Source: Risungbinella massiliensis (GTDB taxonomy: Bacteria > Bacillota > Bacilli > Thermoactinomycetales > Thermoactinomycetaceae). From it: a DNA stretch of 64,000 bases. Numbering within the stretch: the stretch's first letter is position 1; every line of letters begins with the position of its first letter. The translations under genes and the position numbers were made by a program. The stretch is from NCBI RefSeq assembly GCF_000942395.1, contig NZ_LN812102.1:483004-547003 (forward strand). The letters are read 5' to 3'. Positions 1 to 64,000 of the stretch are shown piece after piece. The notes below the pieces were generated by a model that was not told where the DNA came from, ran no database searches, and was given only the letters and a program-made list of their open reading frames with translations.

Positions 1-68
1 TAAATTGATAGCGTAGAAACTTAATGATCCAAAGAAGTTGTCTGCAAATTCGATTATAACGAGAGCGT

Positions 69-220
69 TCAGGAAAAAATTGTCCTGAGAAAAAGTTCGC
101 TTTTGCGAACGAATGCCAAGAACGTTCAGAAGTAAATCCCATCATTTTTCCTAATAAACAAACAGAGATGATGACAAAGTCCTTTTGGTACTGCTGATGA
201 ATGTTACGCCTTTGGCGTAA
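69..220. repeat. Three short perfect palindromes in a gene-poor stretch
   Basis: Three small inverted repeats lie close together: TCAGGA/TCCTGA (69-74 and 83-88), GTTCGC-TTTT-GCGAAC (95-110) and TTACGCC-TTT-GGCGTAA (204-220). The last lies inside the open frame of the gene remnant at 175-306. They have no T-run and do not look like terminators. Beyond these and the remnant, nothing gene-like is seen in 1-530. Confidence 0.4.
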
Positions 221-306
221 TTTCAGTGGAACTAGATGATTATACATATCCTGAACTTCCAAAAGAATTTTATGATATAGCTTTTGAAGTTGCGGAAGTG
301 ATTTGA
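175..306 (+). pseudogene. 3' remnant of an unidentified gene
   Basis: An open frame without a start codon follows a TGA at 172-174 and ends in TGA at 304-306. Its 43 codons look protein-like (an acidic, aromatic tail containing DDYTYPELPKEFYDIAFEVA), but no ribosome binding site or intact upstream part is visible. The family is not recognised; small immunity-type proteins have tails of this kind, which is only a guess. A palindrome (204-220) lies within the frame. Confidence 0.4.
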
Positions 307-531
307 TAAAATGAGAGTGCTCTTGCATGAGAAATTCCTCCTGATGATAAGGTCGCACTTTCATTTTGAAGGAATTTTCTTGCAAGGGCTATTATTTTGT
401 TACTAGCACCACGGGTATGGATATGTCAATTTAGTAATATAGAAAAATGTATTTAAACAAATTGGAACATTAGAACAGGAACTTTCCATAATCAGTTTGC
501 CCATCGAAAGTATCATCATTTTGATGGTAAT

Positions 532-556
532 AAAAAAAGACCAACCCATAAGGGTC
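532..556 (-). terminator. Probable terminator of nupC
   Basis: On the minus strand a short stem (GACC/GGTC at 553-556 and 539-542) is followed by seven T residues (538-532), 17 bases after the nupC stop. The stem is weak but correctly placed. Confidence 0.5.
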
Positions 557-572
557 GATCGTTTTTATTCGA

Positions 573-1763
573 TTAAACAAATAATCCAACAAACATTGCA
601 GATAAAACGGATACTAGGGCTCCACCAATCATTCCTTTAAATGCAAGACTCGCAATGACTGGTCGTTTCTCTGGGGCAAACACAGCTAGTCCAGAAGTAC
701 AGATCGCAATGGAGCTGAAATTAGCAAAACCGCATAAACTTACGGCGATCATCAGTTTTGCACGTTCGGAGAGGTTGGCAACTCCTTCCGTATACTCAGA
801 AAAGGCAACAAATTCGTTAAGTGTTAGCTTCATTCCTATGAACTTCCCAGCTTCCACAGCCTCGGTTACCGATAGACCCATCAACCAACCGATTGGGAAG
901 AAAATCCAGCCTAAGATCTGTTCCAACGAAAGATTTACAAGACCCAAAGCTCCATTAAGAGTAGCTACGATCGCAATAATCGCAATAAGAGAAGCTCCTA
1001 CTGCCAAAGCCAATTGCAGACCATCCATGGTTCCTTTACTGATCGCTTCAATAATATTGGCACTTCCGCCTTTGCGATCAATTTGTACATCATCTGTGGC
1101 CTCTTCTGTCTCTGGTAAAAGTAATTTAGACACAAGCAAAGCTCCAAATGGTACCAGTGCACAAGCTAGTAGCAGAGCTTCCATTGGAACGCCCATCGCT
1201 GAGTATCCTACTAAAATGGACCCTGATACCGAGCCCATTCCAGAGACTAGAACAACCATAATTTCCGACTTAGTCATCTTAGGTAGATACTTTCCGACTA
1301 CAACAGGTGCTTCTGTTTGTCCCAAAAAGACATTGGAGACTGCAACAAAACTTTCGGATTTAGAGGTACCCAGGATTTTCCCGATAGCTCCTCCTACAAC
1401 ACGAATAATCAATGGTAAAAGACCGATATAGTTTAACGCACTAACTAAGGCAGAGAAGAAAATGATGACACATAAAACTTGTATTGCAAATACAAAACCG
1501 GTAGAAGCAGTACTGTCAGCTAATGTACCCCAGACAAAGGAAGTTCCCTCTTTGGCATAATTCATTACTTTTTGTACTGCATTGGAAACCTGAAATAACA
1601 CTTGTTGTCCTAGTTCAATTTTCACAAAAAACAGAGCCAGAAGTACTTGTGCTATCAATGCAAAACCAACCGTCTTGTATTGAATCTGCTTTCTGTTATC
1701 TGATAATAAGTACAAGATTCCTAAAACCACTACAATTCCAAGCACTGTAATAAGCTTGTCCAA
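573..1763 (-). CDS. nupC: NupC-type concentrative nucleoside transporter
   Basis: This is a 396-residue integral membrane protein of the CNT family, which imports nucleosides with protons or sodium. The family motif GQTEAP lies at residues 148-153 (NVFLGQTEAP), and the protein has many hydrophobic segments plus the usual CNT C-terminal region; the length is normal. The start is a TTG at 1763, preceded by GGGGGA at a good distance. It is transcribed alone from a promoter at 1842-1870 carrying a cre-like site, so glucose repression is likely. Substrate preference cannot be read from the sequence. Confidence 0.9.
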   Translation of the reverse strand: MDKLITVLGIVVVLGILYLLSDNRKQIQYKTVGFALIAQVLLALFFVKIELGQQVLFQVSNAVQKVMNYAKEGTSFVWGTLADSTASTGFVFAIQVLCVIIFFSALVSALNYIGLLPLIIRVVGGAIGKILGTSKSESFVAVSNVFLGQTEAPVVVGKYLPKMTKSEIMVVLVSGMGSVSGSILVGYSAMGVPMEALLLACALVPFGALLVSKLLLPETEEATDDVQIDRKGGSANIIEAISKGTMDGLQLALAVGASLIAIIAIVATLNGALGLVNLSLEQILGWIFFPIGWLMGLSVTEAVEAGKFIGMKLTLNEFVAFSEYTEGVANLSERAKLMIAVSLCGFANFSSIAICTSGLAVFAPEKRPVIASLAFKGMIGGALVSVLSAMFVGLFV

Positions 1764-1821
1764 TTTTTATGTCCCCCTATGATGTGGTTTGCTCTGCTCG
1801 CCTCTTCTTTTGTGTCTAATT

Positions 1822-1899
1822 CTAAAACGTTTCCATTTTGGATACTACCAATAAATATTCATTTGTGCAATATTTTCTATCTCGAAATACCGTATTTCG
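1822..1899 (-). promoter_or_regulatory. nupC promoter with cre-like site and upstream palindrome
   Basis: On the minus strand TTGCAC (1870-1865) and TAGTAT (1847-1842) are 17 bases apart, a good sigma-A promoter. A sequence close to the CcpA cre consensus, ATGGAAACGTTTTAG, begins at about the expected start point (1836-1822); its last two bases differ from consensus. A 17-base palindrome, CGAAATAC-C-GTATTTCG, lies upstream of the -35 box at 1883-1899 and could bind another regulator. No purine riboswitch was seen. Confidence 0.5.
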
Positions 1900-1904
1900 G
1901 CAAA

Positions 1905-1943
1905 ATAAAAAAGCAGTTCCCTAATTCGCTATAGGGAACTGCT
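1905..1943 (-). terminator. Terminator of the 102-residue orphan gene
   Basis: Arms AGCAGTTCCCTA (1912-1923) and TAGGGAACTGCT (1932-1943) form a 12-bp stem. On the minus strand a T-rich run (1911-1905) follows, six bases after the upstream gene ends. Confidence 0.85.
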
Positions 1944-1948
1944 CTTCC

Positions 1949-2257
1949 TTAGAACCGTCCATCCCATTCCATAAAATGATCCATATAGGAATTTACCTTA
2001 TGCGTTTGGTATTTTTCACTTCGTCTGCTACTCTCATAGCTACTAATCAGCTTTTCAACTGCTTGAATTGGCTCTAAGTCACGGTAAAATCCTTCCTCTA
2101 CCTTGGTATAGAAAAACACTTTCTTTTTGTACAGGGTCACGTAGGTGTTAAACCCTTTGTTGCTATTGAGAAACTCCATGGCGATTTTGACTTTATACTT
2201 TTTGCCATCTTTTTCGATCTTCTTCTGAAACCACTTTGTCTCTGAAAGGGCGTCCAC
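1949..2257 (-). CDS. Hypothetical protein, 102 aa
   Basis: The family is not recognised. The protein is small, basic at the N-terminus and soluble, with several aromatic residues and a C-terminal DHFMEWDGRF. No signal peptide or membrane segment is seen. The GTG start at 2257 has an AGGAGG site eight bases upstream, and a strong terminator follows the stop, so it is very probably a real single-gene unit. Confidence 0.7.
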   Translation of the reverse strand: MDALSETKWFQKKIEKDGKKYKVKIAMEFLNSNKGFNTYVTLYKKKVFFYTKVEEGFYRDLEPIQAVEKLISSYESSRRSEKYQTHKVNSYMDHFMEWDGRF

Positions 2258-2420
2258 ATTATTCCTCCTGTCTAAAAAGTTTGTTTCCTTTTACCGATCG
2301 GTTGCATTTAGGATATGATATTGTTTGTTATTCTGCTTGGGTAGAGATCTAATCTTTGAAATATGAGCAAAACGCCCCGAACAACCTCTTTCGATACTAC
2401 ATATTCCATTAGTACTTAAG

Positions 2421-2464
2421 AAAAAACCCCACCATGTTCTCTAAAAAAAGAGAACATGGTGGGG
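2421..2464 (-). terminator. Terminator of cotE
   Basis: A long stem, CCCCACCATGTTCTCT paired with AGAGAACATGGTGGGG (2427-2464), is followed on the minus strand by TTTTTT, 33 bases after the cotE stop. Confidence 0.9.
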
Positions 2465-2496
2465 AATGAATTCTACAGATCATATCGATCCCCCGC

Positions 2497-3072
2497 TTAG
2501 TCTTCGAGGTCGTCGATAATAAGATCTGGATCTAGTTCATCATATTCTTCTGTCTCTTCTTCTTCTGCAAATAAAATTTCTTTGTCATCCATTTCTGCCA
2601 TCTCAACTGGGTAGACAGCTACGCAGACTTTGGTTTCGCCCACCATTTCGACTGCGAATTCTTTCTCTACCCGTACATAGATAGCATCGCCACTAGGAGA
2701 AATAGTAGCTTCCACACAATTGGGTACTTGAGTACATTGTGCATTTACAACAGAAGATCCTTCTCGTGTTTGACGATCATAGTAACTAAGCGGCACTTGA
2801 TCGATATAACGAACTGTCTCTTTGAGAACATCAGTCTTGGTATTTCCTTTACAAGAATACCAAATATTAATATCGTAGCTGCCACGAATCTCGATGGCCT
2901 CACCAACTCGGGTACTGTCAAATGAATGATTAATTACCCAAGCCCCCAAAATACTTTGAATTTGCTCTGGTGGTTTCACGGCATGGGTTGCTTGTGAAAA
3001 CTTACGTCCTCTTCCGCATACTGCGCGGGTTAATACTTGGCGATAATCTAAGGAAGATCGTTTCATCGACAC
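2497..3072 (-). CDS. cotE: Outer spore coat morphogenetic protein CotE
   Basis: CotE directs assembly of the outer spore coat in Bacillales. Family features visible here are the N-terminal ITKAV-like segment (VLTRAVCGRGRKFSQ), ILGAWVINH, the YDINIWYS core, QVPNCVEATISPSGD, and an acidic C-terminal tail rich in E and D. The frame is open further upstream (to 3105), but an SD (GAGGAGGGA) lies inside that extension, eight bases before a GTG at 3072 and 14 before ATG 3066, so the protein starts at one of these. The gene follows miaB-ricA as in Bacillus, but a decayed insertion sequence now separates it from ricA. Confidence 0.93.
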   Translation of the reverse strand: MSMKRSSLDYRQVLTRAVCGRGRKFSQATHAVKPPEQIQSILGAWVINHSFDSTRVGEAIEIRGSYDINIWYSCKGNTKTDVLKETVRYIDQVPLSYYDRQTREGSSVVNAQCTQVPNCVEATISPSGDAIYVRVEKEFAVEMVGETKVCVAVYPVEMAEMDDKEILFAEEEETEEYDELDPDLIIDDLED

Positions 3073-3212
3073 TAAAGTTCCCTCCTCTGATGGGCTTTGC
3101 TCCAATTTATGCAGGCCACCTACTATGGGTGCAAATACCTACATGATTTCTTGGGCAACGTTCTGTTTACATAGGAAATCCTATGCATCAGCCTACAAAG
3201 TGGTCACTCCTT

Positions 3213-3330
3213 TTGAACACTCCCTCCACCTACGCTACGCTAAGAAGTGGAGGATTCTTGGGTAATCCCATCTACCGATAGGAAATGTACCAAGCTCAAA
3301 CCGTAGTTCCTACGGCAAGAAGTCTTAGAC
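3213..3330 (-). ncRNA. Possible omega RNA scaffold (tnpB 3' end and right end)
   Basis: In IS200/IS605 elements the TnpB guide RNA comes from the 3' end of tnpB and the right end, with the guide just beyond the boundary. From about 3213 to 3420 this copy is almost identical to copy 2 (15992-16200), even though both tnpB frames are broken elsewhere. The RNA is inferred by position; no promoter was identified. Confidence 0.3.
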
Positions 3331-3835
3331 CTTCTTTTAAGATATTCTGAGCAGCATTCATGTCACGATCATGTTCTACCCGGCACTCAGGGCATGTCCA
3401 ACTTCGAAGATTTAGGTTTTTCACCTCTTTATGTTGATAGCCACAAGCCGAACAAAGCTGACTAGATGGAAACGTTTTACCTACTTTCACGATGGTTCTT
3501 CCGAACCACTTTGCCTTATAGGTTAGCATGGTGACAAACACCGACCAAGAAGCATCGGTAATGGATTTGGCTAAGGAATGATTTTTCACCATGTTTTTAA
3601 CTGGTAGATCTTCCAAGCAAATCGTTTGGTTTTCACGGATGAGCTTAGTAGAAAGTGGATGGAGAAAATCATGTCTCGCATTCACGATCTTTTCATGGAT
3701 TTTGGCGACTCGGATTCGTGCTTTGTTCCAGTTAGAACCTCCTTTAGTACGTCTCGATAGGGTTCTTTGGGCTTTCGCTAGCTTCTGTTCATATTGTCGA
3801 AAATACCAAGGAGCTGGATCTTTTGTTCCGTTCAT
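3296..3835 (-). pseudogene. tnpB: TnpB (RNA-guided nuclease) C-terminal fragment
   Basis: About 180 codons match the C-terminal half of TnpB: a helical [15 protein letters not shown] region, the second RuvC motif ([10 protein letters not shown]), the CSACGY...[11 protein letters not shown] zinc-finger motif and the final RuvC aspartate in [10 protein letters not shown]. The N-terminal half, with the first RuvC aspartate, is missing. The frame stays open upstream to 3925, but that part only reads through ricA's terminator and tail out of frame; resemblance begins near ATG 3835. It is a non-functional relic as a nuclease. Confidence 0.85.
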
Positions 3836-3870
3836 AGATAAAAAAGTCGTTTCTCTTAGAGAAACGACTT
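3836..3870 (-). terminator. Terminator of the miaB-ricA operon
   Basis: Arms AAGTCGTTTCTC and GAGAAACGACTT with a three-base loop (3843-3870) are followed on the minus strand by TTTTTTATC. It lies 18 bases after the ricA stop. The IS fragment begins directly beyond it, so the insertion left this terminator intact. Confidence 0.9.
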
Positions 3871-3887
3871 GAATTGAGATCACTTTC

Positions 3888-4307
3888 TTAGCGGCAACCG
3901 CATGGCCCACCACTTCCACATCCACTGACTATTTCTCCACCGGCCTCCACTTCAATTTTTTCAGAGATGGCATCGGCTAGAATCTGTTGGATGGTTTGTA
4001 TAATCTCATTAACTTCCACTTGTGACTGTTGATACTCTCTTACAATCGGCAGATTATCTAACTTTTTATTTAGCTGATCTAGCTCTTGTTCTATGCACTT
4101 ACGATATTCCGTCTTTTGATAATGCTTGGCGTGAACCAATTCTTTTTGCTTTTTCTTGATTGTTTGAATCAAATTTTGTACAGAAAGACTTTGATCTACT
4201 TGTTGTTCCGCTAATCGAAATCGCTCGATCTCTGCACTGTTTTGTAACTTGAGTGCAAACTGATGGGCAGTAACTAGCACTTTGGAAGGAATTGTACTAA
4301 TTGTCAA
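3888..4307 (-). CDS. ricA: RicA/YmcA, YlbF-family regulator of RNA processing and development
   Basis: This helical protein of the YlbF/YmcA family is the expected neighbour of miaB. In B. subtilis, RicA, RicF and RicT form an iron-sulfur complex that promotes RNase Y-dependent mRNA maturation and affects competence, biofilm formation and sporulation. The central part is predicted helical ([20 protein letters not shown]), and the C-terminus carries a cysteine-rich tail, [11 protein letters not shown], suited to Fe-S binding. It starts 12 bases after miaB and ends at a strong terminator. The identification rests on synteny plus the tail. Confidence 0.85.
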
Positions 4308-4319
4308 TAGGTATCCCTC

Positions 4320-5798
4320 CTAAGCAACTGGTGTAGCAGACTGTTCTTCGTCTACTAACACTCCTTTTAAGATCCATGTTTGAGGTGCTTCAATTTTTAC
4401 TTGCACCATTTTACCAATCAGGTCTTTGGAACCTCGGAAATGAACAAGTTTGTTCGTCCGAGTCCGTCCAGAGAGCACTTCTGCATTCTTTTTGCTCTCT
4501 CCTTCTACGAGGACTTCCACCACTTGCCCACGAAGAGCTTCATTTTTTCGCAAACTGATCTCGTTTAATGCGTCATTTAAGCGTTGAAGACGTTCTTTTT
4601 TCACTTCCATCGGAACATCATCCTGCATCTTAGCTGCAGGCGTTCCTTCACGCGGTGAATAAATAAAGGTAAAGGCTGAATCATACTCCACCTCTTTTAC
4701 TAAAGAGAGAGTCTCTTCAAACTGCTCATCTGTCTCTCCTGGGAAACCAACAATGATATCGGTCGTGAGTACCACATTCGGAACCGCTTTTTTCAGTTTG
4801 CCTACCAACTCTAGATAACGTTCCCGATCATACTTACGAGCCATCAATTTGAGCACTTCACTGCTTCCAGATTGTACTGGCAAGTGAATATGTTCAACAA
4901 GATTTCCACCTTTGCCTAGAACTTCTACCAAATGGTCATCAAAATCTCTAGGATGACTCGTAGTAAAGCGAACTCGTGGAATACCGATCTTACGAACGTC
5001 ATCCATCAGATCCCCAAAACGGTATTCCATATCCTCAAAATCTTTTCCATAAGCATTTACATTTTGTCCAAGGAGTGTTACTTCCTTATAACCAAGTCTT
5101 GCTAAATCACGAATTTCCTGAAGAACATCTTCTGGACGACGGCTACGCTCTTTACCACGAGTGTAAGGTACAATGCAATAGGTGCAGAACTTGTCGCAAC
5201 CATACATAATATTAACCCAAGCTCGAAGCCCATCTGATCGTTTTTTAGGAAGATTTTCGATTACATCTCCCTCTTTGGACCAAACTTCAATTACCATTTC
5301 TTTGCTATAGAGGGCATTTTGTAGAAGATGAGGCAAACGATGAATATTATGAGTCCCAAAAATCATATCTACATGCTGATAACTTTTGAGAATTCGATTG
5401 ACCACTGATTCTTCTTGCGACATACATCCACAGACTCCTAATACTAAGTTGGGTTTTTCCAGCTTTAACGCTTTTAATCTACCTAACCCACCAAACACCT
5501 TATCCTCCGCATTTTCACGGATTGCACATGTGTTAAGCAAGATCACATCTGCTTCACTTGTTTCTGTTGTTTCTTCGTAACCCATCTGTTCCAAGATCCC
5601 AGCCATCGTTTCACTGTCATGTTCATTCATTTGACAGCCATACGTTTGAATCATGTACTTTTGCCCTACACCAACTTGTTGCATTTCAGGCGGTATCTCG
5701 TTGAACTGTAATACCTGGATGGACTCTTTTCCCCGCTTTTTCGCTTGCTTCAAATCAGGAGCGGTAAAATAGCGAGAGTAGTCTTTCTCTTGGCTCAT
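4320..5798 (-). CDS. miaB: tRNA-2-methylthio-N6-dimethylallyladenosine synthase MiaB
   Basis: MiaB is a radical-SAM methylthiotransferase that adds the 2-methylthio group to i6A37 of tRNAs. Domains in order are an N-terminal UPF0004 domain with cluster cysteines ([11 protein letters not shown] near residue 55, then NTCAIRENA and GVCGCMSQ), the radical-SAM motif [18 protein letters not shown] near residue 200, and a C-terminal TRAM domain. The 492-residue length fits Bacillus-type MiaB with its N-terminal extension. It forms an operon with ricA downstream. Confidence 0.96.
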
Positions 5799-5925
5799 CC
5801 CAATTCACCTCTTCTATTAGCTCACCATGTTTATTCTATACATTCATTCCTGCTCGGATGGATAACCTAAACATTTATACAATGAATCTATTATATAGGA
5901 GAGGCAATCACCTTTCAAATATAGT

Positions 5926-6570
5926 CTATTTCCCTCTTTCCTTTTGATAGAGAAGATAGGAATATAGATAGAGAAATATCATTAACGCAATGATCCCAAT
6001 AATAGGAATAAAATGAACCCAAGCTACTTTCAACCAAATAGGTAATAAAAACAACAGGGCACATGGAATATACAAATATCCTGCCATTCGATGCGTTTTA
6101 CGCCATACCTCAGAAGAAGAAAGTGTCCATGGAGTTCGGATCCCAAAGAAAAAATTGGGACGGGCCTGTGTGAGATAATTTCCGATCACCAGAAACAAAA
6201 TGGTCAACAATACAAACATCGTGGGTAATAAAGGAATATTCCAACCTAAGATATCGCTAAGAACCAAAAAATTGATGACTGCTAAAAAGATAACTACTGC
6301 TGCATTAGTAATGGTATATGCCTTTTTATGTTGTTGGTAGGATTGCTTTCGCGGATCCAATTTAGGAAGTAAATGAATAAGAAAAAACACGCCAATCGGT
6401 AAAAAGGAAAGGGCAAGGAATTCTCCTTTAGATCCATAACGATCCACTTCTCCACCAATCCCCCAATGCATCGGGACTTGGTCAGGAAGTTGCGAGAAAA
6501 AAAATAAGGTAACAAAAATCTGCGTTAATGCGATACCAAAAGAAAAACGGTTCCAATTACTTTTCCACAT
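5926..6570 (-). CDS. sdpI: SdpI-family membrane protein
   Basis: This 214-residue membrane protein has an N-terminal DUF1648-type segment (LPDQVPMHWGIGGEVDRYGSK) and a C-terminal SdpI-type domain (GIRTPWTLSSSEVWRKTHRMAGY), about six membrane segments in all. In B. subtilis, SdpI gives immunity to the SdpC toxin and sequesters the repressor SdpR at the membrane. Its ATG overlaps the stop of the sdpR-like gene by one base (TAATG). No SdpC-like gene is nearby, so it may respond to a foreign toxin or play a more general envelope role. Confidence 0.85.
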   Translation of the reverse strand: MWKSNWNRFSFGIALTQIFVTLFFFSQLPDQVPMHWGIGGEVDRYGSKGEFLALSFLPIGVFFLIHLLPKLDPRKQSYQQHKKAYTITNAAVVIFLAVINFLVLSDILGWNIPLLPTMFVLLTILFLVIGNYLTQARPNFFFGIRTPWTLSSSEVWRKTHRMAGYLYIPCALLFLLPIWLKVAWVHFIPIIGIIALMIFLYLYSYLLYQKERGK

Positions 6571-6845
6571 TAATCTTCACTCCTATCTCGTACTTCCATA
6601 AGCCATTGAATTACGTCTTGGAACACCGTTGTGTTAAGGGAATAAATCATGAACTGCCCTCTCTTCTCCACTAGGACTAACTCAGCATTCTTTAAAATAT
6701 TTAAGTGGTTGCTAACAGAAGGCTTACTCATCTCAAAATGCTCAGCGATCTCCCCTGCACTACGATCTTTTACTCGAAGAAGATCCAAAATCATTCGACG
6801 TGTAGGGTCAGCTAGTGCTTTAAATACCTGGTTCACAGCATTCAC
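6570..6845 (-). CDS. sdpR: ArsR/SdpR-family transcriptional repressor
   Basis: The protein is a 91-residue winged-helix regulator of the ArsR superfamily with FKALADPTRRMILDLL, the recognition-helix region FEMSKPSVSNHLNILKNA and a beta-wing LVLVEKRGQFMIYSL. It lacks cysteine metal sites, as SdpR does. It starts with GTG and is translationally coupled to the sdpI-like gene. Autoregulation is likely through the inverted repeat just upstream. Confidence 0.87.
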   Translation of the reverse strand: MNAVNQVFKALADPTRRMILDLLRVKDRSAGEIAEHFEMSKPSVSNHLNILKNAELVLVEKRGQFMIYSLNTTVFQDVIQWLMEVRDRSED

Positions 6846-6863
6846 AATCCTTTTAAAGGCATA

Positions 6864-6885
6864 TATTTAGATAAATTTCTAAATA
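6864..6885 (-). promoter_or_regulatory. Candidate SdpR operator
   Basis: Perfect 8-base arms TATTTAGA and TCTAAATA are separated by six bases, about 20 bases upstream of the sdpR start. Arm length and spacing suit an ArsR-family dimer; the assignment is inferred from position. Confidence 0.5.
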
Positions 6886-6938
6886 ACTAATTATATTATA
6901 AACAAAACCGCTCCACGATGGAAGCAGTTTCCCGTACT

Positions 6939-8180
6939 TTATTTTATTTGTGCTTGTTCGATAATCGAACGGACTATCTGTGTCACTGCATCCATATTAT
7001 TGGCATAATTATAAAAACCTAAAAACTTCTCCACTGCTTCTGGGTATTGGCTTATCGTTTGCTGGAATAGTTTTTGTTCAGCACTCATTAGATTATTCTT
7101 CGTAAGTGCAATCCCTAGTTCAAATCGTTCACGAAACTTTGCTTGGAGCTGCTCCTGATAAAGTCGGTCCAGCTGAGTTTCGTCTATTTCATCTGTCTGC
7201 ATTGCTTTTTCTAATATCGGTTGCAATATTTTCCCTGCATAGATCGCATCATGGATCCCTTGTGCTAGTGCTGGATCTTTAAAAATGACAGCGTCTCCAA
7301 CTAATGCCCACCCCTTTCCAATCCCCGAAAACCAATGATTGGAAAAACCAGTTAACCCTCGAATCTTCTCTACTATTTTGGCATTATGAAGTCGATTATT
7401 AAATTTTATTTCCACAAATTGCGTCTTTAAAAAGTCCCATAGTGCACTTTTGGAATTATGTCCAAATTCTTTTATCCAGAGTCGATTGGCTAGCGGAAAG
7501 GCAACAAAAACAACATGTTGGTGATGATTGGTCGGAAAAATGACTAAGGTGCGATCGTAAATTCGATACACTTCAAATGTTGGCTCACTTTTCGCTTCTA
7601 ATCCTTCTATGTATGTAAAATAACAGGCAAAGTCGGTTGGTACATCAATAAGTGGCTTTAATTTCAATTTCTTGCGAACAGTAGAATTGCGTCCATCTGC
7701 CCCAACTACCCACTTCGAATGATACTCTTGTTGTTGTCCCAAGGCATCTTTTGTCTTTACTCCCACTACTCGATCCTCATCCCATAATAGATCTTTGACA
7801 CGTACTTTTGTGTAAATCGTTACATTAGGAATCTCACTCGCCTTTTGTATAGCTGCTTGGTCTAAGTAGCTTCTACGTATGCAATAACTATCTTCCTCAC
7901 CTTTAATAGGTGGTAACGAACCTTCTATTTTTACATCCTCGAATTGTAATAGAACATTCCGAACTGGTGGAGCATCTAATTCTGGAATAAGTGGAAAAAT
8001 ACCTAAATCCTTCAGCTCCCAAACAGTATTATTGAAAATCGCGTGAGTAGACAGAGTATCGCTAGGAAAATTACCTTGATCCAAAAGCAACACCCGATGA
8101 CCTGCATTCCCTAGTCGTATCGCCAGTGTAGCACCAGCACAACGCGCCCCTACTACAATAACATCAAAATACTGAACCAA
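6939..8180 (-). CDS. FAD-dependent oxidoreductase, geranylgeranyl-reductase/PHBH-like
   Basis: This flavoprotein of the p-hydroxybenzoate hydroxylase fold has the N-terminal dinucleotide-binding motif VVGARCAGATLAIRLG, the middle motif VVGADGRNSTVRKKL and the C-terminal FAD motif GWALVGDAVIFKDPALAQG. Likely roles are hydroxylation or reduction of a lipid or aromatic compound; the substrate cannot be told. The frame opens at a GTG (8195), but the GGGGGGA there is better placed as the ribosome site of the TTG at 8180, giving MVQYFDVIVVG. It is alone between the sdp pair and gltT. Confidence 0.8.
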   Translation of the reverse strand: MVQYFDVIVVGARCAGATLAIRLGNAGHRVLLLDQGNFPSDTLSTHAIFNNTVWELKDLGIFPLIPELDAPPVRNVLLQFEDVKIEGSLPPIKGEEDSYCIRRSYLDQAAIQKASEIPNVTIYTKVRVKDLLWDEDRVVGVKTKDALGQQQEYHSKWVVGADGRNSTVRKKLKLKPLIDVPTDFACYFTYIEGLEAKSEPTFEVYRIYDRTLVIFPTNHHQHVVFVAFPLANRLWIKEFGHNSKSALWDFLKTQFVEIKFNNRLHNAKIVEKIRGLTGFSNHWFSGIGKGWALVGDAVIFKDPALAQGIHDAIYAGKILQPILEKAMQTDEIDETQLDRLYQEQLQAKFRERFELGIALTKNNLMSAEQKLFQQTISQYPEAVEKFLGFYNYANNMDAVTQIVRSIIEQAQIK

Positions 8181-8387
8181 AAAAGATCCCCCCACTAAAA
8201 TTTTTCAAAAACTACATATCGAACGCAATACTTATCTAATATTCTAACGAAATATTCTAAAAATACTATTATATATTTGACATACCATACAGAATTATTT
8301 ACATCGAAGCATATTCTAAATTAAATTACTTATTTTAGAATAAAAGTTAGATTTTTATTCAGAATAATAGAATATATCATTTATTAC

Positions 8388-8416
8388 TTGAATATTTTCC
8401 TGTTCTACCTTAATAT
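8388..8416 (+). promoter_or_regulatory. gltT promoter in an ATTCTAA-rich intergenic region
   Basis: TTGAAT (8388-8393) and TAATAT (8411-8416) are 17 bases apart. The gene-free stretch 8196-8503 also holds several copies of ATTCTAA or its complement (around 8240, 8256, 8312 and 8334), two of them forming inverted arms ATTCTAAA...TTTAGAAT upstream of the -35 box. They could be regulator sites for either flanking gene or simply AT-rich DNA. Confidence 0.45.
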
Positions 8417-8503
8417 CGTGTAAGTGGTGACATAGAACTTTCACAGAAGCAGCTCTCCTTTGCTTGACTTCGTAAAACAAATCCAGTAATAGAGGTGAAC
8501 TAG

Positions 8504-9790
8504 ATGAAGAAAATTAAAATTGGACTAGCTTGGCAGATTTTGATCGGAATGATTCTCGGTATTATTGTAGGCGCTATCTTTTTTAAGAATCCGCACGTAG
8601 AAACGTATCTACAACCGATCGGAACTATTTTCCTTCGCCTCATTAAAATGATTGTAATCCCAATCGTCATCTCCAGTATTATCATCGGGGTAGCTGGTGT
8701 TGGTGATATGAAAAAGCTTGGAAAACTTGGTGGGAAAACCCTTCTTTACTTTGAAATCATTACAACAATTGCGATCATTGTTGGTCTCTTAGTTGCAAAC
8801 GTATTCACACCAGGGGTGGGAGTGGATCGTTCACAACTACAACAGTCTGACATCAGTAGCTATGTAGATACTGAGTCAGAGACTCATGAAAAAGGAATGG
8901 CAGAGACCTTTATCCATATCGTTCCTGATAACCTCTTTAAAGCGTTAGCAGAAGGCGACATGCTGGCCGTCATCTTCTTCTCCGTTCTATTTGGGCTTGG
9001 GGTAGCTGCAATCGGGGAACGCGGGAAACCAGTTATTGGCTTCTTCCAAGGCGTCGCTGATACGATGTTCTATATTACCAACCAGATCATGAAATTTGCA
9101 CCTTTCGGGGTTTTTGCTTTGATGGGTGTTACCATCGCCAAATTTGGGCTCGAATCGCTCATTCCACTTGGAAAATTAGTAATTCTAGTATATGCTTCCA
9201 TGATTTTCTTTGTAGTGGTTGTACTAGGGCTTACTGCTAAATTATTTGGCATCAACATCTTCCATATCTTTAAGATCCTGAAAGATGAGCTAATCTTGGC
9301 TTACTCGACTTCTAGTTCGGAAACCGTACTACCAAAAATCATGGAAAAGATGGAGCGCTTTGGTGCACCGAAGGGAATTACTTCCTTCGTAGTCCCAACT
9401 GGTTACTCCTTTAACTTAGATGGTTCCACTCTTTACCAAGCAATCGCAGCACTATTCGTTGCACAAATGTATGGAATCGACATGCCACTCGATAAACAAA
9501 TTCTATTAGTTCTAACCCTGATGGTTACATCCAAAGGAATCGCAGGGGTACCAGGTGTCTCCTTCGTAGTATTGCTCGCTACCTTCAAACCACTCGGTCT
9601 TCCAGTAGAAGGTCTTGCCTTCATCGTTGGTGCAGACCGTCTCATGGATATGGCTCGCACCGTGGTAAACGTAGTTGGTAACTCTCTCGCTGCTGTTGTT
9701 ATGGCAAAATGGGAGAAACAATATGATGAAGAAAAAGGAAAAGCATATCTCGCAGAAATTAGTAACAAAAAGGCACAACAAGCATCTTAA
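8504..9790 (+). CDS. gltT: Proton/sodium-glutamate (dicarboxylate) symporter, DAACS family
   Basis: This 428-residue transporter of the GltPh/EAAT family imports glutamate, aspartate or C4-dicarboxylates with cations. The serine-rich hairpin motif TSSSETVLPKIMEKM lies near residue 268, the NLDGSTLY motif (NMDGT in many members) near residue 305, and HP2 contains KGIAGVPGVSFVVL. Eight membrane helices plus two re-entrant loops fit the length. It has its own promoter and terminator. Substrate choice is uncertain. Confidence 0.92.
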   Translation: MKKIKIGLAWQILIGMILGIIVGAIFFKNPHVETYLQPIGTIFLRLIKMIVIPIVISSIIIGVAGVGDMKKLGKLGGKTLLYFEIITTIAIIVGLLVANVFTPGVGVDRSQLQQSDISSYVDTESETHEKGMAETFIHIVPDNLFKALAEGDMLAVIFFSVLFGLGVAAIGERGKPVIGFFQGVADTMFYITNQIMKFAPFGVFALMGVTIAKFGLESLIPLGKLVILVYASMIFFVVVVLGLTAKLFGINIFHIFKILKDELILAYSTSSSETVLPKIMEKMERFGAPKGITSFVVPTGYSFNLDGSTLYQAIAALFVAQMYGIDMPLDKQILLVLTLMVTSKGIAGVPGVSFVVLLATFKPLGLPVEGLAFIVGADRLMDMARTVVNVVGNSLAAVVMAKWEKQYDEEKGKAYLAEISNKKAQQAS

Positions 9791-9800
9791 GAAATACCGA

Positions 9801-9833
9801 AAGGCAGTTCTCCTAAAGAGAGCTGCCTTTTTT
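9801..9833 (+). terminator. Terminator of gltT
   Basis: Stem AAGGCAGTTCTC / GAGAGCTGCCTT with one G-T pair is followed by TTTTTT, ten bases after the gltT stop. Confidence 0.9.
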
Positions 9834-9891
9834 ACATGAAATGGATATTTAGGAGCAATACTAAACAAAAAAGAAGAAAGGATTTATTTCG

Positions 9892-10230
9892 ATGCTCTCA
9901 ACTATTCTTCGCTTTCTTGTGGCAACACTTGTTTTAATTGTTACTGCTGCCTTAACCCCTGGTTTCCGCATTGGTAATTTTTTCTCTGCCATGATTGCAG
10001 CCATCCTAATCGCTTTAATAGGATGGGCAGTGGAAAGTATGACCCAAGATAAGATTTCCCCTTTTGCTAAAGGCGGGATTGGATTTATTACCAGTGCTAT
10101 CATTCTTTACTTGGTACAGTTTATCGTACCAGGCTTTAGAATTACACTGTTTGGAACACTTATTGCTTCTTTAATCATTGCTTTCTTTAATCTGTTTCTT
10201 CCAACGACGAGGAGAAAACTGACTACCTAA
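9892..10230 (+). CDS. Phage-holin-family (YvlD-like) small membrane protein
   Basis: This 112-residue protein has four hydrophobic segments and the typical motifs LTPGFRIGNFFSA and VPGFRITLFGTL of the DUF360/YvlD family. In B. subtilis, YvlD belongs to an envelope-stress operon; the biochemical role is unknown despite the 'holin' name. The ATG at 9892 follows GAAAGGATTTATTTCG. It is a single-gene unit with its own terminator. Confidence 0.85.
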   Translation: MLSTILRFLVATLVLIVTAALTPGFRIGNFFSAMIAAILIALIGWAVESMTQDKISPFAKGGIGFITSAIILYLVQFIVPGFRITLFGTLIASLIIAFFNLFLPTTRRKLTT

Positions 10231-10234
10231 CTAT

Positions 10235-10275
10235 TCGAGGCTACCTAAAAAAGGTAGTCTCGAGTTTTTAGTTTT
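10235..10275 (+). terminator. Terminator after the YvlD-like gene
   Basis: Stem TCGAGGCTACCT / AGGTAGTCTCGA with a short A-rich loop is followed by GTTTTTAGTTTTTT. It may also serve cstR from the other strand. Confidence 0.85.
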
Positions 10276-10287
10276 TTGAAATTCATT

Positions 10288-10554
10288 TTATCTACTACGT
10301 ACCATTAAATCCATCGCTTCTTTTAAGATTTTTTTCGTGTCAGCTGCCTCACCTTTTTGAAATTCTTCACGTAAACACTGCTCTAAATTATGAGTTAAAA
10401 TATAGCTAATCGTTCGATCTGAAGCAGAACGAATAGCAGATAGTTGAGAGATGACTTCTTTACAATCTTTCTGTTCCTCCATCATCCGAAGAACACCACG
10501 AACTTGTCCCTCAATCCGGCGCAAACGTTTTTTTACATCATCATCATAAATCAT
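10288..10554 (-). CDS. cstR: Persulfide-sensing repressor CstR (CsoR family)
   Basis: This is an 88-residue all-helical CsoR/FrmR-family repressor. The sensing cysteines fall at positions 31 (KDCKEV) and 60 (NLEQC), as in Staphylococcus aureus CstR. The copper ligand histidine of CsoR, four residues before the second cysteine, is asparagine here (HNLEQC), as in CstR (ENLIEC). CstR releases DNA when persulfides or polysulfides cross-link the two cysteines. The next gene block is a cst-like sulfur operon with an operator at 14122-14137. It is separated from tauE by a terminator, so it has its own promoter. Confidence 0.9.
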   Translation of the reverse strand: MIYDDDVKKRLRRIEGQVRGVLRMMEEQKDCKEVISQLSAIRSASDRTISYILTHNLEQCLREEFQKGEAADTKKILKEAMDLMVRSR

Positions 10555-10684
10555 TATAATCCCCTTCCATTTTTCTTCTTAAGCTAAAAACGGAGTTAAT
10601 ATATATCATTATTCATCTAATTTGCCATCCTTACAGCAACATAATATCGATTACTCATGCCATTATATCGTTTCCTTCTTAAAT

Positions 10685-10713
10685 CGAAAAACCCCCTATC
10701 AAAAGGAGGTTTT
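10685..10713 (-). terminator. Terminator of the sulfur operon
   Basis: On the minus strand AAAACCTCC pairs with GGGGGTTTT (one mismatch) around TTTTGATA, overlapping the tauE stop and followed by further T residues. It ends the operon before cstR. Confidence 0.7.
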
Positions 10714-11490
10714 CCCAAAGATGCCCATCCAAATTTTAACAACAGTAACCACAATTAATATAGCTAACAATCGTTGCAATACTTTTGTGTTCACTTTTTT
10801 CCCGAATTGTCCCCCAAGTGGAGAAGCAATAATACTAGCTACAACCATAATAATGGACGGGATCAACAATACTTGACCTGTCATTGCTTTCCCCACTGTT
10901 GAACCAATCGAGGAGATAAAAGTGATTGCCAAAGAAGTAGCAATTGTCATCCGAGTTGGGATTTTCAATACAACCAACATAATTGGCACTAAGATAAAAG
11001 CACCTGCTGCTCCAACTATTCCTGAAGCTAGACCAACGATAAACGATAAAATAATAGCCAATATCCCATTAAACTTCACTTGGTCCAATGGAATCTCATC
11101 CAAACCTTTTTTTGGTAAAAACATCAAGATGGAAGCAGATAGAGCAAGAACCCCATAAACTAAATTAATTTGTCCCTCATCTAGAAGTTTGGATCCATAT
11201 CCGCCTAGAAAACTACCAATAAGAATACTGCTACCCATATACAATATTAGAGCTTTATTGAGATAGCCTCCTCTGCGATATACAAATACCCCACTGATTG
11301 TAGAAAAGAAAACTTGTATTGCACTAATTCCAGATACTTCATGAGCTGTAAAAGCTACAAAACCAAAAATGGGAGGAATATAAAATAACAATGGATATTT
11401 AATGATGGATCCTCCAATTCCAACCATTCCAGAAAGGAAGGAGCCAATAAACCCAATTAAAAAGAGAAGAACGATAAATGATATATCCAT
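10699..11490 (-). CDS. tauE: TauE/SafE-family sulfite/sulfur-compound exporter
   Basis: This 263-residue membrane protein of the TauE/SafE (DUF81) family has about eight membrane segments in two repeats. Each repeat holds the glycine-rich family signature ([16 protein letters not shown] and [17 protein letters not shown]). In cst operons a TauE-like protein is thought to export sulfite or thiosulfate made by persulfide oxidation. It is the last gene of the operon, 15 bases after the DsrE gene. Confidence 0.88.
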
Positions 11491-11505
11491 TTTTGCCCTT
11501 CTTTC

Positions 11506-11982
11506 TTAAACAAACAAGTTGATGTTTGCCTCATTAGCTTCTGCTAGATAAGAAGCTACTCCTGCATACTCAAGCCCATTAATTAGCTCTTCCTTTTTGA
11601 TTCCCAATACATCCATCGACATCATACAAGCTACCATTTTAATATCTAATTCTTGAGCCATTTCCATGAGTTCTTGCAGTGTAACGATATTTTTCTTTTT
11701 CATTGTATATTTCATCATTCTAGCGCCCAAACCACCAAAATTCATTTTAGAGATACCAAGTTTTTCAGGACCACGGGGAAGCATTTTAGCGAACATTTTA
11801 TCTATAAAAGTTTTTTCAACTGGTATATATTGCTCTTTACGCAAAATATTTAACCCCCAGAAGGTAAAAAACATCGTTACTTGATTTCCTATCGCTGCTG
11901 CACCTGTACCAATAATAAAGCTAGCAATCGCTTTATCTAGATCTCCACTAAATACAATTAAAGTCGATTTGTTATTCTCCAT
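11506..11982 (-). CDS. DsrE/DsrF/DrsH-like sulfur-relay protein
   Basis: The protein belongs to the DsrE-like superfamily (YrkE type), proteins that carry or bind sulfane sulfur. It opens with LIVFSGDLDKAIASFIIG, has the glycine/alanine-rich GTGAAAIGNQVTMFFTFWG segment, and a conserved cysteine in VACMMSMDVLGI. The start is the ATG at 11982, preceded by AGGGAGAG; the longer frame to 12060 would overlap tusA and has no ribosome site. It probably passes sulfur between TusA and the rhodanese proteins of the operon. Confidence 0.85.
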   Translation of the reverse strand: MENNKSTLIVFSGDLDKAIASFIIGTGAAAIGNQVTMFFTFWGLNILRKEQYIPVEKTFIDKMFAKMLPRGPEKLGISKMNFGGLGARMMKYTMKKKNIVTLQELMEMAQELDIKMVACMMSMDVLGIKKEELINGLEYAGVASYLAEANEANINLFV

Positions 11983-12031
11983 ATTATCTCTCTCCCTATT
12001 TTGATCAGATCCTTTTAATAAAAAGACCCGT

Positions 12032-12259
12032 TTATCCTTTTTGAATCCAAAACTTATCAATACCGTCCTCTTCTACTTGCTTGATTACTTTATGACCAGC
12101 TGTTGTTGCCCATGCTGGAATATCATTCTTTGCACCTTGGTCAGTAGTATGAAGCTCTAATATTTCTCCAGTTGCAAGAGTATCCATTGCCTTTTTGCTA
12201 CGAACCACTGGTAATGGGCATGAAAGCCCTTTTGCATCTAACACTTTATCTATTTTCAT
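12032..12259 (-). CDS. tusA: TusA-like sulfur carrier protein
   Basis: A 75-residue protein with the TusA active-site motif GLSCPLPVVRSKKA; the cysteine carries persulfide sulfur. The ATG at 12259 is preceded by AAGAGGAGAAGG. It lies between the persulfide dioxygenase fusion and DsrE in one operon, suggesting dedicated sulfur trafficking rather than tRNA thiolation. Confidence 0.9.
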   Translation of the reverse strand: MKIDKVLDAKGLSCPLPVVRSKKAMDTLATGEILELHTTDQGAKNDIPAWATTAGHKVIKQVEEDGIDKFWIQKG

Positions 12260-12280
12260 TTTCCTTCTCCTCTTAAATGA

Positions 12281-13411
12281 TTAATTATGAACGGCACAAC
12301 GATTTGGACCAATCTCCATCTCGCGTTGTTCCTCTTCAGATGGGCTAATTTTCCCCATATTTATTTGCCGGATCTCGTGATATGCATTCGGTTGTGGTGG
12401 AAGATTTTTTGTTACCATTCGACAAAATGTTGCTTTATCTTCCACTTGAAACCCTAAGTTGGTCTCATATAGATCTCCTAATTTGGCCAATACACCTCCC
12501 TTATCATCCAGCTCACTCATGTTTCCAAAATGGGCTGGAAGAACCATAAGCTCAGGTGAAAGCTCTTTGTACAACTGATAGAGTGTTTGGTGCAGATCTC
12601 CTACCCAATCTTCTGCTAATCCTGCTAAGTCAGGACGACCGATGGAATCTACAAACAAAATATCTCCAGATAGTAGATATTGATCATCTATCACTAAGGA
12701 AGTACTTCCAATGGTATGACCAGGAGAATAGAGTGCTTGTATACGGATTTGGGTATTACCTACTGTAATTTGATTTCCTTCCACTAATGGCTCATAGTCG
12801 AAAGTGACTTCTGTTGCATCCTTAGGTGGTAAATAATAGATAGCTCCTACCTTCTCTGCTAACTTACGCCCACCCGAGATATGATCAGCATGGAGATGTG
12901 TATCAATCAGATATTTAATCGAAATTCCTTGCTCTTTTGCGAACTGCTCGAGAGTCTCTGTGATTCTAACCATATCAATAATGGCAGCTTCTCCATCTGA
13001 CTCTATTAAGTAAGAAAGGCATCCTTTTCCTAATCGATTAAACTGATAAACACTTCCTCCATTTTGTAAATCTCCGATTTTTACCGGATGCAAATATTCA
13101 CTCCATCTTTTCATTCCACCTTGCAAGTAATACACTTCCTCGACGCCTGCATCAGCTAATTGCTCTGCGACAAAGATCGAAGATCCTTCTTTCGCACAAA
13201 CAACGAGGATGTCTCGCTTATCTTTCGGTAGCTGTTCTAATACTGGTTCAACGCCATCAATCAGATCAAAATAAGGAATATTGATCGATTCCACTTTTTG
13301 TCCTTCTATTTTCCAATTGTGATAATCTTCGTTATTCCGCACATCTAAAATAAATATCTCCCCATGAATCACTTTCTCCGCCACATCTTTGGGCGTCATC
13401 ATTTTCACCAT
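12281..13411 (-). CDS. Rhodanese-persulfide dioxygenase fusion (CstB-like, reversed order)
   Basis: The N-terminal rhodanese domain (about residues 1-110) has the active cysteine in [11 protein letters not shown]. It is followed by a metallo-beta-lactamase domain of the ETHE1/persulfide dioxygenase type: [21 protein letters not shown] and [15 protein letters not shown]. Such enzymes oxidise glutathione, CoA or bacillithiol persulfides to sulfite. S. aureus CstB has the dioxygenase first; here the rhodanese is N-terminal. The start is ATG 13411 after CAAGGAGG, not the longer frame to 13468. The bacillithiol gene bshA elsewhere in the window makes bacillithiol persulfide a plausible substrate. 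Confidence 0.9.
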
Positions 13412-13443
13412 GATCCGATAACCTCCTTGTTTAAAATAAAATG

Positions 13444-14010
13444 CTATACTGTTTTCTCTACTGACCATTTAGACATACCAGGTATAATATTTATCACATT
13501 AGAAAATCCATATTTCGTCAGTAATTGAGCCGCTTGATCACTCCTCTTTCCAGTACGACAAATAACGTAGATTACTTGATCTCTTTTAAGATCATCAAGC
13601 TGATCTTCTAATCTACCGAACGGTATGGAAATAGCTCCATGAATATGATCAAATGCATATTCTGCAGGTTCACGCACATCCAATAAGACAAAATCACTAC
13701 CATTTTCTAGCACCTTTTGAAAGTCTTCATTTTGTATTACATTCGAATGTGCTCTTTCTTTTTTTGACTCGGAAGCACTTGCTTTTCGTAAATAGTGCTT
13801 CATCACTTCATCCTCGAATTCAGTGCCTAGATAGTGATGCCCTGTACTTTTAGCCCATCCTTGAATATCAGCCAATGAACCAAGATCTGTGGCTTGAACT
13901 TCCAAAACTTGACCAGGTTCGAGCTGATCTATTGCTTTTTTTGTACGAACAACGGGCATTGGACATGAAAGCCCTTTGCAATCTAGTTGAAAATCCACTT
14001 GAATAGTCAA
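13444..14010 (-). CDS. TusA-rhodanese fusion sulfurtransferase (CstA-like)
   Basis: This 188-residue protein joins an N-terminal TusA domain ([18 protein letters not shown], about residues 1-75) to a C-terminal rhodanese domain (active cysteine in [13 protein letters not shown]) through a charged linker. S. aureus CstA also combines TusA, DsrE and rhodanese modules; here DsrE is a separate gene. It probably takes sulfane sulfur from persulfides and hands it on. It is first in the operon; the ATG follows AAAGGAGGAAAG. Confidence 0.9.
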
Positions 14011-14047
14011 TTACTTTCCTCCTTTGATTAGTCTCACTTTCTTCATA

Positions 14048-14073
14048 ATATACATATACCTGTATATGTATAT
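14048..14073 (-). promoter_or_regulatory. 26-base AT-rich palindrome before the sulfur operon
   Basis: Twelve-base perfect arms (ATATACATATAC and GTATATGTATAT) flank a central CT. The palindrome overlaps the -10 region of a second possible promoter read on the minus strand (TTGGCA, 18-base spacer, TATACA). It could be a second operator, for example for an ArsR-type sulfur sensor, or an mRNA 5' hairpin. Confidence 0.45.
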
Positions 14074-14121
14074 GTTTTTCGATAAAATAATGCCAACATA
14101 TTACGTTGACACCCCTTTCAT

Positions 14122-14168
14122 ATACCCCTATGGGTATTATGATAAATCCATTTTATACTCTTTGTCAA
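14122..14168 (-). promoter_or_regulatory. Promoter and CstR operator of the sulfur operon
   Basis: On the minus strand TTGACA (14168-14163) and TATCAT (14144-14139) are 18 bases apart. Directly downstream, over the expected start point, lies ATACCCCTATGGGTAT (14122-14137), a palindrome with a GC tract of the kind bound by CsoR/CstR repressors. Binding there would block transcription until persulfides inactivate CstR. The rest of 14138-14449 holds nothing else recognisable. Confidence 0.75.
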
Positions 14169-14449
14169 ATATTTTAGGATATCTACGTTAGTCTAGAAAA
14201 TTCTCATTCACTATTCGACATAGTTTCATACCCACGATCCCCATTAAATTTAAATATCTAAAAAGAATTTGAAGTAATAGGTATGTTCGATTACTTTTCT
14301 CCAATAGAAAAATACTATACTCACATAGCATGAGTTTATTGTTGCATACGTCTCGAATTAAAATTTGTACCCGAAATTATCTTATCTGTGATACTATTTC
14401 AAGAAATCAGCTTCCGTTCTTTATCAACTAACAAGTAGGTGATCTTCTT

Positions 14450-14905
14450 ATGGAAATTAAAGTAGACGATTTAACTGGATCAGAAATAAAGGAATTGATC
14501 GGAGAGCATCTTCGAGGTATGACATTACATTCCCCACCAGAAAGTATCCATGCACTAGATCTTGAGGCATTACGAAGACCAGAAATTACTTTCTGGAGTG
14601 GATGGGAGCAAGGGGAACTAGTTGGTTGTGGGGCACTGAAAGAACTTGAAGAACAACATGGAGAGATAAAATCGATGCGAACTTCTTCCTCACATCTACG
14701 AAAGGGAGTTGCTAGGCGACTCCTTCAACACATAATAGAAGAAGCCAAGCGACGTGGCTATCATCGGCTGAGTTTGGAAACGGGCTCCATGGACGCTTTT
14801 GAACCAGCTAGAAAGCTATATACTAGTTTTGGGTTTCAATATTGTAAGCCGTTTTCAGATTACATGGAGGACCCAAATAGTGTATTTATGACAAAAGAAT
14901 TATAG
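14450..14905 (+). CDS. GNAT-family N-acetyltransferase
   Basis: A 151-residue single-domain GNAT acetyltransferase. The acetyl-CoA binding motif A is in the segment SSHLRKGVARRLLQHIIEEAKRRG, and motif B is in RKLYTSFGFQYCKPF. It resembles small YsnE-type acetyltransferases; the acceptor is unknown. It is a single gene with its own strong terminator. Confidence 0.85.
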   Translation: MEIKVDDLTGSEIKELIGEHLRGMTLHSPPESIHALDLEALRRPEITFWSGWEQGELVGCGALKELEEQHGEIKSMRTSSSHLRKGVARRLLQHIIEEAKRRGYHRLSLETGSMDAFEPARKLYTSFGFQYCKPFSDYMEDPNSVFMTKEL

Positions 14906-14992
14906 CATTTTGGTAACAATGATTTTTAAAAAAACGATATATTAACTTTTGGATTATAGAACATACTTTTCATCAAATTTCCAAATAATAAC

Positions 14993-15028
14993 AAAAACAG
15001 CCTGGCTACTGTAGCCAGGCTGTTTTTT
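14993..15028. terminator. Bidirectional terminator
   Basis: A near-perfect stem ACAGCCTGGCTAC / GTAGCCAGGCTGT is flanked by A5 on the left and T6 on the right, so it can end both the GNAT gene (+) and the kinase-like gene (-). Confidence 0.9.
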
Positions 15029-15073
15029 ATCTAAAATCACAAAACATCATTTATGCATATGGCAAAACCATGG

Positions 15074-15754
15074 CTAAAAGCCTGACTTTTCTAACCAACT
15101 TTCTAATTTCCCAAAAAAAGAGTCTAGATCTTCTTTCATACGAAAATAAAGGTTTTTAACGAATTCGATCATAAAGACCGGCACCCTACGACCCTGAATA
15201 TATGGGTAATAAAGTTTGTAACCTTGTTTTATATGATCCCATCGGAGGTCATCTCCTGGTAGTACATACTCGGAGATATCAAGTAATTTAGCATGATCAT
15301 TTTGCAATATGATGTTTTTCAGGTGAATATCTCGTGGGTTTAATCCCTTTTTTCTTGCATACGCAATTGCATGATCTACTTCTTCCACTATATGTGGGGA
15401 AATGATCTTCCCCTCTGCCAAGCATTGATACAGTGTTGGCCCTTCTTCATAGGAAAGTTTTAAGTATTTCTCCCCAACTCCTAACAACTTCGGAAAAAAC
15501 GGAGAATCTCCTAGTAATCGATAAGCATTTACTTCTTGTTCCAATTTTGCTAGAGACGAAGTTCCAAAAACTTTATAAACTGCATCTGCTTCTGATCGAT
15601 GTCGGAAGACGATCGCATCGGTTCCTTTTCCGATCACTTCCAACTGGGATGGGGATTTTTTGATCTTTGCAATACGATTGTCCGAGAATGACTCCACTTC
15701 AACTTGACTTAGTAGCTGTTCAATTGAGTTACTCGGTAAAGGGTCTGCGTCCAA
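15074..15754 (-). CDS. Protein-kinase-fold protein (YrzF/RIO-like)
   Basis: This 226-residue small kinase-fold protein has a glycine-rich loop VIGKGTDAIVF, an ATP lysine in AVYKVFG, a catalytic-loop segment NPRDIHLKNIIL (Asp and Asn present, unusual order) and LLDISEY in place of DFG. The layout resembles B. subtilis YrzF and related RIO-like kinases. The target is unknown. It is not linked to a transporter or regulator, and the upstream stretch 15755-15990 shows no gene. Confidence 0.75.
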   Translation of the reverse strand: MDADPLPSNSIEQLLSQVEVESFSDNRIAKIKKSPSQLEVIGKGTDAIVFRHRSEADAVYKVFGTSSLAKLEQEVNAYRLLGDSPFFPKLLGVGEKYLKLSYEEGPTLYQCLAEGKIISPHIVEEVDHAIAYARKKGLNPRDIHLKNIILQNDHAKLLDISEYVLPGDDLRWDHIKQGYKLYYPYIQGRRVPVFMIEFVKNLYFRMKEDLDSFFGKLESWLEKSGF

Positions 15755-15991
15755 TTCGACTCTCCTGTCATAAATTTAAAATTTGGTACTTTCTTTCAGC
15801 ATATAAACCTTATTTTTGTTTGTTGCCATTTATTTTAAGTGAAAAAAAGGATTTCAACAACTATATTGCCAATTCTCCTCTAGATCAAACCTCTTTTTGA
15901 TTCTGAGCTTATCGCTTAAGGGATGGACTCAATACATTTTTTCTCTTCATGATCGTAACTTTGAGTTTGTCTTGACCAGAAACCTACTTTC

Positions 15992-16800
15992 TTGAACGCT
16001 CCCTCACCTACGCTAATGCTAAGAGGTAGGGGATTCTTGGGTAATCCCATCTACCGATAGGAAATGCACCAAGCTCAAAACGTAGTTCCTACAGCAAGAA
16101 GTCTTAGACCTTCTTTTACTATATTTTGAGCAGCATTGAGGTCTCGATCATGTTCTATCCGGCATTCAAGGCATGTCCAACTTCGAAGATTTAGGTTTTT
16201 CTCCGTTGGAACAAACTGCAAAATCTTTCAGTCCCAAATCAATCCCCATCGCTTGGTCAGGGTCTACTGGATGGTAAGGGCATTGGTGTAACTCACAAAA
16301 AAAGGAAACAAAATATGTAGGGTTTTTACGAATGGTAGCAGAAAGGATTTTCCCTTCTACTTCTCGAGACTTGGCAAACGTTACCCAGCCTAGCTTTGGA
16401 AGTTTGACTTTGTTCCCCGACACTTCAATACTTGGATTGCTCTTCTTAGGATAATTGCATTGACTGGTATAAGACTGTACTGGATTCCGTTTGCTTTTCC
16501 ATCGTGGCAGGTCATTTTGTTTTTGGAAAAAACGACGAAAAGCATCGGTTAAATTCTTTAAGGTGTTTTGGAGAGAAGTGGAATCTACTTCTCGTAACCA
16601 TTCCCTTTCTTTTTTGTCAACAAACGAGAACAAGTAGGATAGGTGAGTCATTTCTTCGTTTCTCGATAGGCTTCTTGCCATTTGGCTAAGAAATGGTTAA
16701 AAACAAAGCGACTACATCCGATTGATTGATTTATCAATCGTGCCTGTTCCATAGTAGGATCGATCCGGAACTGAAATGCCTTATACATTTGGTTTCACCT
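15992..16800 (-). mobile_element. Decayed IS200/IS605-type element, copy 2
   Basis: The right end (15992-16075) matches copy 1: GTTCAA at the boundary, a subterminal hairpin (CTACGCTAATGCTAAGAG in the loop) and a conserved scaffold up to the tnpB stop. The tnpB gene is degenerate, there is no tnpA, and the left boundary could not be fixed. Compared with copy 1 it has kept the opposite half of tnpB, so the two are independent decay products of similar elements. Confidence 0.7.
16075..16788 (-). pseudogene. tnpB: TnpB pseudogene with frameshift and internal deletion
   Basis: Starting at ATG 16788 (ribosome site GGGAGGTG) the frame gives MYKAFQFRIDPTMEQ and continues to RETKK, then meets a TGA near 16643. 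The next part continues in another frame (THLSYLFSFVD to [17 protein letters not shown]), containing the first RuvC aspartate. About 150 codons are then missing, including the catalytic glutamate region. The last about 42 codons ([17 protein letters not shown]...) follow in a third frame and end in TGA at 16075. It encodes no functional nuclease. Confidence 0.85.
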
Positions 16801-16946
16801 CCCTTTAATAGTTGAAATTATTTTACAAATTTTTAGAATAATGCCAATGGCATTCGGGAGGATGGAGAAATTCGCGAAGGAAAAAGCACCAAAATAGGTC
16901 GGACTTGCGAGAGGTAGAAACCCTCCCTCGTCCAACGCAGATTCAC

Positions 16947-16977
16947 CTCCCACTTTCGCTACGCTTAGAAGTGGGAG
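16947..16977. repeat. Isolated IS200/IS605-like end hairpin
   Basis: Nine-base arms CTCCCACTT and AAGTGGGAG enclose a loop with TCGCTACGCTTAG, the same core as the right-end hairpins at about 3224 and 16000 and in the same orientation. It may be the left end of copy 2 or a solo end of another element. Nothing else is seen in 16801-17030. Confidence 0.5.
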
Positions 16978-17033
16978 TATTTTCCGCTATAATAGATAAA
17001 GCTGTTCTATACTGTTGATAGTTTAACGTAAAC

Positions 17034-17064
17034 AAAAAGGACTTCAAAATTTGAAGACCTTTTT
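17034..17064 (-). terminator. Terminator of the L7/L12-like gene
   Basis: AAAAAGG-ACTTCAAA and TTTGAAG-ACCTTTTT form a stem with a T-run on the minus strand, about 10 bases after the stop at 17075. Confidence 0.8.
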
Positions 17065-17074
17065 GTAAATAAGA

Positions 17075-17341
17075 TTATAAAGATTCAACATAGGCTTTCG
17101 CTTCTGCTAACGATAGTCCCAATGCTTCTCTTGCCCTTTTAATGGCTTTAATTTTTTTACCTTCTTTTAAGAGTATGCGTAATTCACTATTTATCGGATG
17201 TTCAGATCCGTCTCCTTGATTCGCATGCTCTAACGAAATCTTTAAACGTTTAACTTGTTTTTTTGCTTCATTCACCTTAATGAAACAGAAGATAACGAAT
17301 ATTACCATTAGTATTATAGGTATTAAAATATACGGTGACAT
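17075..17341 (-). CDS. Membrane-anchored protein with L7/L12 C-terminal-like domain
   Basis: The 88-residue protein has one N-terminal membrane helix (YILIPIILMVIFVIFCFI), a short helical linker (NEAKKQVKRLKISLEHA) and a C-terminal segment LLKEGKKIKAIKRAREALGLSLAEAKAYVESL. That segment matches the helix-turn-helix part of the ribosomal L7/L12 C-terminal fold, the surface that recruits translation GTPases in the ribosome. ATG 17341 follows AAGGAGAAGTT, so the longer frame to 17416 is not used. The function is unknown. Confidence 0.7.
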   Translation of the reverse strand: MSPYILIPIILMVIFVIFCFIKVNEAKKQVKRLKISLEHANQGDGSEHPINSELRILLKEGKKIKAIKRAREALGLSLAEAKAYVESL

Positions 17342-17593
17342 AACTTCTTCTCCTTTGAACAGTATTATTTGTAATTTTATCTTAATACAAAGTTGTATTA
17401 CCACACTAATACTCAAAAAAATGAACGATTCATAAATGTGATAGATTTATAGAAGTCCTAACTTCGGAATTGATATCTCCTAATAGAAATATGATCACAT
17501 CCATATTTCATATGTATCCAAGAATTTCACTTTCTAAATAATGGTTGAGATATTTTGTTACTACAATATTCTTATTTTCAATAAATTTTCTAT

Positions 17594-17622
17594 TTGTCTT
17601 AGTAAAACTATTTCGATATAAT
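17594..17622 (+). promoter_or_regulatory. Strong sigma-A promoter of the orphan gene
   Basis: TTGTCT (17594-17599) and a perfect TATAAT (17617-17622) are 17 bases apart. Transcription would begin near 17629, giving an 88-base structured leader. Confidence 0.75.
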
Positions 17623-17640
17623 ATGATACAAGCAAGGGAC

Positions 17641-17694
17641 ATCGGGTCCTGTGCTAATCTTAGACAGCGACCCGATTGTTGGGTCATGCTGTCT
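17641..17694 (+). promoter_or_regulatory. Leader with two mutually exclusive hairpins
   Basis: Structure 1 is a long hairpin (17662-17694): AGACAGC-GACCC, loop GATTGTT, then GGGTC-AT-GCTGTCT, ending five bases before the ribosome site AAGGAGAG. Structure 2 pairs the upstream ATCGGGTC (17641-17648) with GACCCGAT (17669-17676), which uses the same GACCC and disrupts the first. This is the architecture of a translational switch, although no known riboswitch class is recognised. Confidence 0.5.
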
Positions 17695-17716
17695 CCATAA
17701 GGAGAGATCTATCATA

Positions 17717-18127
17717 ATGGAAGAAACAGAAATCGCATCATTGTGTCTGAGTCTAGTGAAAACAGCAAAAAATTGGGAGTCTCAACTTCGCCAACTACGT
17801 AATCAACCAGACATCCCAATACTAGAAGACCTTATTTTTCTAGCAAAAAAAGCTAGGCAATGCTTGAACCGTGCCAAATGGGAGCAAATTAGCCATGAAA
17901 AAAATTCATTGAATGGTTCTATTTCTTCCAAGGCTTTGTCATGGCTCGGCACCGCTGCCAATCTGTACTGTCAGATTCGAGCTAGAATTGAGGAAAAACC
18001 TAGTAGCTGTCTCACTAAACTCCTTACATCAACGGAATACCAATTCCTAGTAAGGGTTTTGCCAGATCCACAAGATGGCGCAGACATCACTCCAGACATA
18101 GCAAAAACTTATTATCTAGCTGGATAA
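17717..18127 (+). CDS. Orphan hypothetical protein, 136 aa
   Basis: The family is not recognised. The protein is mostly predicted helical, with an N-terminal segment EIASLCLSLVKTAKNWESQLRQLRNQ, five cysteines and no membrane helix or signal. The start is ATG 17717 after AAGGAGAG; the frame is open back to 17651, but that part lies within the hairpin leader. It has a strong promoter and the structured leader described above. A GC-rich stem without a T-run (GGGTGA / TCACCC with flanking GGGC / GCCC, 18138-18178) follows the stop. Confidence 0.65.
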   Translation: MEETEIASLCLSLVKTAKNWESQLRQLRNQPDIPILEDLIFLAKKARQCLNRAKWEQISHEKNSLNGSISSKALSWLGTAANLYCQIRARIEEKPSSCLTKLLTSTEYQFLVRVLPDPQDGADITPDIAKTYYLAG

Positions 18128-18315
18128 CTACTCCGACATGGGCCAGGGTGATCTATCTCTAGTTCACCCGCCTTGCCCCTAATCTCCACAGTTTATCTCT
18201 TTCCTTCGTAATTGCTCCCTACTAATAATGAACGAAATATCCTTTTTTAGATAAAAGAAGAGGAGCCTATGCTCTAACTTCCGAACATAGAATCCCCTTA
18301 AAATGTAAGCGTTTT

Positions 18316-19836
18316 CTAACTGATTAGTTCCTGTATTTTTCTCTTTAACTTTTGATCTTGGTCTTGTAAAAATCTTATCTCTGCCGTGCATTCATTCCAT
18401 CTGGCTTCTAATCGTGAGCGTCTGACACGAATCATTCGACGTGTCTCATCAAAATTAGGACCACCAGTGATTCTTCTGACTTCAATAAACGTTCTAGGGT
18501 CAGCATATCTTTTTAGTTCTTCACTACTGAGTTGTAGATCGATTCCCAATTCCTCTCTGGCAATCCGTTCAAACACCTCTGGTTCAAACTCATCTAGCTC
18601 CATTCCTTTGGCTACACCCGTTCTAGCAACATTTGCACAGAGTTTATGTGCTTGACGTAACGAAAGGCCTTTTTCCCTTACGAGCGCATCGGATAACTCG
18701 GTGATTGTGATATAGGATTCTCTTGACTTCTTGAGAAGATGTTCTCTATTCACTTCCATCGTCCGAACCACTACCGTCATTAAGCGCATCACTCGCTTTG
18801 CCTTCTCCATCGCAGAGTACAGGTGAGGCTGGAGATCATCTTCTGTATCGACAATATCTCCAAATGGTGTATTATGCATCATGGTAATGGCTGCTTGAGC
18901 ATCCCCTACTGCCGAGCTGGCGATCGACCGAGAGTGTTCTATGGAGACCGGATTTCGTTTTTGTGGCATGATACTGGATGTTTGAACATAAGGTGCTGCA
19001 ACTCGAAAAGCTTGAAACTCTCTCGTGCATAGTTGAAGGAAGTCTTGTAGCCAACGTCCTGTGTTAGACATCAGGACTAGCACTGCTGTTGCTGTCTCTA
19101 ACAAATAGTCTGCCCCTGCCACCGCATCATAAGAATTCTCCACTAAACCTGCAAAACCTAGTGAGGTTTTGGTAGAATCACGGTCAATTGGAAAACCCGT
19201 AGTTGTAATAGCAGCTGCTCCAAGTGGACTTTGATTTACTTGACGATAAGCATTCCACAGACGTGTTGTATCTCTCGCCAATAGGTCATGCACTGCTGTC
19301 AAATAATGCCCCAAGGTTGTAGGCTGAGCTGGTTGAGTATGCGTATAAGCAGGCATGATGGTCTCTACATGGTCTTGTGCAAACTCTAATATTGCATCTC
19401 GCAATTCCAATACATGTTGCAAAAGGAGTAATAGCCGTTCACGCAATACATATCGATACATGGTGACCCCCATGTCGTTCCGGCTTCTAGCGATATGCAT
19501 GTTCCCAGCTAACTCTTTGCCGATCTTATCTGCAATCTTTTCCTCCATCTGGAAAAAAAGATCTTCATAACTAGGATCATACGAGAGTGTATTTGGATCT
19601 GTTTGGGATACATCCTCTACTGCTTGTAAAATCGTGCGCGCTTGTTCTTTTGTCAGAATCTCTTGTTCCAGTAGCATCATGACATGGGCCCGATGAATCT
19701 GAAACATAGTATGAAAAAGATAATCTCGTTGGTCGTTGTAGACGGGTTTTAACAAGTCTTCCACATAGGTTTTACCTGGAAACTGTTCGCCTTCTTGAGC
19801 TAGCAATTTCTCTTTTGTAAGCATGTTGCTTAACAT
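18316..19836 (-). CDS. Argininosuccinate lyase/fumarase-superfamily C-N lyase, probably not ArgH
   Basis: This 506-residue enzyme of the aspartase/fumarase superfamily has MHIARSRND near residue 113, THTQPAQPTTLGHY near 165 and the catalytic serine loop SSIMPQKRNPVSIEHSR near 284. Family members release fumarate from N-succinyl compounds. True ArgH usually reads NPDxAELIRG after the loop; here it is NPVSIEHSR, nearer the adenylosuccinate-type and EDDS-lyase-type members. It is the last gene of an operon with a complete ABC importer and has no arg neighbour. Cleavage of an imported aspartate-derived amine compound fits better than arginine synthesis. ATG 19836 follows GAAGGGG. Confidence 0.75.
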   Translation of the reverse strand: MLSNMLTKEKLLAQEGEQFPGKTYVEDLLKPVYNDQRDYLFHTMFQIHRAHVMMLLEQEILTKEQARTILQAVEDVSQTDPNTLSYDPSYEDLFFQMEEKIADKIGKELAGNMHIARSRNDMGVTMYRYVLRERLLLLLQHVLELRDAILEFAQDHVETIMPAYTHTQPAQPTTLGHYLTAVHDLLARDTTRLWNAYRQVNQSPLGAAAITTTGFPIDRDSTKTSLGFAGLVENSYDAVAGADYLLETATAVLVLMSNTGRWLQDFLQLCTREFQAFRVAAPYVQTSSIMPQKRNPVSIEHSRSIASSAVGDAQAAITMMHNTPFGDIVDTEDDLQPHLYSAMEKAKRVMRLMTVVVRTMEVNREHLLKKSRESYITITELSDALVREKGLSLRQAHKLCANVARTGVAKGMELDEFEPEVFERIAREELGIDLQLSSEELKRYADPRTFIEVRRITGGPNFDETRRMIRVRRSRLEARWNECTAEIRFLQDQDQKLKRKIQELIS

Positions 19837-19978
19837 GGTAGACCCCTTCTTTTTTGAGAGTTTTTCAAGCGATTTAGACTACATAAACAAGATGAACTGG
19901 TTGGGAAGAAAGTCAGAGGACAGGTTAGGAGGAATACTCCTCCTATAACCTATCCATATGCTTGGAAACAGTTGCTTC

Positions 19979-21703
19979 CTATAACGATTTTTCCGCCTTT
20001 ACTCCAAAGAATTTTTCTGAGATGAACATCACCGCTCCAATTAAGATGATCTGATAAACAGCGTATGCGGATGCTTGCCCTAAGTTGAATTGTCTTAGGT
20101 ATGAGTCAATTTCGATGGAGATTGGTCGGTTGTCATAGGTGAAGAGAAGTACAGAGGAAACATACTCCCCTACTGATGTTACAAACGCAAGTAAAGCACC
20201 TGCCATAATCCCTGGTAAAATAATCGGTAGAACTACTTTACGGAACGTATAAAACCAAGTAGCACCGAGATTCTGTGCTGCCTCTTCTAGCGAGTCGTCC
20301 AATTGCTCCAGTGCTGCACTAGTAGAACGCACTACTAACGGGATATGGCGAACAAAATAGGCAAGCGGTAAGATCCAAAATGTTCCTACTAAGATGTTGT
20401 TAAAGGTAAAAACAGATGGTTGATTAAAAGCAAAAATGAGATTGATTGCTACGACGGTTGCGGGTAAGGACCAAGGTAACATCACGATAACTTCTACTAG
20501 ATTTTTACCTCGAAACTTCCGCTTCACCAGAACATACGAAGCAAGTACCCCAAAGAAAAAGTTCCCGATCGTAGCAACGGTCGCCATCCAAAGACTATTC
20601 TGGACAGGTTCCCATGTGGACGGATCAACCAAAAGCTGCTCATAGTTGAATAAACTAAATTCTGTTGGATATGGTTGAATCGTCCAAGTACCATCTGGTA
20701 CAAATGATAACAGAATAAGAGTCAAATGTGGCAACAATAATATGACAACTCCTATAATTGCTATCGTAACCAAAATCCATTTAATAAACGGATTACGTAT
20801 CTCCTTGCGCTGAGCGCTGACTCCCTTTTCTGACATCCGATAATCTCGACGATTTTGATACCAACGCATAAACAGCAGGAATGCGATCGAGATCACGGAA
20901 AGGATAACCGATTGTACAGCTGCCATCTCCAACGCATTGTTTAATTTGGAATTATAGATTTCCACACTCAAGACCCGAACTCCATCTCCTAGTATAAAAG
21001 GAGCGGAAAAAGAAGCCATAGAAGTCATAAAAACCAAGAGAGAAGAAGCAATAAGAGCTGGAGTAAGCATTGGGAGAGTTACTTTGAAAAAGACCGTAAT
21101 CGGCTTTGCTCCAAGATTAGTCGCAGCTTCTTCTAAAGCTGGGTTCAAATTTCGGATCGCTGCCGAAACAGTGACATAGAAATAAACATATTCCGTGTAG
21201 GTATGAACCAGTAAAATCCCTGGTACACCACCAATACTAAATGGAGCACTATCCATTTGGAATAAGTCTTGGATAAATCGAGTCACCAATCCTGTCTCCC
21301 CATATAGGATATAGAAAGCAAGAACCCCTACCAGAGAAGGAAGAACAATTGGCATGATCGCAATGCTTGAAAAGAACGAGCGACCAGGAAAATCGAATCG
21401 ATTAAAAATGAATGCAAGAGGTACTCCTACCACCGCAGCCAGCAAAACACTCAAAACGGAGATAAAAACACTATTTTTTAGTGCCTCAAAGCTCGTCGCT
21501 TCTCCAAAGAAGGAGAAGTAGCTACCTAACGAAAAAGATCCTGTTAGTTCATCAAACGTTAGGTTTGCTATACCTAAACTTAAGAAAAAAGTCCGGATAC
21601 TTGGATAGAGTACATATGCAAACAGCACCAGAATTACTGGAAACAATAATAGAAAGGTAAACCAACGGTCAGAACGGATTTTTGCCCATACTTGTTTGGC
21701 CAT
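19979..21703 (-). CDS. ABC transporter permease, two fused permease domains (FbpB/PotB-C type)
   Basis: This 574-residue protein has two tandem binding-protein-dependent permease domains of about six helices each, as in iron(III), thiamine and phosphonate-type importers. Each domain has the cytoplasmic EAA loop that docks on the ATPase: EEAATNLGAKPITVFFKVTLPML and EEAAQNLGATWFYTFRKVVLPII. The real start is ATG 21703, which overlaps the ATPase stop by one base (TAATG), so the two are translationally coupled. The substrate follows the binding protein. Confidence 0.9.
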   Translation of the reverse strand: MAKQVWAKIRSDRWFTFLLLFPVILVLFAYVLYPSIRTFFLSLGIANLTFDELTGSFSLGSYFSFFGEATSFEALKNSVFISVLSVLLAAVVGVPLAFIFNRFDFPGRSFFSSIAIMPIVLPSLVGVLAFYILYGETGLVTRFIQDLFQMDSAPFSIGGVPGILLVHTYTEYVYFYVTVSAAIRNLNPALEEAATNLGAKPITVFFKVTLPMLTPALIASSLLVFMTSMASFSAPFILGDGVRVLSVEIYNSKLNNALEMAAVQSVILSVISIAFLLFMRWYQNRRDYRMSEKGVSAQRKEIRNPFIKWILVTIAIIGVVILLLPHLTLILLSFVPDGTWTIQPYPTEFSLFNYEQLLVDPSTWEPVQNSLWMATVATIGNFFFGVLASYVLVKRKFRGKNLVEVIVMLPWSLPATVVAINLIFAFNQPSVFTFNNILVGTFWILPLAYFVRHIPLVVRSTSAALEQLDDSLEEAAQNLGATWFYTFRKVVLPIILPGIMAGALLAFVTSVGEYVSSVLLFTYDNRPISIEIDSYLRQFNLGQASAYAVYQIILIGAVMFISEKFFGVKAEKSL

Positions 21704-22809
21704 TATTCGGAAGCCCCCCAACTAGCCGGGAGTATACGAAGATGTTCTTCCGGTAGATGGAGCCATACTTTCTCGCCTTCTCGAAGCTGACTAACCACAT
21801 GTGCTTGGTTCATAAGCAACACTGTAGCCGCTATATTTTGGTTATCATGCTCCAGATCTACTGTCACTTGAACCACCGAGCCTGTAAATTGTATAAGACG
21901 AATCTTTCCAGGGATCGAATTAGGTCCTGCTTCAGCAGAGATTTTTACTGATTCTGGACGAATCGAAAGCCTCCAATCTCCCGAATTTTTTCCTTCCCAA
22001 TATTTTGTCGAGATTTCTGGTAAGCTGATACGTTGACCTAGCGCTGTTACAGTAGAAGAATCGTCTGACTTTTCGATTTCCTGTATTGGAATAAGATTGC
22101 TCTCGCCAACAAAGGATGCAACAAAACCATTAGATGGCGTATGATAGATTTCTTGTGGTGTTCCAATCTGTTGCAAGTATCCTTCTTGGAAGACAGCAAT
22201 ACGATTACTCATCGAGAGAGCCTCTTCCTGATCATGCGTAACATAAACAGTCGTGATTCCCAGTTCCCGTTGCAAGGTGAGAATTTCTGTCCGCATCTCA
22301 TCACGCAAACGTGCATCCAAGTTACTGAGCGGCTCATCTAATAACAAAATCCTAGGTTGGATCACTAGTGCTCTAGCGAGTGCAATCCGTTGCTGTTGGC
22401 CACCTGAGAGTTGGGTCATACGCCGGGATCCATATCCTGGGAGGCGTACCTGTTCTAATGCACGTTCTACTTTTTGTTTAATTTCTGCTTTAGGTAATTT
22501 CCGCACTTTTAAACCAAACGCAATATTCTCAAAAACGGTCATGTGGGGGAATAATGCATAATTTTGAAAGACCATTCCTGTATTTCGTAAATGTGGTGGG
22601 ACATTCGTTACATCCCTCCCATCAAACTCAATCTTCCCTGCAGTTGGAAAATAAAATCCTGCAATCATTCGAAGTGTAGTTGTTTTTCCACAACCACTCG
22701 GTCCAAGCAAAGTAAAAAACTCTCCCTCTTGAATGGTCAAGTTTATATTTTTGACACCAACATTTTCCGTAAACATTTTCTCTACTTGTACAAAATCGAC
22801 TCTACTCAA
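21703..22809 (-). CDS. ABC transporter ATP-binding protein (iron/spermidine/putrescine class)
   Basis: The nucleotide-binding subunit carries Walker A GPSGCGKTT, Q-loop VFQNYALFPHMTV, signature LSGGQQQRIALARAL, Walker B RILLLDEPLSNLDARL and the H-loop VTHDQEEAL. A C-terminal TOBE domain (about residues 250-368) is typical of this importer class. The start is a TTG at 22809, seven bases after CAGGAGGTG; the frame upstream to 22881 has no ribosome site. It is the second gene of the importer-lyase operon. Confidence 0.92.
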   Translation of the reverse strand: MSRVDFVQVEKMFTENVGVKNINLTIQEGEFFTLLGPSGCGKTTTLRMIAGFYFPTAGKIEFDGRDVTNVPPHLRNTGMVFQNYALFPHMTVFENIAFGLKVRKLPKAEIKQKVERALEQVRLPGYGSRRMTQLSGGQQQRIALARALVIQPRILLLDEPLSNLDARLRDEMRTEILTLQRELGITTVYVTHDQEEALSMSNRIAVFQEGYLQQIGTPQEIYHTPSNGFVASFVGESNLIPIQEIEKSDDSSTVTALGQRISLPEISTKYWEGKNSGDWRLSIRPESVKISAEAGPNSIPGKIRLIQFTGSVVQVTVDLEHDNQNIAATVLLMNQAHVVSQLREGEKVWLHLPEEHLRILPASWGASE

Positions 22810-22954
22810 TGACGTACACCTCCTGCAAATTAAAGCAATCAAAGGAATGAAGGCCCTGCCGACTGACCATCCAGTTGGCAAGGCTATCCTTCGCTTTTGG
22901 AGAATCTGAATTCGAGATAGAAGTCATTCTCTTATTCAGACTCTCAAAGTCATA

Positions 22955-24034
22955 TTATTTCTTGTCTTTATTTTGGCTCTTGATCCTCTTATCCCAATAT
23001 TCCATCCAAGCTTTCTCGTTGCTTTGTAGATAGTTGTAATCGAGAGGCATTTCCGTAATCTTGGTCTCTTTCATCCAAGCTGGGACGTCCGTTACATCAG
23101 TACGAGTCGGAATTCGGTTAAACTTTTCAGCCAAGAGCTTGGTAGCTTCTGGAGAGTTAACGAATTCATAGAAAGCTTCTGCAGCTTTTGGATTTTTACC
23201 ACCTTTGATCTTGGCGATCCCTTCCGTAATGATTGGAGTTCCAGACGTTGGGATGTTGTAAGCAAGAGGATATTTTTTCAAGCTGATTAACATTTGTGCT
23301 TCTGGCATGTTCCAAACTGTCACTAAACCTTCGCCACGAGCCATTTTGGTGTAAAGAATGTCTGGGCTAGAGACATATTCTTTGGTATTGGCATCAAGTT
23401 TTTTCAACCAATCATAGCCTTTATTGACATCGTTATTGTTCTTTTTCGCTTCTTTATCAATCATCGATGTATAGATCGTCCGCATCGTACCAGAAGCGAG
23501 AGGTTGACGAATGATAATCTTATCTTTCCATTTTGGGTCTAAGAGATCATCCCAATCCTTTGGTGCCTCTTCTGGTTTTACTTTATCTTTATTGTACATA
23601 ATGACTTCTGGAGTTTGACTGGTCCCAGTCCATGAATAATCTTGGGAACGGAATTTTTCTGGTAAAGCGCTTGCATAAGTTGGAGTGTAAGGTTGCAATA
23701 GCCCTTCCCGCTTTGCTTGTTCAAACATCACAGAAGGTGCTCCCCACCAGATGTCTCCTTGTGGATTATTTTTTTCAGAACGAACACGATCAAGAACCAT
23801 TTGCGAACCCATATCCAAAATTTGTACATCTACGCCTGGATACTTGGCCTCAAAGAGCTTTTCAAATTCATTTTCAATATCTTTTCCGTGTGGTGAGTAA
23901 ACCACTACCTTGTTTTCCAAACCATGTCCGTTGCCTTCTGGTGTTGCGTTGGAATTTTCTTGTGCCAAACATCCTGTTGTAATAACAGCTGCCATCGCTA
24001 GCACAGTGCTTGCCTTTAGCCATTTAGATCCCAA
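22955..24034 (-). CDS. ABC transporter substrate-binding lipoprotein
   Basis: This family-1 extracellular solute-binding protein (Fe3+/phosphonate/spermidine group) has a lipobox TTGC after the signal helix KASTVLAMAAVI, so it is a membrane-anchored lipoprotein. Typical motifs are VVYSPHGKDIENEFEKLFE, GDIWWGAPSVMFEQAK, APKDWDDLLDP and GIAKIKGGKNPKAAEAFYEFV. The paired tyrosines of iron-binding FbpA are not evident, so ferric iron itself is not a clear ligand. Both TTG 24043 and TTG 24034 are possible starts; AGGAGG is well spaced only for 24034. It is the first gene of the operon. Confidence 0.88.
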   Translation of the reverse strand: MGSKWLKASTVLAMAAVITTGCLAQENSNATPEGNGHGLENKVVVYSPHGKDIENEFEKLFEAKYPGVDVQILDMGSQMVLDRVRSEKNNPQGDIWWGAPSVMFEQAKREGLLQPYTPTYASALPEKFRSQDYSWTGTSQTPEVIMYNKDKVKPEEAPKDWDDLLDPKWKDKIIIRQPLASGTMRTIYTSMIDKEAKKNNNDVNKGYDWLKKLDANTKEYVSSPDILYTKMARGEGLVTVWNMPEAQMLISLKKYPLAYNIPTSGTPIITEGIAKIKGGKNPKAAEAFYEFVNSPEATKLLAEKFNRIPTRTDVTDVPAWMKETKITEMPLDYNYLQSNEKAWMEYWDKRIKSQNKDKK

Positions 24035-24279
24035 AAAACCCAACCTCCTAGCAAAATGAAAAATAGATTACATCGAAATTATTTCACATAAATTTTACAA
24101 AGTAAACATGCAGTTCAGAAAGGTTAGATAGAATTAGGGTAGTAGGAATATTGGAAATAGCGCGGAGTAGAAACATAAAGAGAGAATGTTCCTTTTTTCA
24201 AGTAAAATGCTACTATTTCTGATAGAATCACTAATGAATTAAGTTGAAAATGAAATGGATGTAGAAGAGGAGAATTCGT

Positions 24280-24486
24280 ATGGAGAAAACAAAATTAGTA
24301 ATCCGAGACAATGGCTCTATTTTGGTAAAGGGAGATTTTGAAATAATTGATGCAGACGGCAATGTTTACCCAAGTAAACCTCAAGTCTCGATTTGCCGCT
24401 GCGGGTATTCGCAAAAGAAACCATTCTGTGATGGCGCACACAAAGGGAAATTTGAAGATGCTTGTCGCGCTCCACAACCAGAATAA
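24280..24486 (+). CDS. CDGSH-type [2Fe-2S] protein
   Basis: This 68-residue protein has one CDGSH (mitoNEET-type) motif, CRCGYSQKKPFCDGAHK, with three cysteines and one histidine that bind a [2Fe-2S] cluster. The first half has a beta-strand region IRDNGSILVKGDFEIIDADG. Such proteins are redox- or cluster-transfer factors. The ATG follows AGAGGAGAATTCGT. It is a single gene that converges on the MBL gene at a shared terminator. Confidence 0.9.
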   Translation: MEKTKLVIRDNGSILVKGDFEIIDADGNVYPSKPQVSICRCGYSQKKPFCDGAHKGKFEDACRAPQPE

Positions 24487-24491
24487 AGAAG

Positions 24492-24527
24492 CAAAGCACA
24501 ACTTCTACATAGAGAGTTGTGCTTTGT
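24492..24527. terminator. Terminator between the CDGSH and MBL genes
   Basis: CAAAGCACAACT and AGTTGTGCTTTG form a 12-bp stem, followed by a modest T-run on the plus strand. It lies between two convergent stops and may serve both. Confidence 0.75.
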
Positions 24528-24532
24528 ACCTT

Positions 24533-25369
24533 TTAATGTATCTTTGGTATTTCTAGCTCTTGAAAATGATCGGCTAAATGTTGCAATGACTTTGCTACAT
24601 GCTGAGACATTGGAACCCCATGCCCTGATACGATTACTTTCGGCTTTAGGCTAGCAAGAAGTTGTACAGACTTATGGGCGTTTGTCCAATCCGGGGTGAA
24701 GTAGGCAGGCGGACCATGTAACTCTTGATGTTGCGTTACTACTTCATAGAGAGACTCTTGTTTTACCGTAGTAACCGCATCTCCAGCGATTAACACCCCA
24801 TCATTTTCCCGATATAAGCTAATATGTCCTGGAGTATGCCCAGGCGTGGGAATTACTCGCCAATCGGAGAATCCTGGGATCGAACCATTAGATGGTAAGA
24901 CCTCCAATCTCCCTGTTAGATTAAGACTGCTTCGTGGGAACAGAGGAGATAACTTGGCGATCAAACCAGAATCTGCATCTGGATTAGCTGGAGGGTAACT
25001 CTGTTTTCCAGTCAAAAAAGGAACCTCATTGGAATGTACGAGAACAGGAACATTCCAGTTAGACAATAGCTCCAATATAGATCCAACATGATCAAAATGG
25101 CCATGTGTTAATACAATCGCCTGTGGTTTGGCTCCTTCACCAAATCGTTTTTCGGCTTCATCCAAAATCTGCTGAGCTTTGTGAGGAACTCCTGCATCTA
25201 CTAAGAAAAACCCATCTTTATCTCCAATAAAACAGACATTAACAAATTGAACTGGTAGACAATAGACATCAGGCTTAATCTCCATCTCCTGACCACTAGT
25301 TACTGTTGGGAGTGGCGGAACAATACCTGGTAGCTCCTGTTTTTCTTGTTTATATTGCAGACAAATCAC
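24533..25369 (-). CDS. Metallo-beta-lactamase-fold hydrolase
   Basis: This 278-residue MBL-fold enzyme has the metal-binding motif THGHFDHVGS, then TPGHTPGHISLY and GDAV, and a late histidine in VSGHGVPM. These give a two-metal site as in glyoxalase II-like and lactonase-like members. The substrate is unknown. The start is uncertain: GTG 25369 is the first possibility and no clear ribosome site decides it. It is probably co-transcribed with the reductase gene upstream (35 bases). Confidence 0.85.
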   Translation of the reverse strand: MICLQYKQEKQELPGIVPPLPTVTSGQEMEIKPDVYCLPVQFVNVCFIGDKDGFFLVDAGVPHKAQQILDEAEKRFGEGAKPQAIVLTHGHFDHVGSILELLSNWNVPVLVHSNEVPFLTGKQSYPPANPDADSGLIAKLSPLFPRSSLNLTGRLEVLPSNGSIPGFSDWRVIPTPGHTPGHISLYRENDGVLIAGDAVTTVKQESLYEVVTQHQELHGPPAYFTPDWTNAHKSVQLLASLKPKVIVSGHGVPMSQHVAKSLQHLADHFQELEIPKIH

Positions 25370-25404
25370 CCCTTTCTGCTTAGTATGAAGAAAAGAGTAC
25401 TGTC

Positions 25405-25938
25405 TTAATACAACCCTTTCGATCGATAGTGCAGTAACACCACTTCTCCAAAACGCTCCACTTTCTGTAGCTCCAAACGTTCCTCCCTAGGTTCTTTTCG
25501 TTGAAACAGACGAATTCCACTTCCCAGTAGATAAGGTAGGGAAGCAACTACATACTCATCAATACTATTCGCTCCTTGAAAAGCTTCGATCAGCTTTGCT
25601 CCCCCAACTAACCAGATTTTTTTACCTCGTTTTGCTCTTAACGTTTCAATGAACTCACCAACATCTCCCTCGACATATGTCACGTACTCATCAGATCCTT
25701 TTCTGGTTCGAGAAAAAACATAGCATTCTAGTCCTTGGTACGGAAAAGGTACATTAAATGACCGAACTTGGTCATAAGTATCTCGTCCCATCACAACCGT
25801 ATCGATTGATTCCAAAAACGCAGAATAACCATTATCCCCCTCTCCTTCAATCGATTCCAAAAAATCAATGGAGCCATCTTCTCTTGCAATATATCCATCT
25901 AATGTCTGAGCAATATATAAAACCACTTCACTTGGCAT
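25405..25938 (-). CDS. Dihydrofolate-reductase-family protein (RibD C-terminal-like)
   Basis: The protein is similar to the RibD C-terminal/DHFR fold: VVLYIAQTLDGYIAREDGSIDFL at the N-terminus, VVMGRDTYDQV, and the glycine-rich IWLVGGAKLIEAF motif that binds NADPH. It is like the YyaP/YwjB small reductases of Bacillus. The physiological substrate is unknown; it does not replace FolA with certainty. The start is ATG 25938 after AGGAGA; the longer frame lacks a site. Confidence 0.85.
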   Translation of the reverse strand: MPSEVVLYIAQTLDGYIAREDGSIDFLESIEGEGDNGYSAFLESIDTVVMGRDTYDQVRSFNVPFPYQGLECYVFSRTRKGSDEYVTYVEGDVGEFIETLRAKRGKKIWLVGGAKLIEAFQGANSIDEYVVASLPYLLGSGIRLFQRKEPREERLELQKVERFGEVVLLHYRSKGLY

Positions 25939-26002
25939 TTTCTTCGCTCTCCTTTGTGTTATCATTTCATCAGCGACTCAAAAGAAAGGAACAATCCAAC
26001 TT

Positions 26003-27010
26003 ATGATGAAAACATTCCATTCTGGCTTTTTCACTGGAATCGGTATTTCCATTTTTATTGCAGCAATTAGTTTTATCTTAGCTACATTACCCGGATTTCA
26101 GTTAATTGGGCCACTGGCACTCTCCATCTTAATCGCAGTAGCTTATCGACAAATAGCAGGATATCCCGTTACAGGTCGCGCTGGTTTACAATTTAGTAGT
26201 AAGTATTTTCTCCGTACTGCTATTGTACTGTACGGGCTTAAATTAAATCTCCAAGTGATCCTTCAAGATGGGTGGCATTTGTTGATTTTGGATCTATTGA
26301 TCATCCTCTTTGGTATTTTCACTACCTACTATTTAGCACGTAAATGGAATGCAGACCCGAAAATGAGCCTCTTGCTCGGGATCGGAACTGGAATCTGTGG
26401 AGCTGCTGCCATCGCTGCATTCTCCCCACTCATCCAAGCAAAAGAAGAAGAGACTGCCACTAGCGTCGGCATGATTGCGTTACTCGGCACTGTGATGGGA
26501 TTAGGCTATACCGCTTTGTATTCTTTCTCTTCCCTTTCTGCCGAACAATATGGGGTTTGGACGGGAATCAGTCTGCACGAACTAGCCCATGTGGCACTCG
26601 CCTCTGCTCCTGGTGGTAGTGATGCACTTGCCATCGGGCTACTAGCTAAATTGGGACGTGTCTTTTGGCTAGTACCACTCTGCCTCCTCTATGCTGCTTG
26701 GCGAAACAAAAAAACAGGAACTACTACCAACACAAAAATAGATTTTCCTTGGTTCTTGATTGGCTTCATCGTGATGAGCGTAGTGGGTACTTATCTACTA
26801 GGAGAGACATTTGCCCAATCTCAATGGAACAGTATACTCTCCCAAATTACGACTTTCCTGCTCTCTGTCGCCATGGTGGGATTTGGCTTAAATGTTGACT
26901 TAAAAGAGGTTTGGGTCAAAGCAAAAAAAACATTTGTGATCTTGATTTTGGTCTCCATTCTGTTATCTGTACTCAGTTACTTTCTTGTACTATCTGGCTT
27001 ACTAGTTTAG
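26003..27010 (+). CDS. YeiH-family putative sulfate exporter (UPF0324)
   Basis: This 335-residue membrane protein with about ten helices carries the family signatures LRTAIVLYGLKLNL, LGIGTGICGAAAIAA and VGFGLNVDLKEVW. The family is called 'putative sulfate exporter' and YeiH in databases, with little experimental proof. It starts at one of two adjacent ATGs (26003/26006) after AAAGGAAC. The HAD gene follows after 16 bases, so the two probably share a transcript. Confidence 0.88.
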   Translation: MMKTFHSGFFTGIGISIFIAAISFILATLPGFQLIGPLALSILIAVAYRQIAGYPVTGRAGLQFSSKYFLRTAIVLYGLKLNLQVILQDGWHLLILDLLIILFGIFTTYYLARKWNADPKMSLLLGIGTGICGAAAIAAFSPLIQAKEEETATSVGMIALLGTVMGLGYTALYSFSSLSAEQYGVWTGISLHELAHVALASAPGGSDALAIGLLAKLGRVFWLVPLCLLYAAWRNKKTGTTTNTKIDFPWFLIGFIVMSVVGTYLLGETFAQSQWNSILSQITTFLLSVAMVGFGLNVDLKEVWVKAKKTFVILILVSILLSVLSYFLVLSGLLV

Positions 27011-27026
27011 AAAAAGGGCGTGTCCA

Positions 27027-27554
27027 ATGAAATTAGAAGCAGTTTTTGTGGATCGTGATGGAACAATGGGTGGTAGCGATCAAGTTGAGTATCCTGGAAA
27101 ATTCAAACTCTTTTCTTTTACACTATCATCCATTGCTCATCTTCAACAATGTGGTGTAAAAGTCTTTTCCTTTACCAATCAGCCTGGTATCGCACGCAGA
27201 GAAGCACACGTCTCCGATTTTGAGCAGGAAATAACTGCATTTGGATTGGATGGCCTTTATCTATGTCCTCATTTACATGGAGCTGGATGCTGCTGCCGTA
27301 AACCAGCAATCGGACTTCTCGAACAAGCTGCACACGATCATCAACTTAATCTATCGCACTGTGCTGTAGTAGGGGATCGTTTTACTGATATTGTCGCAGC
27401 GCATCGAGCTGGATGTCTAAGTGTTCTAGTCCAAACGGGAGCAGGACAGGATGCAATTGGCAAAGCCCAGGCAAAAGAATGGGGAAACATTAATCCAAAT
27501 TATGTGGCAAGAGATCTACCGGATGCTGTGGACTGGTTACTTCAGCTTAAATAA
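27027..27554 (+). CDS. HAD-IIIA family phosphatase (GmhB/HisB-N-like)
   Basis: The catalytic motif FVDRDGTMGG (DxDGT) is at the N-terminus, FSFTNQPGIAR is motif II, and a cysteine-rich CPHLHGAGCCCRKP segment matches the zinc-binding loop of GmhB-type D,D-heptose bisphosphate phosphatases. The last motif is VVGDRFTDIVAAHRAGC. No heptose pathway is visible, so the substrate may be another sugar phosphate. ATG 27027 follows AAAAGGGCG. Confidence 0.85.
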   Translation: MKLEAVFVDRDGTMGGSDQVEYPGKFKLFSFTLSSIAHLQQCGVKVFSFTNQPGIARREAHVSDFEQEITAFGLDGLYLCPHLHGAGCCCRKPAIGLLEQAAHDHQLNLSHCAVVGDRFTDIVAAHRAGCLSVLVQTGAGQDAIGKAQAKEWGNINPNYVARDLPDAVDWLLQLK

Positions 27555-27582
27555 TAATAGGGACATTCATAAAAGGACTGTG

Positions 27583-27930
27583 ATGGTATTGAAAATTAGT
27601 AAGCAAAACGCCGAACATTATATATGGGGAAATAACTGCGATGGTTGGCATTTGGTAAGAAATAAAGATCTAAGTGTTATTCATGAACGTATGCCTGCAA
27701 ATACTTCCGAAGTGAGGCATTTTCATCATTATTCACGACAATTTTTCTTTGTTGTATCTGGTACTGCTGTATTAGAAATGGATGGAGAACGTTTTACATT
27801 ACATCCAAACGAAGGAATGGAAATACCGCCACTAACTCCTCACCAAATGCTGAATGAAGCGGAAACAGAAGTTGAATTCCTCGTGATCTCTCAACCTAAT
27901 AGTAAAGACGACAGAGTATTAGTAAAATAA
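27583..27930 (+). CDS. Single-domain cupin protein
   Basis: This cupin of about 115 residues has metal-ligand motifs VRHFHHYSRQFFFVVSG and EIPPLTPHQMLN, the conserved HxH...E/Q...H pattern of cupins in slightly changed form (Q in place of the usual E). Function unknown. The start is ATG 27583 with AAAGGA upstream; the longer frame from 27451 overlaps the HAD gene and is not used. Confidence 0.8.
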   Translation: MVLKISKQNAEHYIWGNNCDGWHLVRNKDLSVIHERMPANTSEVRHFHHYSRQFFFVVSGTAVLEMDGERFTLHPNEGMEIPPLTPHQMLNEAETEVEFLVISQPNSKDDRVLVK

Positions 27931-28043
27931 TAACTATACCATGCACGATAGGAAGAGTCACAATAATAGTAGCCATACTTTCGATTATCGCTTATATTTG
28001 GTTAAAGGGAATCCCCGAAAATTCAAGATTTATAATGTAATAC

Positions 28044-28083
28044 TGAGAATAACCAACTGACTCTCTCAGTTGGTTATTCTCAA
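28044..28083. terminator. Long perfect hairpin between convergent genes
   Basis: TGAGAATAACCAACTGA and TCAGTTGGTTATTCTCA form an uninterrupted stem around CTCTC, between the cupin and ferredoxin-like genes. No strong T-run follows on either strand, so termination is probable rather than certain. The stretch 27931-28043 holds nothing else. Confidence 0.65.
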
Positions 28084-28092
28084 TTCATTTCC

Positions 28093-28452
28093 CTACTCCA
28101 ATTTTGATTTCCCCACCACTACTCCCTCTTTTCGAACCAAGACACCATTTTGCCACTGATGAGATACTTTTTCCCACTTCCCACCATCTAGCACATGATC
28201 CAGTAGTTTATTTGTATCAGAGGGAGTAATCTTCTGATACCATGTACCCGTGGGATATGAGATCACCACACATGCATCATCACATCGACCATCACAATAT
28301 GTTTTGCTTGTATGTATTTTCTCGTCTAATCCTCTACTTGATATAGCTTCCCTAATCGCCTCCGTTACCTCTTCTCCCTGTTCTTTTAGACAACTATTTC
28401 CATTACAGATTAAGATGTGATGGTTCGTCTTGGATAGATCCCATGAAAACAA
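28093..28452 (-). CDS. Thioredoxin-like [2Fe-2S] ferredoxin
   Basis: A protein of about 120 residues with the cluster motif of thioredoxin-like ferredoxins: HILICNGNSCLKEQG, then TYCDGRCDDACVVISYP, supplying the four cysteines. It may carry electrons for an unidentified reductase. The first possible start is GTG 28461, but GAGAGGTGG is better spaced for TTG 28452. No partner gene is adjacent. Confidence 0.82.
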   Translation of the reverse strand: MFSWDLSKTNHHILICNGNSCLKEQGEEVTEAIREAISSRGLDEKIHTSKTYCDGRCDDACVVISYPTGTWYQKITPSDTNKLLDHVLDGGKWEKVSHQWQNGVLVRKEGVVVGKSKLE

Positions 28453-28562
28453 TCGTTCCACCTCTCATTCGCGCTTGTGTTGGCTGTTTTGAAACGAAGA
28501 GCCGTATGATCGTATTGTTCTCATATAAAGATCATTTTAGTTGGATTTATTAAGAATCAAGT

Positions 28563-29123
28563 CTAGGATACTTTCTTCTTCCGAAACAGAACAAATCCAA
28601 TCAGCACAACAACCAGTACAATACTCAGCTGAGTCCACCCTTTATTCATTGCTAAAAGACCACTACTTATGGATACTTCTACGGCAATGGATGGTATTTT
28701 TCCAAGTACCGTCCCCAACACAAAACTGGTGATCTGAATCTTCGCAAGAACACCAAAGAGATTAACCACTCCCGATGGTAATACAGGTATACAGCGCGCT
28801 AAGAATATAAGATAAGCCTGTTTACCATTAGACCATCTCTGCAAACGGATAAACCATCTCTCCCACTTCTCTGATTTCAGCTTCTCTCCTCCACGAGTAA
28901 GTCCAAAGCGGTAAAGGACGAAGGCACAGACCGAGCCAATCACTTCTGCCACCCATGAGAGGACTCCACCAAACCAAGGCCCCCAAACAGCCACGTTTGC
29001 CAATGTGAGAAAGACAGAAGGAAGAAAGCCAAGAATATTTAAGAGTATATTGAAGCCAAGGCTAACCAAGATCGCCCAAGCGCCTAGAGATTGATAAAAA
29101 TCGATGAGTGTATGAATCGTCAC
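28563..29123 (-). CDS. TVP38/TMEM64-family membrane protein
   Basis: This 186-residue membrane protein of the DedA/VTT superfamily has the conserved segments LGFLPSVFLTLANVAVWGPWFGG (the family's re-entrant loop) and FLARCIPVLPSGVVNLFGVLAKI. Roles in lipid scrambling and envelope homeostasis are proposed for the family. The GTG start at 29123 follows GGAGGAAAAA. The upstream stretch 29124-29426 shows no supported gene. Confidence 0.88.
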   Translation of the reverse strand: MTIHTLIDFYQSLGAWAILVSLGFNILLNILGFLPSVFLTLANVAVWGPWFGGVLSWVAEVIGSVCAFVLYRFGLTRGGEKLKSEKWERWFIRLQRWSNGKQAYLIFLARCIPVLPSGVVNLFGVLAKIQITSFVLGTVLGKIPSIAVEVSISSGLLAMNKGWTQLSIVLVVVLIGFVLFRKKKVS

Positions 29124-29426
29124 TTTTTCCTCCGAGCCTAATCATTTTTTTGTAGTGTACAGGAGACCAACAAGCAATCACAAGGATCTAGATGGCAAAA
29201 CAGTGACGGAATCAGCGAAATTCCGTTAGGATAAAACCTGCCCAAAATGTAAATAACGGAGAGAACTTTGATCTTTGTTATTGCAATGGAGCGAGTCTGA
29301 TCAAGATGATCGGAGTGCTCTGGTTCCAAAATAACAGACTTTTTATTTCATTTGAAATAGCTTCTAAGAAGCATAAGAACCTTTCGAAAAGTCATGTTAT
29401 GATAAATACGAAAGGGGTGTATCCGC

Positions 29427-29576
29427 ATGACCGAAAAGGAAAATTGGACAACTCAAGATCTCATAACCGTAGATGAACAGAAAAAAGAACGAAAAACCCT
29501 ACTTATCATGAGCCTTGTTGCAGCTAGTATCGCGGCTGTGATCGCATTTGGGGTATCTGCTATCGTATTTGATTAA
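29427..29576 (+). CDS. Small single-pass membrane protein, 49 aa
   Basis: A short gene: ATG 29427 after AAAGGGGTG, stop TAA at 29574. The product has a charged N-terminus (MTEKENWTTQDLITVDEQKK) and one C-terminal membrane helix (LLIMSLVAASIAAVIAFGVSAIVF). Predicted orientation is N-in by the lysine/arginine rule. It lies 31 bases before the DinB gene and is probably co-transcribed. No family is recognised. Confidence 0.65.
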   Translation: MTEKENWTTQDLITVDEQKKERKTLLIMSLVAASIAAVIAFGVSAIVFD

Positions 29577-29607
29577 AGCTGATCAAGATCAATAGGAGGG
29601 TTATACG

Positions 29608-30123
29608 TTGGATTCTCTTTATCTCATACAAAAAAAAGAAGACTATTGCCAAGAAATCGGACACTTAGTCTCCATGATGAATTATGTACGAGACCGTACC
29701 AAACGAACAGTGGACGGACTTAGTATAGAACAACTGGACATGGTGGTAGAAAAAGACGGAAACTCCATCGGAGCGCTTCTCCTCCATATGGCAGCAGTGG
29801 AAGTCTATTATCAAGCTCTTACGTTTGAGGGAAGGGGTCTAAATAAAGAAGAAGAGAGTAAATGGTTAGTTGCCTTAAATCTTGGAGAGAAGGCACGTAA
29901 AGAAATTCGAGGTTACCCACTTTCTTACTATCTAAGCATTTTAGATGATACACGCGAACACTCGTTAACAACATTTCGAGAACTCGATCAATCATGGCTA
30001 TTCCGCGAGATTCCATTTTGGCAGAACAAGCCATCTAATCACTACTTTTGTTGGTTTCATGTAATAGAAGATGAGATTCGCCATGTTGGTCAAATAGTGC
30101 GACAAAAGAAACGCATAGTGTAA
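29608..30123 (+). CDS. DinB-family (DUF664-like) putative metal-dependent enzyme
   Basis: This 171-residue four-helix-bundle protein has the DinB-type metal residues in GALLLHMAAVEVYYQAL (first histidine) and FHVIEDEIRHVGQIV (last histidines). Members include thiol transferases using bacillithiol (BstA/YfiT type) and uncharacterised proteins; with bshA elsewhere in the window, a bacillithiol-related role is possible but not shown. The TTG start at 29608 follows AGGAGGG. Confidence 0.82.
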   Translation: MDSLYLIQKKEDYCQEIGHLVSMMNYVRDRTKRTVDGLSIEQLDMVVEKDGNSIGALLLHMAAVEVYYQALTFEGRGLNKEEESKWLVALNLGEKARKEIRGYPLSYYLSILDDTREHSLTTFRELDQSWLFREIPFWQNKPSNHYFCWFHVIEDEIRHVGQIVRQKKRIV

Positions 30124-30258
30124 GAGTGTGTGACATTTTAGCACGTTTAAACATCATAATGGAAAAACTCCATTATGATAGTTGTGAACAAAGTTAGGCA
30201 GAAGTACATATAGTGTTCTGTAGCCGAGTCATAACTCACAAGAAAGGAAGGCTGCAGA

Positions 30259-30858
30259 ATGAATCAACCACACTATACTTCTCCCTGCTTCAATTTATTT
30301 TACGATGTTAATGAAAATACTGTTTTCCAACAGAATGAAGAAAACTATATTAATCAATTATCTGTTAAAGAACTATCCTCTCTAGAAAATGTCTCCTTAC
30401 TTGATATTTTTTTGAGTAAGGGACATATTGTAGAACCACATTATCATCAAAATGCTGCTGAGTTGGTGTATGTTATTTCAGGAAAAGCTCGCATTTCTAC
30501 CCTTAATCCATTTACCAATAAAGTTCTTACTTATAAAGCCACGCCAGGGCAAGTTGTGAACATACCCAAAGGGTGGTGGCATTGGCAAATTGCATTAAAA
30601 AATAACACACACCTGCTAGCTATATTTGATGCGCCTACTCCAGAAGTTATTTTAGGGTCTGATATTTTACGAAAGACACCTATCGATATTTTAGCTTACA
30701 CATATTGTTTAGATGAAGATGCCATTTCCAGAGCACTCGCTCCCATTCGCAAATCCGTGTTTATTGGTCCACCTAACGATTGTTATCGAACTCACTCTGA
30801 TGCGATCAACACACATACTTTTAAACAATACAAAGGGCATCATGACTCTTTATCGTAA
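30259..30858 (+). CDS. Cupin-domain protein, oxalate-decarboxylase-like half
   Basis: This 199-residue protein has one cupin barrel (about residues 45-125) with the metal site PHYHQNAAELVYVISG (HxH...E) and a later histidine in PKGWWHWQIA. It resembles a single domain of bicupin oxalate decarboxylases and some germin-like spore proteins. The C-terminal tail is short and polar. ATG 30259 follows AAAGGAAGG. The function is not established. Confidence 0.82.
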   Translation: MNQPHYTSPCFNLFYDVNENTVFQQNEENYINQLSVKELSSLENVSLLDIFLSKGHIVEPHYHQNAAELVYVISGKARISTLNPFTNKVLTYKATPGQVVNIPKGWWHWQIALKNNTHLLAIFDAPTPEVILGSDILRKTPIDILAYTYCLDEDAISRALAPIRKSVFIGPPNDCYRTHSDAINTHTFKQYKGHHDSLS

Positions 30859-30911
30859 GTAGATTATGAGTGCAGAACGAAAATGTAGCAATACAATCCA
30901 TCCAATACATG

Positions 30912-30956
30912 TGCAAAATAAACACCTGTAACCAAATTCCAGGTGTTTATTTTGCA
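30912..30956. terminator. Bidirectional terminator
   Basis: TGCAAAATAAACACCTG and CAGGTGTTTATTTTGCA form a perfect 17-bp stem between the converging cupin and lipoprotein genes; AT-rich outer bases supply T-runs on both strands. Confidence 0.85.
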
Positions 30957-31375
30957 TTATTTTGACGTACTAATGCCATCAATTCTCGCACTGTTTCTTC
31001 ATTTAGCTGATACCAATCCATAGCTTTCTCTCCAGCAGAGATACTTCCGCTTTTACCATCACGCTCCATTCGGATGTCATAATACTGGGTCTCTTTCTCT
31101 CCACGTATAAATAATCTGGCATCTGCTTGTTTCGTATGATTTGGTGCCTGTCGTTGATAGGTCGATTTTTGTAAGATACTTTTCCATGCCGCTACCTCTG
31201 CTGGAGTTTGAAAGGTAATCTGTTTGGATGGGAATGAATAAACCTCTGGGATTGATTGAACAGGAGCTGCTGTGTTGATTCTCTTGCTTGGCTTAAAAGG
31301 AACAGTTGCTTCGGCCTGACAACCTGACAGAACCAGTGCTATCAGAATCAGGAGGAAAACATAAGGCATTCTCAT
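30947..31375 (-). CDS. Hypothetical lipoprotein, 142 aa
   Basis: The N-terminus is a lipoprotein signal (MPYVFLLILIALVLSGC; lipobox LSGC with cysteine at 19). The mature part has a beta-rich region, LFIRGEKETQYYDIRMERDG, and a helical C-terminus. No family is recognised. The ATG at 31375 follows GAGGGGTAAG. Its stop lies within the shared terminator. Confidence 0.75.
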   Translation of the reverse strand: MRMPYVFLLILIALVLSGCQAEATVPFKPSKRINTAAPVQSIPEVYSFPSKQITFQTPAEVAAWKSILQKSTYQRQAPNHTKQADARLFIRGEKETQYYDIRMERDGKSGSISAGEKAMDWYQLNEETVRELMALVRQNNAK

Positions 31376-31466
31376 AACTTACCCCTCTGAAATGGAATAT
31401 TATGGATTACCCTAGTCAATATATTCTATATTCAGATGAAAAAACCTTTTCTCTCTATTTATGAGC

Positions 31467-31532
31467 CTATGGATTAGCAGCAGCGTTTATGTCCCGATCA
31501 AGTTCTGTACCACAATCAGGACATGTCCACTT
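31467..31532 (-). pseudogene. TnpB zinc-finger remnant
   Basis: Read on the minus strand, 21 codons give KWTCPDCGTELDRDINAAAN, the C-terminal zinc-finger and RuvC motif of TnpB (compare [19 protein letters not shown] at the 3' end of copy 1), and end in TAG. Nothing more of a transposon is visible. Its sequence differs clearly from copies 1 and 2, so it comes from another, older element. Confidence 0.75.
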
Positions 31533-31534
31533 TC

Positions 31535-31568
31535 ATTCATATTCAAATATTAATATGAATGTTATAAT
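31535..31568 (+). promoter_or_regulatory. Operator-like repeat and -10 box before the flavoprotein gene
   Basis: Nine-base arms ATTCATATT (31535-31543) and AATATGAAT (31552-31560) lie just before TATAAT (31563-31568), upstream of the CzcO-like gene. The arrangement resembles ArsR-type operators overlapping a promoter; no regulator gene is adjacent. Confidence 0.45.
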
Positions 31569-31595
31569 AATAAAAATGAATCAAGGAGGCTCCTG

Positions 31596-32654
31596 ATGAA
31601 TAATTCTATCAATCCCACAGTAATTGTAGGATCAGGGCAAGCAGGGTTAGAAATGGCTTATGCTTTAACCCAAACAAAGATCCCCTTCCTACTCTTAGAA
31701 TCAGAAAAACGCGTTGGGGAAAGTTGGCGAAACCGTTATGATTCTCTCGTCCTTTTCACTCCACGTAAATATAGTAGTCTAACTGGGTATCTCTTCCCAG
31801 GTGACCCAGAAGAATGTCCTACCAAAGACGAGGTCGCCGACTATCTAGAAGCATATGTGCAATATTTTGACTTTCCAATTCACTATCAAACAAAGGTACT
31901 CTCCATACATCAGGTAGGTCAGAACTCTTTTCTCCTACGCACAAATCAAGGTGAGATCCAAGCAGCAAATGTTATCTTAGCAACCGGGGGTTTCGCTTAT
32001 CCCAATATCCCACCGTTTGCAAATACTCTATCCTCTAAAACAGTCCAACTACATAGCTCGCAGTATCGAAATCCAAACTCACTACAGTCAGGAAGTGTAC
32101 TAGTGGTGGGTGCAGGGAACTCCGGTGCTCATATTGCAGCAGAATTAGGTCAAGATCGGCATGTATACTTATCAACTAGTCATCCTATCTCGTTCGCTCC
32201 TTTACGCTTGTTTGGAAAAAGCATCTTTTGGTATTTTGATAAGCTAGGTTTGGTTCAAAGTCCCCTTACTAGCAAGCGTGGCAAACTCGTAGCTCGCCAG
32301 CGTGAAAAAGTATATGGGAGCTTTGCCAAAAATCAGATACGTGCTGGGAAAATACAAATAGTACCAAGAGTAACAGGAGCACACCATAACCAAGTATTGT
32401 TGCAAGATGGACAAAACCTTTTGGTGGACAATATCATCTGGGCGACTGGTTTCACTCCTGATTTTAGCTGGATTCAGATACCAGACACAGTTGATTCAGA
32501 CGGAAAACCATACCATCACTTGGGCGTGAGTCCTGTCGCTGGAATCTATTACATCGGCTTACCATGGCAGCGTTCTAGGGGGTCTTCCCTAATGGGATGG
32601 GTTAAAAATGATGCTACCTATCTGGCTTCAAAGATCAAACATTTCCAAAGATAA
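31596..32654 (+). CDS. CzcO-like flavin-containing monooxygenase/oxidoreductase
   Basis: This 352-residue NAD(P)/FAD protein has an FAD motif VIVGSGQAGLEMAYAL at the N-terminus, ESWRNRYDSLVLFTPRKYSS, and an NADPH motif VLVVGAGNSGAHIAAELG in the middle. A late motif, IIWATGFTPDF, completes the flavoprotein monooxygenase fold. Relatives are annotated CzcO or 'flavoprotein involved in K+ transport', mostly without proof. ATG 31596 follows AAGGAGGC. A ZIP metal transporter gene follows 89 bases downstream. Confidence 0.87.
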   Translation: MNNSINPTVIVGSGQAGLEMAYALTQTKIPFLLLESEKRVGESWRNRYDSLVLFTPRKYSSLTGYLFPGDPEECPTKDEVADYLEAYVQYFDFPIHYQTKVLSIHQVGQNSFLLRTNQGEIQAANVILATGGFAYPNIPPFANTLSSKTVQLHSSQYRNPNSLQSGSVLVVGAGNSGAHIAAELGQDRHVYLSTSHPISFAPLRLFGKSIFWYFDKLGLVQSPLTSKRGKLVARQREKVYGSFAKNQIRAGKIQIVPRVTGAHHNQVLLQDGQNLLVDNIIWATGFTPDFSWIQIPDTVDSDGKPYHHLGVSPVAGIYYIGLPWQRSRGSSLMGWVKNDATYLASKIKHFQR

Positions 32655-32743
32655 CTAATAGAAGGGAGAATATAGTCTAGCGGCATAATTTGACTCATAG
32701 AGATTAGTACAATCTATCTTGATAGTTCAAAGGGGCAGAAAAC

Positions 32744-33472
32744 ATGGACTGGACTCTCCCGATCCTCGTGATCGTAATCGGAATAGTTGGCTTTGTGTTA
32801 GGTGCATCTGTAAGTTACACAACGACTCGTATCCCTTTTCTTACTCCGCCATTGGTCTATACCTTTTCGGGTGGAATTATCATGGGACTATTACTTTTGG
32901 AACTCTTGCCGGAAGCAATAGAAGACTCTCCATGGTACTATCTCTTAGTTGGGTTACTAATTGGTTTTGGATTCTTATCCTTGTTCGGACAAATCTCACG
33001 AAAATTAGTCCTTTTTCATTCAAATCATCAGACAGAGACGTTTCTCTTGTTTTGTATTGCCATCAGCATCCATAATATCCCTCTTGGTATCACCTTAGGT
33101 TCTATGGAACATCTCTCTATACCTCTCCTAATCGCACTTGCATTTCATCATATTCCAGAGGGAATTGCCCTTTTTTCTCCGTTGATGCGGAAACGTTTTC
33201 CAGTTAGATTCATTCTGTGGACTAGTTTCCTTCTTTCCTTATCTCTAGGACTTGGGTCTTTTCTCGGAGGTGGGTTCTCTAAATCGGATTCAGGTCTTGT
33301 AGCAGTTTTGATGGGCATTTCTATTGCTATTTTGTGCCATATTACGTTCTCGGAGTTATTACATAAGGGGTATCGAGATTTAAGTAAGGGAAAGTGGATA
33401 GTAGGGGCATTAGCAGGGGTTGGCTTTTGTTATTTGTTCTTGCAACTTATACCGGTACATCATCATCATTAA
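32744..33472 (+). CDS. ZIP-family divalent metal transporter
   Basis: This 242-residue membrane protein of the ZIP (ZupT/GufA-like) family has about eight helices and two metal-site motifs: HNIPLGITLG (helix 4; the usual glutamate is leucine here) and HHIPEGIALFSP (helix 5). The C-terminus ends in HHHH, a possible metal-binding tail. Family members import zinc, iron or manganese. ATG 32744 follows AAAGGGGCAG. The changed HNxPEG motif may alter metal choice. Confidence 0.87.
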   Translation: MDWTLPILVIVIGIVGFVLGASVSYTTTRIPFLTPPLVYTFSGGIIMGLLLLELLPEAIEDSPWYYLLVGLLIGFGFLSLFGQISRKLVLFHSNHQTETFLLFCIAISIHNIPLGITLGSMEHLSIPLLIALAFHHIPEGIALFSPLMRKRFPVRFILWTSFLLSLSLGLGSFLGGGFSKSDSGLVAVLMGISIAILCHITFSELLHKGYRDLSKGKWIVGALAGVGFCYLFLQLIPVHHHH

Positions 33473-33626
33473 AAAGAGCAAAGTTCGCTTATAACAAAAG
33501 GAGGATATATGTTCCAGAAAAGGAGCGAACAGTCTCTGTTTCCATTAGATTCTGCCCTATGGTTAGTATGTGTATAATACTGATTTTGATAAATCGCTAA
33601 TTAAGAGATTGCATTTACTTGTATAA

Positions 33627-34219
33627 GTGAGGAATATTCACTTGCATAAATCTAGTACCATCTCGCTTGTTGTCTCACAAGGATTATTTCTTTTCCTATT
33701 GCCCTTTTCCTATCGCTTAGTTTCCTACCTCCATCCCATCGTACTAGGAGTATTGTGGATCTGTTTGACCGTTCTCGTCTTTTTCGTGTTTTTTTATATA
33801 CGCAAAGATTCAATCTCCATTCCTTATCTGATCTTTTGTATCTCATTTGTACTGTATAATATTGGGTTATTAATGTTGCTATTTTTCCGACCATCTGATC
33901 AAAGTTACGATTCATGGAATTTGGTTCCATTTAAACCATAACCCCTTATTTACTGGGTGAGGTAACTCCGCTTGTTTCCTTCTACAACCTAGCTGCAAAT
34001 ATTGGATTATTTATTCCATGGGGGCTTTTTTTCCGATACCAGCAAAAGACCCCACTTTGGACAATGGTCATTTCCATGATCCTGATTACCCTCATCGATA
34101 TCCAATTTGCCACAGGACGTGGCAGTTTGGATATCGATGATTTCATCTTAAATATATTAGGCGTCTATTTAGGGGTCGTTCTGTATCCTGTTTGTCAAAA
34201 AGTAATCCAGGTTCGATGA
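33627..34219 (+). pseudogene. vanZ: VanZ-family gene with a single-base frameshift
   Basis: The first part (33627-33941) reads to the family motif FRPSDQSYDSWNLVPFK and then stops. Shifting frame after 33935 (one base missing in the AAACC stretch) restores the rest of VanZ: ITPYLLGEVTPLVSFYNLAANIG, then GRGSLDIDDFILNILGVYLG, ending at TGA 34217-34219. The combined product of about 197 residues would have the normal VanZ membrane layout. This is either a recent null mutation or a sequencing error in a short A-run. Confidence 0.85.
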
Positions 34220-34231
34220 AAAAAATAATAC

Positions 34232-34271
34232 AAAAAGATCACGTACCTAATTTAGGACGTGACCTTTTTTA
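34232..34271. terminator. Terminator between vanZ and cadA
   Basis: AAAAAGATCACGTACCT and AGGACGTGACCTTTTTT pair with one bulge; A- and T-runs on the two sides allow use by both convergent genes. Confidence 0.85.
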
Positions 34272-36386
34272 TTATGAGTTCTCTTTATTTTTCAACAAGC
34301 GAAGTGCATTTAAGGTGACGATCAACGTCCCACCCATATCTGCAAACACCGCTAACCAGAGGGTTAGAAAACCTGGAATAATCAAGAGTAGAGCTAATAA
34401 CTTGATTCCCAGAGCAAAAGCGATGTTCTGCTTAATGATCGTCATCGTTTTCCGACTAAGACCGATCGCAAAAGGAAGTTTCCGAAGATCATCTCCCATC
34501 AGAGCAAGGTCAGCTGTTTCCAAGGCAGTGTCCGTACCTGCTCCCCCCATGGCAATCCCCACTGTTGCAGCAGCTAAAGCTGGAGCATCATTAACCCCAT
34601 CTCCTACCATGGCGATCGAATGTTCTTTTTGAGTATCTTTGATCACTTCTAATTTTTGTTCTGGTAATAGTTCTGCATGCACTTCTTGGATCCCGAGTTC
34701 TGTTGCTATTGCTTTCGCTGTTTGTTCATTGTCCCCTGTAAGTAATAGCGATTGTTTTAATCCAAGCTGAGCCAATTGTTTAATTACCTTTTTACTCGAA
34801 GAACGAATCTTATCTCGAACGGCAATGATACTGAGAATCTGGCTCTGTGTCCCGAGAAGCATCACTGTTTTCCCTTCACTCTGTAGCTGCTCTACTCGTG
34901 AGTGGACTTGTAAATCAAGCTGACCATCTCCCCAATAGCGAGGTTTTCCCAGTATATAGGTCACACCTTCGATTTCTGCCTGTACTCCACTTCCTGTTAT
35001 AGAGACAAAATTTTCGGCTGTAAGTGATCTAGGTTGTTCAAGCTGTTTTTCTCCATAGCTCATAATCGCAGCAGCAAGAGGATGTGTCGAATTTCGTTCT
35101 AGAGCAACCGCAATTTGGAGGTTTCGTTCTTCCTCTTCCGTTTGGATGTTCTCCCAATCGGTTACCACCGGTTTTCCTTCTGTTAATGTTCCTGTTTTAT
35201 CAAAAGCGATCTTTTCAATCTGTCCTAATTCCTCTAAGTAGACTCCACCTTTGACTAGAACCCCATGCTTGGCAGCATTTCCTATCGCGGTCACGATGGC
35301 CACAGGAGTAGAAATAACAAGGGCGCAAGGACAACCAACAACAAGGATGGAAAGTCCACGATAGATCCACTCTTGCCACTCTCCTGTAAAAAGGGGTGGA
35401 ACAAAAGCGATCAAAAATCCAATCAAGAGGATAGCAGGGGTATAGTACCGAGCAAAACGGTCCACAAATGCTTGGGCAGGAGCCTTTTCTGATTGGGCGT
35501 CTTCTACCAATTGGATAATTCTCGCTAATGTCGTATCCTCTACTCGCTTGGTAACCTGAATGCGGAGGACGCCTTCTTCGTTCAGCGTACCTGCGTATAC
35601 TTCGTCCCCAACGCTTTTTTCCACTGGAATAGACTCACCTGTGATCGAAGCTTGCTGAACATGAGAACTTCCTTCTTGCACCACCCCATCCATGGCGATC
35701 TTTTTATTTGGTTGAACTAGGAGAGTATCTCCGATCTCGATCTTTTCCACTTCTATCAGCTGTTCCATTCCATCTCGAATGACAAGAGCCTGTTTGGGAG
35801 AAATGTCCAGTAAAGACTGAATCGAGCGACGTGCCCGATCCATTGAATAGCTTTCAAGTGCCTCACTGATGGCAAACAGAATTACCACCGTTGCCCCTTC
35901 ACCCCATTCCCCAATCGTAGCAGCACCCAAAATCGCAATGGTCATCAGGGTCTTCATATCAAATTGCAAGCGTATGAGGTTACGGAACCCTTCTCGAAAA
36001 AGTCCCCATCCTCCAATCAAAATCGAGCTTAGAAACAGGATGATAGATTGTAGACTTTCTTCTCCATAAAGTTGATTAGAGAAAAAACCACCAGCCAAAA
36101 AGACCGCAGAACACAGTACAAGGAGATTCTCTTTCTTTTGCCAAAAAGGCACTTTTGGTGTAGGCACTTGTCCCTCAGATCTTACCTGAATATGGTCAAA
36201 AGCACCTGCTTGTTCCAGTTCATCAACAGTTGCTGTTCCGATCACAGTCAACTTAGCAGCTCCAAAATTCACTTTGGCTTCCTTTACACCTGGTAACTCG
36301 CACACATTCCGTTCAAATTTGGCAGCACACGAGGTACAGGTTAAGCCTTGCAAACGATAGACCGATTGCTCCTCAGATTTCGCCAT
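34272..36386 (-). CDS. cadA: Cadmium/zinc/lead-exporting P1B-type ATPase CadA
   Basis: A 704-residue heavy-metal pump. Domains in order are an N-terminal HMA metal-binding domain with LTCTSCAAKF, transmembrane helices, an actuator domain with TGES, the intramembrane CPCALV motif near residue 352, the phosphorylation motif DKTGTLTEG near 394, STHPLAAA and the hinge VGDGVNDAPALA. A CPC motif with the adjacent ArsR-type CadC points to Cd/Zn/Pb rather than copper. Its ATG overlaps the end of cadC by 14 bases. Confidence 0.95.
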   Translation of the reverse strand: MAKSEEQSVYRLQGLTCTSCAAKFERNVCELPGVKEAKVNFGAAKLTVIGTATVDELEQAGAFDHIQVRSEGQVPTPKVPFWQKKENLLVLCSAVFLAGGFFSNQLYGEESLQSIILFLSSILIGGWGLFREGFRNLIRLQFDMKTLMTIAILGAATIGEWGEGATVVILFAISEALESYSMDRARRSIQSLLDISPKQALVIRDGMEQLIEVEKIEIGDTLLVQPNKKIAMDGVVQEGSSHVQQASITGESIPVEKSVGDEVYAGTLNEEGVLRIQVTKRVEDTTLARIIQLVEDAQSEKAPAQAFVDRFARYYTPAILLIGFLIAFVPPLFTGEWQEWIYRGLSILVVGCPCALVISTPVAIVTAIGNAAKHGVLVKGGVYLEELGQIEKIAFDKTGTLTEGKPVVTDWENIQTEEEERNLQIAVALERNSTHPLAAAIMSYGEKQLEQPRSLTAENFVSITGSGVQAEIEGVTYILGKPRYWGDGQLDLQVHSRVEQLQSEGKTVMLLGTQSQILSIIAVRDKIRSSSKKVIKQLAQLGLKQSLLLTGDNEQTAKAIATELGIQEVHAELLPEQKLEVIKDTQKEHSIAMVGDGVNDAPALAAATVGIAMGGAGTDTALETADLALMGDDLRKLPFAIGLSRKTMTIIKQNIAFALGIKLLALLLIIPGFLTLWLAVFADMGGTLIVTLNALRLLKNKENS

Positions 36387-36747
36387 CCCTCTTCCCTTCT
36401 TTCTGATGGACTAAAGCTAATGTGACTAACTGTTGAACGTGTTCATCATCCAACGAATAATAGACCATCTTTCCTTCTTTTCGGTATTTTGCAAGTCCCA
36501 TGTTCCGCAGGAGGCGCAAATGGTGTGATGCTGTAGCGATGGATGAATCGAGGACATTCGCTACATCACAAACACACAGCTCCTTTGCTTCGAGAATGGC
36601 AAAAGCAATTTTTAACCGTGTAGGATCAGATAATGCTTTAAAAATCTGAGCAGTATCTTGAAAGTTCTCTTGCTCTACTTTCTCTTTCACCATGCGGACT
36701 TTACCTTCTTCCACACAAGTAATTTCACAGATATCCTCTTTTTTCAT
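36373..36747 (-). CDS. cadC: Metal-sensing ArsR-family repressor CadC
   Basis: This 124-residue winged-helix repressor has the alpha-3N metal site of CadC: cysteines in KKEDICEITC (residues 7 and 11) and ELCVCDVA. The recognition helix is SSIATASHHLRLLRNMG. Cadmium, lead or zinc binding releases it from DNA. It is transcribed with cadA from a promoter carrying the operator at 36809-36832. ATG 36747 follows GGCGGAAGG. Confidence 0.93.
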   Translation of the reverse strand: MKKEDICEITCVEEGKVRMVKEKVEQENFQDTAQIFKALSDPTRLKIAFAILEAKELCVCDVANVLDSSIATASHHLRLLRNMGLAKYRKEGKMVYYSLDDEHVQQLVTLALVHQKEGKRDGEI

Positions 36748-36808
36748 ACCTTCCGCCCCTTAGTCAAAAGATCGTTTGAATATATTTTATCGAAGGACTA
36801 TCACGATA

Positions 36809-36832
36809 GTCAAATGTTTATTTGAATATTAT
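36809..36832 (-). promoter_or_regulatory. CadC operator
   Basis: The palindromic sequence, on the minus strand TTCAAATAAACATTTGA with flanks, matches the known cad operator form (TCAAATA-n2-TATTTGA) of plasmid pI258. It lies about 60-85 bases before the cadC start. Confidence 0.8.
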
Positions 36833-36944
36833 TTTATGTTTTATTTTCTCCATATGAGACGGCTCTTTTCTAATCGTCCGTTCTATTGGATTCATTTCTT
36901 CATAACTTGTCTTATAGAGTCGAAGCAAAATGAGGAGGATTCCG

Positions 36945-37256
36945 ATGAAAACTTGGCCCCAAATAATGAAAGAAGCTGGTCTTATAACCCTCTTATCCAT
37001 TAATTTAAGTCTTGGTGCGATCATCTTGGTACGCGACTATATCCCATTACAAGAATCTGTCCCATCCATTACAGGACCCGTTGCGCCTAATTTACAAACC
37101 GAATATGTGATGGAACTAGTCGAAACCAAGCAAGAGGGAGATTATCGAGTCGAGACTTATCAGGAATTTGAAATACAGTACAATGAAAATGGGCAAGAAG
37201 TTAGCAAATCTCCTACCGATAAAAAAGAATATATCCCGTATTACACAGGACCATGA
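36945..37256 (+). CDS. Hypothetical single-pass membrane protein, 103 aa
   Basis: The N-terminus has one membrane helix (EAGLITLLSINLSLGAIILV) and the rest is predicted outside the membrane and rich in acidic residues and tyrosine (DYRVETYQEFEIQYNENGQE). ATG 36945 follows GAGGAGG; the upstream ATG 36930 is not preferred. No family is recognised. It is divergent from cadC. Confidence 0.65.
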   Translation: MKTWPQIMKEAGLITLLSINLSLGAIILVRDYIPLQESVPSITGPVAPNLQTEYVMELVETKQEGDYRVETYQEFEIQYNENGQEVSKSPTDKKEYIPYYTGP

Positions 37257-37374
37257 TACGTTATCTAAAAGGAAAATTATTTGATTTACCTAGTACCCCT
37301 CTCGTCAGGTGATCAATTAATTTTCTCCACTAAGATAGCTTCCTTATTATCGTGATACTATCGTTATACAAACG

Positions 37375-37407
37375 AAAAACTCCTTACCAAAATGGTTTGG
37401 AGTTTTT
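37375..37407. terminator. Terminator, probably of the 103-aa gene
   Basis: GAAAAACTCCTTACC and GGTTTGGAGTTTTTC pair nearly perfectly; outer A and T residues make it usable on either strand, where the 102-aa gene converges. The stretch 37257-37374 holds no gene. Confidence 0.8.
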
Positions 37408-37446
37408 CCTGTTATTTATCTTATAAATCGTAGTAGAAACTTGTTA

Positions 37447-37755
37447 CTATTTTTTCAGTTTACTCCACACATATTTGACAATTAATATGATAATGCACAA
37501 GAACCAGACAACCCCAAAAATCAGTGTTAGTAGTCCGAGGAAAACCTCTGAACTATCAATAATGATATACTCGAACTTGTCTACGTATCTTCTTTGCCTT
37601 TCTAGAAGTAGACATAATATTGTAAATACTAAAGAAAATATAGTCGGTAAAATATATATATTATTTTTTATACTCAATTTATTTACCATAAAGTTGAATC
37701 CTAATGAAATAACGAGTAACACAAACCCAATTACTAAGATCAAAGTGTAAGACAT
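37447..37755 (-). CDS. Hypothetical three-helix membrane protein
   Basis: This 102-residue protein has three hydrophobic helices (LILVIGFVLLVISLGFNFMV; IYILPTIFSLVFTILCLLL; LGLLTLIFGVVWFLCIIILI) separated by short charged loops. ATG 37755 follows AAAGGAGATTGT. The family is not recognised and no functional clue is adjacent. Confidence 0.65.
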   Translation of the reverse strand: MSYTLILVIGFVLLVISLGFNFMVNKLSIKNNIYILPTIFSLVFTILCLLLERQRRYVDKFEYIIIDSSEVFLGLLTLIFGVVWFLCIIILIVKYVWSKLKK

Positions 37756-37866
37756 ACAATCTCCTTTTCTAAATTAATTATTTAATTTATATATGTACAT
37801 TATAGATTCACTATTCAATAAGAACAATAAATATATTAATAGCTACGTTCTGTCCAAAATACTTAG

Positions 37867-37900
37867 AAAAGGGCTACTTTCAAATAGAAGTAGCCCTTTT
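37867..37900. terminator. Terminator of ku
   Basis: AAAAGGGCTACTT and AAGTAGCCCTTTT form a 13-bp stem with A/T flanks, 13 bases after the ku stop on the minus strand. Confidence 0.9.
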
Positions 37901-37912
37901 CTCACTCGTATA

Positions 37913-38719
37913 TTATGATGTAGCCTTTTTGCGTCTTGTAGTCTTTTTCTTCGGTTTCGTCGCTTCTAGACTTGCCTTTAATGCTTCCATCAAGTCTACT
38001 ACTTTCTCCGGTTTTGGACTTGGGGATTCCACAATTTGTTGTCCGTGTATCTTCTGTTCCACTGCTTCTTGTACTCGCTCGCGATACTCGTCTTTGTATT
38101 TCGTCGCATCAAATGGGGTGGTAAGATTCTCAATCAGTTTCTCAGCCATTTCCAACTCTTTTGCTGGAAGATCCTGTCCTGCTGGTACATATGGAACCTG
38201 ATCCGTAGCACGAATTTCATCAGGATAGAAGATCGTTTCTAAGATAAGGCAATCTTCTAAGACTCGTAATACTCCTAATGTCTGTTTAGACCGAATCGTG
38301 ATCTGAGCTACACCAATTTTGCCTGTTTTGCGTAAAGCCTCACGAAGTAACGCATACGCCTTGGAGTTTTGATCTTGTCCACCTAAATAATACGTCTTTT
38401 GGAAATAAATAGGATCAATCTCAGACAGATCTACAAAATCAAGAATTTCGATCGCTTTGTTCTCATCAGGTAATAGTTTTTCAAGTTCCTCTTTCTCCAT
38501 GAGAACAAATCTGCCGTCAGCATATTCATACCCTTTGACCACCTCATTCCATGGAACTTCTACTTGACAGTGAGGGCAAGTACGAACTGTTTGAATTGGT
38601 GTTTGGCATTTTTCATGCAGGTAGCGAAAACGAATATTTTTCTCTTCTGTTGCAGCATACATTTTGATTGGGATGTTGACCAACCCAAAACTAATCGAAC
38701 CTTTCCACATCGTGTGCAT
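37913..38719 (-). CDS. ku: Bacterial Ku protein (non-homologous end joining)
   Basis: Ku binds DNA double-strand ends as a homodimer and recruits LigD. The Ku core is clear: MWKGSISFGLVNIPIKMY, RYLHEKCQTPIQTVRTCPHCQ and YYLGGQDQNSKAYALLREAL. The C-terminal tail is lysine-rich (KPKKKTTRRKKATS), as in Bacillus Ku, where it contributes to DNA binding. It starts four bases after the TPR gene, so the two form one transcript. No ligD is in the window. In spore-formers Ku protects dormant spores. Confidence 0.95.
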   Translation of the reverse strand: MHTMWKGSISFGLVNIPIKMYAATEEKNIRFRYLHEKCQTPIQTVRTCPHCQVEVPWNEVVKGYEYADGRFVLMEKEELEKLLPDENKAIEILDFVDLSEIDPIYFQKTYYLGGQDQNSKAYALLREALRKTGKIGVAQITIRSKQTLGVLRVLEDCLILETIFYPDEIRATDQVPYVPAGQDLPAKELEMAEKLIENLTTPFDATKYKDEYRERVQEAVEQKIHGQQIVESPSPKPEKVVDLMEALKASLEATKPKKKTTRRKKATS

Positions 38720-38723
38720 CTTA

Positions 38724-40070
38724 TTATACTTTCCTTTCTTCTACCATCTGGCAAATTCCTAAATAGATAGCAGGCTCTTCCCAACGTTTGGTTTGTTGTT
38801 GGGCCAAACGAAAATGGGTTACTGCCTCTTCTACTCTTCCCAACTCCAACAGCAATCGACCTTTTTGAAAGTGGCCTAATGACTTTAAATTTCCTGTTTC
38901 TTTTTCAATTACAGCATCTAATACCTGGAATGCGTTCTCGTAGTTACCTTGTGAGAATTGGAGTCGTGCAGATAAAACGTTCCAAATAGCTTTATCTGAC
39001 AAGTTACTCGGTAAGTTTTGGATCAATATTTCCAATCGATCTAGTTGCCCCTCAGACCAGAGAAACCAACCATATAAAAATAAGAGTTCGGGATGAGCTG
39101 ATTGAAGAGTTAGTCCTTTTTTGAGCCATGCAATCGCTTCGGATTTTTCCCCTTGACGCCACAGATTCCAAGATATCCCATGAATTGCGGTGATCTCGTA
39201 TGTTGGGAATTGAAGCAAACGTCGATACCAAAAGATTGCTTGGGAAGTATCATTAATCTCCTCGTAGTCATGAGCTAGTGCTTCCACAATTTGAGGATGT
39301 TGCGTTTTTTCTAAACAGGCCAGCCTCCAAAAATGAACACTTTCCCATTCTTGGTATTTGGCATAACATTCTGCGAGATAATACATTGCTTCCCAATCAT
39401 CTTCTGCAATGTTAATAGCATGATAAAAATAAGGAATTGCTTCGTAATAAGAGCCCAGACGAAAATGACAAGCACCTAAGTTAAACCAAGCATCTCCACA
39501 ATCTGAGGAATGGGAAACTACTTTGGCAAACTCTTTGAGAGCGGCTTGATCATTTCCTTGTTGAACATAGATACATCCAGTCATATGTTGGGCAAAACTG
39601 GTAAAAGCTTCATGAGGGGATGTAGCAATTACCATCCGAAAATGAGCGAGAGCCTCCTCCCAATTGCCTTCCTGGAATTGGCTTAAAGCCAAGTAAAGTC
39701 GTCCCAATACAAAGTCTGGTTCCTGTTCCACTACTTGCTGGAACACTTCTTGTGCTTCTTGGAACATACTTAGACCATAGTATCCTTGTCCTTGTCGAAA
39801 ACTACGAACTGAGGATTCATGCAACCATACTTCTTCTTGAATCTCTTCCTTGTTATCCCCTATATCAGCTAGTTCCGGAAACTGAGATACCAACAGGGCA
39901 ATTCTTTCTTCCACTTCTGCCCATGACTCTAGAAGCTGATCGCACGATTCTTTGATTGTCTGCAAACGTTGGCGCATTTTGGGGCGATCTTGATCATTAC
40001 ATACAGGATAATCGGCCTCAATTTCCCCCAACGCACTTTGTACAACTTCCAACCATTTTTGATGATACAT
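38724..40070 (-). CDS. Tetratricopeptide-repeat protein
   Basis: This 448-residue soluble protein has an N-terminal helical region (about 1-100) followed by about nine to ten TPR motifs, for example FQEAQEVFQQVVEQEPDFVLGRLYLAL, GDAWFNLGACHFRLGSYYEAI and QALFLYGW-like repeats. TPR proteins act as scaffolds. It may correspond to YpiA of Bacillus, also a TPR protein near qcr genes, but position differs. It starts 86 bases after the pan-operon terminator and leads directly into ku. Confidence 0.82.
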   Translation of the reverse strand: MYHQKWLEVVQSALGEIEADYPVCNDQDRPKMRQRLQTIKESCDQLLESWAEVEERIALLVSQFPELADIGDNKEEIQEEVWLHESSVRSFRQGQGYYGLSMFQEAQEVFQQVVEQEPDFVLGRLYLALSQFQEGNWEEALAHFRMVIATSPHEAFTSFAQHMTGCIYVQQGNDQAALKEFAKVVSHSSDCGDAWFNLGACHFRLGSYYEAIPYFYHAINIAEDDWEAMYYLAECYAKYQEWESVHFWRLACLEKTQHPQIVEALAHDYEEINDTSQAIFWYRRLLQFPTYEITAIHGISWNLWRQGEKSEAIAWLKKGLTLQSAHPELLFLYGWFLWSEGQLDRLEILIQNLPSNLSDKAIWNVLSARLQFSQGNYENAFQVLDAVIEKETGNLKSLGHFQKGRLLLELGRVEEAVTHFRLAQQQTKRWEEPAIYLGICQMVEERKV

Positions 40071-40155
40071 TTCATTTCCTCCAGGGACATGATTTGGTCA
40101 TTTTTTCGTTAATACGAGTATGTCCCCGTCCGATTGTTGTATGTAAAATTGAAGC

Positions 40156-40196
40156 AAAAAACCCCCTCTTTCGTAATAGAAAAGAGAGGGTTTTTA
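40156..40196 (-). terminator. Terminator of the panBCD operon
   Basis: AAAAACCCCCTCTTT and AAAGAGAGGGTTTTT pair (one mismatch), followed by T residues on the minus strand directly after the panD stop. Confidence 0.9.
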
Positions 40197-40198
40197 GG

Positions 40199-40582
40199 TC
40201 AAGCAATCGTGCCATGCAATTCAGCTGCAATCAATTCTGCAATCTGATTTTTTTCATCCATTATTGCGATTTTCGGTTGATGGTGTAATGCTTCGCGTTC
40301 CTCCAACCATACATAAGACATAATGATCACAGTATCACCTGGTTGTACTAAACGAGCAGCTGCACCGTTTAAGCAGATCACTCCGCTTCCTCTCGCACCA
40401 GGGATAACATATGTCTCTAAACGCGCGCCATTGTTGTTGTTCACGATCTGTACCTTTTCATTTGGCAATATATCGACTTGTTCCAAAATCGCTTCATCGA
40501 TCGTAATGCTACCAACATAATGTAAATTTGCTTCTGTTACCGTAGCGCGATGAATCTTGGATTTCATCATTTCACGAAACAT
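40199..40582 (-). CDS. panD: Aspartate 1-decarboxylase PanD
   Basis: PanD makes beta-alanine from aspartate for pantothenate synthesis. It is a pyruvoyl enzyme; the proenzyme cleaves at Gly24-Ser25 in [10 protein letters not shown]. The catalytic [22 protein letters not shown] region is intact and the length (127) is normal. It is the last gene of panBCD, 13 bases after panC. Confidence 0.96.
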
Positions 40583-40595
40583 AGGTGTTTACTCC

Positions 40596-41444
40596 TTATT
40601 TGTTTAAGATCACATTATCTAGAAGTCTAGTGTTTCCAAAATAAACTGCCACTGCGATAAGAATTGTCTCTGTAAAAAGATTTCTTGGTTCTGTGAGGGT
40701 TGGATAGGATAATACTTCCACATAATCAATTTTCGCAAGTGGTTGCAACTCGATTTGCTCGATTAAAAAGTTACGTACATCGTGTTGATTTGTTAATGCT
40801 CCCTGCTCCACCATCTCTTTAACTTGCTTTAGTGAGCGAGACAAAATCAAAGCTTGTGTTCGTTCTTCTGCTGAAAGATACACATTTCGAGAACTCTTCG
40901 CTATACCATCTGTATCTCGGACAATTTCACAAGGGACAATGGTAACTGGAAAAGAGAGATCGAATACCATCTGCTCAATCACCGCTACTTGCTGTGCATC
41001 TTTTAGTCCAAAGTAAGCACGATTTGGTCCCACTATATGGAATAACTTGCTTACAACCGTTGCCACTCCTTCAAAATGACCAGGACGAGAAGCTCCACAT
41101 AGTTTTTCTGTTACCCCGCTTACTTGAACTTGGGTCTGTATCTTCCGTGGGTACATCTCCTCAACGGTTGGCGTAAACAAAATATCGACTCCAGCTTGCT
41201 CAGCAAGTTCCCGATCTCGTTCTATATCACGAGGATACCTAGCTAGATCCTCGTTTGGTCCAAATTGAAGCGGATTAACAAAAATAGACATAACAACAAG
41301 ATCACACTCCGATACAGCCTGATGAACAAGAGATAAGTGGCCAGCATGTAGAAAGCCCATTGTTGGTACAAAACCAATCGTTCGAGAGTGATATGCTGCT
41401 AGTTCGGTTTGTAGTTGTGATATTGATGAGATCTGTTTCATCAC
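40596..41444 (-). CDS. panC: Pantothenate synthetase PanC
   Basis: PanC joins pantoate and beta-alanine with ATP. The nucleotidyltransferase motifs are intact: MGFLHAGHLSL (HIGH-like), NPLQFGPNEDLARYPR and the KMSKS-like GIAKSSRNVYLS. The length of 282 is typical. Its ATG overlaps the panB stop by four bases. Confidence 0.96.
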   Translation of the reverse strand: MMKQISSISQLQTELAAYHSRTIGFVPTMGFLHAGHLSLVHQAVSECDLVVMSIFVNPLQFGPNEDLARYPRDIERDRELAEQAGVDILFTPTVEEMYPRKIQTQVQVSGVTEKLCGASRPGHFEGVATVVSKLFHIVGPNRAYFGLKDAQQVAVIEQMVFDLSFPVTIVPCEIVRDTDGIAKSSRNVYLSAEERTQALILSRSLKQVKEMVEQGALTNQHDVRNFLIEQIELQPLAKIDYVEVLSYPTLTEPRNLFTETILIAVAVYFGNTRLLDNVILNK

Positions 41445-42289
41445 TGAATACCCTTCCCTCCGTACAGATTCCCAACAGTTTCTGGTGCTACATGCCGAAC
41501 ATGAGCTTCCTCTGGGAATTGGCGGTTTTTCACTTCCGTCACATAGTGAGAGATCGCTGCCGTCATCTGTTTACCCACTTCAGCATACACCTTGACAAAA
41601 GAAGGATGCCACTGACCAGATAGTCCTAATAGATCATGATAGACCAAAACTTGCCCATCCACATAACGCCCTGCTCCAATACCGATAACAGGGATGCTAA
41701 GTGATTCGGTTATCACTTCTGCTAGTTCTTCCGGAACACATTCCAATACCAATGCAAAAGCTCCAGCCGCCTCCACTTTTTGTGCATCTTGGATCAATTT
41801 TTGTGCAGTCACCTCATCTTTACCTTGGTATAGGTATCCACCTAATTGATTTACTGACTGAGGAGTCAGTCCAAGATGGGCCATTACTGGAATTCCAGCA
41901 GCTACACAGGCAGAGAGATTTTCGAGAATCTCATCTCCTCCCTCCATTTTCACTGCATAAGCTCCTCCTTCTTGTAAGAGACAAGCTGCTGAGCGAATCA
42001 CCTCACTACGTGACAGATGAGCTGTGGCAAATGGCAAATCTGCCACTACCATCGCATTATTCACTCCTCTGCTAACAGCTTTGGTATGGTGCAACATATC
42101 AGAGAGTGTTACTGGGATTGTCGAATCGTATCCCAATACGACCATACCAAGCGAATCACCCACTAGCAGAATTTCCGCTCCTGCTTCTTCCGCTATCTTA
42201 GCACTTGGATAATCGTAAGCCGTAATCATCGCAATTGGCCGCTTTTCTTGTTTGTTCTTTCGTAATGTACGAGTGGTGACCTTTAACAT
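41441..42289 (-). CDS. panB: 3-methyl-2-oxobutanoate hydroxymethyltransferase PanB
   Basis: PanB makes ketopantoate from alpha-ketoisovalerate using methylenetetrahydrofolate. Motifs include MITAYDYPSAKIAEEAG, LLVGDSLGMVVLGYDST and VKMEGGDE, and GIPVMAHLGLTPQSV. It is the first gene of panBCD. A terminator-like hairpin lies in its leader (42324-42365). Confidence 0.96.
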   Translation of the reverse strand: MLKVTTRTLRKNKQEKRPIAMITAYDYPSAKIAEEAGAEILLVGDSLGMVVLGYDSTIPVTLSDMLHHTKAVSRGVNNAMVVADLPFATAHLSRSEVIRSAACLLQEGGAYAVKMEGGDEILENLSACVAAGIPVMAHLGLTPQSVNQLGGYLYQGKDEVTAQKLIQDAQKVEAAGAFALVLECVPEELAEVITESLSIPVIGIGAGRYVDGQVLVYHDLLGLSGQWHPSFVKVYAEVGKQMTAAISHYVTEVKNRQFPEEAHVRHVAPETVGNLYGGKGIQ

Positions 42290-42323
42290 TATTAGTTCCC
42301 TCCCAATGGAGAAAACAGAGGCA

Positions 42324-42393
42324 TCAAAAAACCTTTTAGCCTCCCAAAATCGGACACTAAAAGGTAGACAGACATTTCCCCATTCCTCTGTCT
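42324..42393 (-). terminator. Terminator or attenuator in the birA-panB interval
   Basis: On the minus strand ACCTTTTAG pairs with CTAAAAGGT (42331-42365) and TTTTTT follows, about 35 bases before panB. A second hairpin, AGACAGA/TCTGTCT (42366-42393), lies just before it. It could end the cca-birA transcript or attenuate panB; no antiterminator element was found. Confidence 0.55.
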
Positions 42394-42480
42394 CCGTCCT
42401 TATTTGGCTCGAAGCAGCAAATCAATCAAACTTCATATGGAAATTACATACAAGTGTACAGCTCCCAATGGGATGCTATC

Positions 42481-42510
42481 ACTCCCTAAGCATAGCGAAA
42501 GAGGATTCTT
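42481..42510 (-). repeat. IS200/IS605-like end hairpin relic between birA and panB
   Basis: On the minus strand this 30-base stretch contains CCTCTTTCGCTATGCTTAGG, close to the hairpin core TTTCGCTACGCTTAG at 16947-16977. It lies in a 422-base gene-free stretch (42290-42711) whose other features are a perfect hairpin CCATCAGTGGG/CCCACTGATGG (42626-42653) without a T-run and the terminator near panB. Confidence 0.45.
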
Positions 42511-42711
42511 CTTGCAATGCAAAATATAAAGGCTTATTATTCCACTCCAGAATGGTACTCCTTCTACCTTTATAGAGTTCAACCAAACTGTTCGCTGCAC
42601 TAGTATGGAACAACATAATAGACTTCCATCAGTGGGTTTTATCCCACTGATGGTTAGTTGAACTGATCGAACACTTAATTGCTCTGTCCATCTTTCTTTT
42701 AATGCCACCGT

Positions 42712-43692
42712 TTACGTTTTGGCTTCGATCTCAGCTGAATAAACTTCTTGTACCCCTGTTTCCGTCTGCATACGAAGAGCGCCGTGGGCATTTAATCCTA
42801 GAGCAATTCCTTCTACCCATCCTTGTGGCGTGTTCGCGATAATTGGTTTTTGAAGCATATTAGCATAGCTTTCCCACAAAAGCCGAATTACCTCAAAGCC
42901 CTTTTCTTCGTATATCAAGTATAAATTCTCCAAGCGTTTCCAAATTTTCGTGATAAGAGTAGCTCGATGAATGGACTTCCCTAGTTCCTTTTGTAAAGAA
43001 GTTGCTCTTGTTAATAACTCCTCTGGAATCTGATCTTCTGTTAAGTTCACATTGATTCCAATCCCAATGACCGCATAATCAATTTGATCTTGATCTCCTC
43101 GAAGCTCTGTCAAGATTCCACATATCTTTTTTCCTTCTACATAAAGGTCATTGGGCCATTTAATCCCTACTGATAAGCCTGTCTCTTCTTGAATCGCTTC
43201 ACATACTGCTACAGAAGTTAGTAAGGTTAACTGTGGAGCTAAATACAGGGGGATTTTAGGACGAAAAATTCCGCTCATCCAAATGCCTGTGGAAATAGGA
43301 GAATGCCATGCACGTCCCAATCGTCCTCTGCCAGACGTCTGTTCTTCTGCAAGCACAAAGGCACCGCTTGGTGCCTTTTCTTTTGCCCATTCATGAGCGA
43401 TAATCTGAGTAGAGGAGACAGAAGGAAAATAACGAATACTCCGTCCCACCCACTTCGTTTCTAAATGTGGAGAAATCTCTTCTGGAGCTACTCGATCAGG
43501 TCGGTATCGTAATTTATAGCCATGGTTTGGTTTTGCTTCAATCTCATATCCTTCTCGACGAAGCTCCTCCATCTGTTTCCAAACCGCGGCTCTACTCACA
43601 CCAAGCTTTCGACTAATTTGCGCTCCTGAAACATAGCCTTTTTCCTCTTGAATCAATACTTCTAACATTTTAGTCCGCACATTGGAAGGCAT
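42712..43692 (-). CDS. birA: Bifunctional biotin ligase/biotin operon repressor BirA
   Basis: BirA biotinylates biotin-dependent carboxylases and can repress biotin genes. An N-terminal winged HTH (YVSGAQISRKLGVSRAAVWKQM) is followed by the ligase core: GRGRLGRAWHSP for biotinyl-AMP binding and KWPNDLYVEGKKICGIL with the catalytic lysine, then a C-terminal domain. The start at 43692 follows AGGGAGA; the upstream ATG (43707) lacks a site. It overlaps the end of cca by 23 bases. Confidence 0.95.
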   Translation of the reverse strand: MPSNVRTKMLEVLIQEEKGYVSGAQISRKLGVSRAAVWKQMEELRREGYEIEAKPNHGYKLRYRPDRVAPEEISPHLETKWVGRSIRYFPSVSSTQIIAHEWAKEKAPSGAFVLAEEQTSGRGRLGRAWHSPISTGIWMSGIFRPKIPLYLAPQLTLLTSVAVCEAIQEETGLSVGIKWPNDLYVEGKKICGILTELRGDQDQIDYAVIGIGINVNLTEDQIPEELLTRATSLQKELGKSIHRATLITKIWKRLENLYLIYEEKGFEVIRLLWESYANMLQKPIIANTPQGWVEGIALGLNAHGALRMQTETGVQEVYSAEIEAKT

Positions 43693-44896
43693 ATCGTTCT
43701 CCCTCATCTAACAAGACTGGTCTTTGGTTTTCTAGTTCTCCAAAAGCTACTTGTTCTAGTAAATAAGTTAATGTTTTTCCAACCCAAGGTCCTGCTGGTT
43801 TTTGGAGACGGTTGATTAAATCAGATCCTTTTACAGGTAGTTCTTTCAACATTTTGACAGGCATTTCGTGCCAATTACGATTAATCTCTTCTGTCTGCTC
43901 CAAAAATTCATCTTGGTAAATCATATTAGCAAATTGATTTGCTCGTATAGTCCACTCTAATCCGTATTGAAGGAGCAGAGCCCGAAGCTCCATATCGTCT
44001 TTTCGATACGTCCAAGCTCGTCCCGTTTCACTAGCTGTTAGAATACGTACACTTTCTTTATGAGATAGCTTAAGGTCAGACAAACGTAATGGCAATAATG
44101 ATTGAGGAGTCTGTAATAAATAGAGTAGATACGCCCAGCGTAAAGCTGGATCATCATAGAGATCAAATCGAAGTAGCTCCCCAAGACTTGGAGCAGGCTG
44201 CTTTTCCCAATGAGCAAATGGATTGGTACAAAATAGTAATCCAGTATCCCAAAATTCTTGAAGTCCGACAGATGGTTGATTAGACTTCCACAGTTTCGTA
44301 AGCTCTGCACTTACTCGTTCTACTGCCAAGTTTTTAGCGCCTTCTCGGCATAATTTAATTGCTCGAAATGTTTCGGGTTCGATAGAAAAATCCAACTGCG
44401 CTGCAAAACGAATCGCCCGAATCATCCGAAGTGCATCTTCCGAGAAACGATCCTGAGGAATTCCTACTGCCCGAATTTTCTTCTTCTCTAGATCATCTTG
44501 ACCTTGGTAGTAATCGTACAACTTCCCTCGCAGATCCAACGCCATCGCATTTATGGTAAAGTCTCTTCTGCTTAAATCCTTAGATAGCTCTTTTACAAAG
44601 GAAACATTCTCTGGATGACGACCATCAAGATAAGCTCCTTCTACTCGAAACGTAGTTACTTCAATCGGAATCTCTTGATTGATGACTATTACTGTTCCAT
44701 GTTGAATTCCCGTGGGGATAGTTTTTTCAAACAACTCCTCGACAACAGATGGTTCTGCATCTGTTGCAAGATCATAATCATCTGGAGTACGCCCTAGAAG
44801 TAAATCTCGGACGCATCCTCCTACCATGTATGCTTGATAACCTGCACTTTCTAGCTTCTCCATCACTTGTTCCGCAGCTCTGCGTAAATCTTGCAT
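43670..44896 (-). CDS. cca: CCA-adding tRNA nucleotidyltransferase
   Basis: The enzyme adds or repairs the 3' CCA end of tRNAs. The class II polymerase head is clear: YMVGGCVRDLLLGRTPDDYDLATDA with the metal-binding DxD, then RRDFTINAMALD and RFSEDALRMIRAIRFAAQLDF. The length (408) is normal for Bacillus-type Cca. It is placed between bshA and birA as in B. subtilis. Confidence 0.95.
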   Translation of the reverse strand: MQDLRRAAEQVMEKLESAGYQAYMVGGCVRDLLLGRTPDDYDLATDAEPSVVEELFEKTIPTGIQHGTVIVINQEIPIEVTTFRVEGAYLDGRHPENVSFVKELSKDLSRRDFTINAMALDLRGKLYDYYQGQDDLEKKKIRAVGIPQDRFSEDALRMIRAIRFAAQLDFSIEPETFRAIKLCREGAKNLAVERVSAELTKLWKSNQPSVGLQEFWDTGLLFCTNPFAHWEKQPAPSLGELLRFDLYDDPALRWAYLLYLLQTPQSLLPLRLSDLKLSHKESVRILTASETGRAWTYRKDDMELRALLLQYGLEWTIRANQFANMIYQDEFLEQTEEINRNWHEMPVKMLKELPVKGSDLINRLQKPAGPWVGKTLTYLLEQVAFGELENQRPVLLDEGERYAFQCAD

Positions 44897-44905
44897 GTTA
44901 GCCCC

Positions 44906-46027
44906 CTAATCTTGTTGCAACAAACGTTGGTACAATGCCTCATACTGCTTCGTGATAGCACTTCCTGAAAAATGTTTACTTGCCCGTTCCAAACCATTGG
45001 AAACCATCTTCTCATGCAAATGAGGATGGCTGAGGATATCAATAGCGCTCTCTGCCATCGCAGGAACATCTCCCACATTGGCTAAATAACCAGTCTCACC
45101 TTGTTTTACAAGCTCTGGAACTCCACCAGTAGCCGATCCAACTGTTGGTACTCCACAAGCCATCGCTTCTAATGCTACTAACCCAAAACTTTCTTTTTCG
45201 GATGGAAGTAGAAGCAAGTCTGCTAATGAGATCAACTGAGCTACCTCATTTTGTTTGCCCAAGAAATGAACACGATCTTGAATCCCCAAATCAATCACTT
45301 GTTGATGAATATTCATTAGTTCTGGACCTTCCCCTACCAATAGCAAATGGGAAGGGACTTTTTCCTGTACACGGTGAAAAATATCTACCACATCTTTGGG
45401 GCGTTTGACAGGGCGGAAGTTGGAAATATGCAGCAAGATTTTTTCTTCGTCAGAGACATACTGTCGACGAATAGATTGCACATCACGTGGATAATACACA
45501 CGTTCGTCTACAAAGTTATATATTCGCTCAATCGGAACTTTTACGTGGAACATGTCATAAGTTTGTTGAATGAGACTATCGGAGACTGCAGTCACCATAT
45601 CGCTCTTCTCCAAACCAAATTTAATAATTCCTTTTAAAGTAGGATCTTCTCCCAATACCGTAATATCGGTACCATGCAATGTGGTAACTACCTTCAAGTG
45701 ATCTCCCACCATCTGTTTTGCCAAGACAGCTGCCACAGCATGCGGAACGGCATAGTGTACATGTAAAAGATCCAACTTATGGTCAATGGCTACCTGCGCC
45801 ATTCTACTTGCAAGTGCTAGATCATATGGAGGGAATTTAAAAAGTGCATATTGATTTGCTTCTACTTCATGATAAAAAATATTTTGATGAAAATTCCCTA
45901 AACGAAATGGCATTTCATACGTAATAAAATGAACTTCATGTCCATTTTCAGCAAGTAATTTTCCCAGTTCTGTCGCTACAACTCCAGATCCACCATGCGA
46001 TGGATAACAAGTGATCCCTATACGCAA
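44906..46027 (-). CDS. bshA: N-acetyl-alpha-D-glucosaminyl-L-malate synthase BshA
   Basis: BshA is the GT4 glycosyltransferase of bacillithiol synthesis, joining UDP-GlcNAc and L-malate. It has GITCYPSHGGSGVVATELG at the N-terminus, HVHYAVPHA, LHGTDITVLGEDP and the donor-site motif SEKESFGLVALEAMACGVP. The TTG start at 46027 follows GGATGG. In B. subtilis mgsA and bshB1 lie between dapB and bshA; both are absent here, so the deacetylase must be encoded elsewhere. Confidence 0.95.
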   Translation of the reverse strand: MRIGITCYPSHGGSGVVATELGKLLAENGHEVHFITYEMPFRLGNFHQNIFYHEVEANQYALFKFPPYDLALASRMAQVAIDHKLDLLHVHYAVPHAVAAVLAKQMVGDHLKVVTTLHGTDITVLGEDPTLKGIIKFGLEKSDMVTAVSDSLIQQTYDMFHVKVPIERIYNFVDERVYYPRDVQSIRRQYVSDEEKILLHISNFRPVKRPKDVVDIFHRVQEKVPSHLLLVGEGPELMNIHQQVIDLGIQDRVHFLGKQNEVAQLISLADLLLLPSEKESFGLVALEAMACGVPTVGSATGGVPELVKQGETGYLANVGDVPAMAESAIDILSHPHLHEKMVSNGLERASKHFSGSAITKQYEALYQRLLQQD

Positions 46028-46069
46028 CCGGCACCATCCTTTTTTCTTATAAATTAGGTTATCAGCATT

Positions 46070-46870
46070 CTATAATTGGAGGATATTTTCTAAACCATAG
46101 ACAAGACCAGATAGCTCCATTACTTTTTCTGTTGCCAACTGAACACCTGGCATGAAAGATTCTCGATTATAGGAATCGTGTCGTATGGTAAGTAACTGTC
46201 CTGTTCCTCCAAATAGCACCTCTTGATGCGCTACCATTCCAGGTAACCGGATACTGTGGATGCGGAATCCATCATAGTATGCACCACGAGCTCCTTCACG
46301 TAATTCCACCTCATCTGGGTGCCCTTGGCGTACTTCTTTGCGGGAATTGGCAATCAGTTCAGCCGTCTTCATCGAAGTTCCGGATGGCGCGTCCAATTTT
46401 TGATCATGGTGGGATTCAATAATTTCTACGTGTGGTAAGTATCGTGCTGCTCGCTTGGCAAAATCCATCATCAAAACTGCTCCAATGGCAAAATTGGGTG
46501 CAATAATGGCTCCAAGTTGCTTGTCCTTACACAACTGAGATAATTCCGCAATTTCTTGTTCGGTAAAGCCTGTTGTTCCCATTACTGGTCGAATTCCTGA
46601 TTCTAAAGCTAATCGAATATGTCGTTTACCCAGCTCGGGAGTAGTGAAATCAACCAGCACATCTGCTTCTACCTGGTCGATTACTTCCGCCAAATCAGCT
46701 TTAAAATGTACTCCAAAGGAGGGGGTTCCTACTACATTCCCTACTTCTTTTCCAGCGTGTTTTCGAGAGGTAGCTCCTACTAGACGAAAATGGGGAGTTC
46801 GTGACAAAAGACGAATTGTCTCTTGCCCCATTTTTCCTGAAGCCCCAGCTACTATTATGCGAATTTCCAT
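46070..46870 (-). CDS. dapB: 4-hydroxy-tetrahydrodipicolinate reductase DapB
   Basis: DapB makes tetrahydrodipicolinate for lysine and peptidoglycan, and for spore dipicolinate upstream. The N-terminal Rossmann motif VAGASGKMGQE and the catalytic ESHHDQKLDAPSGTSMKTAE region are intact; the length of 266 is normal. It lies 15 bases after the MazG-like gene, as in the B. subtilis ypjD-dapB pair. Confidence 0.96.
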   Translation of the reverse strand: MEIRIIVAGASGKMGQETIRLLSRTPHFRLVGATSRKHAGKEVGNVVGTPSFGVHFKADLAEVIDQVEADVLVDFTTPELGKRHIRLALESGIRPVMGTTGFTEQEIAELSQLCKDKQLGAIIAPNFAIGAVLMMDFAKRAARYLPHVEIIESHHDQKLDAPSGTSMKTAELIANSRKEVRQGHPDEVELREGARGAYYDGFRIHSIRLPGMVAHQEVLFGGTGQLLTIRHDSYNRESFMPGVQLATEKVMELSGLVYGLENILQL

Positions 46871-46885
46871 GATGTCTCTTCCCCT

Positions 46886-47221
46886 TTAGGAGTCTTTTTT
46901 CCTAGTCCAACGGTCTCGATCTCGAGAGTTGTATTTTTGCATTACTTCATCAAATGCTTCATCTAGGTCAATCTGGAGCGAATTAGCAAAACACGTAATA
47001 ATAAAGAGCAGATCCCCTAATTCATTTTGGATACTGTTATCCTCTTCGCTCTTCTTTTTTGGTTTTTCTCCAAATTGATGGTTTACCTCTCGAGCTAGCT
47101 CGCCAATCTCTTCCGTCATCCGAGCCAACATCGATAATGGTTGAAAATACCCTTCTTGAAACTGGCTTATGTATGCATCTACTTCTTTTTGCATCTCTTT
47201 GATCGTCTTTTCTTGCGACAT
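46886..47221 (-). CDS. ypjD: MazG-like nucleotide pyrophosphohydrolase (YpjD)
   Basis: A 111-residue all-helical NTP pyrophosphohydrolase with the metal-binding pattern EEIGELAREVNHQFG and NELGDLLFIITCFANSL. It probably clears non-canonical nucleotides. It is first in the ypjD-dapB-bshA-cca-birA series; ATG 47221 follows AGGAGGGATC. Confidence 0.92.
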   Translation of the reverse strand: MSQEKTIKEMQKEVDAYISQFQEGYFQPLSMLARMTEEIGELAREVNHQFGEKPKKKSEEDNSIQNELGDLLFIITCFANSLQIDLDEAFDEVMQKYNSRDRDRWTRKKDS

Positions 47222-47439
47222 GAAAACCGATCCCTCCTATCGAATCATGTTACCCGAAACTGTTGGGATTGACAACGACTCGTACCATCCAGTACAAGAA
47301 AAAACAGACAATTCCCACCTTATTTTGGTTTGAGATGCGAAATTTTGTAATAAAATAAATAAAATCATTTATGATGTTGAAGAGTTCTTTTGGGAACAGT
47401 ATAATATACCCGAATTTCCAATGGATAAGGGAGTTATAT

Positions 47440-48318
47440 ATGAAGAAATTTTGGAAAATACATACCAAAAATGTACTCATTATCTTACTAGGTGCCTGTA
47501 TCTTTTCGATTGGTATTAACTGTTTTGCCATTACCAACCACCTAGCCGAGGGTGGCTTTACCGGGATCGCTTTAATTCTCTATTATTTATTCGATCTATC
47601 AACTGGTGTGGTTATATTCGTACTCAATATTCCCTTATTATTTATTGGTTATAAGATCTTTGGGAAGCGTACCTTCTACTACACACTCATTGGTATTTTC
47701 GCAGTATCATTCTTTTTAGAAGTGACGAAAAATGTAGGTGGATTTAAAACAAACGATCTACTCTTTGTGGCATTGTATACTGGTGTTTTTGCTGGTACAG
47801 GATTAGGAATGATCTTTCGAGTTGGTGGCACTACAGGTGGATCAGATATTATCGCTCGTCTTGCCAACAAATACTTAGGTTGGAGTATTGGACGCACTTT
47901 TCTCATTTTTGATTTCGCTGTTATTGCTGCTTCTGCCTATTATTTTGGTTTAAAGGTTGCTATGTACACATTGGTAGCAGTTTTTGTAGGCTCCAAGATA
48001 ATTGATTTTGTAGTGGAAGGATTAAGCGAGTCTAAAGCAGCTATGATCATCAGCGAAGCTCCTCTTGTCGTTGCTGAAGAAATTACGAAACGCATGGGAC
48101 GTGGTGTAACGATTCTAAATGGTAGAGGAGGCTTTACGGGAGCAGAAAAACAAGTAGTTTACGCCGTTTTCGCTCCAAATGAACTGCCCAAATTAAAGCA
48201 TATCGTCTTAAAAGCTGATCCATATGCTTTTGTTGTGGTACATGATGTTCGGGAGGTACATGGAGAAGGATTCTCTTTCCAAGCACATGAGCGAATACCC
48301 CAACTGACAAATAAATAA
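47440..48318 (+). CDS. ypjC: YitT-family membrane protein (YpjC-like)
   Basis: This membrane protein of the YitT family has about five helices (LIILLGACIFSIGINCFAI onward), the family motif GTGLGMIFRVGGTTGGSDIIARL, and a C-terminal soluble DUF2179 domain (GAEKQVVYAVFAPNELPKLKHIV). The function of the family is unknown. In B. subtilis ypjC lies next to ypjD in the same direction; here it is divergent. The start is ATG 47440 after AAGGGAG. Confidence 0.9.
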   Translation: MKKFWKIHTKNVLIILLGACIFSIGINCFAITNHLAEGGFTGIALILYYLFDLSTGVVIFVLNIPLLFIGYKIFGKRTFYYTLIGIFAVSFFLEVTKNVGGFKTNDLLFVALYTGVFAGTGLGMIFRVGGTTGGSDIIARLANKYLGWSIGRTFLIFDFAVIAASAYYFGLKVAMYTLVAVFVGSKIIDFVVEGLSESKAAMIISEAPLVVAEEITKRMGRGVTILNGRGGFTGAEKQVVYAVFAPNELPKLKHIVLKADPYAFVVVHDVREVHGEGFSFQAHERIPQLTNK

Positions 48319-48322
48319 AAAA

Positions 48323-48362
48323 GTAAAGGCACTTACCATTACATCATGGTAGTGCTTTTTTA
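48323..48362 (+). terminator. Terminator of the YitT gene
   Basis: AAAGGCACTTACCAT and ATGGTAGTGCTTTTTT form a stem with a T-run directly after the stop. Confidence 0.85.
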
Positions 48363-48376
48363 TTCCGAATTCCCCC

Positions 48377-48406
48377 TTGCTTACCTCCCTTTTTCCATGC
48401 CATAAT
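48377..48406 (+). promoter_or_regulatory. trpB promoter
   Basis: TTGCTT (48377-48382) and CATAAT (48401-48406) are 18 bases apart, about 60 bases before the start. The leader is too short for a T-box, and no TRAP-type GAG/UAG repeats are seen. Confidence 0.5.
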
Positions 48407-48464
48407 GAACAAATAATTACATTAATGACTAGTTGAGATGAGATAGCAGAGAGGAGAAACTATT

Positions 48465-49655
48465 ATGAGTCGAGTAGAGCAGCAACAAAAAGGGTATTTT
48501 GGTTCCTTTGGAGGAAGTTATGTTCCAGAGGTGCTTCAACCTGCACTAAATAAGCTAGAGCAAGCCTTTGAACAGTACCGGGAAGATCCTGAATTTGTAC
48601 AGGAATTGCATTACTATCAAAAAGAATACATCGGAAGAGAAAACCCGTTATATTTGGCTAAACAATTAACAAAACAGCTTGGTGGAGGGAAGATCTATCT
48701 TAAACGAGAAGATCTAAACCATACTGGAGCACATAAAATCAACAATGTGATGGGTCAGGTTCTACTTGCCAAGCGAATGGGTTTAAAGCGAGTAGTTGCT
48801 GAGACTGGTGCTGGACAACACGGTGTTGCTACTGCCACTGCTTGTGCCTTATTCGGACTTGACTGTGTAGTTTATATGGGAGAGAAAGATATGCAACGTC
48901 AAGCGTTGAATGTCTTTCGAATGGAATTGCTTGGTGCCAAAGTGGTTGCAGCCAAGACCGGTAATCGTACTCTAAAAGAAGCAGTCGATGAAGCCTTAAT
49001 GGACTACGCTACCAATCATGCAGATACATTTTATGTATTAGGATCAGCAGTAGGTCCCCATCCATATCCAACCATTGTGAAACATTTTCAGTCCGTTATT
49101 GGAGTAGAAGCTAGAGCACAGCACCTTATGAAAGAAGGCAGATTGCCAGACTATGTTGTAGCGTGTGTTGGGGGTGGCAGCAACGCAATAGGGTTATTTG
49201 CCCCCTTTTTCGCAGACTCTGAGGTAAAAATGATAGGTGTGGAACCTGCTGGTAAAGGGATTGAGACAGGTCTACATGCTGCTCCTCTCTCTCATGGAGC
49301 ACCAGGAGTGATTCATGGGTTCCGATGCTATGTGATGACAAATGAACAGGGAGAACCAGCAGACACTTATTCCATTGCAGCTGGTCTCGATTACCCTGGT
49401 GTAGGTCCAGAACATAGCTATTACCGAGAAATCGGGAGAGCAAAGTATGTTTCTGTAACAGATGCTGAAGCATTAGAAGCATTTACTCTGTTGTCCAAAA
49501 CAGAAGGAATCATCCCAGCTCTAGAAAGTGCCCATGCCATCGCTTATGCGATTCAACTAGCCAAACAGCTTACACCTGAACAATCGCTCATTGTCAATTT
49601 GTCTGGTAGAGGCGACAAAGATGTACAACAGGTTTTCGAATTCATTTCCAAATAA
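48465..49655 (+). CDS. trpB: Tryptophan synthase beta chain, solitary gene
   Basis: This type-1 TrpB condenses indole with serine using PLP. It has the PLP-lysine motif [30 protein letters not shown], the phosphate-binding [10 protein letters not shown] and a C-terminal SGRGDKDV. The length of 396 is normal. No trpA or other trp gene is adjacent, so it either pairs with a TrpA encoded elsewhere or salvages free indole. ATG 48465 follows GAGAGGAG. It sits in an insertion between the ypjC and ypjB positions. Confidence 0.93.
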
Positions 49656-49785
49656 TAAATTATCACTACCTCCTAATGATTTTTAGTTAGGAGGTTTTTC
49701 GTATCAAAAAGAAAATACGAAAAAGGAAAACTTTTCAAAGAAAAAACGGGTACAATAGAAATAAACTTTAGAAAGGATGAGGATT

Positions 49786-50493
49786 ATGTCCATTGATGAC
49801 CGCATTGCCGATCATGCCACACAGATCCCTGATAGTATGAAACTAGATACAAAGCCACTTCATCCTCCTTATAAGGTCGGGGATACGGTTCCAGTTCGAG
49901 TTAATCATATTGTAGAATATGGCGCATTCGCTCATATCCTCGATGAGAATGGAAAAGAAACAGGATATTCTGGATTAATCCATAAAAAAAATATTTCTCC
50001 ACTTTTTGTCGAACACGTCGATGAGTGGACTTACAATGGTCATGAATTGGAGGCCCGTATTCAGGAAATCACCCGGGAATATAAAATTAATTTGACAGTT
50101 GTACATTTAGATTTAAAACCTTTAAAAGAATACAACAACCCATTTCGTAAACTAAAAACGAAAAATAGCCATTTCCCTCCTGAACGACATGAATCGGAGA
50201 AAATGGAACAAACAGAATATTCAGCACAAGAGCAAATCGATACCTTATCCGAAGTAGATCTCAATACATCCGGATGGGTTATGGAACAAGAAATCCAATC
50301 CATTTATCAACATTTAGGATATTCTCTTGGGATTCTCTCACCCAAGACTAAAAAACAAATTCGTAAACTAGTTCAAGAAAAAGGAGTCTTCCAGACAGCC
50401 GTAGCAATCATGGAAGCGATGCAAGATTTTGAAGTAGATTTAAGTTATCATTTCATAAAAGAAGTCCAAAAAAAGCTCGGTGATGGACTTTGA
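49786..50493 (+). CDS. S1-domain RNA-binding protein
   Basis: The N-terminal half carries one S1 OB-fold domain (YKVGDTVPVRVNHIVEYGAFAHI to about residue 95), and the rest is a helical region with a low-complexity middle (NSHFPPERHESEKMEQTEYSA). S1 domains bind RNA, so a regulatory or translation role is likely. The start is ATG 49786 after AAGGATGAGG; the upstream in-frame ATG 49777 lies inside that site. It overlaps the next gene by 11-14 bases. Confidence 0.8.
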   Translation: MSIDDRIADHATQIPDSMKLDTKPLHPPYKVGDTVPVRVNHIVEYGAFAHILDENGKETGYSGLIHKKNISPLFVEHVDEWTYNGHELEARIQEITREYKINLTVVHLDLKPLKEYNNPFRKLKTKNSHFPPERHESEKMEQTEYSAQEQIDTLSEVDLNTSGWVMEQEIQSIYQHLGYSLGILSPKTKKQIRKLVQEKGVFQTAVAIMEAMQDFEVDLSYHFIKEVQKKLGDGL

Positions 50494-50755
50494 CGAACCA
50501 GTTGAATATATTGCATCAGATCATGTCGTACATCAGATACAACGATCTGGGCAATTCTTAAGTCCAAAGGAGATTAGTAAAATTGTCTCGGAAGGAATGA
50601 TTCTTTTAGATTACCAACATCACCGTTATATAAGAAGTGGCTCCCTCCGGTTCCCCTGCATTCGAATGGATGAGAAAGGAAACCGATATCTAATCAAATC
50701 AGTCATTACTAAAGGAATGAGTATGAACTGTGCAACAGAGGAAAATAGGGATTGA
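50483..50755 (+). CDS. Hypothetical protein, about 90 aa
   Basis: A small soluble protein that overlaps the end of the S1 gene and is probably translationally coupled to it. It has SGQFLSPKEISKIVSEGMILLDYQHHRY; no family is recognised. Either of two adjacent ATGs (50480, 50483) may be used. Confidence 0.6.
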   Translation: MDFDEPVEYIASDHVVHQIQRSGQFLSPKEISKIVSEGMILLDYQHHRYIRSGSLRFPCIRMDEKGNRYLIKSVITKGMSMNCATEENRD

Positions 50756-50856
50756 GCACAAGAACGTGAGTCGGTAATCCATTTAATAGGTGCTGCTCAC
50801 GTTCTTTGTTTAGGCAACAAAAAGCCCCTCCACACGAGGGTCATTCTAAGTACTAT

Positions 50857-51621
50857 TTAAGGTATCTCTTTTTTCTCCCAATATTTTCGCCAAGAAACAT
50901 ACGTAAGAGCGGAGCCAATTAATCCACTTACAAACAATATAAAACCTGTTGGAATTTTTTGGAATGAACCTTTCCAACTAAGAACATCCTCATCTTTTCC
51001 TAAAAAAATAATCTGCACCAATTGCCGGGCTTCTTTTAAGCCCTCGCGAATCGCTGGGTATTCTGTTTGGTCACGTAAAAACACCATGAGTGAATCAAAT
51101 TTCGTAGTAGCCTCAACTGGTTTCGCGATCAAAATGGCAGGTCGTACCAACTGATAATCCTCGATTAGCTTGTCCAGTTCTCGTTTTATTTCTCGTCGGT
51201 TTTCGGTGGGTAGCATTTTCTCCACTCGAGCAATATCTTCTTCTAAAGTGGTTCGATATCCCTTCCAACGAGGCTGGCTTCGATTAACTGCTGCATCAAA
51301 GGCGAGGTAAAGCTGTGTCGCTTTTCTTACAAGGTTTGATTTATTGGGTGAGATTGCATTTAATCCGGTATCTAATTCTATCAATAAGGTGGAGAGCACT
51401 TGTACTGCCTCAATTTTTAATTGCTTTTTAGCAAGGTCAGAGGCAATAAAGTCATCCGATAACTGTTTGATATCCTCTTTTGCCTCTAGATACTGCTCTC
51501 GTTGTACTTCCTGTAAAATTTGCTCTGCTTTTTGTCCCCAGTCCAGTTCTTGAGCGGAGAACATCGGGGTAGTATTCACAAGGAGCAAGCAACAGATGAA
51601 TAGTGGAATAATTCGTCGCAT
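50857..51621 (-). CDS. ypjB: Sporulation protein YpjB
   Basis: This is the Bacillus YpjB family: an N-terminal signal peptide (LFICCLLLVNTTPMFSAQE), a helical external domain, and a C-terminal membrane helix (GFILFVSGLIGSALTYV) followed by a charged tail. In B. subtilis it is sporulation-linked and lies next to ypjA. The start is ATG 51621 after GAGGAG; the frame to 51675 is longer than needed. Here a five-gene insert separates it from ypjA. Confidence 0.85.
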   Translation of the reverse strand: MRRIIPLFICCLLLVNTTPMFSAQELDWGQKAEQILQEVQREQYLEAKEDIKQLSDDFIASDLAKKQLKIEAVQVLSTLLIELDTGLNAISPNKSNLVRKATQLYLAFDAAVNRSQPRWKGYRTTLEEDIARVEKMLPTENRREIKRELDKLIEDYQLVRPAILIAKPVEATTKFDSLMVFLRDQTEYPAIREGLKEARQLVQIIFLGKDEDVLSWKGSFQKIPTGFILFVSGLIGSALTYVSWRKYWEKKEIP

Positions 51622-51702
51622 AACCGATTGAACTCCTCTATAGATTCGTTTACTCCATACTATGGGGCTGTCCAATCAATTATGCTTGAATGCAAAGTAT
51701 TA

Positions 51703-53223
51703 TTAACTGAAAGTTCCAACGTTTAGTTTCTTTTTACCCCTCAGGTTACTCCGTATCAGAAAAGCTGTTTTGACTATACCTATACAAAGCAATACAATTG
51801 CAAAGAGAAACAGAAAATGTCCCAAACCAGGTAAGAACACGATAATAACTGACCATGGTGCGATTAATATTTTGGGTAGATAAAATAATATTGCTAACGG
51901 GATCAGCAGTTGAAACAGCAAGATGGAGAGTATTTGGAACATGATACGTAATGGTGTGGCTTTCCATTTCATTCTTTTTTTGCATAATCCATAGATTGAC
52001 CAAGTGATGTAGATCAGAACTGCCAATGCAACTAGATCCACAATTAGATAAGTGTTTTGAAAATCGGGTATGTTGGCTAAAGTTGGTTTTCCACCATGAA
52101 GAATTTCGTCTATCCCCATTACAATCTGATCGTAATAAACCAGAAAGTCCATTGAGTTTGCTAATAGGATAATGCCGTATCCGTCTTTCATCACCATAAA
52201 GGAATATGTGTTTTCTGTCGCTCCAACATGAAAAATCACGTTATTTTTAACACTCCACCCCATTGCATAAGAGGAACCATCCCCCATCGGTGAAACAGGA
52301 TTGTGCATTTGTTTCACACTTTCTGTGGACAGTATCTTATTCTTCTTAAAATGACCACCATTCATTTGGGCAACCAGATAGTTGGACATATCCTCTGCAC
52401 TAGAAATGAGATAACCTGATGCTATAGTGCCTCGATGATCTAACTGCTCAGTCGGAACCATCCATCCAAAGATAGATTGATATCCAGTTGCTAAGCCATC
52501 TTTTTCGGCCTCTTTTGGAGAATCGTAACTATGTTTCATTTCCAACGGCTTAAAAATGTGGTTCTGAACATATTTGCTAAATGGGTCCCCGGATACCACT
52601 TGAACAATTCCACTTAAAATATCGTAGTTTAGATTAGAGTATTGAAAATCTCCCCCTACCCGACCGGTAAGCTGAATATTTTTTAGACTTCGAATATGTT
52701 CCTCAATAGATTTGTTGCCATTTACCATGCCAATATGACCATCATATTTCGCAATACCACTGGTTTGATACAACAAATCTTGTACTAATATTTTCTTAGA
52801 CGCTTCTTCATCGGCCACTCGAAACCATGGCAAATAACGTTGTACTGGCGCTTTAAGATCGATCTTCCCTTCCTCAACCAACTGCATAATCGCGAGGGCG
52901 GTAATCGATTTACTAGTTGACCCCAAAACAAATGGTGTCTGAGGCGTGACAGGTGTCTTGTCAGGACCAGAAATGCCATATCCTTTTAAGTAAACTGTCT
53001 GATCACCTTTTACAATTCCAAGAGCAATCCCTGGAATTTGGAGTTTGTCCATTGCAGATTCTACAAAATGATCAATTTTGTCTGTATCAACCTTTACTTC
53101 TTCCGATTTGGCATATGTAATCAATGGGGAAAAAACAAGGCATATTGTTATCAATATCACAATAACAAGTCTGTATATTTTGAATTTTTCCGTTCTAACT
53201 ACAACTTGTATACATGGTTCCAT
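51703..53223 (-). CDS. Serine beta-lactamase-like hydrolase (class C PBP family) with C-terminal membrane region
   Basis: This 506-residue protein has an N-terminal membrane/signal segment, a penicillin-binding-type serine hydrolase domain (about 45-360) and about four C-terminal membrane helices. Catalytic motifs are SxxK in LGSTSKSITALA, YxN in FQYSNLNYDIL and an HxG-type motif in FHVGATENTYSF. Similar proteins modify peptidoglycan or act on D-amino-acid peptides. It starts one base after the ABC permease gene, so it belongs to the regulator/ABC module, suggesting a cell-envelope defence role. Confidence 0.87.
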   Translation of the reverse strand: MEPCIQVVVRTEKFKIYRLVIVILITICLVFSPLITYAKSEEVKVDTDKIDHFVESAMDKLQIPGIALGIVKGDQTVYLKGYGISGPDKTPVTPQTPFVLGSTSKSITALAIMQLVEEGKIDLKAPVQRYLPWFRVADEEASKKILVQDLLYQTSGIAKYDGHIGMVNGNKSIEEHIRSLKNIQLTGRVGGDFQYSNLNYDILSGIVQVVSGDPFSKYVQNHIFKPLEMKHSYDSPKEAEKDGLATGYQSIFGWMVPTEQLDHRGTIASGYLISSAEDMSNYLVAQMNGGHFKKNKILSTESVKQMHNPVSPMGDGSSYAMGWSVKNNVIFHVGATENTYSFMVMKDGYGIILLANSMDFLVYYDQIVMGIDEILHGGKPTLANIPDFQNTYLIVDLVALAVLIYITWSIYGLCKKRMKWKATPLRIMFQILSILLFQLLIPLAILFYLPKILIAPWSVIIVFLPGLGHFLFLFAIVLLCIGIVKTAFLIRSNLRGKKKLNVGTFS

Positions 53224-53224
53224 T

Positions 53225-54577
53225 TTAAATTCTCCTTAGTAGAATGAGTTTCATATACTGGTTACAGGCAATAAGGAAATAAGAAGTTTGGATCACAATA
53301 TAAATACTGATCACGAAGAACGAATAGATCCAATGAGTCATCATCAAAATATTGTCTAATGCTTTCATCACAACTAGTGCATTGATTATTCCCATGATAC
53401 AGGGTACAAAGAAAATGATACCGATTTGCGTGACAACAATCTTCCGAATTTCGCTTTCTGTTATCCCGATTCGGGTTAATGTCTTAAATTGTTCCCGATC
53501 CTCTTGCATCTCTGTGAACAACTTAAAATAAATCATGCTACCTGCTGCAATGAAGAAAAGCAGACTGATGAACATACCAATAAACATCATTAGTGAAGCC
53601 TTTTCCTTCAAATAATCGTATTGTGCACTGAGTCCCAATAGATAAAAGGTACAAGATGCTGTTAAAATAACTGAACTCATAATTGATAAAATAAACAACA
53701 AGCGGGAATTGTCCTTTATCTTATAGCCAAGTTGGGCAAAGACGATCATATTGGTTCGATAATAATACACACGATGAAACCTCTGAATAAACCGTAGCAA
53801 CAATATACTAAACTGTGAGATAAACAAATAGGTACCGAACATCACAACAAGTAAACAAAAGAGTGATAGTAGAATAAAGTTTTTTAGATCTAACAGGGCA
53901 AAATTGGATCCATTTAAAAACAACACAATTGTATATGCCCCTCCTAAAAACCCAATTGCTAGTACTACAAACCACGGTGAATAATGTAACTCTTTTTTTG
54001 ATTGCTGTGATGACTGAAGCAAATCCTCGATTTCCGTGTTCTGTTCTAGCTGTAGTACCATCCAAAACGTAATGAGTGTAAATATTCCAAAGAACACACT
54101 CAATGTTATCCACACTGCTCCAAGCGGTACAACAAACGCAATTGGATCGTGTAGATGAAGCAAGACGGTAAGGATCATAAAGAAAAGCTTACTAAACAAA
54201 ATTCCTAGGCTGATACCGACTAGAATAGCCAATACTGCAATCACCGCATTTTCATAAAGGATAAGTTTGCGTAGCTGTTTACGAGTCATCCCAAACAGTG
54301 AGAACAGCCCAAATTCATACATTCTTATTTTGAGAAACGCTGAATTGGAATAAAGTACGAAAAGAACCGAGAAAATGACGATAATGTATTGGCAAAGAAC
54401 CATACCTTTTCTGACTTTCGTAGCCGCTATCATATCTCCACTCACCACATCAGGATGAGCAAGAAAAGCTGTATAGATATAGAAAATCATAACAGAAAAT
54501 AGACTACTCAAAAAAAACGCACCGTATGACCGCCAATTGCCTCGTAGATTGCTAAGCGCGAGCAAATGGAATCTCAT
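53225..54577 (-). CDS. FtsX-like ABC permease without large extracellular domain (BceB-related)
   Basis: This 450-residue protein has about ten membrane helices in BceB-like order. The N-terminal FtsX domain includes FGMTRKQLRKLILYENAVIAVLA; the C-terminal one includes TRIGITESEIRKIVVTQIGIIFFVP. Bacitracin-type BceB permeases are about 620-660 residues because a domain of about 200 residues sits between helices 7 and 8. Here that link is only a few residues (SAQYDYLKEKAS). It overlaps the ATPase gene by 26 bases. The missing domain suggests a different substrate or sensing mode. Confidence 0.85.
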   Translation of the reverse strand: MRFHLLALSNLRGNWRSYGAFFLSSLFSVMIFYIYTAFLAHPDVVSGDMIAATKVRKGMVLCQYIIVIFSVLFVLYSNSAFLKIRMYEFGLFSLFGMTRKQLRKLILYENAVIAVLAILVGISLGILFSKLFFMILTVLLHLHDPIAFVVPLGAVWITLSVFFGIFTLITFWMVLQLEQNTEIEDLLQSSQQSKKELHYSPWFVVLAIGFLGGAYTIVLFLNGSNFALLDLKNFILLSLFCLLVVMFGTYLFISQFSILLLRFIQRFHRVYYYRTNMIVFAQLGYKIKDNSRLLFILSIMSSVILTASCTFYLLGLSAQYDYLKEKASLMMFIGMFISLLFFIAAGSMIYFKLFTEMQEDREQFKTLTRIGITESEIRKIVVTQIGIIFFVPCIMGIINALVVMKALDNILMMTHWIYSFFVISIYIVIQTSYFLIACNQYMKLILLRRI

Positions 54578-55328
54578 TGAAATTCCCTCCTAATAAGCTC
54601 AATGAGTCCAATATCTGTTGGAAAAATGCTTGTCTATTCGAGCCACGTCGTATTTCAGAGAAAAGTCTGCCATCTTTTATAAATAACACACGCTTGCAAT
54701 AGCTTGCGGTAAATGGATCATGCGTTACCATGAGCACGGTCGCCTTTTGATATTCGTTCAGATCCCTGAGCAAGTCCATCACGTCCTTCGCCGACTTTGA
54801 ATCAAGGTTACCAGTCAGCTCATCTGCGAGTACTAACGACGGTCGATGAATAAAAGCACGAGCGATAGCTGTGCGTTGCTTCTGACCACCAGATACCTCA
54901 TATATTCGCTTTCCCAAGATCTCCTCAATTTGCAGCCATTCAGCAAGTGGCTGCAATCTTTGTTGAATCACTTTAGGATCTACACCATCTAATACTAACG
55001 GCAACACAATGTTATCCTTAATGGACAACGTATTGATCAAGTTAAAATCCTGAAAGACAAAACCAAGTTCTCGTCGTCTGAACAACGCCAGTTGCTCATC
55101 ATTTAGCCTACTAGGATTTATCCCATTGATTTCAATTCGACCGGATGTTGGACGAGCAATGGTCGCTAGCAGATTGAGTAATGTCGTTTTTCCGCTTCCC
55201 GACGGTCCCATGATACCAACGAATTCTCCAGCTTCGATTTGTAGGTCAACATCTTCTAACGCCTTATGAAAGACGTTTCCTATAGAGCTATATACTTTGC
55301 CTAGTCCTTCTGCTTTCAGTACAATCAT
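54552..55328 (-). CDS. ABC transporter ATP-binding protein (BceA-like)
   Basis: A 258-residue ATPase of the peptide-detoxification/LolD class, with Walker A GPSGSGKTT, the signature VSGGQKQRTAIARA, Walker B SLVLADELTGNLDS and VTHDPFTASY. It pairs with the FtsX-like permease encoded just downstream and is preceded by the regulator and kinase genes. ATG 55328 follows AAAGGAATCC. Confidence 0.92.
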   Translation of the reverse strand: MIVLKAEGLGKVYSSIGNVFHKALEDVDLQIEAGEFVGIMGPSGSGKTTLLNLLATIARPTSGRIEINGINPSRLNDEQLALFRRRELGFVFQDFNLINTLSIKDNIVLPLVLDGVDPKVIQQRLQPLAEWLQIEEILGKRIYEVSGGQKQRTAIARAFIHRPSLVLADELTGNLDSKSAKDVMDLLRDLNEYQKATVLMVTHDPFTASYCKRVLFIKDGRLFSEIRRGSNRQAFFQQILDSLSLLGGNFNEIPFARA

Positions 55329-55472
55329 TATCTGGATTCCTTTCTAATGATCGTCGGGATCTGCTTCCATAGCCTTAGTATAATTCGAAGCAATACCCGG
55401 ATCGATCGATTATCCTTTCAATATCGCACGATAATCCTTACAATCTTGTCACGTAACACTCTTTCTCCCTTT

Positions 55473-56546
55473 CTAACTACCGAAAATGTGAATTCCCCTC
55501 GGTTCAAATACAATGGTAAACGTTGTACCAACACCTAAATCCGATGTCACCGACAACTCATGCCCAAGTTTAGTACATACCTGTTTTGCCAAATATAATC
55601 CCATTCCTGTCGACTCACCTGAAGCACGTCCATTTTCCCCTGTGAAAAACGGATCAAATATTCTTGATAAATCATGTGATGCTATTCCAGTCCCTTCATC
55701 TGTCACACTTAGTTTGCTACCTCCATCTAGATCAGGTTCTATCTGAAAAACAAGCTGCTTCGCACCTTGTTTGCTCTTACTGTATTTGATCGCATTACTG
55801 ACAAACTGATTCAACACCACTATCATCCACTTCTCATCTGTTTCCACCCATGCCTCTCCATCAATCCGGGGGAATATGGAGTGACGGATACACAAACGTT
55901 TATGTTCATTTATTACATTACGAATCAACTGATGAAGCGGTATTTTTTGAATATGAAGATCCATTTCAAACTTGTCGAGACGTGCTGTATACAGCATCAT
56001 CTCTAGGCTTCTCGCCATTCGTTCTGCTTCTTCTCTCATACTTACAACTAACTGCTTGTTCTCTTCCACTGTAGTGGGCATTTGTTGCAAAGCTTCTTGT
56101 GCAAGTAAATCGATTACAGATACGGGTGTCTTCATATGATGCACCCACTGCAACACAAAATGATTGTGCATCTCCTGCTGCCGACGATATTTCCCTAACT
56201 CCGTCAAATAAGCGTTGTGTTGCATCTCTAATAAATGCGTAACAAGCCTCTGTTCCCTTGTTATTGCGGAATGTATCATCATCGCAGCATGTAGTTCGCT
56301 TGATTCCATCGCATGCTGAAGTTGTTTGTAATATGGCCTCTGTCGAATATAATCAATTGCCAACCATACACCCATCATAAAGAAAGCAACCGCCATAAAA
56401 TAATAAACCGTGTCTAAATCCATTACCACAGGATATCGTTTTTTTTCAAGTAACATAAAGCCAACACTAAGCCCGACAATAATCACATAGAAAAGAACAT
56501 ATAATAACCGATCTCGCAAAAAATAAACAGCTGGAATTTTTTTCAT
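55473..56546 (-). CDS. Intramembrane-sensing histidine kinase (BceS-like)
   Basis: This histidine kinase has two N-terminal helices and almost no extracellular loop (residues about 10-65), the arrangement of BceS-type kinases that sense through a partner ABC transporter. The phosphorylated histidine is in QWVHHMKTPVSVIDLL, the N-box is NQFVSNAIKYSKSK, and the G-boxes are DEGTGIAS and GMGLYLAKQV. The start is TTG 56549 or ATG 56546 after AAGGAG. It follows the regulator gene by 20 bases. Confidence 0.9.
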   Translation of the reverse strand: MKKIPAVYFLRDRLLYVLFYVIIVGLSVGFMLLEKKRYPVVMDLDTVYYFMAVAFFMMGVWLAIDYIRQRPYYKQLQHAMESSELHAAMMIHSAITREQRLVTHLLEMQHNAYLTELGKYRRQQEMHNHFVLQWVHHMKTPVSVIDLLAQEALQQMPTTVEENKQLVVSMREEAERMARSLEMMLYTARLDKFEMDLHIQKIPLHQLIRNVINEHKRLCIRHSIFPRIDGEAWVETDEKWMIVVLNQFVSNAIKYSKSKQGAKQLVFQIEPDLDGGSKLSVTDEGTGIASHDLSRIFDPFFTGENGRASGESTGMGLYLAKQVCTKLGHELSVTSDLGVGTTFTIVFEPRGIHIFGS

Positions 56547-56568
56547 CAACTTAACTCCTTCTTATTCC

Positions 56569-57270
56569 TCATCTGAGAGTTAGCTTATAACCTTGACCAC
56601 GAATTGTTTCAATCGCTTTGGGCAAACCGATCTCCTCTAGCTTCTTGCGTAGTCTCGTCACATTGACTGTAAGTGTATTATTATCGACAAATTGTACATC
56701 GTCCCATAGCGCTTCCAAAAGATGATCGCGAGAGACAATCTGTCCATATTGTTGTATAAGGCATTCAGCCAATAACTTCTCGTTTTTAGTAAGCTCCACC
56801 CTATCCTTTTGCCACTGTAACTCGTTACGTCGAAGATCCAGACTCAATCCTTGCACATTCATTTCATCTCTAACCGATGAGATAGATTCTGTCGTGGCGG
56901 AATATTCGCCATAGACTCTCCTTAGCACACTTTTTACCTTTGCCATTAAAAGATCCAAATGAATCGGCTTTGTAATATAGTCATCACCGCCGTTGTCAAT
57001 CGCCATCACCTGATCCATTTCACCTACTCGAGCAGATATAAAGATGATCGGTACACTAGAACGGACACGAATTTGTCTGCACCAATAATAACCATCATAA
57101 TACGGCAGGTTAATATCAAGAAGCACCAGATGCGGAGCATAGTCCAACATCTCTGGCATCAACTCACGAAATTGTGTGGCGCACGCTGCTTCCAATCCGT
57201 ACTTCTCCATAATATTTTTCAAAATAGCGCTAATCTTTTCATCGTCTTCCACAATAAAAATGCGATACAT
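56569..57270 (-). CDS. OmpR/PhoB-family response regulator (BceR-like)
   Basis: A 233-residue regulator: receiver domain with phospho-acceptor aspartate in LVLLDINLPYYDG and the lysine in ITKPIHLD, then a winged-helix DNA-binding domain (NTLTVNVTRLRKKLEEIG). It is first in the five-gene module and probably activates its own operon. ATG 57270 follows GGAGGAAT. Confidence 0.92.
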   Translation of the reverse strand: MYRIFIVEDDEKISAILKNIMEKYGLEAACATQFRELMPEMLDYAPHLVLLDINLPYYDGYYWCRQIRVRSSVPIIFISARVGEMDQVMAIDNGGDDYITKPIHLDLLMAKVKSVLRRVYGEYSATTESISSVRDEMNVQGLSLDLRRNELQWQKDRVELTKNEKLLAECLIQQYGQIVSRDHLLEALWDDVQFVDNNTLTVNVTRLRKKLEEIGLPKAIETIRGQGYKLTLR

Positions 57271-57361
57271 GGTATTCCTCCAATGGCCCTCATCAAGGGT
57301 CGTTCCCTTCGCTCAAATTGCATACTAAATCGTTTAAGTATAATCACACATACTGTAGTCC

Positions 57362-57394
57362 TAAAAAAGACTCCCACAAGAAAACTTATGGGAG
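57362..57394 (-). terminator. Terminator of ypjA
   Basis: CTCCCA and TGGGAG flank CAAGAAAACTTA, and on the minus strand TCTTTTTTAG follows. It separates ypjA from the regulator/ABC module downstream. Confidence 0.75.
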
Positions 57395-57425
57395 CGCACA
57401 GTAAGACTTTAGCTCTTACCTTCGT

Positions 57426-58064
57426 TTATCCAAGTACTTTAGGTAAATTGGTAAGACGATCAGTACTTTTCCGCCAAGATAACATAGTGACGACTAAGAT
57501 ACTCGTAACACTTAATAGTACAGTAAAATATCCTACCAAATGATCGTATGGTTCCAGATAATACCCCACCCAAGGGTGCATATCGGCTAGATAATCGATC
57601 GCATCATTCAAGAAAGTCCATACAGAAACGATCGCAATCTCCTTCCATCCAAAAGAGAAATACTTGGCATAGAGAAATGCTTGAAAAGCCATCCCCAGAT
57701 GTGAAAAAGTAAGCATCCATTGTGCTGGTACGACAGCATCAAGCAGTGGTTCTGGTTGCAAGGAGGCCCCCCAAAAGATCATGACGACCGCCCAAACACC
57801 GTATTTGATTAACGTAATCGCTGCAAAGGCCTCGATGAGCGGGCTCCGTCGACCCATTAGATAGCAAAACAAAACAAGTGTAAATGCCGCACTAGCAGTA
57901 GGACTATCCGGTACAAAGATTAAATATTTTGCTGGTGTCAGCTTTAATTGATTGAGATACCAATAGTAACCATAAATACTTCCAAGTAGATTGATCCAAA
58001 AGAGCGTCCATAAAAACCAACGCTCCATTAGTTGCGAGCTAAACCATCTCCAAAGCCCGATCAT
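57426..58064 (-). CDS. ypjA: YpjA, DUF1405 membrane protein
   Basis: This 212-residue integral membrane protein has about six helices and the DUF1405 segments WYLNQLKLTPAKYLIFVPDSP and NDAIDYLADMHPWVGYYLEP. It follows qcrC as in B. subtilis. The function is unknown; a role linked to the bc complex or spore membranes is only suggested by position. A terminator separates it from qcrC, so it has its own promoter or depends on read-through. Confidence 0.88.
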   Translation of the reverse strand: MIGLWRWFSSQLMERWFLWTLFWINLLGSIYGYYWYLNQLKLTPAKYLIFVPDSPTASAAFTLVLFCYLMGRRSPLIEAFAAITLIKYGVWAVVMIFWGASLQPEPLLDAVVPAQWMLTFSHLGMAFQAFLYAKYFSFGWKEIAIVSVWTFLNDAIDYLADMHPWVGYYLEPYDHLVGYFTVLLSVTSILVVTMLSWRKSTDRLTNLPKVLG

Positions 58065-58086
58065 CTATATCACATCCGTCCATTGA

Positions 58087-58125
58087 TAAAAAAACCTGAT
58101 TGCTTATCGCAATCAGGTTTATCAT
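58087..58125 (-). terminator. Terminator of the qcrABC operon
   Basis: AAACCTGATTGC and GCAATCAGGTTT form a perfect stem with TTTTTTT following on the minus strand, directly after the qcrC stop. Confidence 0.9.
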
Positions 58126-58128
58126 AGC

Positions 58129-58962
58129 TTATTTTTGGTTTTGTTTCAGTAGCCAATCCATCAGGACCTCTTTTTGTTCATCTGTACCTTGGAACATACC
58201 TTGTGGCATGGCACCACGTCCATGGTCGATAATTTTCTTTAGATCCTCACGAGTGTATACTGGATTGCCATGTGATTCGCCTTTCTCGGAAGCGCCAAAT
58301 TTATTCCCTACACCTAAGAGCGAAGGACCATTCTTCCCTTCCAAGTTGTCTCCATGACATGTAATACACGCGCTTTGGCTGTAAATATCGTATCCAGCAC
58401 TATTTTGCTCTACTACCACTTTGTTCTTAGGTGCAGTACTAGGTGCAGATTCAAGCTGTTGGACATGCTGATATTCTGCTGCCCAAGTCAAGAATGCAAT
58501 TGCAACTAAAGATAGGATGGTAATCCAAGTGGTCGATGAGCGTTTGAGCGGTTGGCGTTCTTTGCTGCGATCAAGCCATGGTACCAACATGAGAGCTCCA
58601 AATAGAAGCCCTGGAACCACTAAGGTTCCAATCACAACAAAATCCCCAGCTGCCCATTTGTATTTCAGTAGTTGATACAAGAATAAGAAGTACCAATCTG
58701 GTACTGGCAGGAATCCGGTATTGGTCGGATCTGCTAGTTCCCCAAGTGGTGGCTCTTCTGCCATTACCAACGTCATAAATCCGACGAGGAAAACAGCTGC
58801 TACCATCCATTCTTTTAACAGAAAATCGGGGATAAATGCTTCATTTTTACCAGGAAATTCCGAGTAGTCCGGTATGTGTTGTTTCGGACGATCAGCTCGA
58901 ACGCGCGAGTCTCCCACGTACAGAACTTGCTTTTTCGGAGTTCCTTCTTCCGTGTGTGCCAA
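58129..58962 (-). CDS. qcrC: Menaquinol-cytochrome c reductase cytochrome b/c subunit QcrC
   Basis: QcrC of the Bacillus-type bc complex fuses a subunit-IV-like part (three helices; ELADPTNTGFLPVPDWYFLFLYQ) with a C-terminal cytochrome c domain. The haem motif CITCH lies in SQSACITCHGDN, and the axial methionine is probably in GRGAMPQGMF. It starts at TTG 58962 after GAGGAGGG and follows qcrB. Confidence 0.94.
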   Translation of the reverse strand: MAHTEEGTPKKQVLYVGDSRVRADRPKQHIPDYSEFPGKNEAFIPDFLLKEWMVAAVFLVGFMTLVMAEEPPLGELADPTNTGFLPVPDWYFLFLYQLLKYKWAAGDFVVIGTLVVPGLLFGALMLVPWLDRSKERQPLKRSSTTWITILSLVAIAFLTWAAEYQHVQQLESAPSTAPKNKVVVEQNSAGYDIYSQSACITCHGDNLEGKNGPSLLGVGNKFGASEKGESHGNPVYTREDLKKIIDHGRGAMPQGMFQGTDEQKEVLMDWLLKQNQK

Positions 58963-58987
58963 GTGGATCCCTCCTCACGCGCAAGTC

Positions 58988-59659
58988 TTATAGTGGACCT
59001 GAGATGCCCTGACGGCGAATTAAAATAAAGTGAGCGCCCAAAAGTCCGAGTAGTGCTGCTGGGAGGAAGAATACGTGAAGCGCAAAGAAACGAGCTAAGG
59101 TTTGCGCACCTACAATATCTCCACCTTGTAGGAAGATGGCGATATACTTCCCAAGAAACGGTACAGAAGCAGCGATCTCTACCCCTACTTTGGTCGCAAA
59201 GTATGCTTTATTATCCCAAGGTAAGAGATAACCGGTAAATCCAAGACCTAACATTACAAAGAAAATCAATACTCCTACTACCCAGTTTAGTTCACGTGGA
59301 TGTTTGTAGGAACCGGTAAAGAAGACACGCAACGTATGTAAGAACAGCATCACGATTGCAACACTTGCTCCCCAGTGGTGCATGCCTCGGACAATTGCTC
59401 CCATCGCCAGCTCATTTTGCAGATAATCTACACTGGCGTGAGCATTCACAATATCCGGAACATAGTACATCGCCAAAAACATACCAGATAAGATCTGGAT
59501 AACGACAACGAAGAACGTCAGACCCCCGAAGCAATAAATAAATGCTGAGAAGTGATGGGCTGGGTTCACGTGTTCCGGCACTTCATGGTCGGCAACATCG
59601 CGCCAAATTGGCGTAATGTCTAGCCGCTCATCCACCCAATCGTAAATGGCTTGCAGCAT
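58988..59659 (-). CDS. qcrB: Menaquinol-cytochrome c reductase cytochrome b subunit QcrB
   Basis: QcrB is the b6-type cytochrome b: four helices, with haem-ligand histidines in GMHHWGASVAIVMLFLHTLRVFF and in RFFALHVFFLPAALLGLLGAHF. It also has the cysteine-lacking quinol-site segment GFTGYLLPWDN. The length (223) is normal for the b6 type. It transfers electrons from menaquinol to the Rieske protein and haem c. Confidence 0.95.
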   Translation of the reverse strand: MLQAIYDWVDERLDITPIWRDVADHEVPEHVNPAHHFSAFIYCFGGLTFFVVVIQILSGMFLAMYYVPDIVNAHASVDYLQNELAMGAIVRGMHHWGASVAIVMLFLHTLRVFFTGSYKHPRELNWVVGVLIFFVMLGLGFTGYLLPWDNKAYFATKVGVEIAASVPFLGKYIAIFLQGGDIVGAQTLARFFALHVFFLPAALLGLLGAHFILIRRQGISGPL

Positions 59660-59684
59660 CGACGCTACACCTCCTATCGTCCCA

Positions 59685-60176
59685 TTATGCTTTGTCTAGT
59701 GGTCCAATGAATAAACGACCATTTCGTACTTCCGTTTTGTACTGATCCAGCGGTTTCGCTGGTGGAGTACCCGGAACGTTTGTGCCATCTTTTTCGTAGC
59801 GACCAAAGTGGCATGGACAGAAAAACTCATTTTTGAATTGTGGATTACTTTCCCAAGATACTGTACAACCCAGATGTTTGCAAATAGGGGAAAGTGCCAG
59901 AATTTTTCCTGCATTCTTCAGGACCCAAGCAGTTCGTTTTTCTTTGGTTTGATACCAACCGTCTTTTACGTCAACCTCAAATTCCACAGCACGTGGTTTA
60001 TCGCTTACTTCACTCTCTGCCAAATTGACATCGATGAAGTCACCGCCCCCTCCTGCTTTTAAAACAGGATCGACAGCAAAGCGTACCATTGGGAACATCA
60101 TTCCCGCGCCGAGGAAACCAGCGGTCCCACCTAATGTATAGGTGAGGAACTGACGGCGGGTTAGTTTCTTACTCAC
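59685..60176 (-). CDS. qcrA: Menaquinol-cytochrome c reductase Rieske iron-sulfur subunit QcrA
   Basis: The Rieske subunit has an N-terminal Tat-like/membrane anchor (KKLTRRQFLTYTLGGTAGFLG) and the [2Fe-2S] motifs CKHLGC and CPCHFGRYEKDG. It is first in qcrABC. The GTG start at 60176 follows AAGGAGG. The twin-arginine motif TRRQFLTY fits export by the Tat system. Confidence 0.95.
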   Translation of the reverse strand: MSKKLTRRQFLTYTLGGTAGFLGAGMMFPMVRFAVDPVLKAGGGGDFIDVNLAESEVSDKPRAVEFEVDVKDGWYQTKEKRTAWVLKNAGKILALSPICKHLGCTVSWESNPQFKNEFFCPCHFGRYEKDGTNVPGTPPAKPLDQYKTEVRNGRLFIGPLDKA

Positions 60177-60273
60177 GACTCGTCCGACCTCCTTCTATGC
60201 GGCATTCACCGTCACACGGACCGGAACCTCTTTTCAGACTAGGACAAAAAATCTCTTTTACTAGGACATTACC

Positions 60274-60341
60274 ATGATAGTGAAGGCTCTGAAAAATGTC
60301 AAGATAACCCCCTTATAATCCACAATTGAAAGCGCTTTTCC
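60274..60341 (-). promoter_or_regulatory. qcrABC promoter with upstream cre-like site
   Basis: TTGACA (60302-60297) and TATCAT (60279-60274) are 17 bases apart, an excellent sigma-A promoter. A sequence very close to the CcpA cre consensus, TTGAAAGCGCTTTTCC (60326-60341), lies 24 bases upstream of the -35 box, between the qcrA promoter and the end of the ypiF-like gene. A CcpA role is inferred from the match. Confidence 0.7.
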
Positions 60342-60342
60342 A

Positions 60343-60795
60343 CTACTTATCCGACCAAGCTGTTAGAATGGAGGATGTAAGGTTTTCTACCTCTTCCTCT
60401 AATTGATTAGAATGGTTTACAATCGAAGAAAGCAAATTCCAATAAACTTGTAACGAATTAGACATAATTTTATTCCGAAATGAAATATTTGAAATGGACG
60501 ATCTCGCTACTAAAAATAAATACGAAAAATCTGATTGACCAAACTGAGTGATTATTTCCTCCAAAAATCGCTCTGTATTCTCTGCTGTAGTAGGTAGGTA
60601 ATGAACGGTAGGTAAAAGTAACACACGTCCCATTAGCTGCTTCTCTGTTCTAACACAGATTTCTTCTATCTGGTTTTTCTCATCTTCTATAAATAGCTTA
60701 CCTTCCACTTTTACAGGAGCGACTGGCAAAAGCAATGTATCAACAAACGGGGCAGATCGATACCATGACTCTGGTTGTAAATCTACTAACTTCAT
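60343..60795 (-). CDS. ypiF: YpiF-like protein (DUF2487)
   Basis: A soluble protein of about 150 residues: opening KLVDLQPESWYRSAPFVDTLLLPVAPV, then EKQLMGRVLLLPTVHYLP, and helical to the end. In B. subtilis ypiF (DUF2487) lies just before qcrA, and both position and length fit. The function is unknown. ATG 60795 is chosen; the ATG at 60813 also exists without a clear site. Confidence 0.7.
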   Translation of the reverse strand: MKLVDLQPESWYRSAPFVDTLLLPVAPVKVEGKLFIEDEKNQIEEICVRTEKQLMGRVLLLPTVHYLPTTAENTERFLEEIITQFGQSDFSYLFLVARSSISNISFRNKIMSNSLQVYWNLLSSIVNHSNQLEEEVENLTSSILTAWSDK

Positions 60796-60835
60796 ATTTC
60801 TACCTTCTTCCAATTATGGTTTTCCTTCACTACCA

Positions 60836-61240
60836 TTATACTTCTTCCTTTATAATCGTGAGCCCAAAAAGTTGTACCAAATGCCGAAGACAATCAGCTC
60901 CACCATAAGGCCACGCCCACGCTGCATATTTTAATCTTGCAGTTGTATCTGAAATAATCATACAACCCTGCAATTGATATTCTCCATTGTAAATCGCATC
61001 GAGCCAAGACTCAAAATCCCATTGGTTGGAGTTTTCCGCCCAATCCCCCCAATAAAAAAATTCCTCTAGACTCGATTGATTAAAATAACCAAGCCACTTT
61101 TTATCTTCCATCATCTCGGGTTCTTGTTTGTCTTTTTCTTTTTGAAAATCTAATACAAACTTTTCTAATTGTTCTACTTGATTTTGATATTGATAAGAAA
61201 ATTCAATATAACAAGGAAAAATAAAAATCCCTACTTTCAA
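60836..61240 (-). CDS. Hypothetical orphan protein, 134 aa, with a broken second copy nearby
   Basis: The family is not recognised. The protein is soluble and aromatic-rich: NQVEQLEKFVLDFQKEKDKQE, EEFFYWGDWAENSNQWDFESW and AAWAWPYGGADCLRHLVQ. The pattern resembles small immunity-type proteins, but that is only an impression. The start is TTG 61240 with a weak ribosome site. A diverged, disrupted copy of its N-terminal part lies at the window end (63922-64000). Confidence 0.65.
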   Translation of the reverse strand: MKVGIFIFPCYIEFSYQYQNQVEQLEKFVLDFQKEKDKQEPEMMEDKKWLGYFNQSSLEEFFYWGDWAENSNQWDFESWLDAIYNGEYQLQGCMIISDTTARLKYAAWAWPYGGADCLRHLVQLFGLTIIKEEV

Positions 61241-61326
61241 ATGAATTGTCTTATTTCAAAAAATATTAGTATCGTGATAGAATTAGAAATTGTAGATAAT
61301 ATTCAATAACCGTATGAGGTGATTTT

Positions 61327-62868
61327 TTGTTAACGATCAAAAGTACTGTTGGAAAAATGATCCAAGAGTATTCACTGAACAATCCTGAGCAAGAAGCAAT
61401 TGTCACACCTGGACTACGACTCACTTTTCGAGAATATCATAAACTAACGAATCAATTCGCCCATTTCTTGCTCGAACAAGGGGTTCAAAAAGGAGACCGT
61501 GTAGCTTTTTTACTAGGGGTCACCGGTGCTTTTCCTATTAGCCTCGCTGCAATTGCCAAGATTGGCGCGATTGCCGTTCCAATTAATTATAAATGGCCTA
61601 CCAGCCTAATTGAATGGGCTTTAGAGCATGTAGAAGCTAAATATATCCTATTAGAAGATCAATACATAGCAACCGTTTCCTCTTATATTCAAAATAAGCA
61701 AATCTCGTTTCGTACCATTGTCCAGAATCACCAATTAGTTCCACATTTCTTAGAAGAACTTGCCCAATATCCATCAGAAAACCCTCCGATCGAGGTGAAC
61801 CCAGAAGATCCATATTCTCTTACCTTTACTTCCGGAACGACTGGAAAACCTAAAGGGGTAATTAGCAATCAAAATACTTTCTTTACTAATGGAGTAACTG
61901 GTACTGGGATAACGGAAAGCGCTCCTGGATCTAGATATCTGTTTGCTACTCCTTTGTTTCATATATCTGGGGTGGGTGTCTGCTCTTATCATTCTTTCTT
62001 GGGAATGACGGCCGTCTTCCTTCCTGAATTAGATCCATATGCTTTATTAGATATTATCGAGCGAGAAAAGATCACCATCACCTTCTTGCCACCATCACTA
62101 CTAGCTGTCCTGCTTCCGATGATCCAACAGTCCGATTCCTTACTCCCATCATTAAAGAGGATCTTGTCAGGAGGCTCCAAAGTACCGATTCAACTTACTA
62201 AAGCGTATGAGAATCTTGGGTTCGAGATAGCCGAGATCTATGGGATGACAGAAATAGGTGGTTGTATTTCTGCTTGGAAACCTAAAATGGGCTACGATAA
62301 ACAGCATACAGTAGGAAAAGCCTACCTATCTCCCGAAATCAAAGTACTGGATCCCGATACAAGAGAAGAAAAGAAAATCGGCGAAATTGGGGAATTGGCA
62401 GTTCGAGGTCCACAAGTATTTATGGAATATTGGAAAGACCCAGAAGCTACTAAGAATGCGTTTTATGAAGACTGGTATTTAACCGGAGATGCAGTAAGGA
62501 TTGACTCAGATGGTTTTATCGAGATTGTAGATCGCTACAAAGATGTTATCTATCTACCTGGTTTCGGAGGAGTATATCCTAGCCAAGTAGAAAAAACAAT
62601 CAGACTATTACCAGAAGTCGTAGATGTTAGTGTAATTGGACTCCATCATGAAAAATTTGGGGAGTATCCCTGTGCGTTTATCCAAGTATCCGAAGCTTCG
62701 ATCCTAACCAAACGAGAAGTGTTAGCTCATGTACACGAACATCTTTCCCGTTATCACTTGTTAGATGCAGTAGTTGGCTTTGACCAACTCCCACGCAACG
62801 CAGCTGGAAAAATAGATAAACAAGCATTAAGAGATTTGCACCAAAACAAAAGCTACTCCACTCCATAA
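61327..62868 (+). CDS. AMP-binding acyl-CoA synthetase (long-chain fatty acid ligase-like)
   Basis: This 513-residue adenylate-forming enzyme has the P-loop motif LTFTSGTTGKPKG, A5-type IYGMTEIGG, A7/A8 YLTGDAVRIDSDGFIEIVDRYKD and the final lysine in RNAAGKIDKQAL. After A8 it reads YLPGFGGVYPSQVE where most ligases have GGENVYP. It activates a carboxylic acid, but the substrate is unknown. The TTG start at 61327 follows GAGGTGA. A GNAT gene follows in the same direction. Confidence 0.88.
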   Translation: MLTIKSTVGKMIQEYSLNNPEQEAIVTPGLRLTFREYHKLTNQFAHFLLEQGVQKGDRVAFLLGVTGAFPISLAAIAKIGAIAVPINYKWPTSLIEWALEHVEAKYILLEDQYIATVSSYIQNKQISFRTIVQNHQLVPHFLEELAQYPSENPPIEVNPEDPYSLTFTSGTTGKPKGVISNQNTFFTNGVTGTGITESAPGSRYLFATPLFHISGVGVCSYHSFLGMTAVFLPELDPYALLDIIEREKITITFLPPSLLAVLLPMIQQSDSLLPSLKRILSGGSKVPIQLTKAYENLGFEIAEIYGMTEIGGCISAWKPKMGYDKQHTVGKAYLSPEIKVLDPDTREEKKIGEIGELAVRGPQVFMEYWKDPEATKNAFYEDWYLTGDAVRIDSDGFIEIVDRYKDVIYLPGFGGVYPSQVEKTIRLLPEVVDVSVIGLHHEKFGEYPCAFIQVSEASILTKREVLAHVHEHLSRYHLLDAVVGFDQLPRNAAGKIDKQALRDLHQNKSYSTP

Positions 62869-62886
62869 GGAGTAGCTTTTGTTTTA
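62847..62886 (+). terminator. Terminator of the acyl-CoA synthetase gene
   Basis: AAAAGCTACTCC and GGAGTAGCTTTT form a perfect 12-bp stem around the stop codon, followed by GTTTTAAT. Confidence 0.85.
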
Positions 62887-62920
62887 ATAAAAAATCCTTT
62901 TTGGAAGGAGAACCCGATCA

Positions 62921-63799
62921 TTGGAATACCAGATTCATTCCATTTTCCAACTGTCTGACGAGCAACTTACAGAGGTATATGCTCTTAAAGCGATTTGCGA
63001 ACAATCTGATCGTATCCATCTCAAAATAAACGCTAATATGCTTCAGAATCGAAAGACTCTCTTCCCACTTGATCTTCTCTGTTATAAAGAAAACACACTA
63101 GTAGGTTTTTTGGGAATGTACATTTTCCATTCTGGTGAAGCCGAAGTAAGTGCCTTTGTTCATCCAGACCATCGACAAAAACAAGTTTTTCGTAAAATGC
63201 TAGAAAAGGCATCTTCTATTCTCAAAGAACAAAATATACCACAATTTTTGTTTATTGTTGATCACTCATCAAGTTCAGGTCTGAATACAGCAACTAAACT
63301 AAATGCTACTTATCATCATTCAGAATATCAAATGAGTAGATCGCCAACTGCATCATCGAACATAGATGAGACTTCTTTCTCATTAGTCACCCCTACCATT
63401 CAACACTTAGATGTATGGGTTGAGTTAGATGTAAGCTCTTTTAGTTCGACTTCTGATAGTGAAGAAATAGAACAAGTACGAACCTTTTTGAAAAGGAATT
63501 TCCTAGACGAAAGTGTGATCCATTACCAATTGGTAGAAGATGGGCAGATACAAGGAAAGATCAGCCTACGAAAATACAATAACTCAGGCTATCTATATGG
63601 TTTTGTAGTAGCCCCGACTTTACGAGGTCAGGGAATAGGAACCAAGATCCTACAAGAGGTTATTGCACGTCATCAGGGTGACTTTCCTACTCTCCGACTA
63701 GAAGTTGCTACTGACAATCCAAATGCGTTGAAACTCTACCAAAAGTGTGGTTTCCAAGTCACTTCACGCGATGACTATTATTCTTATCCAGTTAGCTAA
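62921..63799 (+). CDS. Double-GNAT-domain acetyltransferase
   Basis: This 292-residue protein has two GNAT folds in tandem. The first (about residues 1-140) has VHPDHRQKQVFRKMLEKA and a partial acetyl-CoA site; the second (150-292) has the full signature VVAPTLRGQGIGTKILQEVI and the B motif NPNALKLYQKCGFQVTSRDDYY. The second domain is probably the catalytic one. The TTG start at 62921 follows AAGGAGAAC. Confidence 0.86.
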   Translation: MEYQIHSIFQLSDEQLTEVYALKAICEQSDRIHLKINANMLQNRKTLFPLDLLCYKENTLVGFLGMYIFHSGEAEVSAFVHPDHRQKQVFRKMLEKASSILKEQNIPQFLFIVDHSSSSGLNTATKLNATYHHSEYQMSRSPTASSNIDETSFSLVTPTIQHLDVWVELDVSSFSSTSDSEEIEQVRTFLKRNFLDESVIHYQLVEDGQIQGKISLRKYNNSGYLYGFVVAPTLRGQGIGTKILQEVIARHQGDFPTLRLEVATDNPNALKLYQKCGFQVTSRDDYYSYPVS

Positions 63800-63802
63800 A
63801 CA

Positions 63803-63845
63803 AAAGGCGACTGTTCTCTTAGAGAATCAGGCGCCTTATTTGTTT
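63803..63845 (+). terminator. Terminator of the double-GNAT gene
   Basis: AAGGCG-ACTG-TTCTC and GAGAA-TCAG-GCGCCTT pair with a small bulge around TTA, followed by a T-rich stretch. Confidence 0.7.
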
Positions 63846-63921
63846 CTACTATGCAACTAGTGACTCGATCTCTAACTCTTCTATCAGTCTCTACTTCTCT
63901 TCTTCTGTCCATTTTAGTTGG

Positions 63922-64000
63922 TCACTCATATCTTGGGTTCTTGTTTGTCTTTTCTTTTTGAAAGTATAATACAAACTCTTCTGGTTGTTCTACTTGATTT
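63922..64000 (-). pseudogene. Broken paralogue of the 60836-61240 orphan gene, window edge
   Basis: On the minus strand the codons give NQVEQPEEFVLYFQKEK, closely matching NQVEQLEKFVLDFQKEK of the orphan gene. A missing base after QKEK then shifts the frame, and TGA at 63924-63922 ends it. Only the N-terminal region lies in the window; the start is beyond base 64000. It is a decayed duplicate about 2.7 kb from the intact gene. Confidence 0.75.

Follow-up and report, generated by a model that had tools for sequence, protein, structure and literature searches.

Two predicted, mutually exclusive folds in the leader of an orphan gene of Risungbinella massiliensis and their possible use as a translational switch

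Does the short leader in front of an orphan gene of Risungbinella massiliensis choose between two folds, and could such a choice govern translation of the gene? The question concerns one part of a window of 64,000 nucleotides (the whole stretch of DNA that was analysed), for which an earlier note, made from the letters alone, had described two exclusive pairings between a promoter and a gene of no recognised family. The features of the locus are as follows:

17594-17622, + strand: sigma-A-type promoter, TTGTCT-17-TATAAT, by consensus match only (10 of 12 positions)
17631-17655, + strand: P1, the 5' guard hairpin, which takes up segment A when B:C forms; -11.9 kcal/mol as the nascent 5' fold
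17638-17680, + strand: A:B hairpin (state 1, Shine-Dalgarno hidden); 18 pairs, 4-nt loop, -22.0 kcal/mol alone
17662-17694, + strand: B:C hairpin (state 2, Shine-Dalgarno freer); 12 pairs including GACCC:GGGTC, 2-nt bulge, -18.2 kcal/mol alone
17692-17705, + strand: hairpin opposing the Shine-Dalgarno (anti-SD), TCTCC-ATAA-GGAGA, which uses the 3' end of segment C
17699-17706, + strand: Shine-Dalgarno (SD) AAGGAGAG, as read from the sequence, 10 nt from the ATG
17717-18127, + strand: orphan gene, 136 aa, product predicted to be all-helical and bundle-like, no family
18140-18178, + strand: GC-rich hairpin past the stop codon, with no U-run behind it and absent from the terminator scan list

The promoter had been called near-consensus, a description that suits its perfect -10 box (TATAAT) and flatters its -35 box (TTGTCT), which is an ordinary 4/6 match. 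A promoter scan returned 10 promoter-like sites in 3 kb, against 7.8 (sd 3.2) in shuffled sequence, and the combination of a perfect TATAAT with a -35 box of at least 4/6 had 55 occurrences in 928,000 strand-bases, or one in about 16.9 kb. The usual distance from the -10 box places the start site at about 17629, which gives a leader of 88 nt (17629-17716) up to the ATG at 17717.

Three segments of this leader are complementary to one another: A (17638-17656), B (17662-17680) and C (17681-17694). The letters picked out at the outset, ATCGGGTC at 17641-17648, GACCCGAT at 17669-17676 and GGGTC at 17681-17685, are correct and in place, and the two pairings do exclude one another as claimed, GACCC being common to both. 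The 8-bp helix between ATCGGGTC and GACCCGAT is real, but it is only the core of the longer A:B hairpin. P1 begins about 2 nt past the inferred start site, and the B:C hairpin ends 4 nt 5' of the SD motif AAGGAG (17699-17704). Folding of the full 88 nt gave two near-isoenergetic structures (-33.4 vs -32.4 kcal/mol), with predicted equilibrium shares at 37°C of 0.85 for state 2 and 0.12 for state 1, so that one strand (B) is predicted to be common to two exclusive helices of comparable stability. The two-fold observation is confirmed, and it is larger than first described: the bistability was borne out, whereas the 18 pairs, the masking of A by P1 and the link to the SD had been absent from the earlier account. 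No Rfam family fitted the leader (none at the gathering score), and the one match at E up to 5 lay on the - strand (E 1.3) and was taken as chance. No aptamer was apparent in the leader outside P1 and the switching strands.

The link to the SD runs through the end of segment C. TCTCC (17692-17696) is perfectly complementary to GGAGA (17701-17705), the SD core, and its first three bases (TCT, 17692-17694) form the base of the B:C stem in state 2 and are free in the A:B state. At 37°C, SD bases 17701-17704 are predicted to be unpaired with a probability of 0.02 in state 1, against 0.30 in state 2; at 55°C the two values are 0.08 and 0.50. The choice of helix is thus predicted to change SD pairing, and the ON state would not be a clean one, with the SD expected to be unpaired only 30% of the time in state 2 at 37°C.

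How unusual this arrangement is was judged against a sample of 307 leaders, each with an SD-like site and followed by an ORF of 100 aa or more, which came from the 64-kb window and from 20 further pieces of the genome, each 20 kb long. Anti-SD hairpins with five perfect pairs were rare among them (3/307). For each leader the rival fold was taken as the best fold obtained after penalising all pairs of the first. That of the orphan leader (-29.8 kcal/mol, with zero pairs in common with the best fold) ranked first of the 307, the runner-up reaching -22.6, and none of 2000 dinucleotide shuffles attained it (mean -18.0, sd 2.4). The best fold was less exceptional in its class, as 4/307 leaders, this one included, were as stable; across the window, 0.16% of 3196 segments of 88 bases were as stable as the leader. 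For 107 nt including the leader the z-score was -3.6, and 0/200 dinucleotide shuffles were as stable. The three-part geometry was found once on the + strand of the window, not at all on its - strand, and in none of 40 simulated 64-kb sequences, a rarity that is overstated because the simulations held a mean of only 34 perfect 8-bp inverted repeats vs 153 on the real strand. Since the rarity criteria were set after the case had been seen, all of these figures are to be read as descriptive; and as no homologous leader was found, it is rarity that speaks for selection on the pairing.

A grid of 44-base steps over 464 kb, both strands, found 4 of 21,026 segments of 88 bases with a rival fold reaching -29.8 kcal/mol, although the grid missed the leader itself and so can miss other short elements. 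All four belong to one hairpin-rich place, seen on both strands: positions 17470-17930 of a stretch that we label L041 (G000:C7:500001-520000), the only other site on the grid with an equally stable rival fold. It consists of closely packed, near-perfect hairpins and, after them, repeat units of about 100 nt each, and lies upstream of ORFs that we take to be spoVAC and spoVAD. The array had no Rfam match at the gathering score and five below threshold (E 0.23-0.94).

Folding of the growing chain gave an order of events. P1 was present at 17668, the shortest length computed; A:B was favoured from 17674 to 17689; and P1 together with B:C took over from 17692. Barriers at 37°C, estimated with findpath as upper bounds, were 10.8 kcal/mol from P1 to A:B, 15.3 from A:B to B:C and 17.1 from state 1 as a whole to state 2; at 50°C the same three steps gave 10.0, 13.4 and 14.6 kcal/mol. 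Barriers predicted to be this high suggest that the outcome may be set during transcription and then held. The response to temperature was slight: the predicted share of A:B was 0.07 at 25°C, 0.12 at 37-55°C and 0.19 at 65°C, and overall opening of the SD climbed only gradually, from 0.16 to 0.44. An RNA thermometer is disfavoured, as the predicted share of the SD-hiding state does not fall as the temperature rises, and the near independence of the A:B share from temperature argues against a simple device of that kind. A 16S rRNA copy of the genome has about 56% G+C.

Computation yielded the two folds with their closeness in energy and their rarity, as well as the predicted link to SD pairing; from these we infer the cellular use, the direction of ON and OFF and the timing. 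On our preferred reading, whose chances we regard as evenly balanced, the leader is a strand-exchange translational switch of the orphan gene, with segment B as the switching strand. P1 would form first during transcription and mask A. Were P1 to stay intact until C emerges, B:C would pair, the 3' end of C would be locked and the SD would be left relatively free (ON). Were A instead freed from P1 before C appears, A:B could zip into its 18-pair hairpin (OFF), C would be left over, and its TCTCC end would fold onto the SD. The release of A could be due to a ligand, protein or RNA, or to pausing of the polymerase somewhere from about 17677 to 17692. The decision would fall cotranscriptionally and would then be kept by the barrier, which is predicted to be high.

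The strongest competitor treats the structure as passive. Almost all transcripts would carry P1 and B:C, which would shield the end of the mRNA, and A:B would be a folding intermediate without a regulatory role. Hairpins at the 5' end are known to stabilise Gram-positive mRNAs, equilibrium at 37°C puts 0.85 of the molecules in B:C, and B:C ends just 5' of the SD, a position compatible with initiation. Such a stabiliser needs only one good hairpin, however, and does not predict either a rival fold at -29.8 kcal/mol with no pair in common (0/2000 shuffles) or the tie between an anti-SD and the end of segment C. Because the equilibrium favours B:C we keep it as an unlikely explanation, albeit one to be taken seriously.

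In another rival reading the leader is an autoregulatory site for the gene's own product rather than a small-molecule switch: a small helical protein would bind one fold of the leader and stop its own translation. Such autorepression would suit a gene that stands alone behind a promoter-like site and a structured leader of its own, and it would suit the predicted helical bundle, whose fold matches include a single-chain Rop bundle and an S23-family protein. Those matches are to mixed bundles, however, with a best Z of 12.3 (below about 13), and the predicted pI of 7.6 is not strongly basic, so that we consider autorepression improbable.

A further reading moves the signal from RNA to DNA, taking the three alternating copies of GGGTC-n-CTGT as operators for a repressor and the RNA folding as their by-product. 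The copies span about +16 to about +64 past the inferred start in +, -, + orientation, where operators can lie. The pattern GGGTC-N(0-3)-CTGT occurs five times in the window (three of them the leader copies) vs 0.83 in shuffles, and 31 times in the genome vs 22 for the reversed control. The spacing between GGGTC and CTGT, however, differs among the leader copies (0, 1 and 3 nt), a variation that RNA helices would take up as bulges but that is hard to square with a DNA operator. The other 28 matches in the genome lie scattered, none closer than 1.8 kb to another and none forming a second cluster, although single sites elsewhere are possible. A stricter operator pattern had one other match, and as it fits only 1/3 of the leader copies it tests little. 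DNA operators also leave the anti-SD coupling unexplained, and we find this reading very hard to credit.

The remaining doubt is whether there is a gene to regulate. The codon score of the orphan was 0.139 per codon, exceeded by 4/365 wrong-frame chunks and undercut by 4/73 long-ORF chunks; the long ORFs had also been used to train the score, while the orphan had not. As the score lies above most wrong-frame and below most long-ORF chunks, the gene is probably coding and atypical. AlphaFold2, run on the single sequence, predicted three long helices followed by shorter C-terminal ones with a mean pLDDT of 81.6 and a pTM of 0.77 (residues 125-136 below 50; mean pLDDT across the five models 53.6-81.6). 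That the leader is chance structure before a recently arisen, perhaps non-functional ORF would accord with the low codon score and the absence of a homologue from the collections searched, but it sits poorly with the few wrong-frame chunks that score higher, the fairly confident single-sequence fold and the rival-fold statistics of the leader (1/307; 0/2000 shuffles), and seems to us most improbable.

The statement that the product has no recognised family held: it had no match to Pfam or NCBIfam at E up to 1, or to PADLOC at E up to 10, and its two PHROGs matches were non-significant (best E 0.19). A fold search gave no PDB or viral match at E 0.001. A structural second look gave the mixed helical bundles mentioned above, and because a bundle match below a Z of about 13 may mean a common arrangement only, we read them as probably no more specific than that.

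Searches for relatives of the protein returned only the query in 1/41 related genomes, 1/398 genomes of a sample of the class and 1/398 of a sample of the phylum. Among genomes of the order, 2/42 had a match, one being the gene itself; the second (E 0.009, 45 query residues inside an 817-aa frame) was judged to be chance. The host genus is represented by this genome alone among the 42. A peptide pattern fitted 51 stretches in GTDB genome contigs, where its reach is limited to close relatives, and 2 in viral contigs, none of them confirmed. There was no match in plasmids, none to PDB sequences at E up to 5, and one in phages (E 0.4) that was put down to chance. The DNA of the unit gave 2 short plasmid matches at E 0.6, none in phages, and 25 other short matches in its own genome, the best at E 0.02 over 34 bases.

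On the far side of the gene, 18316-21721 on the - strand carries an argininosuccinate-lyase-like gene adjoining a permease-like gene, whose translation resembles an ABC permease and which we presume to be one. At E up to 1e-100, relatives of the lyase gene were found in 5/22 other genomes of the family, and the permease-like neighbour is kept at all five of those loci (5/5). Within about 1.5 kb of flank at the five loci, no ORF of at least 60 aa had the orphan as its best match in the window at E 1e-5.

The leader was equally solitary. A DNA search of the family found it in 1/23 genomes, its own. Two covariance models, each built from the single sequence, gave matches in 4/200 genomes at E up to 0.1 (R1; three besides itself, E 0.01-0.08) and in 3/42 genomes at E up to 1 (R2; besides itself, three matches in two genomes, E 0.79-0.86), and those other than the leader itself are at chance level. 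When the six stretches were folded, on the basis that each match starts 1500 bases into its locus, their rival folds ranged from -20.6 (L012) to -4.2 kcal/mol, none near -29.8. A flexible exact pattern of the leader fitted 49 stretches in GTDB contigs and 2 in viral contigs, all judged by title; among the former no title named Bacillota and one read only 'bacterium'. The orphan gene was seen as a single copy in a single species, and could be recent or short-lived.

Several known systems resemble the proposed switch in part. The mRNAs of type I toxins such as hok have metastable leaders that fold stepwise and in which exclusive hairpins hide the SD, and this leader is like them in its ordered cotranscriptional folding and its exclusive SD-hiding hairpins. 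The products of type I toxin genes are small membrane peptides shorter than 136 aa. A type I system seems less likely here, since the product has 136 aa; a scan for promoters of the consensus type saw no antisense promoter-like site on the - strand from 17582 to 19125. Attenuators like that of ermC combine a stalling leader peptide with several alternatively pairing segments and an anti-SD. The present leader shares the segments and the anti-SD, and an ermC-like attenuator is disfavoured, the sole upstream ATG in the leader (17686) opening a frame of four codons (MLSP-stop) without an SD. A GTG at 17651 shares the reading frame of the orphan gene itself. A transcription terminator within the leader is likewise disfavoured, as its hairpins have no U-run and the scan lists none there.

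The closest likeness is to the Group 3 strand-exchange translational riboswitches, in which one strand takes part in two exclusive helices and so decides SD pairing (PMC10907184). The layout of the leader, its shared switching strand and the predicted outcome for the SD agree with that description. The leader differs in having no known aptamer, fitting Rfam match or ligand, and in that the switch and 5' hairpin fill nearly the whole of its 88 nt. With no aptamer or ligand known, a riboswitch class proper cannot be claimed for it. A literature search found nothing joining 'Thermoactinomycetaceae' with 'riboswitch'.

The suggestion that this might be an undescribed cis-regulated unit was a fair reading insofar as no Rfam family and no significant protein family applies, while the regulation in it was only inferred. 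Leader and gene together make a good candidate for a cis-regulated unit of a known kind. That they represent an undescribed class, in which P1 decides cotranscriptionally between hiding and freeing the SD of a species-specific gene behind a lock of about 15 kcal/mol, is a more speculative proposal that we hold to be unlikely. Should the switch prove functional, a gene that seems confined to a single species would come with an elaborate RNA control of its own, a matter of interest for the way in which regulation arises in young or orphan genes. The leader would further offer a compact natural case of a cotranscriptional strand-exchange switch, at 88 nt small enough for full mutational mapping, and whatever triggers it, whether ligand, protein or pausing signal, would be new.

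Past the stop codon, the fold of 18128-18200, which includes the GC-rich hairpin, has an energy of -18.5 kcal/mol on the + strand and -22.6 on the - strand, and the hairpin could possibly be the 3' end of the mRNA or a bidirectional structure. Upstream of the promoter, on the - strand, 16166-16799 holds a frame apparently broken between a likely start at about 16790 and an ORF at 16166-16681, presumably the remnant of a tnpB of IS200/IS605 type. Between this frame and the promoter, at 17075-17341 (- strand), lies a small ORF with an N-terminal hydrophobic stretch and half of a ribosomal-L7/L12-like C-terminal domain, which matches PRK06771 below the cut-off. Only one Rfam family passed its gathering score anywhere in the window, the pan motif (RF01749), at 42384-42482 on the - strand with 55.4 bits.
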